From Russula earlei (lineage: Eukaryota > Basidiomycota > Agaricomycetes > Russulales > Russulaceae), in assembly GCA_025769875.1 (NCBI GenBank), contig JAGFNK010000477.1:1-39641 (forward strand): 39,641 nt of DNA, given 5' to 3'. A program made the position numbers and the translations under genes. Of the stretch, positions 1-39,641 are shown in pieces; position 1 is the stretch's first letter; the number at the start of each line of letters is the position of its first letter. The notes under the pieces were generated by a model, which was not told the origin of the DNA, searched no databases, and saw nothing but the letters and a program-made list of their open reading frames with translations.

Positions 1-695
1 GTCTTAGGTATTGTTCTAGCCAGGCATTCATTCTCTCTGTTTGTCAATCAGTTTGGGGGTGGAACACAGTGGACATGTTTTGTTTGATGCCTAGATTTTT
101 ACATATGGCTTTAGAGAAGTTTGATGCAAATCAAGGGTCCCTGTTTGGGAATGCCAAACCAAGGTACAAGGTGTTTCAGATACTCATGTGCAATGCCTGT
201 TCCATTGATTTTTTTGTTGCATGGAATGAACTTTGTTGCTTTAGAGCAACCTTGGTCGACAATGGTGAGGATGCTGTCAAATCCTTCTGATCTGGGTAGG
301 TCTGTGATAAGGTCCATTGATATGTATTGAAAGGGGCCTTGTTCAACGTGTGTGTCAAGTGGAAAGGTTGTGGCCTTCTTTCTGGGTATGTTGGTTTTGG
401 ATTCTTGACACTTGGTGCAGCCTTTGATGTACTGTTCCACAAATTGTCATAATCTTGGTCCTTCATAATGTTGTTTGATTAAATCCCAGGTGTTGGCTAT
501 TCCTGGGTGTCCTGCAAAGGGGGTATCATGGAATTGTCTGAGAATTTCTTGTCATTTGTCAGGTTTGTCTGGTAGGTAGATTTTCCACATGAAATTTTCA
601 GGTGGAAGTAGGGTAGTTTTTTGTTCTTCTACTCCCTTGTTAAGGTCCTTTCCATGAGAGTGTGTATCAGCAATTGTGTGGGTGGTCAGTCACAA
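1..695 (-). pseudogene. Ty3/gypsy integrase fragment, degenerate
   Basis: Read on the minus strand, this is the C-terminal part of a gypsy pol. From about 660 down to 440 lies a zinc-binding module with the retroelement HHCC pattern (HDTPFAGHPG, then KGCTKC). The integrase core follows, with MDLITDLP carrying the first catalytic Asp and, near the window edge, HPQTD-QTER carrying the Glu region. The frame is broken: an in-frame TGA replaces the Gly of the HPQTDGQTER motif, another stop lies in the linker before the HHCC module, and the frame shifts between 110 and 180. It runs off the left edge of the window. It belongs to a gypsy family other than the element at the right end, since the shared motifs differ in many residues. 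It is a dead relic; the family assignment is secure. Confidence 0.85.
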
Positions 696-1071
696 AAGGG
701 TATTTTCCACCCAGTACATAAACCCAAATTTTGCAGTTTCAATTTTTTCACTGTTTTGTTTCACACAAAATAATTTACAATTTTTGTAACATAATGTATG
801 TTCTAAAATCTTGTCAATACTATTGACTTATTTCATTATTTTACAATAGGAATCTATTGTAACAAAATCTAAAATCAGATTTCACAAATTGTTCACTACA
901 AATTTGTATCAGAATAACAAATTTTGTTACTCAAAATGTTACAGTTTTGCACATAAGTTGATTTCCCAATGAGTGTTATCCATAACATCGGCTAACGTTG
1001 GGCCGGTTTCCCGAAGGTCACATGGTGTCATAGTGCGGGAGATGTAGGGCGGTTTCTCTTTCGACTAAGCG
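696..1071. other. AT-rich intergenic stretch upstream of CTU1
   Basis: No coding frame is supported here. The left two thirds (about 720-950) are very AT-rich. Base composition changes sharply to GC-rich at about 985, probably the old border between the retroelement relic and the CTU1 segment. The 100 bases before the CTU1 start must contain its promoter, but I see no clear TATA box. Confidence 0.5.
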
Positions 1072-2465
1072 ATGGCACCAAAGAGCTGTTCCCTCTGCCA
1101 GAATGCCAAACCAATCCTGAGACGTCCGAAGACCGGCCAACAGATCTGCAAGCACTGCTTTTTCACCGTCTTCGAAACCGAGGTGCACAATACCATCACA
1201 GAGGCGAAGCTTTTCAAACCCGGGGACCGTGTTGCCATCGGAGCATCTGGAGGCAAAGGTCTTTCCAACCTCTTCCTTAATTATAGATATTTCCGTTTGC
1301 TGACCACCCGGATAGATTCGACAGTCCTCGCATATGTCATGAAAACGCTTAACGAACGATATAAATATGGCCTGAGCCTCTTCCTTCTCTCGATCGATGA
1401 AGGCATCACAGGCTACAGGGATGATTCACTACAAGTCAGTCCTTACGAAAGGACTTTATATTAACCACGTATCAATCACAGCCATAGACCGTCAAGCGTA
1501 ATCAACAACAGTACGACATGCCGCTCAAGATCCTCTCATACGAAGAATTGTATGGATGGACAATGGACCGCGTCGTCTCTACTGTCGGAAAGAAGAGTAA
1601 CTGCACATTTTGCGGTGTTTTCCGCAGGCAGGCTCTGGACCGTGGCGCAGCCTCTCTCGGCGTGGACCACATCGTAACGGGCCACAATGCGGACGACATC
1701 GCAGAGACAGTTCTTATGAACAGTGCGTGCGCCATACTTTCCCGTTCCAGAGCTGATGGATATTTTACAGTCATGCGAGGCGATATCGCGCGGCTCGGGC
1801 GGTGCACTGCGATCTGCACCCAGGGAGAAGACACGATACGGCGGTCAAAGCCATTCAAGTACGCCTACGAGAAGGAGATTGTTATGTATGCTTCAGCCGT
1901 CTCCTTTCTTTTCAAATTGCTTAAACCCATACGCTTTGTAGGTATGCATATTTCAGGAAACTAGACTACTTCTCGACAGAATGCATATATTCTCCTGACG
2001 CGTATCGCGGTCACGCGCGTGGATTTTTGAAGGATCTGGAAGCGACGCGACCAAGCGCGATCATTGACATCATCCACTCCGGCGAGGCATTTGAGGTGAA
2101 GGATGAGGTTCGTGCGACTCAGAAGACGCAGCGTATGTACTCTACCGTTACATCTTCCCCTACGAGCACGTCTAAGGCTTCAATGTTGGTGCGTAGAGAC
2201 GTGCAAACGTTGTGGCTACATGTCTAGCAATAACCTTTGCAAGGCCTGCTCTTTGCTAGAGGGTCTCGAACGTGGGATGGCAGCTACTGCAATCGTACGC
2301 CTTATCCTCGCTCTACTCCGGCTTTTTTAATCATGACCCCCGTAGAGTGACAAGGGCCGCCGGAAGCTGGATGGACAAGCGCCGACGCCAGAAAACCTCC
2401 GAACGATACCATACTTTCATACACCAATTACTGTTGCGATCGATGTCCTGCCAACACCACCATGA
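1072..2465 (+). CDS. CTU1/NCS6: Cytoplasmic tRNA 2-thiolation protein 1 (CTU1/NCS6), intact copy
   Basis: This enzyme adenylates and thiolates U34 of cytosolic Lys, Glu and Gln tRNAs, using sulfur delivered by Urm1, as a complex with NCS2/CTU2. Splicing gives seven exons: 1072-1258, 1316-1434, 1488-1722, 1771-1885, 1942-2132, 2197-2294 and 2346-2465. Every intron is GT...AG and 48-64 bp. The product is 354 aa, the usual family length, with no internal stop. Visible motifs are paired N-terminal CxxC zinc ligands (about residues 6-9 and 26-29), the PP-loop SGGKDS (about 59-64, created by the first splice), NCTFC (about 140-144), TGHNADD, and C-terminal CxxC pairs (about 285-300). If the last intron is retained, the protein ends at 2330 after 326 residues; the spliced form fits the family better. 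ERG27 lies convergent downstream. Confidence 0.88.
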
Positions 2466-3575
2466 GATTGGCAGGAGTCCATCATTAATAACTGTAGCAT
2501 GGCCATGCAAACAGGTAGCACCTATTTTCGGGAACTCAAAGATTGTATCTATCCACTAACAGCAACGACATGACGCAGGGTTACGGTATCATTTTATCAA
2601 TAGAACGGTATATATCAGTACTATGGGTCGTCTATTCAATCATCATTTCTGGATCTTTCCCCCTGCTGTGACGGAAGGCTGGTATAATCTCTCGCACCGA
2701 TCGACCAAGCGCGACGCCTTTTTTTCATACTGGGCCACGCATAAAACGGCGCCAAGGCGACCGCGTTGCGTCCTCTGCGATCTGTAGACGTAAAGGCAGC
2801 AGATCATTCTTCTGTCTCGTCCGTTAAGGAACGAGTGTCCCTGCTGCAGACAGAAAGATCGGGATAAATGCGAGGGGAGCGAGACAGACGTGGACTGCGG
2901 CGACAGAGCCATTCCACGGTGAGATGTTGTGGTGCAGGGAACCGAACCATCGGGACTACAAAAATGCGCACGACCAGCTCAGTAAAGCAGAGGAACCCGT
3001 GCCAGGGAAAAACGAAGGAACAAAACGCACCAAATAAAACACGACGGCCTTGATTTTTCATAAAGTGGCCGACAAGCGCGGAATCTATGGAGGAGGCCAC
3101 CACGCCAGGGATGCACCGTGGAGTGGCGAATTGGGCGTGACGGACCGGCACGGCGAGAGGGTTCGGCACACGAATCAGGTCCATCTGTCGTGTGGCCGTG
3201 AGCTATCCACGAGCTGCCAATCGTCTGGGTCATAGGCATTCTGCGTGTGCGGCGTGCGAGGACATCCACACGAGGCGATCGGGCCCTCTCGGCGATGCCG
3301 CAAGCTTTGTATCCAACTCTCGACACTAAGACACGACACCACAGGGACGGATGATGAGGGCATCAGATCCACATCCACATATGCGGTAATCAAGGGGCGC
3401 GCACGAGAACGAGAATGTTAAGGCCAAGGACGTTGCACTGCCACGCCCACCCGAGGCCGTCGCGCCCATCAATGCGGTGTGCTGGACGCTGTAGCTCGGG
3501 GTCGTCACTCACGAGATCCAGCAAATCGAGTTCGATATCCTGCCAGACTTGCGGAGTCACCCATGAGAGGCGGCT
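1072..3575. repeat. Segmental duplication, copy 1 (CTU1-ERG27)
   Basis: This segment matches 7449-10140 in order and orientation over exons, introns and the convergent intergenic region. The match starts at the CTU1 ATG and ends inside ERG27 near 3570. In this copy CTU1 is intact and ERG27 is truncated. The other copy lacks an intact CTU1 but retains the rest of ERG27 and the NOP9 neighbour. Confidence 0.85.
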
Positions 3576-3593
3576 CGGCTCGAACCGACTCAA
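2643..3593 (-). pseudogene. ERG27: ERG27 3-ketosteroid reductase, 3' fragment (copy 1)
   Basis: On the minus strand this decays from about 3593 to a TGA at 2643. Recognisable ERG27 pieces appear in order but in different frames: QVWQDIELDLLDL, DGLGWAWQCNVLG (about 3420-3460), AYDPDDWQLV (about 3200-3240), IPGVVASSIDSALVGHFM (about 3050-3110), FPWHGFLCFTELVVR (about 2970-3010), and the C-terminal helix RLVDRCERLYQ (about 2670-2710). ERG27 is an SDR-family reductase of the sterol C4-demethylation complex in the ER. The N-terminal half with the cofactor-binding motif is missing; similarity to the second copy stops near 3570. Frameshifts make it non-functional. It is convergent with CTU1, as in copy 2. 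Identification is from recalled family motifs, not a search. Confidence 0.75.
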
Positions 3594-3599
3594 ATCCTG

Positions 3600-4990
3600 G
3601 CCCGGCTCAGCCGAGTGATTCGCCGCACTCCACTTTCCGTGTCATGATTAACATCCTGGTGTGACAACTCATGATACAGCCAGCTCCACCATTTCGTGGA
3701 GATGGTTATCCAAATGCACCTGAACTCTGTGGATGCGCAAACCCCCAAAGCTTACAGACTGCAGGTGAAGAAGAGGCTGTACCGCTTCAACTATGTGAAT
3801 GCATCAATTGCTTCTATAGATATCCGAGTCATCCCACGAATGACTCGCTTCATGGCTGTTAGGGTGAGCGTATGAGACTGACTCACTGACTGGCCAGTTG
3901 CATGCACAGGAAGTAATGGCTCAACTAGAGGAAATAGTGAAGTTGGAGAGAGGTTTCAAACCGTATGTGAAGACTATCAAAGGGTCTTGGCCATGTTACG
4001 ATAATGATGTTGCCCTCTGGAGGCAGTTTTGTATGGTCATTTGCAGCTCTGTGTTTGTTTGGTTGATGATTTTTAGCCAGTCCCACCCAGGTAACAACTG
4101 TGGACATCAGCAAACACAAGAAAATGTATGACTTTTTTGACTTTTTAGCTTTATAGGGAGTATTTCTAAAGTTGAAAGTTCACAAAGCAGTAAAGCACTG
4201 TTCAAGCCTCCATAAAGCCAGAAAGGTAGTATAGTTTGTAAAGTCTGTTAAAGTCCCAGATGTCCCAAACTGACATTGGACAGGCTCTTAATTTTAGCAA
4301 TAACATTTTTCCTGATGCATTAGAGTGTAAATTGGTTGATAACCCTAAGGCTGGCTGATATGACTTTCCAACTTTTGAGAACTTTGCAGAACTTATGCAG
4401 CTTTCTCAACATTCTTGGCCATATAGTTGATGTTTGGGTCACAACTTTCTAGAATTAGGGTCAGTCCAAGTGTTAAGATCTACTTGATCTTATATTTGCT
4501 CTTGTGATAGAGCTGCTTGATATAGTTCAAGCAATAGACTTTGAGTCCTTTGATATTATCTCAGGAAGAGTGAATGGAATAAGATGAGAGGGATCTCTTT
4601 CACTAGAGCAGTAACTTGGTTTTGAGAGAATGAGAATTGGATACAATTCAAGAAGTAAGTCAAGGGTAAGGCTCGACTCTCAATACATCAGAGTATTTAT
4701 ACTGTATCTCCATAACAGCTGATCCGATTTGTATGAAACTTGGGGAGCACATAGCTGAGAGCCACTACTATCCAAAAACATAGACCACAATTCAAAAGTA
4801 TCAATAATGACTCACACATGAGTCATTCATTCCTAGTATCTGTCATCAATACAGTAAGCAATCACTAATCATCAGTCATCCTATCAGTCAGTGAATCAGT
4901 AAGCAGACAGTAAGCATAAATGAGTAAGCAATCATAGGTAAGCAAACTCAAACATGAGTTGGATCCTAACACCAAGCAACCATTCATGAT
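3600..4990. other. AT-rich region without recognised gene
   Basis: I recognise no gene here. A 77-codon frame at 3898-4131 and a 63-codon frame at 3671-3862 are separated by a plausible small intron, but neither resembles a family I know, so I do not call them. From 4140 the sequence is AT-rich, with many short TAAGCA and AGTCA-type words between about 4850 and 4960. At about 4700-4745 a phrase ending in ATGAAACTTGGGG resembles the repeat unit found in the inverted arms at 20.8-21.2 kb and 25.7-26.3 kb. Confidence 0.5.
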
Positions 4991-4998
4991 GGGCAGTC

Positions 4999-5339
4999 AA
5001 GTCTGCTTATAGTCAACTCAGTGGACAATAAAGTAAGATATTTCAAGTGCTGAGTAGGCTCTGTTGCAGCCACAAATTATATTACATAAGTAATGACTTT
5101 AGTTGAGCACAAAAAATGTGACAAAAAAGGTTAAATAAGGACAACTCATTCTGGCACAACATTTACCCTAGCCTGGCTAAAAGTTGTGCCAGAATGAGTA
5201 GACTGTCCTTATTTAACCTTTTTTGTCACATTTTTCATGCTCAACTAAAGTCATTAATTATGTAATATAATTTGTAGCTGCAACAGAGCACTTGAAATAT
5301 TTTACTTTTATTGTCCTGAGTTGACTATAAGCAGACTCA
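4999..5339. repeat. Hairpin (foldback) MITE
   Basis: Two imperfect inverted arms, 4999-5160 and 5183-5339, flank a loop of about 22 bases. Both arms begin with the same AAGTCTGCTTATAGTCAACT word and share long stretches such as ATTATATTACATAA and GTGACAAAAAAGGTTAAATA. The differences are two short insertions and scattered substitutions. No coding frame is present. The shape is that of a foldback MITE able to form one long hairpin. I could not define a target-site duplication with certainty. Confidence 0.75.
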
Positions 5340-5569
5340 ACTTATCCATTCCTGCCTGTCGTGTTGGGTTGGTGCATGCAAACCTGCCTCATTGGACACT
5401 CCGTGGTCTTCGGTGTATTGAAAAACGAGTAAACCATTCTGGCACTCGGCCAGTCGGCCTACAGCTAAGCGGCTCCACATCAATGCTTCGAGATCATGAC
5501 CTGCTCTTCCTCCTTATACTCCTCGGGAATTCTTCTGATGGAAAGCCATGCGTGGGATTCGACAAGGAG

Positions 5570-5577
5570 TACATAAG
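5570..5577 (+). promoter_or_regulatory. Putative TATA-like element of secreted-protein gene 1
   Basis: The sequence TACATAAG lies about 170 bases before the start codon at 5745. The following segment CTCCAGCTGTGCTCCCA (about 5604-5621) is also found at the same relative position in the second secreted-protein gene (about 11034-11050), which has a proper TATAAAG. Conservation between the two copies suggests a shared core promoter. Weak on its own. Confidence 0.4.
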
Positions 5578-5744
5578 GCCAAAGCCTGCAACTTCAATTC
5601 TCTCCAGCTGTGCTCCCATACGTTCGATACAAGTTGGTGCTGGTAGCCAACATTTTCTACACCGCCGTCCTGTTCATCTCTTCACTGTGCCCAGTATTCG
5701 ATTTTCATTTGAACCCACGAACTCGAAGCCATTCAAAATAACAA

Positions 5745-6064
5745 ATGCGCGCTTCTACTATTTTCGCAATTATCTGCGTCGCCTGTCGCATCGCTCCGTC
5801 GTTCACGCTTCCTTCAGGCCTGTGGTCCACCATTATGTGAACTGCACCCCTTTAACTCTGTTGCATTCTTGAATCTGACTTACCATAACCGAATCTAGAA
5901 ATGAGGGAGATAGGCCTGCGCCGAAGCGGAAGCCATCACTGAAGGGGCCCACGCCGACTGAAGGGAAAGCAGAATTAAGAGCCATTGGCGAAGATCGGAA
6001 GCGAAAGAAGGTGTCATTTTCGAGCGAAATCGAGACGTTGCCTGACCCGAAATTCCTGGAATAG
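5745..6064 (+). CDS. Small secreted protein 1 (two exons, 85 aa)
   Basis: Exon 1 (5745-5836) encodes a signal peptide starting MRASTIFAIICVACRIAPSF. Exon 2 (5899-6064) encodes a Lys/Pro-rich mature part with RKRKKVSFSSEIETL and ends at TAG. The joining intron (5837-5898, 62 bp, GTGAAC...CTAG) keeps the frame and is in the same phase as the intron of the paralogue at 11162. The donor appears shifted: in the paralogue splicing occurs right after the SG codons, whereas here that GT is absent and a GT 22 bases further on must be used. No domain is known to me. It is predicted to be exported, with function unknown. A decaying copy is possible, but the joined frame is open. Confidence 0.6.
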
Positions 6065-6389
6065 CGCCTCGATACAACTGCATGAATAGGTATACTAGTA
6101 TTGTGCAGTTTCCCTCACGTACGATGCTCATCAATGTGTTATACATTCAAGTGTTCGAATGGCTTGACGTGCAAGTCACCCACGACCACTCTACCCGTGC
6201 ATACAGGCGTCGGACATGCATCGATGATCTACGGTACATGTGTCATTTAGAAGACTAATGCACTTGTTTGCCAATGGTGTTTTCAAAGAAGGAGAAATGG
6301 CCCAAATGGGAACCCGAGCCGAGCCAGACCGGACCGAACCGTGAGAGCGCTCTTTCTGCTGCTTGACTCGGCGCCATCCCGTGGAACGA
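6065..6389. other. Intergenic region
   Basis: It separates the secreted-protein gene from the minus-strand NOP58 fragment. I see no supported gene. A GC-rich low-complexity run of GAACCCGAGCCGAGCC type lies around 6310-6345. Confidence 0.4.
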
Positions 6390-6867
6390 TCAAAGGCGCT
6401 TCATGGCAACCGCGCCATCTTCCACAGCGGCGGCCACATCGCTCTTCCGCCATCTATGCTGAACCCTCCCGTCCACCTCCATCGCGTCCCCGTCACCGTC
6501 AACCGTAAGCTCCGCCGCCGCCTTTTCCTTTTCCGCCTGCTCTTTCGCACGTCGCTCCTCCTTTGCGCGTTGCTTCTCCTCCTGCACGTCCAACGTCGCT
6601 TTCACAGCCGACTTCACCGGCTCTCGCTGCGTGCTGACCAGACCAAATGAGGGTGCATTGGTCGAATTTTCATCTGCACACGTGAGCGCATCCACGCGCA
6701 CGGAGAGCGCCGTCTTTGTCGCGACCATACGCGCCACTGGCATCTGCCGCGTAGGTTAGGTTGCAGTGGTATCCAAACGCGATAGGAAAAGGAACCCGCA
6801 CCGTTCTCATCAACTTTGGTGGCGCTTGGACGACAAGTGAGGCGTGGTAAATCAGTCCGTATTTTTT
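6390..6867 (-). pseudogene. NOP58: NOP58 C-terminal fragment
   Basis: Minus strand, two exons: 6867-6802 and 6743-6390, joined by a 58-bp GTGCGG...CAG intron (6744-6801). The first encodes KYGLIYHASLVVQAPPKL and the second ARMVATKTALSVRVDALT, the conserved end of the Nop domain of NOP58, a box C/D snoRNP core protein of the nucleolus. After APSFGL the sequence jumps to a Lys/Glu/Arg-rich tail (REPVKSAVKATLDVQEEKQR...), typical of NOP58 C-termini, so a segment is missing. There is no 5' part: upstream the sequence becomes a NOP9 fragment. It is non-functional by structure. NOP56 is the alternative, but QAPPKL and ARMVATK fit NOP58 better. Confidence 0.7.
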
Positions 6868-6904
6868 CTATCGAGAATGAGAAAAAATCCCAGGAGAGGC
6901 ACGC

Positions 6905-7394
6905 CTATGAGCCTGGTAAGCTGTCAGGAACACGCGGCGCACAAATTCGTATGTCATTCGTTCGAGTCCTCCAGCACCATCAGAGTCAGTCGCGAGTTGG
7001 CGCTCCTTGCCAGAAATTTAATGTAGAGCGGTCATCAAGAACATCCGGCTATCTACGCACGCCATGCTTCGCGTCCACAATTGAGCTCATCGGATCTTCG
7101 AACGAAGGAAAGAGAGAAACCCGGCGCACTATCGACATCCTCCTCTGCGCCTGGCTCGCCCAGATTTTGTTGCCATTCCTTCAATTGATCGTCGACAGTT
7201 CTGAAATAAGCCTTCAGCTCTGGGTCGACATAGCCAAACGGTGCTTCCGGATTGTGGGCCTTCGAATTGGAATCTGTGGAGGAGAGAATCCACGAGGGCT
7301 TAGTGAATGGTGCCTTGTCTTGTAATCCCTGCCCCAGCACAGGGGTGGCACGTTTTTTGTGTCTCCTTCCTCTCTTCCTGATTTCCTTGGGCAT
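6905..7394 (-). pseudogene. NOP9: NOP9 N-terminal fragment
   Basis: On the minus strand from ATG 7394 the frame encodes [15 protein letters not shown], a basic start, then [25 protein letters not shown], which I recognise as the N-terminal signature of fungal NOP9, a Pumilio-repeat protein of 18S rRNA maturation. Further on, ISGKERQLATD and ERM..EFVRRVF (about 6905-7030) match the following repeat region, but an in-frame TAA sits just before ISGKERQ and the frame is interrupted near 7053. The sequence then joins the NOP58 fragment. The gene is truncated and dead. It stands head to head with the second CTU1 copy, with only 54 bases between start codons. Confidence 0.68.
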
Positions 7395-7448
7395 AGCTAC
7401 AGCAAGACACGCCGGCCCGCCATCCAATTCACAACTCTTATTTCTCAA
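7395..7448. promoter_or_regulatory. Very short divergent NOP9/CTU1 intergenic region
   Basis: These 54 bases separate the start codons of the NOP9 fragment (minus) and the CTU1 pseudogene (plus). Whatever drove the two genes must have been shared or lain inside them. The intact CTU1 copy has unrelated sequence upstream of its ATG, so it must use a different promoter. Confidence 0.4.
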
Positions 7449-9075
7449 TGGCACCAATCAGTTGTGCCCTCTGCCAAAGTGCCAACCGATCCTGAGACGT
7501 CCGAAGACCAGCCACCCAATATGCAAGCACTGCTTTTTCACCGTCTTCGAAGCCGAGGTGCACAATATCATCACAGAGGCGAAGCTTTTCAATTCCGGAG
7601 ACCGTGTTGCCATTGGAGCGTCTGGAGGCAAAGGCCGTTTCAAAGTCTTGCTTAATTATAGACGCTAAGCACCCAGATAGATTCAACGGTCCTCTTATAT
7701 GTCCTGAAAACGCTTAACGAACGACATCAATATGGCCTGCCAGTGAGCCTCTTCCTTCTCTCGATCGATGAAGGCATCACAGTTTACCGGGATGATTCAC
7801 TACAAGTTAACACCAATCGCCTTTATCCTCCTAGCTACGTCGTATCAATGCCATAGATCGTCAAGCGTAGTCAAGAACAGCACGACATACCGCTCAAGAT
7901 CCCCTCATACGAAGAATTGTATGGATGGACGATGGACCGCGTCGTCTCCATGTAAGGCCGCTGGCCGGGAAACTCATGTGACTTGTCCTCGCCCCCAAGC
8001 TATTCCTTATGCCCTCTCTCTTTCATCATAGTTTGATCTCACTCATTCTATATTCCCTTCCATCATGCCTCCTGCCCCTCTGTATATAAACTTCTGAGTT
8101 ACTGTTCCCAAAATAAGAACCTTTCTGTCTACCTCTCACATCTGTCTGTGCGAAAACCAAGAACCCAGACAAGTGCGCGCGACAACTGCTTGCTCCCCTC
8201 TGCTCTCTTCCGCACCATACCCGCCCTCGGATCAAGCCCCACGGACTCCGCGTGCCCCGACCTGGCGCGCTACACTACTATCGGAAAGAAGAATGACATT
8301 TTGCTTGCGGTGTCTTCTGCAGGCAGGCGTTGGACCGGGCGCGGCCTCTCTCGACGTGGACTACATCGTAACGGGCCACAACGCGGACGACATCGCAGAG
8401 ACAGTTCTTATGAACAGTGCGTGCTCGCTTTACTTTCCCGTTAGGACGGGCTGATGGATATTTTACAGTCACGCGAGGCGATATCGCGCGGCTCGGGCGG
8501 TGCACTGCGATCTGCACCCAGGGAGAAGACACGATACGGCGGTCAAAGCCATTCAAGCACGCCTACGAGGAGGAGATCGTTATGTATGCTTTGGCCGAAT
8601 AGCTTCCTTCTCAAATCGTTTAAACTCATACACTCTGTCGGTACGCATACTTCAAGAAACTTCTCGACAGAATGCATATATTCGCCCGACACGCATTTAG
8701 GTCACGCGCATGGATTTTTGAAGGATCTGGAAGCGGCGCGACCAAGCGCGATCATTGACATCATCCACTCCGACGAGGCATTCGAGGTAAAGGATGAGTT
8801 TCGTGCGACTCAGAAGACGCAGCGTATGTTCTCTACCGTCACATCTTCCTCTACGCGTACAGCTAACACTTCGATGCTCATGCGTAAAGACGTGCAAACG
8901 TTGTGGCTATATGTCCTCTGCAAGACCTGCTCTTTGCTAGAGTCTCTCTAACGCGGGATGGCAACTACTGTAATCCCACGCCTTATGGTCGCACCAACGC
9001 CAAACAACCTCCGAACTTTCATACACCAATTACTGTTGCGATCGATGTCCCGCCAACGACACCATGAGATTGACA
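7449..9075 (+). pseudogene. CTU1/NCS6: CTU1/NCS6 pseudogene (copy 2)
   Basis: A colinear copy of the intact gene at 1072, with the same exon-intron layout. Damage is clear. A one-base deletion near 7490 throws exon 1 out of frame (a stop follows). A 324-bp solo LTR interrupts exon 3 at 7951. The NCTFC motif region is scrambled at about 8290-8325. The acceptor of the fourth intron is TCG instead of TAG (about 8638-8640). Nine bases after it are lost relative to copy 1, and the final exon has a deletion. The first two splice junctions are still readable (SGGK|DSTVL and DDSLQ|IVK). It is a non-functional duplicate. Confidence 0.9.
7951..8274 (+). mobile_element. Solo LTR inserted in CTU1 pseudogene
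   Basis: A 324-bp block beginning TGTAAGGCCGC and ending GCGCTACA is present only in copy 2, exactly where copy 1 reads continuously through GTCGTCTCTACTGTCGG. It starts with TG and ends with CA. It contains a TATATAAAC box (about 8080) and an AAAATAAG motif, the layout of an LTR without internal region. The right flank is CTACT, the same as the uninterrupted copy; the left flank CTCCA has mutated. Orientation follows the TATA box. Its family differs from the two other LTR types in the window. Confidence 0.75.
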
Positions 9076-9243
9076 GGAGTTCATTATTGATAACTGTAGC
9101 ATGGCCATGCACACAGGCAGCACCTATGCTTGGGAACTCAAAGATTGTCCCTATCCGCTAACAGCAACGACATGATGCAGCCTTGCGGTAACATTTTTAT
9201 CAATAGAACGGTATATCAGTACTTTGGGTCGTCTATTCAATCA

Positions 9244-10731
9244 TCATTCCTGGATCTTTCCCCCTGCTGTGATGAAAGACTGGTAATAATCTCTCGCACC
9301 GAATTGACCAAGCGCGACGCCTCTTTTTCGTGCCGGGGCCACGCATAAAACGGCGCCAAGGCGACCGCGTTGCGCCCTCTGCGATCCGTAACAGTGTAGA
9401 CGTAAAGGCAGCAGATCATCCTTCTGTACCGTTCGTTGAATGACGGGTGTCCCTTCTGCAGACAGAAGGATCGAGATAATTGCGAGGGGAGCGAGACAGA
9501 CGTGGTGCAAGGGTCCGAACCATCGGGCCTAGAAAAATGCGCACGACCAGCTCAGTGGGGCCGAGGGACCCGTGCTAGGAAAATGAAGGAACAAAACGCA
9601 CCAAATAAAACACGACGACTTTGATTTCAGACATAAAGTGGCCGACAAGGGCAGCATCTATGGAGGAGGCCACCACGCCAGGATGCACGGTGAAGTGGCG
9701 AGTCTGGCTTGACGGACCCAGGCGGCGAGAGAGTTCGGTACGAATCAAGTCCATCTGGAATTTGGTTCCCTCTTATGGTTATGGCCGTGAGCTAAACACG
9801 AGCTGCCGGTCGTCTGGGTCATAGGCATCCGCGTGTGCGGCGTGCGAGGACATCCACACGACGCGACCGGGCCCTATCGGCGATGCCGCAAGCTTTGCTT
9901 CCAACTCTTCACACTAAGACACCACAGGGACGGACGATGAGGGCATCAGATCCACGCCCACATGTACAGCGATCAAGGGGCGCGCGCGAGCATGTAATGG
10001 GCCAAGGACGTTGCACTGCCACGCCCACCCGAGGCTGTCGTCGCTCATCAACGCGGTGTGCTGGACATCGTAGCTTGGGTTCGTCACGAAGATCGAGCAA
10101 GAGGAGTTCGAGAATGTTCTACTTGCCGGAGGAGTGACCATGAGATGTTCAAGAAAGGCGCGATGCCGGGGTTGTATACGAGGTGCGACACGTACGGGTA
10201 CCTATTATATCCCACATGCGCGTCAGCGACCCGCATCGGGCACGAGCTCTCCGAATTCGGAAAGGGACTCACGTGCGCGCCACCTCGTCCGCAAACGCGA
10301 GGGTGCTCTGCACCAATGCGAGGTCGAGCGTATGAATGGCCACGACGAGATTCGCGCGGGAAGTCTGCCACGCGTTCGGCGGCATCGGTGGCCCCTCTCA
10401 AACGTGCCACGTCACTCTCGAAGAGCTCGAGCAACTGTGTGCGCGCGGCCTCCGCCCGCCGACGACTGCGACACGCCATGATGAGGGTCAGGCCTGCGCA
10501 GGGATGTTCAATGCCCTGTTCGTCCGCGCCCGTGTGTGGTAATACCGAGAGCGCATCGTCTGGGCTAGTTTGGCAAAACCGTAGAGGAGACGACGACAGA
10601 TCCCGAAGCCTACTCCACTGTTCGTGTGGGGATCAGCTGAGTGGTAAACCCGGTGGTGGAAGAGATGTTACGCACTTGTTTGCACCGGTTATGATGATTA
10701 CTGGTCGCCCTTGTTCGCTCGCAGTAGGCAT
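9244..10731 (-). pseudogene. ERG27: ERG27 3-ketosteroid reductase pseudogene (copy 2)
   Basis: Minus strand. Exon 1 (10731-10676) and exon 2 (from 10617) are joined by a 58-bp GTGCGT...CAG intron and give IIITGANNGVGFGIC, the TGxxxGxG cofactor motif of short-chain dehydrogenases. Then follow AGLTLIMACRS, RAEAARTQLLELF, LVVAIHTLDLALVQSTLAF, a second intron (about 10204-10272), YPYVSHLVYNPGIAPF, DSLGWAWQCNVLG and RVVWMSSHAA. ERG27 acts with ERG25 and ERG26 in sterol C4-demethylation. At least two frameshifts (near 10575 and 10365) and later breaks disable it, and the usual NAG motif reads NPG. It is convergent with CTU1, like copy 1, but retains the 5' half lost there. Confidence 0.78.
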
Positions 10732-10739
10732 CGATGAAT

Positions 10740-11003
10740 GTGTAGATGGGGGTTTGTAACACAACATTCACTTATGTAATTGGTCGACATCAGCGGCACT
10801 TCATTGGAGATTAGATACAGGCATGAGGGTGACGACGGACATGATGGTAAACTGCCTGCCGTTGGAGGCAACGAAAAGGCCTAAGAAGAGTCTCGTGTGC
10901 ACGACACCGAATCATGATGTATGATGTGATGGACGGATTCATAGCCCTGCGCATCCTGATCCGATAATTTGTGGACAGAGGGGAGGACTCACGCTCACAA
11001 CAG
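10740..11003. other. ERG27-SSP2 intergenic region
   Basis: This lies between the ERG27 pseudogene start (minus strand) and the promoter of the second secreted-protein gene. I see no coding sequence. Confidence 0.4.
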
Positions 11004-11010
11004 TATAAAG
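11004..11010 (+). promoter_or_regulatory. TATA box of secreted-protein gene 2
   Basis: TATAAAG lies 158 bases upstream of ATG 11162. It is followed about 25 bases later by CTCCAGCTGTGCTCCCA, which is also found upstream of the paralogue at 5745. The pair defines a likely core promoter and start region. Confidence 0.55.
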
Positions 11011-11161
11011 CCAACGCACGCAGTTACAACAACCTCCAGCTGTGCTCCCACTTCACTACATACTGGCAGGTACCAGTTGCAAAGTTTCTACGCCGATCTT
11101 GTTCATACTTCGGCCACTCGAACAACATTTTAAAAACCCATACTCTAAATTATAACTCACT

Positions 11162-11500
11162 ATGCGCATCTCTGTTTCTGCCATATTCTGTCTAGCCGTT
11201 GGCATTGCTCCGTCATTTGCGATTCAATCAGGGTACGCCGATCTCCTTCGGGTTTTCTTTCTCTCCTGAAATTGACTTTACCTCAGACATGGATATTCCG
11301 GGTCCAATCAGAGGGAAGCAAAAGGACCATTCGTGGATTCTACCGGAAAATGGAGGACGTGGGAGGAAGAGAGGGACAATATGAGGGAAGGAAAGAGGGA
11401 GGCGAGGTTGGTGAGGAACGTGGAGGGGGCGAGGAGGGCCGAGGCGGCCAACCCACACGGTACTGATACCGTATGGTACCCATTAGGTGAGCTGGAGTAA
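11162..11500 (+). CDS. Small secreted protein 2 (two exons, 94 aa)
   Basis: Exon 1 (11162-11232) encodes MRISVSAIFCLAVGIAPSFA, a textbook signal peptide with a likely cleavage after SFA. A 54-bp GTACGC...CTCAG intron (11233-11286) follows, and exon 2 (11287-11500) continues in frame to TAA. The mature part is hydrophilic and helical, with GKWRTWEEERDNMREG and RREARLV-type charged stretches, and ends WYPLGELE. The signal peptide and intron phase match the 85-aa gene at 5745, so the two are diverged paralogues. No domain is known to me. A pogo element is inserted only six bases after the stop codon, so the 3' untranslated region is displaced; this may affect expression. Confidence 0.72.
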
Positions 11501-11508
11501 GCTACCTA

Positions 11509-11551
11509 CTGTACGCCACTGGGAACTCGGCAGTTCACTACCATCTCGGCG
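11509..11551 (+). repeat. Left TIR of pogo element
   Basis: 43 bp starting CTGTACGCCACTGGGAACTC; exact reverse complement of 14230-14272. Confidence 0.95.
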
Positions 11552-11674
11552 GTCACAAATGTCACGAAAGTAACATACATGTAACACACATGCCGAATTA
11601 AAGTCCGCCCGGGATGAAATGTTATGTACAATGCAATTTGATTAGGTGGGGACTAGGGAAAACAGGAGTAGCAT

Positions 11675-13963
11675 CTAATTGAGTGGAATCTGGTCCCAAT
11701 ATTGAATCTGGAATGATGGTGTAGTAGTAGTACTGTATGGTGCAGTACTGTAAGAGTGTTGCAAAGGCAGCTGTGCAAATGGTTGTGCCAGTGAGGGTCC
11801 TATTGATGAGGCAAGGGACGACGAGGAAGGATAGTGATTATTACTACTACGTCGTCTGCCATAAAGTCCCACAAATCGTTGGTTGTTTTCCAACTCAGGA
11901 TGTGCAACAAGTTGCTCTTTGATCCGTGTGGTGAGTTCAGACGCGGTGCCCTCCATTGAGAGCTCGAGAGCACCTGCAATCATCATAAGGTCTTCCTTGC
12001 GCTTGTATGATGAAAAAGAATTGTCAAAAACCTTTGAAACAGTGCCTTCACTAATTCGTATAGCACGAGCCGAATCTTCAGTAGCTTTCTCAGCGCGTTT
12101 TTTTGTTTCTTTTCTCTCCCGGTTAATTCGATCTCGTTCGTCTGCTTCAAACGCCTCCTTCAGCTCGGGATGTGTAACAAACTGGGCCTTGATCTTTGTC
12201 AAAGCATGAGGTCTTGTCTTTTGCTGATTTGCCAACTTCACGCGCAGATCGTTGGCCTCTCGCTGAGCAATTGTGCAGTGTGCATTTGCCGCACTCAATT
12301 GCGATGCTTGCATAATCACAGTTTGGGAAAGGACCGAAACTTCGTGACGAAGTGATTGTATTTTGGAAATCAGCTCCTCACGGCTCCGTGTTTGATCTTG
12401 GAGCACAGAGACAGCTTGGTGATCAGAAAGAATCCCCTCCATGTTCTGTGCCGAAGACGCGCGCGTGATCATCGCATTGCAAGCACATAAGTGAGGGTCA
12501 GTCCCAGTCGTTGAGGACGTTGAGGATTTGTGGCCGCTGGTCACGTCCCTAGCACCTCCCTCCAAGTCCGAGGCAATATAATCAGTGTCACTAGTTTCAG
12601 AACTAAGATCCGAACTGACTGCTGGAGGTGAGGTTGGAACCTCCATCAGGTACGAAGAGGGGAAGTGTGATGAAGATGATGATGCCTTGCTAGGTGCAAA
12701 GTCTTCTTCAGTGAAGACCGACGGATTGAGGGGCCAGATTCTGGACTTGCGGAACGCGTTCTGAATGAGGTCCGGGGTAACAACTTTACGAATAACCATG
12801 TATTCATGGATAACATTATAGCGTGTGATCTTGATGCCTTCGGCGAGGCGGCGGTCACAATGCGATGACCACGCACGTTGGACTGGTGCGAAAACCAACA
12901 CATCAAGGGGTTGAAGCTTGTGTGTAGTTTTCGAAGGGAGGCAGAAGAGTACAATCTTATTGTCATATGCAAGTTGCTGCATGGCTGGGGTCTCATGTGA
13001 GTTGTGCCCGTCAAAGGTCAATACGATCGGTTTGTCATTAACACGATGAGTAGCAGCAACCGGAATGAACACAGATTGGAACCACTGCTCGCATATTTCA
13101 TGATCTGTCCATCCAGAAGGGGATGTTGCAACACTGTGAAGGTGAAATCAGTTTATGCCGCCAAAATGCCAGATTGAATCTCACCTTCCGACACCCTCCA
13201 AATCCTGGCAGTCAGGCAGCGGGCCCTCTGAGAGAACAAATCCTGATGGCATGAGAGATCCTGCTGCCGAAATGCATTCAATGATGGAGACAAGCTCCAG
13301 ACTGTCGCTCTTGATGCGATATCGCTGCTTCCGGTCTTTCATGAATAGATACTTTTTTCCATTATTTTTACGGCCGCCTCCCATCTGGATTCCCTTCTCG
13401 TCCATATTCCATTGATGTTCCGGTGGTATCCCGTCATAAGTGTCCACCAGTTCCTGTAGTTTTGCAAAGTAGTCATGGACTACTGTCCTATTAAAGTTTT
13501 TCGCGCGCTTTGGATCCAACCCACTTGCTTTCGAGAAAGTCAGACTGGAGTTGCGTTTAATGAACCGATAATGCCAGTTTATTCCAGGGTAGTGGCTAGA
13601 TAGGTCCAGAGCATGAGCCCGCAGTGCCTTTTGATCCAAAGGCATCGCCTCTGCGGACAGCTGGTCACACCAATCTAGCAATGCCTTTTCCTGGGCCGGC
13701 TTGAGAAGCTGGCCATCCTGGTGAGCTTCCTGACGTGACTTATGTTTCCCAGAAGCTCTATCTTGTAGCGTCTGGCGTGAAACCTTGGAAAGCATAAGAT
13801 TTCGACTTATTGGCCATGTATGGAATGCACTGACATCATGGGCCAGTGCCGCGCGAGTAAATGATCGATAGATCCCATTGCGGTAGTCACTCAATGCAGC
13901 CTGTAGCCGCTGCTCATACGTATGGTCTTGTGCTGGCCGACTGGACCGCCTGTAACATGGCAT
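11675..13963 (-). CDS. pogo-type transposase (745 aa, one intron)
   Basis: Minus strand: exon 1 13963-13185, a 51-bp GTGAGA...CACAG intron (13134-13184), exon 2 13133-11675. The joined frame is open. The N-terminal region (about residues 15-150) has the helix-turn-helix and CENP-B-type layout of pogo/Tigger proteins. The DDE domain shows WNMDEKG (D188), LTFDGHNSH (D301) and HKLQPLDVL (D337), a DDD triad with 35 residues between the last two. A long C-terminal extension follows, with a heptad-rich predicted coiled coil (about 510-560) and a Lys/Arg/Glu-rich region, then a Ser/Gln/Thr-rich tail. The extension is larger than in classical pogo proteins and may serve dimerisation; that is inference. 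All catalytic residues are present. Confidence 0.9.
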
Positions 13964-14229
13964 TGAGAGAGTACCCAGATCCTCGGAGGCCTCTGAGTCA
14001 GTGTACTGTCGGTGATGTGATCACCCAGCTGGAATCAAACTCCGCCCTCTGCCATGACAGCGGTGTGATGCAGGCGTGATGCAGGCGTGACCCCCAGGCC
14101 AAAACATTACTCGAGAACCACTCAATGGACTGCAATTTTTCTTTGCTAGAATGACATTAATGGTACTCAATAGTATAACTACAAAGTTTTGAATAGAGTT
14201 GTTTGAGCAGATACAGGGAAAAATGAAAT

Positions 14230-14272
14230 CGCCGAGATGGTAGTGAACTGCCGAGTTCCCAGTGGCGTACAG
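14230..14272 (-). repeat. Right TIR of pogo element
   Basis: 43 bp ending GTGGCGTACAG on the plus strand; exact reverse complement of 11509-11551, followed by the TA duplication. Confidence 0.95.
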
Positions 14273-14276
14273 TATA

Positions 14277-14301
14277 CTGTACCAATTAAATCAATTCGTC
14301 A
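14277..14301 (+). repeat. Left TIR of non-autonomous element
   Basis: 25 bp beginning CTGTACCAATTAAATC; reverse complement of 16173-16197. Confidence 0.9.
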
Positions 14302-15032
14302 CCCCGTGTGACCTGTGACCTCCCTGACGAAATAATGGTTTCGTCAGGTTAGGTATTTTGTTGTGACCCGCAAAAAAAATTCGTCAAGGGGTAAAAAATT
14401 TGGAATTTTGGCTACAACAACCAGCTCCTAATTTCAACGCGTCGCATCTGTTGTCGGACCCTCATGGGATCAGCATTGTTTCTAAAATTACAGTACTTAG
14501 ATTATAATTAAATAATCAGGGAACAGGTGGTACAACATCCAAAATTTCATGTGCTGAAGCATGTTGGGGACACTTGAGTGAGTAAGAGTGGGGCTGACCG
14601 GTCCCAAGGGAGGAGAGAGGAGAGGGGGGGAGAGGAGCAAGTGGGCACCCATGCAGTCGTTCAAGTTCTTTGTTCAAGCAGAGATAGATGTCAAAGAAAA
14701 GGGGATCTTATTCAGTCACTGTCCCTACTACAGAGTAGCTAGGGGATTTTTATATAAGAAAAGGAGTACTGAGAGAGGCATGTAATGAAAGGAAATGAGA
14801 TGATGAAAGGAAGTATGAGGTGGTGAAAGGGAGTTTGAGGCCGGGCGAGGTAGTCGAGGTGGTGGCGAGCAGCCTGGAATGTGATTGCATCTTGCAAGCA
14901 TGTCCACGTGGTCGGTGGTGAGGGCTTGTCGTATGGCGCGAGGGCGAGGCAAGGATGAAAGGGATATGATGAAGGAGGGGAGGAAGTGTCAGTCTCGTGT
15001 CGTGTTGCATCAATTCTGTGGCCAGCCATAAT

Positions 15033-15866
15033 CTACCTTACCGGAGCATTGGTCCACTTGACATGGTCATGAGAACCTTCTGCGATAATAGCACCTGCGA
15101 GTCCCAGACCAAAGCCCAGTCCGGGACGCGAATCTTTGGCCTGTTGTAGAGCTGATTCAAATTCCTCACCGTGATCCGTCAAAGATGTAGTACGATGTAG
15201 AGAGCTGCTGCAACTAGGAGCAACCACCCATGGGTCCCCAGGATTAGTGATGGTTTGATTGGAGATTGCAGCATCATCGACAGTGCGCGAGTGTAACGAT
15301 GGTTGGCGAGACAAGGATCCTGCACTAGATCCCAAAAGAGACAGAAAGTCAGAAAGATTGGTAATTGTATCCGCAGGAGGAAGGAATGTCGTAGAATGTG
15401 GGCCAGACACCCCCAGAGCTGGAGTGGGTGCTCGTGCTCACCATTGACCGGATTGCATGCATAGAGCCCATAGGAGACTGTGTTTCGGATCAATCGGGCA
15501 CTGAGACTGAGCGGTCAAGAACCCCCCTAAAATGTCATGAGCTTGGGGAAGTAACAAAGAAGATCATGAGATATACCAAATGGCGCTGACCCAGCGCACA
15601 TGCTCTCTAGCTGACTCTGCACCCAACCGTTCCACACCGTTGCTGTAAAATAACTGAAAAGGACACAACATCTCCATCAAACCCAACTCCCCAAAGCTCT
15701 CTGCCTGGGCGTTCGCGGTCTGTGCCTTTGCAGCAGTTGTGCCCACATCATCTCGTGCACTTGGGTGTGTTGGGGAAGCAACTGAGCAGACTTCAGTGCA
15801 ATTGAGCAGATCCAATGTTACGATACCATGCCCACCACCTTGAGCAATCCAGGATAGTAAGAGCAT
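15033..15866 (-). pseudogene. Captured PH-domain protein gene fragment
   Basis: The minus strand reads as the end of a pleckstrin-homology domain (CPFQLFYSNGVERLGAESAR, then EHVRWVSAIW). A 50-bp GTATAT...TTTAG intron (15527-15576) joins it in frame to GVLDRSVSVPD. A Ser/Thr/Pro-rich linker follows (DTITNLSDFLSLLGSS...RQPSLHSR) and then GLGFGLGLAGAII. An in-frame TGA interrupts after SVPD, and the frame shifts at a G run near 15415. No 5' or 3' end of a gene is present. Introns are retained, so the capture was of genomic DNA rather than of a processed transcript. The identity of the parent gene is uncertain beyond the PH domain. Confidence 0.6.
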
Positions 15867-16172
15867 ATTGGGATAGAGGACTGCTTGGCATCTTTGCCAT
15901 GATGATGCTGATGGATTGGATGTGGAATGATGATAAATATTAAGGAAACATGGAGTTACTTCATAAGATTTACATATATCTAGTACTATCTCTCAAGCAA
16001 TTTTTAACATTTTTAGGACTTTTTGAAGGCATTTTTGTGACCAAAATATGGTTTCGTCACTTGGCTTTGGGACCTGTGACATTTGAGACCAAATTATGGT
16101 TTCGTCACTTAGCTCTGGGACCTGTGACATTTGTGACATTTCGTCAAATCAGGTAGGCCTGTGACCTGTGAC

Positions 16173-16197
16173 TGACGAATTGATTTAATTGGTACAG
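16173..16197 (-). repeat. Right TIR of non-autonomous element
   Basis: 25 bp ending TTTAATTGGTACAG on the plus strand; pairs with 14277-14301; TA follows. Confidence 0.9.
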
Positions 16198-16307
16198 TAA
16201 GTCGGTCAGTCACACATAGTCATGCAAAATGTAATGAATTATTTGAATCACCAATTGAACCTTACATTGCTAGGATCAAATGTTAAAAATGTGTATTGGG
16301 AGAGATT

Positions 16308-16329
16308 GGGGGGGGGGGGGGGGGGGGGG
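16308..16329 (+). repeat. Poly-G tract of 22 bases
   Basis: An uninterrupted run of 22 G in the 216-bp spacer between two transposons. It could be a mutational expansion or an assembly uncertainty. Such a run can form G-quadruplexes. Confidence 0.9.
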
Positions 16330-16415
16330 AATGCAAACAAAAAGCATAGTATCTACTGATTAATATCCATGTGACACCTCATCAGGAAAATATGAGATTT
16401 GCTTAGCAACACTTA

Positions 16416-16612
16416 GGCCCATGATACCAACCAAGAATTCTTGAACTTCGAACTTGAACTTGAATTTCGGGATTTTCCGGGAGTGACTGGTGTGACCAGT
16501 GTGATATAAGTGACATCACATATATGATAAACTAATAGGTTTTTTTTTAATATGAGTTTTTATTCGCTTGTGATTTGCATATTTGCATATTTGCATATTT
16601 GTGTGTGATTGC
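16416..16612 (+). repeat. Left TIR of Harbinger element
   Basis: Long inverted end matching 19601-19784. Contains three ATTTGCAT copies near its inner edge against fewer in the right end. Confidence 0.88.
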
Positions 16613-16704
16613 ACATGTGTAAGCCCTTTGTCAGTACCTTCTTTTTCACCTTCACTTCGGCGTCGCCCCACACTTTATTTTCCTGATCCTGATCATCACC
16701 TCCC

Positions 16705-17952
16705 ATGCAGACCTGCTCATCAAGAAGCTCTGATTCCTCTGCAGAAGAAACCCGAGCAGATATCAAGGCAAGATGGACGACTGAGGAAGCTGAGTTCTTA
16801 AACTTCCTCTTGGAGCACAAGGACCAAATGATGTCCAACACTATGTTCAAGGATCAAGTCTTCAATGAGGCGGCCAGTCAAATTAGGTCCCTTTGTAAGA
16901 AGGGTGGCTTCAAAACTCTGAGCTCGTGCAAGACGAAGTGGCAAAGGGTACGTGTTTCCTCTTTTCACTACACCTCAACACTGACACCATTCAACTAGAT
17001 GAAGACCAACAGGACACCATTTCAGCGATCAAAAATAAGTCTGGCATGGCTTGGGATGATGTGACAGGAATGGACATATCAGCAGAAAATCAAAATCAGG
17101 CAGTGTATGATGAGCTGGTCACAGTACATCTGTAACTCCTGATTTGTCGACAATATCTTACTTTAGTAGGACAAACCAGCGGTCGAGAAGTTCCACCACA
17201 AGGGCTGGCCACATTGCGAGGCCACGGAATCTCTTGTAGGAGCAAAAACCAAAGGCAAACATGCATACCGGGCTTCGCAGCCAACACCTCGTGCTGAGCA
17301 TGCTCCATCCCAGCCACCTACTCCTGCTCACCTGACCCCTGATTTGTCTCAAGTTGGTGGCAGCAGGAGGGCATCAACTTCACCATCAAATACCTCATTT
17401 GACTTCGCAAATACCCCATTTGACTTTGTAACCAACAAGCGTAAATCACCTCACATTGACAATATCCTGATGACCGAGACATCTTCAGCTAAAAAACAGA
17501 GGGGTGACACCATGGCGTCTGCTGTCATGGGTGTTACAGCGGTCATGAACAGAGTTGTTGATGTCTTTGACTCAACTGTCCATTCTCTTGGTTTCTCCCT
17601 GCCCATGCCTGAATTCGCACCCCCACCCCCACCCCCACTTGCACTCGCACCTGCACCTGCACCTGCACCCACACCTGCACCTGCACCCGCACTCGCAGGT
17701 GATACTGTACCTGGATTTTTGGCACTTCCCAAGTATGCACACCGGACACTGGCAGTCCAACACCTTGCCAGTGATATCAAGGATATCACAAATGGTTGTT
17801 GGTTGCCAACTGATGATATTGTCCCAGCATTATCCCTGTTTGCCAATTGTGGCATCGGAGAGGTGGATGGCTACCTCGTGCTCATATCTGTGGAGTCATC
17901 ACATGAGTTTGCACATGGATACATATGTAATCTGGTGGAGAAAGTGAAGTGA
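16705..17952 (+). CDS. Myb/SANT-like DNA-binding accessory protein of Harbinger element (384 aa)
   Basis: Three exons, 16705-16951, 16999-17123 and 17170-17952, joined by introns of 47 and 46 bp, give an open frame. Residues about 20-150 form the trihelix Myb/SANT-like domain of transposon proteins: RWTTEEAEFLNFLLEHK, CKTKWQRV, SGMAWDDVTG and KFHHKGWPH. The middle is Ser/Thr-rich, then a Pro/Ala-rich run (about 17618-17700) made of repeated PAPAPAP units. The C-terminal 80 residues resemble a small helical domain. In PIF/Harbinger elements the Myb-like partner binds TIRs and brings the transposase to the nucleus. The first donor (GTGTTT at 16952) was chosen to keep the domain in frame; GTACGT four bases earlier would break it. 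Confidence 0.78.
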
Positions 17953-18166
17953 GCGTAAGCGATGATTTGTGTTGTTGTGTCATGTATGTGTATCCAAATA
18001 AATATTTCACATATTGTGAAATTACATGTGATGTGCCAAAAAAATTTCTGTCAAAAAGTTGCATGCTTTGTCCCCATTGTTGTCCCCTCCCTCGCTCAAG
18101 ATGCCTGATAACCATCATCAGCAATGGGTACAATGGTGACGCCAACGGCACCAATGGCTCTATGTC

Positions 18167-19434
18167 ATGTTAAATATGTCAACTGTTCTCCTACTTTGCT
18201 GCCAAGCATTACTTGAGCTCCTTGAACCCCTCTATCGTCCTCCTATCCCATATCACACATCTTCATACACTGGGGCTAAGTGGGTTGAGGACCTACTCAC
18301 TGGCCATCCAGAGCGCATTTGGACTGAGCTTGGGGTGCATAAAAAAGTATTTATCATCCTCCAGCGGATCCTCCAACGACTTGGTATCTCATCATCACAA
18401 CACGTCCAAGTTGAAGAACAAATTGCTATCTTCCTTTATACAGCTGTCACAGGGCTGCCGTTGACACATGTCGGAGAGCGTTTTCAGTGGTCACCCCACA
18501 CCATTTCAAAGTAAGTATCTCTCAGGTTTCTTTCAGATGTCGTCTGATGGATAGCTAGGTATTTTAAAAAAATTCTAGGTGTTCTCTCAAGCCCTCCCTT
18601 CTACACCACATTTGTGCACCTTCCCAATGCCGATTCACCCCCTCACCCCTTCATCCAAAGCAACCCCAAATTCTTTCCATTTCTCAAGGATGCGCTGGGT
18701 GCTATCAACGGTACACATATCGACTGTTTTGCCACTACTGCAGAGCGTGATGCGGCAAGGAACTGCAAAGGAGGTCTCACGCAGAACTGCCTCGTGGGAT
18801 GCTCATTCGACCTCTGCTTCACCTACCTGCTGACTGGTTGGGAGGGTTCCACTGCTGATGCGACACTTTTTCATGCAGCACATCATTCTGATCTTTAGTG
18901 TCCCAAGGGGGAAGTATTATCTTGGTGATGCGGGTTTTGCCTCAGTCAGATGTACTTCTCACCCCTTATCAAGGCGTGCGGTACCATCTAGCTGAATGGG
19001 GCCATGCTCGCACAAGGTGAGTCTTTGTTGTCTTACTTTCAAGTTGTCTTACTGATGTTTGTCCTAGGCCATGCACACCCAAGGAGCTGTTCAATTTGCA
19101 TCATGCCCAAGCTCGCAATGTCATTGAACACATTTTTGGAATTCTCAAGCGGCGTTTCAAGATTCTCTCACAACCCCACGAGTATGACATGGGAGTTCAA
19201 GCACACATCCCATGTGCGTTCGCAGCACTTCACAATCTTATTCACGCATATGACTCTAGGGAGATTGGCACCTTTGACAACCAAGTGGCTGACCTCCAGA
19301 TGGACGCACAAGAAGAGGAAGCACTGGCTGGTGAACTTGGAACAGGCCCTGTGATGCAGTGTGAGAGGGAGCGAGCAAATATCAGGCGAGATAAAATTGC
19401 TGATGACATGTGGGAGCAGTATCAGAGAATTTAG
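18167..19434 (+). pseudogene. PIF/Harbinger DDE transposase, frameshifted
   Basis: Exons at 18167-18510 and 18559 onward, then 19068-19434 after introns of 48 and 51 bp. Splicing gives HTISKYFKKILGVLSS, FLKDALGAINGTHID, YYLGDAGF and RNVIEHIFGILKRRF, the blocks of the DDE_4 transposase family (HARBI1-like). Two single-base changes break the frame: an extra T in SDL|SVPRGKYY (about 18895) and an extra base near 18956 before the TPYQGVRYHLAEWGHA block. The first catalytic block usually reads GAxDGTHI; here the Asp is Asn. The later Asp (LGDAGF) and Glu (NVIEH) remain. The start at 18167 is a weak choice; it could lie upstream. It is not functional as read. Confidence 0.85.
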
Positions 19435-19600
19435 AGGGACCACGCAGAACATGTTATTGAATAGTATTTTTTTCAAAAAAAGATTTTCCATTTCCTCTTC
19501 AAAAATCTCTTGCTCTGCATGCATGGATCCTGGGCCCTACAGTATGCCTTGGCAACATTCAGTGGACACAAGCGGACTGAGTCAGTTCCCAGTCACGGCT

Positions 19601-19784
19601 GCAATCACAATACGCAAATATGCAAATCACAAGTGAATAAAAACTCATATTAAAAAAAAACCTATTAGTTTATCATATATGCGATGTCACTTATATCACA
19701 CTGGTCACACCAGTCACTCCCGGAAAATCCCGAAATTCAAGTTCAAGTTTGAAGTTCAAGAATTCTTGGTTGGTATCATGGGCC
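19601..19784 (-). repeat. Right TIR of Harbinger element
   Basis: Partner of 16416-16612, ending TGGTATCATGGGCC. Confidence 0.88.
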
Positions 19785-19858
19785 TAATATTCAGTTCTTG
19801 ACATGTCAATTTTTGGGTGCTGACATGAGTGCAAAACTTTGAACTGCCATATCTCAAC

Positions 19859-20821
19859 TGTCATGAACCATTCTCTGGAGAGGGCCCTTGAAGGACCCTT
19901 CCTTATAGGAGGAAACCCAGCCTCTATGGTGTTACCCTGTTCACACGAGCAAAAGGGGTGAGTAGAGGTGTCCACAATATCATGCGCGCATTGTTGCGCG
20001 AGCGATTCTCGGCACAATTGACATACAGCAAGCCCCACTTAAAGGCAACCCTTCTAGCAACAAAAGACAGTATTAGGGCCTTCCTAAGGACCCTTTTGAA
20101 CAACCCTAGGAGCTCTACAATAGGCACTAACCTAGTATCAAAGGCCCTACAACGTGTTATTAGACCAACTCTAATAACTATAGAACGAACTATAAGGCAA
20201 TACTAAGGACCGTAATAGAAGTATTAGGGTCGACTCTAAGGACCCTAATAGAACTATATAAGGGCCTTATAAGATAACACTATTCCCTAACCAAACTACA
20301 AGTCCTCAAGTGACCGGCCCTAAACTAACTAACAGGAAATGAATCAGGTGCTCACACATGCACTAAAGCAGTGAACACGTGGACAATGGAAGCTCTTACT
20401 CATCAAGAGAAGCCTTCTTACTCAGCAGCTTACTGAGCATGACTGAGCATGCTCAGTAAGCGTCCTCCAACTTCTTACTCATCACTCTATTGTGCTTGAT
20501 AACAAGGTTATGACTTGTTCCCTATTTAGCAGTTCTCTTGTAGTATATAAGTGCTCAAATAAAGTAGCAGACAGTCCTCAGACTGTCCATTTGTTTACGG
20601 CACTCTCCATCCCTGGGATACTCCTTTAAGGACCATCCCCTTGTGACTATCCTGGCCTCTCCTCTGCATGACTGCTCGACTCTCACAGTAACAATACCTC
20701 TCTGGTATCTGTTACTACTCTGGACTCTACTTCTTGCCCACGCCGTCTTGGACATTTATCGACTCGTCTTTGAGCTTATCCCTCGCTCTTGAACTGGATA
20801 GTTCAACAGTGAGTCTTGACA
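19859..20821 (+). mobile_element. Solo LTR of a Ty3/gypsy family
   Basis: The block is 963 bp, from TGTCATGAACC to GTCTTGACA, flanked by the 5-bp duplication TCAAC (19854-19858 and 20822-20826). Removing it restores the repeat unit CAACTGTTTCTCAACAG seen in the right arm, an independent proof of insertion. It contains TATATAA (20544-20550), AATAAAG and CAGACTGTCCATTTGT, also present in the LTR of the chromovirus at 30.3 kb, so the two families are related. It is a relic of LTR-LTR recombination. Confidence 0.92.
20442..20457. promoter_or_regulatory. Perfect palindrome in the solo LTR
   Basis: ACTGAGCATGCTCAGT, a 16-bp perfect palindrome upstream of the LTR TATA box, with further TACTGAGCATG copies next to it. 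A dimeric-factor binding site in the U3 region is plausible. Confidence 0.4.
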
Positions 20822-21403
20822 TCAACTGTTTCTCAACAGATTTACTTGAAACTTCAACAGTGGGATCTCATGTCCTGTATCTAGGTGCAGCCCAAGAGTT
20901 GGGGCATAATTATCAGTTCTTGAAGTTTCAATTTTTGGGTGCAATCTGAGTGTGAAATTTCGAACTGCCATATCTCAACCATTTCTCAATAGATTGCCTT
21001 GAAACCTGGAAAGTAGAACCTTATATACCATATCTAGGTGCAACTAAAATATGGGAGCCTAATATTCAGTTCTTGAAGTTTCGAATTTTGGGTGCCGATC
21101 TGCATGCGAAATTTCGAAACAGCCATATCTCAACTATTTCTCAATGGATTGCCTTGAAACTTGGACATCAGAACCTCATGTACTGTATCTAGAGGCAGCC
21201 AAATAATTGGGTTTCATTTCACATTGTGGGGTGCCGACCCCAAGCATGATAAGATTACATTTGCTCTACAGCTAAACACATGACATGATACAACTATTTA
21301 CAACTGTAGCGCGCGAGAAGGGCACGCTTGAGGTGTTCATGGGAGGTAGCAATTGCGATTCGCGCGTGAATGTGCGAGGAGTGGCACGTAAGGAAGGTTG
21401 GGC

Positions 21404-22049
21404 TTAAGGCACGAGGATACGACGAAGCGGAAGTGGGAGCCTGTTGGGAGATGTGGATCTGGGAAGGTGCGGAAGCGGATGGGAGAGGGTGAGTAAGGCA
21501 GGATGGTCTTGTTCATATGCGCCAAGACGTCTGAACAAGGCCATCAGGAGCAGGTCCACCACGTGATTGGAGAGCGTGGGGGACATATATGCACATTCAT
21601 ATTTATTGGAGGGCCAGAGCTTGGTCAGCTTGTCCACTCAGGTTGCAGATGAAGAGTTGGGCCATCCGTCCATGACTCGGCGGAAGCAGCGGTGGCAGGG
21701 ATGTCAAAGGAGGAGGCAAGGGTGATCAAGATGCGAGATGTGAGATGCGAGAAGAACGCATCTGTGAGCGAAGTATGGCATCATTGAAATGAGTGGGGAA
21801 AGTGCCCACTGGCTTCGTGCTTGAGGCGAGGTCGTGTTCCAAAGTCGGGTCAATGAAGCTGAGGGACATCATGTTCAGTCGCATTGGTACCAGAGAGAGG
21901 ATATCGGACGACGACTTTGACGGTGTCTGGATAAACTGCCCCAACGCACGTAAAGATGATGTCGGTGGCGGAATTGATGAGTGGAGCAAAGACAAAGTCT
22001 GCAGCGAACAAGACCAGGAGGTATTGATAGACAAGGTGATGATTGACAT
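21404..22049 (-). pseudogene. Unidentified coding fragment inside the inverted-repeat structure
   Basis: Several minus-strand frames read like protein rather than noise and follow one another: SLRALGQFIQTPSKSSSDILSL (21900-22000), FIDPTLEHDLASSTKPVGTFPTH (about 21790-21860), SRILITLASSFDIPA (about 21690-21740) and DKLTKLWPSNKYECAYMSPT (about 21570-21637). They sit in different frames separated by stops, suggesting decayed exons of a host gene caught between the arms. I do not recognise the protein. Confidence 0.4.
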
Positions 22050-22299
22050 GTGCAGGAAGAGAGAACAACAGTTCCCATAGCACGTCTTTGTTTTGTTTAT
22101 CTGTGGGGGCAGTCAGGACAGAGTGAGGCAATAGACAAAGACAAAGGCGAGGAGCAAGGCTTGCCTCATTTCGAGCCGCAGGTGTGGTCAACTCGCCTTC
22201 CTTGGCATCCATCGGAGGGGGAGGTGGTGATGGTTTGGAAAGTTGAGGTGCAAGAGAAACTGGTCAGGTGTAAGCGAAATAGAGACTTGGAAGCAAGTA

Positions 22300-23560
22300 T
22301 CTACACCCACGGAATGGGGCCTAAAGCGTGTTCATGGGTCAGAAAGCAGCCGAGAGAGAAAAAAAAAAGGACCGACCACACAAAGAAAAAGATATGAAAA
22401 TAGAGGAGGACGGTCAGAGACTGCGGAGAGGGGAGACAGGGGAAGGGAAGAAACTTGGGGCAGCGATCGCCACTCAGTACTCGCCATGCTGTGTCATGTG
22501 AGAACAGGTACTTCATTGCAGAAAATGCCAGCTCAATTGGGTTATAATCAGGGGAATAGGGCGGCAGAAATTCGACACGCATGCCCCTAAATACGAACAG
22601 GAGTGTCAACGCTTGTCAATAGATGTGAATAGAATTTACCAAGATTCAATAAGCTCTATAATGGCAGGGTCCTTGTGAATTCGACAATTGTCCATAACAA
22701 TGACTGAATTGGGGGCCGGAAATGGCTGCATATGATCCAAGAGGCGATTGATGAATGTGCAGAAAAGCTCAGTGTCGAAAGAGCCTTCAACGATGTCACA
22801 GTGTATAATACCATCGTTGAGAGATAAGGCAGGAAGGACAGAATATCTGGGACATGAAAATCATGAGTTACATGGCATTATGGATGGCATGTCACTCACC
22901 TGTTGTCCTCGACAGAAAAATGCCTTGCGCGTGGCTTTCCTGCCACGAATAGCCCAAGCTCGTCCATGGTATGTTGTTCAGCAATCAACAGAACTCTCAT
23001 CCACAAAGATAATCTGATTTGGATGATAGGTTCTGATACATGCAGCAAATGCAGCTCGCTTTTCTTCACAACGCTCAAGTGCAGTGCGTGAGAGCTATCC
23101 ATCGTGTATCAGAAGCTTGAAATGTACATAAGAAAAAGTGCATACCTTCTTCAAGCTATAGCCAGCCTTGACAAGTGTCCTCCATATCGTTGACAGTGAT
23201 ACCAACACCCCACATGTCTGTAACAGTTCCAAACGCAACTCATCGAGATAGGTATCTGGCACACTATTCAGAGTTCTGAGCAGGTGCTGTATGGGTCCAA
23301 TTTCAATAAAAGTGCCTGCTAGTACAGATTTTGTGCCACATACCTCGACATCATAGTCACAAAGTGACTGATGGAGTTGAGGTTTTGAGTGGTGGGGAAG
23401 TTCGACCCCACCAGTGCGCTTGAAGTTGGCGATGATTCCCTTTCACTTTTCGCACACTTACATCTGTATACATGGAGATATCCTCCGCCTGACATGTTTG
23501 TACTGAGACGAATGATGATCCATTGCACTTCTTCTGAGATTGCTTTGCCTTGAGCCATGG
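22300..23560 (-). pseudogene. Tc1/mariner DDE transposase, degenerate
   Basis: On the minus strand, from about 23558: KAISEEVQWIIIRLSTNMS with a following frameshifted ISMYTDVSVRKVKG (helix-turn-helix region), then NQIIFVDESSVD (first Asp, about 23000-23030), DGIIHCDIVEGSFDTELF, NSVIVMDNCRIHK (second Asp, about 22690) and, after a 53-bp intron (22587-22639), FLPPYSPDYNPIE (catalytic Glu, about 22570). This is the DDE_3 layout of Tc1-like proteins of basidiomycetes. Frameshifts in the N-terminal third and in the region 23060-23320 disable it. It may have been the transposase of the surrounding inverted-repeat structure or a separate insertion. Confidence 0.82.
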
Positions 23561-23602
23561 CAGTGATGGGTGTGTTGAAAGTTTTCCCTCTTTGGGTATG
23601 CT

Positions 23603-24250
23603 GTGACCAAAATGGACATCTCTATCTCCGACCTTTCGTGCTGTCTCACTCAGCCTTGTCCATTGTCCATCCATCATCAACCCTGCATCTGTCGCACCTG
23701 CCGTATCCTTATTGTCAGCCGTCTTAGCTTCGTCAGCCGCTCCATTCTTTGCCTTGCCAAGTCGTCGCCATCACGTCCCCAGTTCTGCCCACTGCCGCCT
23801 GCCTCTTGTCCATCGGCACCTGCTTCGTCCGCTGAGTCTTCATATTGCCTGCCGCCATCATTTCAGCATCGCCGGCTGTCTACGTCACCAACACTATCCC
23901 TGTCTCTAGTTGTTTCAATTCTGTCAGCCATTCTGTTGGCCACATGTGCTGCCTTGCCGGCCTTATCTGCCCCAGTTGTCTCAATCCCAGTCGCCGCAGT
24001 CTCAGTCTCCTCCTCGTCTCCTCTAGCCGCCGTTACTTCAGTTCAACCAGCCCCTACAAAGTCAGCTTCTTCCACAGCTTCAGTCTCACTCGCAGCCATT
24101 ACCTCCGCTGCCACCATTTTGGTCTCAACCCTGTCCGTCGTTTTAGTCTCATGCAACACACGTTGTCCAAGAAGGCCCCAGACCTGAGCTCAGTCACTCG
24201 CCACCTCAGGAGGAGCACAAACCGCCTCCACACCGCCAGTGCCTGAGATG
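23603..24250 (+). repeat. Ala/Ser/Val/Thr-rich low-complexity repeat, copy a
   Basis: The frame at 23603-24187 is low-complexity (long stretches of Ala, Ser, Val, Thr, Leu) and lacks recognisable domains. The end, about 24170-24300 (CCACCTCAGGAGGAGCAC, CACGCCACCCCTCATGTCGC), is matched on the opposite strand at about 28240-28400 (CACCGCCTCCCACATCGCC), so it is one copy of a dispersed family. Whether it ever coded for a protein is uncertain. Confidence 0.45.
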
Positions 24251-24302
24251 CTGCTGACACAAGTAATACGCCCCACGCCACCCCTCATGTCGCCTCATCC
24301 CC

Positions 24303-24946
24303 TGTGGGTTTGAATGTGTCATACAACTGTGTTGACCGTTAGGCATTCAAACATCCCAACAAGGTCCATACCGCCATAGATTATGATTGATCAGAGCCAT
24401 TTCTGGGTATCTCCGTGTTAGATGGCTCATCTATCCCAGACCACTATCATTTACGAAGCCAATGAGCCCAACAAAGGTCGAGAGGTCCCTATGCTGAATT
24501 GCCACATGACGTTTCTAGTGTTGCCAATGTACTGAAATCTCTTGGCATCAAGAAAGGCGATTCTGTCTCTATCTACCTTCCTCTGGCATGGCAAGCGGTC
24601 ACTGCCCTCCTTGTGTGTGCGCTGCATTGGTGCCATAAGGATGACGCGGCTCTGGCAGTCGTTGATACAGTCACGATTCGCCCCTGCAGAGAAGCCAGAA
24701 AACACGACAGAGTGGACGGCCGAACAAGGGCATCACGGTGGGAAGACTATTGCAACCAAAGCAGTCGATTTGGCACTGAAGGGCTGCCCGCACTGTTGAG
24801 CACGTCCTTGTTCTTAGGCACACAGGGAACGAAGTTCCGTGGACGCAGGGCCGTGACAAGTGGTGGCACGAGGAGCTGATGCGAGTCCTCAATCACTGCA
24901 TGCCAGAGATCTTGTCAGCGAAGATCCACTCTTTATTCTTTATGTG
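24303..24946 (+). pseudogene. Acetyl-CoA synthetase gene fragment with internal inversion
   Basis: GLNVSYNCVDR then an in-frame TAG, AFKHPNK, a 76-bp intron (24364-24439), [39 protein letters not shown]: this is the N-terminal part of fungal acetyl-CoA synthetase, which makes acetyl-CoA from acetate. The next expected block ([18 protein letters not shown]) is on the minus strand at about 24634-24706, after which plus-strand order resumes with [10 protein letters not shown] and, in shifted frames, [15 protein letters not shown] and EDPLFILY. It stops there; the catalytic C-terminal half is absent. It lies between the inverted arms. Confidence 0.85.
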
Positions 24947-25607
24947 AGATGCCTGCTTGCACATGCCTGTCAGCAAGCATCTGAACTCGCTGCAGAGGAG
25001 GGAACCCATGACGTGCAAGTTCCATGTCTTGCTTGAGACCACACACATACGATAGTATGATGCACTATGTGGGAGAACAAAATAAAAGGTAGACAGGAAT
25101 GATGAAGGTATGTCTCCCTGAATCCCATCCTTCCTCCAGACCCCTCTGCTCCTTCACACGCGTCCGGCCGCCGACAGGTCGAGACTTGTATGCCGCCACT
25201 TGTGGTCCCGTCGTCCCTCGATAGAGAATGTGACAGACAGCTGGCTGTGGTCGGACCAGAAGGGAATAATGATTTCCACCTTCAGAGTCATATAATTGAA
25301 TGCCCAGGTGAAAGGGGCAAGCTTTCATATCCAAGGGTCAACAACAATGTCCTGATATCAGGTATGTATGATGCACCACATATGACAGAGCTGTCCTGAT
25401 CCCTCTAATGATAAATGAGCACATTTTTCTGCGGGTCGGGTAGGCGACGAAGGTAGTGCGCGTGCGAATGCCACGTCATGCACAACAAACACCGAAAGGT
25501 GCCTGAGCATCACACTGTCGCTCACTGTGTCACTCCAGCCTACCAAGCCATCCCTCCATCGTTCGCCATTGTTTGCCGCTGCCGTACGCGAGGGCTTGCA
25601 GCCCACT
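24947..25607. other. Unassigned segment between ACS fragment and right arm
   Basis: No recognised gene. Minus-strand frames around 25065-25334 and 25358-25681 are open for about 90-107 codons but resemble nothing I know. Confidence 0.4.
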
Positions 25608-26330
25608 ATTCGCCCATTCACGTGCGATCGCAATCGCTGCCTCGATGCATGCCTCGCTACAGTTGTAAATAGTTGTATCATGTCATGTTTTCAGCTGTAG
25701 AGCAAATGTAATCTTATCATGCTTGGGGTCGGCACCCCACAATGTGAAATGAAACCCAATTATTTGGCTGCCTCTAGATACAGTACATGAGGTTCTGATG
25801 TCCAAGTTTCAAGGCAATCCATTGAGAAATAGTTGAGATATGGCTGTTCGAAATTTCGCACACAGATCGGCACCCAAAATTCGAAACTTCAAGAACTGAA
25901 TATTAGGCTCCCATATTTTAGTTGCACCTAGATACAGTATATAAGGTTCTACTTTCCAGGTTTCAAGGCAATCTATTGAGAAATGGTATGGCAGTTTGAA
26001 ATTTCACACTCAGATTGCACCCAAAAATTGAAACTTCAAGAACTGATAATTATGCCCCAACTCTTGGGCTGCACCTAGATACAGGACATGAGATCCCACT
26101 GTTGAAGTTTCAAGTAAATCTGTTGAGAAACAGTTGAGATATGGCAGTTCAAAGTTTTGCACTCATGTCAGCACCCGAAAATTGACATCTCAAGAACTGA
26201 ATATTAGACTCCCATATTTTCGCTGCACCTAGATATAGTATATAAGGTTCTACTGGCAAAATTTCAAGGCAATCTGTTGAGAAACTGTTGAGATATAGCA
26301 GTTTTAATTTCACACTTGAAATGACAAATG
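25608..26330 (-). repeat. Right inverted arm with tandem units of about 150 bp
   Basis: Partner of 19786-21380. From 25737 outward it shows nearly four consecutive diverged units, each with a CTGCACCTAGATACAG word, TTTCAAGGCAATC, GTTGAGATATGG and TTCAAGAACTGA. Long TIRs built of internal repeats recall foldback-type elements. The outer end at about 26330 has no obvious duplication that I can pair with the left side. Confidence 0.82.
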
Positions 26331-27070
26331 GCAAGTGCAAGGTCACATGAAAACGACAGTAAGTTTATCCAAGTCTGCTAAGGCTAAATTGATTGGGCAA
26401 ATTAAGTGTATATAATCCCACTGGTGATTCAGGGTGACTCATGTTGCATCATAACTTGGGAACTGATGTTTAAATCGGGCCCACCCAGATGCAAATGCGC
26501 ATCGTGGCCTCAACACCTGGAATGACACCTGATTCATTCATATACATATTTGATTTGCCTGTCGGTTACAGATACCCTTTTAGCCATTTAAGACTGGCTA
26601 AATATATAGCAGTCTTTACCTTGTTTGGAAGTTCATGGCCAGTAGGGCCTTTATATACATGACCTTTAGCTTGTTTTTAGGAACCTTAGTGTTTGTGCCC
26701 CCACACACAGACACTGAGGTGAGCACACTCACTTGTTTCCTCACAGTACATAGCTTTACCCACATAATGTAGTACCTCTGAAGAGGTAATACATTAGCAG
26801 TAGTGTCATGCCCCCCACACATGAGCACCTGAGTCCTCTGAATAGTATTCTGGCCATGCGCACGTTGTGCACCCTTGGGGGAAATTGCTGCACTGGCAAC
26901 AACAAAATAACCCTTTAATTCTAACAACTGAGCTGCCCTCTCTTAAGCATTCAACTGATTTCTAATTGTTTGGGTTGACATATTTACAATAATGCAATGC
27001 ATGAGGAGAGGGCAACAATCAATCAATTTTTTCAATTTGTAATCTGAGCTAAGTCATTCAGTGGTCAATA
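26331..27070. other. Non-coding spacer
   Basis: No supported gene. A 103-codon minus frame at 26616-26927 has no recognisable features. Confidence 0.4.
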
Positions 27071-27071
27071 T

Positions 27072-27525
27072 CTGTACGCAAACAGCATCACTTCTCAGAG
27101 TCCAAATGTCTCGAAAGCTAATGAACACCATGCCAATAAAGTCGGGTGAATTTATGTACAATGGCAATCAATAGGTGGGACTAGGAAATAGGTGCCATCT
27201 GGTCCCAATGAATCTGATGATGGTGTAGTAGGCGTAGGTCACTGTAAACGCAGCTTGCAAATGGTGTGCAGTGAGGGTCTATGTGAGGCGAGGACGATGA
27301 GAGGGATAGTGTTATAACTATCGTCACGTGATATGTATGGCTTGTCTGTGCTGACCGCGTAATATGGCATTGTACCCGATCCTCGAGCCTCTGAGTCAGC
27401 AACTGTGGTGATGTATCACCGTGGAATACTTGCCCTCTGGACAGCGGTGTGTTTGCAGGCATGACCCTCAGGCCAAAAATACTCAAGAACCACTCATGGA
27501 CTGAATTTCTTGCTAGAATGACTTA
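27072..27525. mobile_element. Internally deleted derivative of the pogo element
   Basis: The left end CTGTACGC matches the pogo TIR start. Following blocks match the complete element in order: GTCCAAATGTC (left subterminal), ATGGTGTAGTAG, GTGCAGTGAGGGTC, then a jump over the transposase body to ATGGCATTG..CCCGATCCTCG, CTCTGAGTCAG, GACAGCGGTGTG and AACCACTCATGGACTG. Many single-base deletions have accumulated, and the right TIR is lost. It is an old MITE-like relative. Confidence 0.78.
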
Positions 27526-27529
27526 GCCG

Positions 27530-28010
27530 TTTCAGCGCACTTGCGGAGCATTCCACCCAAATCGGCGCAGAAACCCCCTCAAACATGCGGGATGAATATC
27601 TCCCTCAAAACAGCTTCAATTCATATGAAATTTATTGTCCCTGAATCGCCTGAATGAGGGCTAGGCAGCCCCATTGTTTTCATGAGATTTGAGTGAGAAT
27701 TGGTGGAGCTGGTCTCAAGCCACCTCCACATGTGTATTAGATGAATTACAACTCAAAATCATGGTCTATATCCATTATTTTTCCCTCATGTTGTACCCAT
27801 GGGCTGTCTTGAGGCAGCCCCATAGTGTTTTTGACTAAAGTGTTGTGGTGTGCAACATTATTTCCAGTGCGATTGGAGTCGCAGCCAGCCACTCATCACC
27901 CCTCTCACCTCTCGATTCTGACCATCCTTCTTGTTTTTCACAGACAGAGAGGAGTGGGTTGCAAAGAGGGGTCCTATTCTGAACTCTTTCCACTACAGAG
28001 TAGCTAGGGT
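27530..28010. other. Non-coding spacer with shared 60-bp motif at its end
   Basis: No gene. GGCAGCCCCAT occurs twice (about 27667 and 27814). At 27983-28030 the phrase CACTACAGAGTAGCTAGGG followed by TTTTTATATA is also found at 14728-14757. Confidence 0.5.
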
Positions 28011-28014
28011 GTTT

Positions 28015-28970
28015 TTATATACAGGAGTTGTCTCCATTGCAGGTGGTGGCAGCAGGCGTGGATGACGAGCAAAGGTGTAGGCGGTGAGCGTGAGTTCGTA
28101 GATAGAGACATAGGTGGCGAGGACTTGAGAAAGAGGATGCATGGGGTGGCTTGTGTGGGGGTGGGATCTGTCGTCTTTCAGTGGCAGTGGCGGGGTCGTC
28201 TCCACTGCAGGTGTCGGCAGCAGACATGGGCGAGAGCGCGCGAACGGATGGGGAGGCGATGTGGGAGGCGGTGTGCGGTGTGCTGTTGGCGTTGGCGACT
28301 GCTTCTCCTGCAGCAGGCTTCTGCTCCTGTTGTGGCGTGTCATGGCTAAGTTCATGGCCGAGGCCTTCTTGGTCTTCTGGGGTGGTGCTGGTGGCGAGGG
28401 GTTGCAACGGTGCGGCGGTGCTGGTGTCGCGCGAAACTACTAAAGCAGCGGCTGTGACTGAGAAGACTGAGGCTGAGACTGAGAAGGTGGCAGCGGACTG
28501 AGCTGGTGCAACAGTGGAGGCGGACGGGGCGGAGGCGACAACTGAGGGCAACACAGGGGCGACGGCGGCTGTGGCTGACAAGGGCATGGCGGCGGTGGCT
28601 TGTGAGATGGTGGTGGAGGCGGCGGCATGTGGCACTAAGACGTTGGTGGCTGAGGCTGAGGCTACGGCGGCGGCTGACGAGACTAAGGTGGCTGGCAAGG
28701 CTAAGAGCGCGGTGGTGGCGGTTGACTGATCTGAAGCTGGGGTGACGGAGATGGCTGGCAAAACTAGGGGCGCGGTGGCGGCAGCTGAGACTGAGAAGGC
28801 TGAGGCTGAGGGCAGGGTGGAGACGGTGGCGGCTGGCGATGCTGGTGCTATGACGGACTGGGCTGAACTGACGAGTACGGGCGAGGCTAGGACGGAGACT
28901 GATGCGAAGTCGGCGGCTGGCACGACTGAGGCTACTGTGGCAACGGACGAGGCGACGGACTGAGACAGTG
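28015..28970 (-). repeat. Ala/Ser/Thr/Val-rich low-complexity repeat, copy b
   Basis: The minus-strand frame 28923-28015 stays open for 302 codons and is almost entirely Ala, Ser, Val, Thr and Pro. No ATG starts it (the frame begins with GTG and is open further upstream). The region is repetitive on DNA level (GCTGAGACTGAG and GGCTGAGG words on the plus strand), so open frames arise easily. The end at about 28240-28400 resembles 24170-24300. No domain is visible. I treat it as a dispersed repeat rather than a gene. Confidence 0.45.
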
Positions 28971-28979
28971 TGTAAAGAG

Positions 28980-30271
28980 TCGTGTGGCTTATTCATCAAC
29001 CATCCACCTGTCCACTCCTACTCCAGGACGACGACAGGGTGTTCTTCCCTTCCCAGAGCTGCTCACCATACCTTGCTCTACCCCTCCATTTCAACCCCCT
29101 AAACCCTCATGGGCTCGAAGCAACGTGCTTCAAAACGCCAGCCTGCACCGACACTGTACTACTGGCCAAAGGAAGGCTGCCTGAAAAAAAACTGGTGGAA
29201 ATGAAAGTGACAGCTCAGGCACTCCCACTCGACCGAAGCGATCACAACCATGAGCTCAGGCTTCCAAGACATCCCTTCCTGCTATTGATGAGGATGGGGA
29301 GGAAGAGTCCTATGCCTATGTAAATGCAGAAGCCTGGGAACTCACTACAGCACAAACACATGGACCACAAGACATGCAAAATTGTTGCAAAGGCTGCACG
29401 GCCTCGATGTCGACTCACCCACACAGCTACATGGCTGGCCGCGAATCGCTTACAAGAGCACATATGTGCGTATTCCTTTCGTGCCATCTCCTCTTCGTCC
29501 TCACATCATCATCATCATCGCCGCCAGCACGCCACCCTCGCCCCCATCAACCACCGCATGCCCTCGCCCTCAATGCCCCCAGCCTTCACCATGCACCAAT
29601 GAGTCCCAACGCACAGCCGAAGAGCCCCATACCACGCCGCCGTCTTCGTTGCCATCGGATGGTGTTGCTACTGTACATTTCGGTATGCTTTTCTCCCCTT
29701 TTTTACTAGACTCTCATTTTGTTAGTCAGAGATCTGCACACCGCCTGTGCATCCATTTCCCAGCCTGCCGCCGTCTTCCCTCTCCCTTTCTACTTCCACG
29801 CCCCCTCGCTCCTCTACCTCGCATCTGCCATCCAAGTTCTCCAATTGTCCCACCCGCAATCGCGTTCGGCAGCACCATCAGCGCCCAAGCGACCACCCAC
29901 CAGCACTCTCCCTATCCCCCCTCCAGCCTCTCCTTTGCATCGTCTCCCCCTCCTCGCGTCACAGCTCAACCACACCCCTCGTCACCACACCTGGCCTCGG
30001 CCATCCTTCACAAATCGCCACACGCCACTACCACAGTCGCTGGAGACCACAACTCGATACCTCGTGTCGTCCAGCTTCGGTCCCCTTCTCACGTCTAGAT
30101 TTCATTTCATATGCCTGTCTTTTGTGCTTTTCCTGTCCCTTAGCCTTAGTTCTAACCTGTATCTGCTACCATGTTGAATAAAGTTGCCCTGTTGTTCCCT
30201 TATCATCTGTGTGAACCTGAGTGCAGTCGAATGAACAAACACGTTCTCGCGTTCCCACTAGGTGCTCCTCC
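28980..30271. other. C-rich low-complexity region, no gene assigned
   Basis: Several overlapping plus-strand frames (29382-30098, 29719-30177, 29747-30181) are open only because the sequence is C-rich and poor in stops. Their products are Pro/Ser/His-rich, without domains. An AATAAAG signal lies at about 30177. The left flank of the chromovirus is reached at 30271. Confidence 0.45.
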
Positions 30272-30535
30272 TGTTACGAACCAAGGCCAAGTCCTGGCCG
30301 AAGATTGTCCTATTTTACTCAAGAAGAACCTCTCTCACTTTGCATTGCCGACTCCCTTCCATTTTCTGGGCTATCCCCCCTGCGGTACAAGATATTGCTA
30401 TTGCAAAGGCACTATAACACGACCAGGCACCAGTTTCCTAATCGGGTAATCATCGCGTGGCAGCCACATGGCCACTCAGCCACCATGGACCCGAAACAGT
30501 GGCACAAACTCTTAGAAACTGTTGCATAAATCATC

Positions 30536-30636
30536 TGACGTCATCAAGGCTCCAATGACATCATGGCTGACTGAGCGACTCCACAGTGACCTCATAGGCT
30601 CACTAAGCGCTCCACAGTGACATCATAATGATGTCA
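30536..30636 (+). promoter_or_regulatory. Cluster of CRE/bZIP-like sites in U3
   Basis: TGACGTCA at 30536-30543, CAATGACATCATGG shortly after, and the perfect 19-bp palindrome TGACATCATAATGATGTCA at 30618-30636. These match ATF/CREB-type bZIP half sites. They lie about 140-240 bases upstream of the TATA box, where U3 enhancers are expected, and recur in the 3' LTR (from 39381). Confidence 0.55.
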
Positions 30637-30772
30637 TCGCTCCACAATGATCAGTAATGCGCTCAGTAAGCCTGAAAGTTGACACAAGCAAGTTTATGCC
30701 TCTGTAGTCCTATTGGATGGTACCAAAGAGTCTAGAATAGTCCCAGTGCTTTGTAATCGACCCTGTATACTG

Positions 30773-30780
30773 TATATAAG
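30773..30780 (+). promoter_or_regulatory. TATA box of 5' LTR
   Basis: TATATAAG, followed about 20-40 bases later by the probable transcription start. In the 3' LTR the same place reads TATATAG, one A fewer. Confidence 0.7.
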
Positions 30781-31130
30781 CCCCAATGAAGCATGGCAGT
30801 CGTCAGACTGTCCATTTGTGATACTCTCCACTTCCTGGGTACTCCCCTGCGACTGCTCAGTCTAAAGCCTTCCCTCGTCTTCAAGGTACTCTTCAACGAC
30901 CGCCTTGTTTAAAGCCCCTCGCTGCACTGGCCTCTACTCTTCGCCTCTGCCTCTTGCAACACATACCAGTCCCCATCTGGTATCTTCTAGTCGTTTGGCT
31001 CGTCCTCCTGTTCAACGCCGTTTACGCCGCGTACCATCTGTTCCGACCCCTGCCCACCTGCTCCTGAGTCCTTAGTGATCAGCAGTACGTGTCTTGACAT
31101 CTGGACAGTCTCTCATCATTCTTGTATTGA

Positions 31131-32069
31131 CCAGCCAACGCTCAAGTGTCTACTCCCAACTCCCCCACTCTTGTCAATACCTCCCTGCGTCTCCCTTCTC
31201 CTCTCCAGCCCACTCCACGCACCGCTCTTCGCATCCTCACTGAAGACGTCGACCCGGTCGACACATCCTCACCCCTCAGCCTCTTGTACTCCCCAACGGC
31301 TCCCCCATCGTCTCCTACCACTGTCCAGCCTATCCCAGACAACTTTGTCCCTGTCGGCACTCCCCCTCCAGCGCAGAACGAGCAACAGCAAGCGGACCGT
31401 CCTCCCTTACCTGAAGGCTTCCTCGACCGTCCCCCCTGCACAGTATTTCGCTTCCATCCGCACCAGTACTTCGTCCTCCCTACCACCAATCGTCGCCAGG
31501 AGCAGTGGCGTCCCCTCCACGACTTGAATCATCAAGACTACCTTGGACGCATCCCTACCTCAGACCAGTTAGCTCGTCGCGCATTCACAGACACCTTCAC
31601 TACCGCCTTTCGTGCACGCATCGTCCACACTTTTGCGGTAGAACCCTCCAACACTGCCCTTGCCACCCAGTACAATCTCACCCCCTTCGGCATCTGCTCC
31701 AACGTCGGGATATACGCCCCGGACGCTGACTTTCCCCTCGGACGCATCGCTTACATTTTTAACACCTCGTTATTTAGGAAACTACTTACCTTGCCTGCTA
31801 TTTACCGCCCTGCTTACGAGGGCTCGTTTTGCTTATCTATCGTACACGACTTCTTGGACGGACGTCTCGCTTTCGCATACGGCTACTTACACTTCGAGGA
31901 GAACAGTAACCGCGTGTCCCTACGTCACTATTCGACTTATACAGTCGACACCATCCGCTTTAACCCCCAGCTACTTCGCTTTTGCTTTACGCCTCGTATT
32001 CCCCTTAACCCTCTCGAAATAATTGAGAGGTACCAGCTCGAAACCATAGATCTTGCGCACGGTTCTTAA
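31131..32069 (+). CDS. Leader ORF 1 of the chromovirus, no Met codon (about 312 codons)
   Basis: The frame is open from after the stop at 31128 to TAA at 32067 without a single ATG; a GTG at 31146 is a possible but unproven start. The N-terminal third is Pro/Ser/Thr-rich. The rest looks like folded protein, with aromatic and charged residues (RFHPHQYFVLP, FCLSIVHDFLDGRLAFAYGY). No domain is recognised. Right after the stop two AATAAAG signals follow (32097-32115), so a short transcript could end here. An open frame this long is unlikely by chance, so coding is probable, but initiation is unexplained. It could be translated from a non-AUG codon, or an exon might be spliced to it from elsewhere. 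Confidence 0.5.
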   Translation, partial: PANAQVSTPNSPTLVNTSLRLPSPLQPTPRTALRILTEDVDPVDTSSPLSLLYSPTAPPSSPTTVQPIPDNFVPVGTPPPAQNEQQQADRPPLPEGFLDRPPCTVFRFHPHQYFVLPTTNRRQEQWRPLHDLNHQDYLGRIPTSDQLARRAFTDTFTTAFRARIVHTFAVEPSNTALATQYNLTPFGICSNVGIYAPDADFPLGRIAYIFNTSLFRKLLTLPAIYRPAYEGSFCLSIVHDFLDGRLAFAYGYLHFEENSNRVSLRHYSTYTVDTIRFNPQLLRFCFTPRIPLNPLEIIERYQLETIDLAHGS

Positions 32070-32096
32070 AAAGTAAGAACCACCCTTGTAACGCTT

Positions 32097-32115
32097 CAAT
32101 AAAGATCAATAAAGA
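32097..32115 (+). terminator. Tandem AATAAAG polyadenylation-like signals after leader ORF 1
   Basis: CAATAAAGATCAATAAAGAT, two copies 11 bases apart, 28 bases after the ORF 1 stop. They may end a subgenomic transcript; if used constitutively they would stop genomic RNA synthesis, so they are probably conditional or inactive. Confidence 0.4.
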
Positions 32116-33053
32116 TCCTTTCTTGTTTTAACTAAAGTGCCACGAGAATACGCCTTAGAAGAAGTCGAAGAAGAAGACGCTATTACTCGACACATCTTAA
32201 ACTTAAATCATTATCGAACTTGGACCTCCGTCGCATTCCCTGTCACCACTTTAACCAACTTACACGACGTACCAGGAGTTGAACCACCTCACGAAGATTT
32301 CCCCCATCTTATTGTTAAAGAGTTCCTTGAAGTCTTGCCTTTGGACAACTCTTAAGCCACGACGAACACGCACTATATCTTGAAACCCTTAGTCGACTTC
32401 TACCTCCAGCACGACAACAACTATTATATTGGCACCTTGCTCAAGCAAAGAACATCCAAGGACAACCAGTTGACTACCAATCCTTACGCGCCAGTGAATT
32501 AAACCTCTGGACCAGAGTCATTCAACCACGCCACCACATTATTATCCACTCCTTGAGAACAGGATACCGCTTGTTCTACTTAGGTTGGACATACATCAGC
32601 TACTATCGTCTCACTGTCCAGTTCTACCACCTACGCCTCAACAGAATACAAAGGGAAAACCAATCTTACGTCCAACTTGCGGTTGTACCAGGAATACACA
32701 ACACCTTCGATTGGGAAACTAACTCGTGGTTGTACGACGCAGACTATAATCAACCTTGGGCAATTACCAGCCCAGACGCCTCATATACTGGTCCCCCTGC
32801 ATACTATTCTGTCCCAGCAATCCTAGAAGCCTCAAGTCTCGCCCCTCGACCCCTCACACCGATTCAGACCACTGTCCCAACTAGTCAAGAACGTTGGTCT
32901 GCCAGCACAGAAGATACTGAGTCAAATCCGTGGACAGCAAGGTGTAACTGCAAAACAGAGTATTGCACGTGCAACTTTCGACCAGACACACCTCCTACTC
33001 CTGACGGAATTACCTTGTGGACGCCAGGCGATTACCACCTCCCCATTCGATAA
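32113..33053 (+). pseudogene. Leader ORF 2 of the chromovirus, Met-free, one frameshift
   Basis: The first part (32113-32355) reads REYALEEVEEEDAITRHIL...IVKEFLEVLPL. A one-base shift near 32343 leads into SHDEHALYLETLSRLLPPAR...LNLWTRVIQ and on to GYRLFYLGWTYISYYRL, ending in CNCKTEYCTC and a Pro/Thr-rich tail at 33053. There is no methionine anywhere. The composition is that of a real protein, with a possible small zinc-binding CxC...CxC cluster near the C-terminus (about 32946-32970). No family is recognised. Confidence 0.42.
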
Positions 33054-33065
33054 ATCTGGCTCCTC

Positions 33066-33638
33066 GACACAGGAGACGCGCGTCATCCCAACGACCCCCT
33101 GAGAGAGAAACAGTTCCCAACGCAAGAGGATTTCTTGTTGAAAGACCATTACCTCCTACCCCTCCTGACGCCTACGTACCCTTGTTTACCAATCGTATTC
33201 CTACCCCTGTTATACCTATCCAACCCTTTGCATCACCCCTTGTTGAATCCCCTGATAGTGCCGATCTTAGGAAGTACTGATTTACACTGTTATCTACCAG
33301 AACAATCCTTCTTAGCATTAAACCTACCTACGCGTTCAAGGAGAGAGTTAATTGAATTCAAGAATTATTGTACCCAAGCTTGGCATCAACGACTGACACA
33401 CTTTATAGTTTACAAGCACCCCACCAAGGAAATAAGTGACTTTGCCATCTCTCCAGCAGAATTTGAAGGATATCTGTGGAAAACCCGAGTAGTTCTAACA
33501 CAAAGCAGCATTACTGAAGAATACTCCCGAATCCAATTAAGAAAACATCAAGGAAGACCTGATACCATTCGACTAAAGCCAGCCTACACCATTGCATATC
33601 CTTGGAACAACGGCCATTGGACTATAACAGTCGTCTAG
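33066..33638 (+). pseudogene. Leader ORF 3 of the chromovirus, Met-free, frameshifted
   Basis: The N-terminal part lies in one frame (VERPLPPTPPDAYVPLF..., stop at 33280). The rest lies in another (YLPEQSFLALNLPTRSRRELIEFKNYC...AYPWNNGHWTITVV, stop at 33638). No ATG is present. The C-terminal 110 residues look globular. It ends five bases before the gag ATG. No family is recognised. Confidence 0.4.
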
Positions 33639-33642
33639 ATCT

Positions 33643-35153
33643 ATGAGCACTAGGAGAGACATCACTGACGAAGAAGAAAATCTAATCCCACTCCTATTTG
33701 AAAACCTCAGTTACGACACCCAAGATCACTGTTACCGAGGAAAATTTGCAGGCACACCTATTATCAACCACGGAAATCTTTCTGACACTTGGTTATACGA
33801 AGACGATAACGACGAAGTTACCACCGAACAACTTAAAGCGGCAGCCCCAGGAGCAGAAAACGTTCAAGACTTCAACCCCTATAACTATCACAGGCCTCTT
33901 CCTAGACAGACCAGTCAAGTGGAGCCGTTCTAGAAGACATTGGGTTTACTATAACAATCGAGAAGTCGATTTCTCAGCCAGAACACCTCAAGAAGTTACC
34001 GCTATCCTAGGAACTGCTCAGAGCACTCGAAGCACCACTCCAGGACCTTCTACTCGGCGTAATACCCAACAACCTACTCCTCATACAACTAGCAACGTAC
34101 CACAAGCAGTCCCTCGAACGCTCACTCCAACTAGAATCCAACTACAAGGTTCAGCCCCACCTATTGTTACAGCTACAACAACTCAGAATCCCACCATGTC
34201 AAGCAATCCACGCCTTGTCGGAACAGCACCAGAACCCTTTGACGGAAAGGCTGATAACGCAGAAGCCTTTTGGGCAGCTTTGGCCAATTATTATTACATC
34301 AATGGCGACTCCTTTACAGATGAAAGCAAGAAAGTTGCCGCTGCACTAACCCACTTTAAAGTAGGAACACCCGCCGGAGCATGGGCTAGAGAACAAACCA
34401 CCAAGGCTATGGCTCGTACCGTAGCAGACTATGGGTCATGGGACGACTTCAAGAAAGCCTTTGCCGATCATTTTATCCCTGCAGAAGCAGAGTTGGCCTC
34501 CGCTAATACCATGCACACCTATTATCAAGGAAAACTACCATTTAATGAATGGTATCAGAAATGGTCAGCACCACGCATCACGAGCTACCACCGATGAAAG
34601 AACAAAGATGTACGCATTTAGGAAGAACATCAACCCGGCCTTACATCAGAAAATACTGGGAATCACACCAACACCAACTACGCTTGCAGCCCTTGTCAAA
34701 GCAGCAAGAGAATTCGACAACCTTTTCCACCTATACAACTCCACTGCTTTTCGAGGAGGACGCTCTGTGCGTGCCCGAGGATTGAACACTCAAGGATCAG
34801 ATAATCCATTGGAAATTAACTTGTACCAAGGAGAGCCCAATGAACGACCCTGGGAATCCAGAAGTGAAAGGAAACCCCTCACAGATGCAGAGAAAGAATT
34901 TCGACGCAAGAACAATCTCTGTTATTATTGTGGAAAGAAGAATCATATGGCAAATCAATGTAGAGCAAAGAAAGCAGCTCAAGGACGCCAACGACAAGGA
35001 TCTCGCCCCCAAACAGTCAGAGCTACAACCATCCAAGATGAAAACATCGAACCTGCGCAAGAAGAACCCATTCCTGTTGCTTCACTAACGACTTGGAGAG
35101 AAACACTTGCAGACTCGATCCTCCGCCCAAGATCTGCTCCTATGGATTTTTAA
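33643..35153 (+). pseudogene. gag: gag of the chromovirus, two frameshifts
   Basis: The ATG at 33643 is the first ATG after the LTR R region and opens gag (MSTRRDITDEEENLIPLLFENL). The frame shifts near 33900 into SRRHWVYYNNREVDFSA and again near 34575. The capsid-like retrotransposon gag region is PFDGKADNAEAFWAALANYY...AWARE...WDDFKKAFADHF. The nucleocapsid has one CCHC knuckle, CYYCGKKNHMANQC (about 34918-34960). The stop TAA at 35151 directly follows GATTTT, and pol overlaps in the -1 frame. The two internal frameshifts may be genuine decay or sequence errors. The protein would form the virus-like particle. Confidence 0.82.
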
Positions 35154-38100
35154 TTGGACCCCCTTCTGCACCGAGGAGGGACGCGGTCCAAATCAGTACG
35201 ATACAAAGAGAAATCAATTACCCCAAAGTTTTTACCAAGAATATTCGCTCCCCTTCCATTGCCTTGAAAGTTACCTTAGTAGGGAAGACAAGCGGCAAAG
35301 AAATCGGTGCAAGAGCCCTGCTCGACAGTGGAGCAGAAGGAATGATAATCCATGAACGATTTGCACAAAGACACCACCTGCACCTTCGAACTATGATCAA
35401 ACCCTTGCCAGCACAAAATGTAGACGGAACACAAAATGCCAATGGACTAATACGCTTTAGCACCATCCAAAGACTTCGCATTCAAGCGCACACAGGCGCC
35501 ACTCATGACGAACAAGCAGAATTCCTTGTCACTAACATTGGAGATCACGACATTATCTTAGGAACAGATTGGCTACGACACCACAACCCAGATATTGATT
35601 GGGCAAATGATACAATCACACTGAGGAACTGCCCCCGAACTTGCCTTACCACACACCCAAGCATAACCATTGCATCTGCATCTGGAACGCGGAATTACCA
35701 AATACAAGCGCTTACTTTCCCTGAAGAAGAAGAACCCGAGTTTACGGACATTGCTGCACTAATCTTCCCAGATACTGAAGGACCATTGAACCCATGTGTT
35801 GACGAACAAATCCACGATGCGTTTAGCCCAATAACAATCAACATAAGAGCCAAATCAACCACAGCTACCAAGCTAGCCAATGCGGAAACACCCCCTAAGA
35901 CATTAGACGAACTTATCCCCGCCCAATTCTTGAAATGGCGAAAGGTTTTCGATGAACAAGCTTCTCAACGCCTTCCTGCTCACCAACCATGGGACCATGC
36001 AATCAATCTAAAACCAGGGATCGCCCGACGCGATTCTGGCATTTATCGACTTACTCCCAAGGAACTACAAGCCCTAAAAGAATACTTAGACGAACATTTG
36101 AAAAGAGGCACAATCCGACCATCAAAAGCAGCTATTGCCAGCCCATTCTTCTTTGTAGAAAAGAAAGGAGGAAATCTACGACCAGTGCAAGACTACAGAG
36201 CCCTGAATACAGCAACTGTCAAAGACGCGTATCCACTACCCTTGATTCCTGAATTAATTGACAAACTCCAAGGAGCCCAATACTTTACCAAGTTTGACGT
36301 ACGATGGGGATACAACAATATTCGCCTCAGAGAGGGCGATGAACACCTCGCAGCATTCAAGACACCATTAGGACTCTTCGAACCATTGATAATGACATTT
36401 GGTCTCTGCAACGCCCCAGCCACTTTCCAACGCTTTATGAACACCATCCTAGCAAAATACATTGCCACTGAACGAGTGGTTGTTTATCTAGATGATATAC
36501 TAATCATGGCGCAAACCTTGAACGAACTAGACGACTGGACACATAAGGTCCTAAAAACACTCCAAGACCACGACTTATACTTGAAACCAGAGAAATGTGC
36601 TTTCCGACAAACCTCTATTAGTTACCTAGGCATCAATATCTCCCAAGGACGAATATCCATGGACCAAGACAAGTTAATAGGCATTACAAAGTGGCCTACT
36701 CCGACCAATGTTACGGAAGTACAAGCATTTCTAGGATTCTGCAACTTCTATCGACGATTTATCCACCAATACTCTCGAATAGCACGGCCCTTGTTTAACT
36801 TAACAAAGAAAGAAAACCCCTTCAAGTGGGAAGACGATGAAGAACAAGCATTTCAGAAACTAATCCAAGCATTCACAACGGCCCCAATCCTCATGTTACC
36901 TAACCACACGAAACCCTTTCGACTCATCTGCGATGCAAGTGACTTTGCAGTCGGTGCAATCTTGGAACAACCCGATGAATTTAACAGATATCACCCAGTA
37001 GCCTATTTCTCGAAATCCTTGGACCCCGCACAACGAAATTACATGATCTACGATAAAGAACTCCTTGCTATCGTCTTATCCCTCTGGCACTTCCGACACT
37101 ACCTTGAAGGCGCTACACACCCCATTGATCTATGGACAGACCACAATAACTTGACATACTTCATGACAAAACAGAAACTCACGAGACGACAAGCCCGATG
37201 GGCACTCCTCCTCAGCAATTTCGACTTCACCATCACCCACCACCCAGGAACTATGAACAAAGCAGACGGTCTGTCCAGGCGGCCAGACTTTAAAGAGGGG
37301 ATACAAAACGAAAATGATGGAAAGGTGCTCCTAGATGACAAATTTTTTAAAATTAGAGCAACACGCACCTCTGCTACAGAACCAATCGGCGACCAGGAAC
37401 TTCGACAACAACTACGATCTAGCAAAGACTATGACCCAGAAGTATCTAACGCGTTAGCAATCATTATAAAGAATGGACCAAGGCGACTATCCAAAGGCTT
37501 ACAGGACTGGAACCTTGAAGATGGACTAATACTATTCAAAGGAAAAGTCTATATCCCAAACAACGACACCCTAAGAAAGAAAATTCTAAAACTACACCAC
37601 GACTCCCTTGCCACTGGGCATCCTGGCCAATGGAAAACTTATGAACTAATCAGCCGAAACTATTGGTGGCCAGGAATGCTAACTTATGTCAAAAGTTATG
37701 TAGATGGTTGCGCAATTTGCCAAAGTACCAAGAACCGTCCAAAGACAGAAACACCCCTTGTACCGATTACACCAGCTGGAGAAGTATGGAAAAGCATTAC
37801 TATGGACTTTATCACAGGACCTACCGATTTCACAAGGCTTCGACAGCCTCCTAGTCGTGGTAGATCGATTCAGTAAAGCAATAATCATTACCCCTTGCCA
37901 CAAGACAATCACAGCAGACGAAACAGCGACACTAATCATGAACAATGTCTGGAGAAGAATAGGGCTCCCAACACAAATAATATCGGACAGAGGCCCTCAG
38001 TTCGCAGCAAAAGTCACTCAAGAACTATGGAAGAAGTTAAATGTCAAAGTATCATTAAGCACAGCATATCACCCACAGACAGATGGAGAAACAGAACGAG

Positions 38101-38870
38101 TTAACCAAGAACTAGAACAATACCTACGAATATTTTGCAACCATCAAGCAGACAATTGGGCAGAACTAGTTCCCTTTATGGAGTTCGCACATAATGCCAG
38201 ACAACACAGTGCTACGAACAAACCCCCGTTTGAAGTCTGGTATGGCTTTAACCCAACATTTGCTCCGCCCCTTGCCTTTACATCAAAGTTCCCTTCGATC
38301 CAAGAAAGACTATCAAGACTAAACCAACTCAGAGAAGAAGTAGCTGCCTCCCTGAACCGAGCAACAGAAATCATGAAGCAATCAGGACCTCAATCCTCCA
38401 CATTTCGTTTTAAAGAAGGGGATCAAGTATGGCTGGAAGCCACGAATCTACGAACCACTCACCCAAAAGCAAAACTAGCCCCTCGACGCTATGGGCCATT
38501 CAAAGTCACCACTGCCTATCCAGTAAACGTTCGCCTCGAGCTACCAAAGTCTTGGAAGATACACCCGGTTTTTCACCACTCCCTGATTAAACCTTACAAA
38601 GAAACCATTGCCCATGGTCCTAACTTTTCAAACCCGCCACCAATATTAGTCGAAGGTGAAGAACAATATGAAGTAGAACAGATCCTAAACTCTCGGCTCT
38701 CCCCAAACCGCAAAGGAATCCAATACCTAGTTAAATGGAAAGGGTATACGGTTGCAGAAAATACTTGGGAGCCAGCATCTAACCTATCAAGAGCGCAATC
38801 ACTTGTTAAAGACTTCCATCGGAAATATCCGAAGGCGCTTAGAACAATTCCCACCAGGAGTAACCCCTAA
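35093..38870 (+). pseudogene. pol: pol of the chromovirus, one frameshift before the integrase core
   Basis: Domain order: aspartic protease (ALLDSGAEGM, about codon 78), reverse transcriptase (FDVRWGYNNIRL, FGLCNAPATFQ, YLDD at about 36485), RNase H (CDASDFAVGA, DKELLAIV, WTDHNNLTY, KADGLSRR), integrase zinc finger (HHDSLATGHPG...CAICQ), integrase core (MDFIT, SDRGPQF, TDGETERVNQELEQYL) and a C-terminal chromodomain (YEVEQIL, YLVKWKGY, ENTWEP) ending at 38870. A single extra base at about 37817, inside MDFIT|DLPIS, separates a 927-codon frame from the remaining integrase frame. Otherwise every catalytic residue is present. Chromodomains of such elements target integration to histone marks of heterochromatin. 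The element is intact apart from single-base frame breaks. Confidence 0.9.
35147..35153 (+). promoter_or_regulatory. Possible -1 slippage site at the gag-pol junction
   Basis: Five T (35147-35151) precede and overlap the gag stop: zero frame GAT TTT TAA. A P-site slip by one base back keeps Phe pairing on TTT and turns TAA into TTA, entering the pol frame (GFLIGPPSAP). The overlap of the two frames here is about 60 bases. It is not a classical XXXYYYZ heptamer. Confidence 0.35.
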
Positions 38871-38899
38871 ACCAACAACTCTCATCATGACCTCTGTCG

Positions 38900-39117
38900 A
38901 TGACTACCTTTATCCTTGTTACCAACGAACTTTTCAGAGAACTCCTGCGACCACATGCACCCAATCGACCACAGCCATCCCCAAAGCAAATCATAGAACA
39001 AGGGAGAACTCCCCACGAACGAACAGACTTCGACTTTTCATATGCAAACTACTCCACCTTCCAAAGAAACGAATCCCTACTGTTGCAGGAGCAACAAGTC
39101 TATAAAGAGGGGATGAA
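38900..39117 (+). CDS. Small extra frame between pol and 3' LTR
   Basis: ATG 38900 opens MTTFILVTNELFRELL and runs 73 codons to the polypurine tract, then reads on into the LTR to a stop at 39262. Composition is protein-like (NYSTFQRNESLLLQEQQVYKEG). It begins about 30 bases after the pol stop, in a different frame. No family is recognised. It could be chance, or a short accessory protein whose C-terminus is LTR-encoded. Confidence 0.3.
39103..39117 (+). other. Polypurine tract
   Basis: TAAAGAGGGGATGAA directly precedes the TGTTACG start of the 3' LTR, the usual place of plus-strand primer. Confidence 0.7.
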
Positions 39118-39641
39118 TGTTACGAACCAAGGCCAAGTCCTGGCCGAAGATTGTCCTATTTTACTCAAGAAGAACCTCTCTCACTTTGCATTGCCGACTC
39201 CCTTCCATTTTCTGGGCTATCCCCCTGCGGTACAAGATATTGCTATTGCAAAGGCACTATAACACGACCAGGCACCAGTTTCCTAATCGGGTAATCATCG
39301 CGTGGCAGCCACATGGCCACTCAGCCACCATGGACCCGAAACAGCGGCACAAACTCTTAGAAACTGTTGCATAAATCATCTGACGTCATCAAGGCTCCAA
39401 TGACATCATGGCTGACTGAGCGACTCCACAGTGACCTCATAGGCTCACTAAGCGCTCCACAGTGACATCATAATGATGTCATCGCTCCACAATGATCAGT
39501 AATGCGCTCAGTAAGCCTGAAAGTTGACACAAGCAAGTTTATGCCTCTGTAGTCCTATTGGATGGTACCAAAGAGTCTAGAATAGTCCCAGTGCTTTGTA
39601 ATCGACCCTGTATACTGTATATAGCCCCAATGAAGCATGGC
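39118..39641 (+). repeat. 3' LTR of the chromovirus (truncated by window end)
   Basis: The visible 524 bases match 30272-30797 with one substitution (GTGG to GCGG near 39345) and two single-base losses: one C in the run near 39223, and one A in the TATA box (TATATAAG to TATATAG, near 39623). The rest lies outside the window. Confidence 0.95.

Follow-up and report, generated by a model that had tools for sequence, protein, structure and literature searches.

In the window, that is, the whole 39,641-nt stretch of Russula earlei DNA that was analysed, the sense strand carries no ATG between positions 30796 and 33642, directly upstream of a retrotransposon gag gene. Why should almost 3 kb of DNA be free of start codons on one strand? 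The original prediction regarded the stretch as a very long leader, selected against upstream AUGs so that scanning ribosomes reach gag. All features described below lie on the forward (+) strand.

ATG depletion in the leader

The recount on the sense strand found zero ATG in 2,847 nt, as originally predicted, with flanking ATGs at 30793 and 33643. The second-longest ATG-free gap in the window spanned 553 nt (33643–34196). For the leader of the predicted transcript (30805–33642, 2,838 nt), dinucleotide shuffling gave an expectation of 22.6 ATG, and the minimum in any of 2,000 shuffles was 11. The originally assumed expectation of about 44 was too high, but the depletion remained and base composition is not its cause. 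The original prediction had proposed a count of ATG against the other trinucleotides, and in this count ATG was the most depleted one of the leader. The leader is also G-poor.

The effect was specific to the strand. The interval 30796–33642 contained 45 CAT, nine of them within 31081–31560, where at least nine had been claimed. On the sense strand, the gag-pol control (34196–38870) showed no depletion (80 ATG vs 69 expected), and U3 was normal as well (12 vs 11.5). Downstream of the gag ATG (33646–34195), there was also no ATG, with 2.1 expected. The counts support a strand-specific depletion that extends from the predicted start of transcription as far as the gag ATG, the end point given in the original prediction.

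Structure of the element

The 5' LTR (30272–31099, 828 nt, TGTTACG...CTTGACA) includes the ATG at 30793. Its bounds were compared with four 3'-LTR regions of other copies. Three of them aligned from 30272 and ended at 31099 (L039), 31102 (L040) and 31091 (L041, cut by the contig end); the fourth (L042) had no match to the 5' LTR. The 3' LTR of the window copy (39118–39641) is cut by the contig end. It was identical to the 5' LTR at 523 of 524 aligned bases, plus two single-base gaps. Based on Pfam and reading frames, the gag-pol region extends over 33643–38870, with several frame breaks in the window copy. Pfam identified Retrotrans_gag, a CCHC knuckle, an aspartyl protease, RT (RVT_1, 1.6e-34), RNase H (RT_RNaseH, 1.7e-35), integrase (rve, 8.2e-14) and a chromodomain (Chromo, 2.2e-17). 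RT and RNase H, followed by integrase and, at the C-terminus, a chromodomain, all flanked by LTRs, make this a chromodomain Ty3/gypsy element (chromovirus).

A TATA box, TATATAAG (30773–30780), lies 32 nt 5' of the predicted transcript start and was conserved in 26 of 26 rows covering the site. The predicted RNA 5' end, AGACTGTCCA (30805–30814), is the exact complement of the primer-binding site, TGGACAGTCT (31102–31111), which is located two nt past the LTR and within predicted intron 1. All 10 pairs were present in 26 of 26 rows spanning both sites; one copy accounts for two of these rows, and a 27th row, L059, ends short of the 5' site. No longer stretch within 30275–33642 than AGACTGTCCA matched the complement of 31100–31130 exactly. 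From the TATA box and the 10-nt match, we infer that transcription starts at 30805. A complementarity of this kind between the RNA 5' end, here a predicted one, and the primer-binding site is a feature of self-priming elements of the Tf1/sushi type. Apart from this 10-bp pairing, RNA folding was unremarkable (z of -1.57 for 30805–31145 and -1.38 for 32000–32240).

The ATG at 30793 is within the LTR, 12 nt 5' of the predicted transcript start. Hence, the ATG-free stretch would make up all of the unspliced message that precedes the gag ATG (33643–33645), the first ATG of the unspliced RNA.

Three conserved reading frames

The stretch is not merely a long leader, as the original prediction had it: three frames constrained at the protein level lie in it, and two tiny introns, one of them predicted, are positioned such that their removal would create an AUG. 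ORF1 (31147–32069) has 307 codons if read from an A|TG junction and no further methionine. Its protein had no Pfam match. ORF2 (32138–33053) comprises 305 codons in copy L049, and its only methionine is the splice-made one. The ORF3 frame (33005–33638) overlaps that of ORF2, is methionine-free and has 210 codons from stop to stop in L049; its stop is 4 nt ahead of the gag ATG. As in rice tungro bacilliform virus (RTBV), the upstream ORFs are long and have no internal AUG, whichever frame is read. Near 32339, in ORF2, a 1-nt indel sets the window copy apart from all 23 loci compared; a second 1-nt indel, near 33273 in ORF3, is absent from most other copies and shared by L054.

Each of the three frames showed signs of purifying selection. 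With CpG changes excluded, the nonsynonymous/synonymous ratio was 0.21 for ORF1, 0.15 for ORF2 and 0.21 for ORF3 in four diverged copies, and 0.08, 0.11 and 0.15, respectively, in 21 close copies. When the ORF1–3 protein sequences of L049 were kept fixed and codons were shuffled, 12.7 out-of-frame ATG were expected and none was observed (the lowest count in 5,000 shuffles was 4). The gag N-terminus was normal in this test (9 ATG vs 11.0 expected).

ORF1 copies were found in at least 129 scored places of the own genome. A database search yielded 43 ORF1 relatives, of which 41 were outside two Russula earlei records; some relatives come from metagenomes. Past position 1, the 41 relatives contained 11 methionines in 14,459 residues, and 31 contained none. 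More than half (23 of 41) start with Val-Ser, as AG|TG-TC would read, and it is solely from such protein N-termini that introns of the distant relatives are deduced. Searches with one peptide pattern each, from the ORF1 alignment, found no DNA loci of these relatives in viral or genome contigs. The ORF2 protein had no relative in the database search (564 candidates, none at E 0.01).

Two small introns, one of them predicted, upstream of ORF1 and ORF2

Intron 2 (32073–32137, 65 nt, GTAAGA...CTAAAG) is located between A32072 and TG 32138–32139, which together form the ORF2 AUG. A search of the own genome for its junction gave eight matches. Two of them, C95 and C465, were family copies without exactly intron 2 and with ATG at the junction. 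The flanks of intron 2 were unmatched in C337, C47 and C276, and C62, C156 and C235 read GTG rather than ATG. In a further copy, C839, which was among the fetched loci and did not come from the junction search, intron 2 is missing with one A fewer, and the junction again reads ATG. Three intron-less genomic copies with ATG at the junction indicate that intron 2 is spliced in RNA that is copied back. ORF2 starts with ATG in these copies, and GUG may still be used in the unspliced RNA; the message formed by removal of intron 2 would probably be translated.

Predicted intron 1 (31085–31146, 62 nt, GTACGT...CTCAAG) has the same arrangement: A31084 and TG 31147–31148 would form the ORF1 AUG. Its removal also takes out the LTR end and the primer-binding site. 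Among 25 copies, AGTACGT was kept in 22 and AG|TG in all. The leader has two matches to the pattern A|GT...AG|TG, which was set after both introns had been noticed: one directly ahead of ORF1 and one directly ahead of ORF2. Gag-pol has one match (35279, 50 nt). Judged by its sites, intron 1 is presumably spliced like intron 2. No copy without intron 1 was identified: the junction search, which allowed up to 3 mismatches, gave 15 matches, each with 3 mismatches, vs 8 for a backward control, and of two matches examined (C415 and C96) neither aligned to L049. Such a copy is not to be expected if RNA spliced there cannot prime, yet this is no proof. Each single-spliced leader contains exactly one ATG before gag, and the unspliced leader contains none.

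ORF3 has no AG|TG acceptor in frame in copy L049. Two ORF2–ORF3 fusion junctions were tried in the own genome; the first had no match (control: 1), and the second had one match with 3 mismatches (control: 1). CTG 33056 and GTG 33017 in the ORF3 region were kept in the copies covering them. With no in-frame acceptor and no intron-less family copy for the two junctions, splicing leaves the expression of ORF3 unexplained.

Variation among genomic copies

Besides the window, 26 copies of the at least 129 places were compared in detail, a sample skewed to close copies. Among the 21 close copies, variants that create ATG were limited to at most two copies each, and variants that create CAT reached 20. 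An ordinary ATG frequency in other copies would speak against the original prediction. It was not seen in young copies, where 10 of 23 loci had no ATG at all in the covered part. Diverged copies, however, had 11 to 44 ATGs, mostly from ACG>ATG decay or inside insertions. The alignment of 25 copies contained 114 ATG triplets, and L049 has ACG at 88 of these places. Some stop variants occurred in ORF1 (1), ORF2 (5) and ORF3 (2). Considering the many ATGs and some stop variants, part of the variation of the diverged copies is decay.

A probable splicing switch and its alternatives

This chromodomain Ty3/gypsy element has three conserved frames in a sense-strand stretch without ATG, and we consider it probable that it uses a splicing switch: taking out either of two tiny introns would supply the start codon that ORF1 or ORF2 lacks, and the unspliced RNA would be scanned to gag. 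The string A|GT...AG|TG would conceal an AUG, and the apparent GTG starts would be the acceptor G plus TG. Removal of intron 1 would give the AUG of ORF1 and removal of intron 2 that of ORF2. With no AUG ahead of gag, ribosomes on the unspliced RNA would scan ~2.8 kb to the Gag start. As intron 1 contains the primer-binding site, its removal would yield an RNA that can act solely as message, unable to prime its own reverse transcription. The idea of selection for scanning to gag is partly supported: the strand specificity, the limits of the stretch and the persistence of the depletion in other copies fit it, as does its persistence in distant relatives in the case of ORF1. A point against the model is the length of the scan, roughly threefold the distance given for RTBV (900 nt; PMC5902531).

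GTGs as start codons of ORF1 and ORF2 were the first reading, which was dropped as C95 lacks exactly the GT...AG interval and has ATG at the junction. In its full form, this reading is unlikely: it dispenses with splicing, has ORF1 and ORF2 initiate at weak GUG codons and ORF3 at either GUG or CUG, and lets the majority of ribosomes leak through to gag. Long ORFs without internal AUG are described as a hallmark of RTBV leaky scanning (PMC5902531), and the GTG was kept in 25 of 25 copies at ORF1 and in 24 of 25 at ORF2, the exception being the intron-less copy. However, splicing demands this conservation equally, an A precedes both GTGs (acceptor AG) with an A|GT donor 62–65 nt upstream, and the three copies without GT...AG before ORF2 carry ATG there. 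A similarly low probability is given to another spliced RNA as the source of Gag, with 31085 as donor and, for example, AG 33637–33638 as acceptor. The leader would be absent from this RNA, and the lack of ATG would serve only ORF2 or the genomic RNA. A TAG lies 4 nt upstream of the gag ATG, and a Gag-only spliced message is known in BARE1 (PMC3735527), but the avoidance spans all three ORFs, and only gag-directed scanning would need that. Spliced gag RNA would be without the primer site and hence leave no genomic trace.

ORF3 ends 4 nt short of the gag start and its frame overlaps that of ORF2, which would suit ribosomes that translate ORF1–3 in turn, reinitiate and end at gag, perhaps aided by a leader protein. 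We regard this as very improbable: elongating ribosomes would be indifferent to internal AUGs, yet AUGs are avoided in all frames. Composition or a CpG-decay process can hardly have produced the lack of ATG. The low G content points that way, but the dinucleotide-matched expectation accounts for composition, and decay makes ATG rather than removing it, as the triplets at ACG sites show.

Beyond this element, the splicing switch may well, though with less assurance, characterize a widespread group of fungal retroelements. Their genomic RNA would be AUG-free up to gag, their accessory starts would have the form A|intron|UG, and splicing would pick the protein, with the ORF1 intron and its primer site separating message from genome. 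Within the searches made, no literature description of splice-made starts of this kind was found. If true, this would be a clean natural case of splicing-made start codons as a switch, with selection having removed AUG, methionines included, across over 2.8 kb of coding RNA. The switch would account for annotation pipelines misstarting such genes and would illustrate how a retroelement with a single promoter could keep message and genome apart. The element is a quantitative test bed for ribosome scanning distance in basidiomycetes.

Comparison with known systems

The comparisons rest on the relevant passages of the cited sources. RTBV and the badnaviruses rely on leaky scanning, and the ORFs that are passed have no internal AUG. 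ORF I of RTBV has an AUU start and ORF II an AUG start, the distance is about 900 nt, and P4 uses splicing (PMC5902531). In the Russula element, too, one RNA has long AUG-free ORFs ahead of the frame for the main polyprotein, and splicing is used. Unlike in RTBV, the AUGs of ORF1 and ORF2 apparently come from splicing, the distance is ~2,840 nt, and the host element is a fungal LTR retrotransposon. BARE1 of barley has distinct RNA pools with a spliced Gag-only message, splicing making a stop after gag (PMC3735527). In both elements, splicing yields an LTR-retrotransposon message distinct from the copied RNA, but in Russula it would make the starts of upstream ORFs, and one intron holds the primer site. 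Tf1 and Tj1 are self-priming elements, and Tj1 is drawn with Gag, PR, RT and IN only (PMC4600332). The Russula element shares with them an RNA 5' end (predicted here) complementary to the primer-binding site and differs from Tj1 in its three extra frames ahead of gag. Plant LTR retrotransposons have additional ORFs (aORFs) beside gag-pol, sometimes upstream (PMC7264820). The extra frames of the Russula element resemble these aORFs, for which the passages concerned mention neither AUG-free ORFs nor splice-made starts (PMC7264820).

Structure of the element and its copies

The LTRs and Pfam domains (Retrotrans_gag, CCHC knuckle, protease, RT, RNase H, integrase and chromodomain) define a retrotransposon on the + strand from 30272 to beyond 39641. 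Its 5′ LTR (30272–31099, + strand) was matched, from the first base to 31091–31102, by three of the four fetched 3′-LTR regions of other copies; the fourth (L042) did not match it. LTR comparison places the start of the window's 3′ LTR at 39118 (+ strand); the contig ends within it. At 37704–37876, pol stops in one frame and the integrase goes on in another. This looks broken, so the window copy seems defective despite almost identical LTRs.

In the R. earlei genome (66.6 Mb), at least 40 scored places matched the gag region at 98–100% and at least 129 encoded ORF1 at 82–100%. Both numbers are lower bounds and include the window's own. Some family copies are nested in or directly adjoin each other (L007/L046, L024 on contig C74, L035/L056 on C902, L037 on C118 and L010/L048 on C1274), seen in the fetched loci as an LTR inside or beside a leader.

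Elsewhere in the window, two frames (465 and 260 aa) at 11675–13963 on the − strand resemble a split DDE/pogo-type transposase, and a 229 nt direct repeat forms a pair at 25755–26284 (301 nt spacing, 82% identical).

Predicted transcription start

A TATA box lies at 30773 (+ strand), and 30805–30814 is the exact reverse complement of the primer-binding site (31102–31111, + strand), which begins two bases past the LTR. The pairing was 10/10 in all 26 rows covering both sites (two rows are one copy; one further row, outside the 26, falls short of the 5′ site). Because of these two signs, transcription is predicted to begin at 30805. The layout is shared with the self-priming elements Tf1 and Tj1, whose RNA 5′ end serves as primer according to PMC4600332. 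The ATGs at 30786 and 30793 lie upstream of the predicted start, and the ATG-free stretch would thus make up all of the RNA that precedes gag. For Cryptococcus, PMC7049704 describes low translation and decay with upstream AUGs located over 20 nt beyond the transcription start, and nearer ones seem to be skipped. Clearing from the transcript start would fit this rule, if it is valid in Russula.

Coding frames and ATG depletion in the leader

Three consecutive + strand frames without methionine precede gag in L049 (contig C532), the reference copy with intact frames: ORF1 (31131–32069, 312 codons stop to stop), ORF2 (32103–33053, 317 codons) and ORF3 (33005–33638, 210 codons). The next frame is gag, from 33643 (+ strand). 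In the window copy, ORF2 is broken by a 1 nt indel near 32339 (common to none of 23 loci compared), and ORF3 by a 1 nt indel near 33273 (also in L054); its gag N-terminus has a break too, shared with L044.

The nonsynonymous/synonymous ratios of ORF1, ORF2 and ORF3 with respect to L049 were 0.21, 0.15 and 0.21 in four diverged copies (11–14% different from the window over the covered leader part) and 0.08, 0.11 and 0.15 in 21 close copies. CpG changes were excluded and every variant was counted once; L046 was left out because of its nested insertion and its identity with L024. For the gag N-terminus, with few variants, the ratios were 0.27 (diverged) and 0.13 (close). Stop variants in ORF1, ORF2 and ORF3 numbered one, five and two in the diverged copies, and none occurred in close copies. 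The low ratios point to protein-level constraint on all three frames, with some decay in old copies.

The original observation of a 2,847 nt leader (30796–33642) without ATG was confirmed by a recount of zero. For the predicted leader (30805–33642), 22.6 ATGs were expected from dinucleotide-matched shuffles; the lowest count in 2,000 shuffles was 11, and ATG was the most depleted trinucleotide. The same-strand controls had 80 ATGs vs 69 expected (gag-pol) and 12 vs 11.5 (U3). Synonymous-codon shuffles of ORF1–3 in L049 gave a mean of 12.7 out-of-frame ATGs (lowest 4 of 5,000 shuffles), with none observed. Per frame, the expectation was 2.6 for ORF1 (P 0.04), 6.9 for ORF2 (zero in none of 5,000 shuffles) and 3.2 for ORF3 (P 0.01), and the gag N-terminus of L049 had 9 vs 11.0 expected. 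AUG is avoided in all frames of ORF1–3.

The gag N-terminus at 33646–34195, up to the ATG at 34196 (context CCCACCATG), is also without ATG (2.1 expected). Position −3 of the first gag ATG (33643) is T, so 34196 might serve as an additional start.

Of the 30 sites with ATG-creating variants among the 21 close copies, 25 vary in one copy and 5 in two. Variants that create CAT occurred at 56 sites and in up to 20 of 21 copies; three of these sites are perhaps private to L049, and others reach 11–15 copies. In L049, 88 of 114 aligned ATG triplets (25 copies) are ACG, probably reflecting CpG decay. An ordinary ATG frequency in other copies, originally named as a refuting result, was not seen in young ones: of the 23 loci first examined (22 copies), 10 had no ATG in the covered part. 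The four diverged copies do carry ATGs (44, 21, 27 and 11, some within insertions). Insertions inflate the counts of L046, L056 and L030.

Proposed splice-made start codons

The apparent starts of ORF1 and ORF2 are GTG, readable as splice acceptors AG|TG. Intron 1 is predicted from its donor–acceptor pattern (donor A|GTACGT at 31085, 62 nt, + strand); intron 2 (donor A|GTAAGA at 32073, 65 nt, + strand) has the pattern and intron-less copies. AGTANG followed by AGTG at intron distance, a pattern formulated after both introns had been spotted, has exactly two matches in the leader and one in gag-pol; 3,000 leader shuffles gave a mean of 0.10, with two matches in 0.9%. The junctions would read ATCAGC-AUG-UCUACU (ORF1) and UUAAAA-AUG-CCACGA (ORF2). 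Position −3 is A in each of them, and either single-spliced leader contains exactly one ATG.

Exact GT...AG loss is a mark of reverse-transcribed spliced RNA. Intron 2 is absent in three genomic copies, exactly in C95 and C465 and with one A fewer in an A run in C839. As C465 is 86–91% identical to L049 across the piece compared, its loss is likely a separate event. Of 48 rows with both flanks, 42 had a spacing of 64–69 nt, one was partial and five had 0 or −1 (C95 twice, C839 twice, C465 once). The rows lie on 32 contigs; without C465, which came from a targeted search, two of 31 lack intron 2. No intron-1-less copy was found in a junction search of the own genome. This is expected under the model, since the end of the LTR and the primer site both lie within intron 1, but it leaves that intron as predicted only. 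Its donor AGTACGT was found in 22 of 25 copies and its acceptor AGTG in 25 of 25. For intron 2, AGTAAGA was found in 23 and AGTG in 24 of 25, intron-less C95 being one miss in each count. A hairpin at 32061–32081, GGTTCTTA-AAAAG-TAAGAACC, takes in both the stop codon of ORF1 and the donor of intron 2, whose use it might control.

Relatives of ORF1

A profile search, restricted to scoring the 7,989 candidates with the most words in common, found 43 proteins. Two of them, 83 and 64% identical to ORF1 and with residues upstream of it, are R. earlei records; 286 residues of one were found in the own genome at 99%, in keeping with R. earlei as the likely host. These gene models (P0001, P0002) have a Met and upstream residues outside ORF1, as might be expected if an intron interrupts the true start codon.

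The remaining 41, from JGI and ENA metagenomes, align to part of the window ORF1 at 28–45% identity where a pairwise value was given. Their residues after position 1 number 14,459 and include 11 methionines, with none in 31 of the 41; ten representatives (60% identity) have one altogether. By comparison, the window pol frame has 12 in 927 residues. The N-termini are Val-Ser in 23 (all JGI) and Met-Ser in eight (seven ENA, one JGI); ENA entries may show M for a GTG start. These relatives, known from protein sequences alone, indicate that the methionine-poor state of ORF1 is old.

Proposed expression and known systems

In the unspliced RNA, the first AUG would be that of gag. Removal of intron 2 would make the first AUG that of ORF2, downstream of AUG-free ORF1, and removal of intron 1 would make it that of ORF1, with the primer site gone from the RNA. 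A split start in an ATG-free RNA could only be A|TG, because an AT|GT donor itself contains ATG. The model covers ORF1 and ORF2, not ORF3. Gag might alternatively be reached by reinitiation. Ribosomes elongating through ORF1–3 would be indifferent to internal AUGs, but scanning ribosomes would not; AUG avoidance hence favours scanning towards gag over reinitiation.

Long ORFs without internal AUG before the main frame are described for RTBV and badnaviruses in PMC5902531, and a Gag-only message made by splicing for BARE1 in PMC3735527. In the literature searched, no report was found of an LTR retrotransposon with accessory starts spliced from an AUG-free RNA. The kind of element is known; its way of expressing extra genes looks new.
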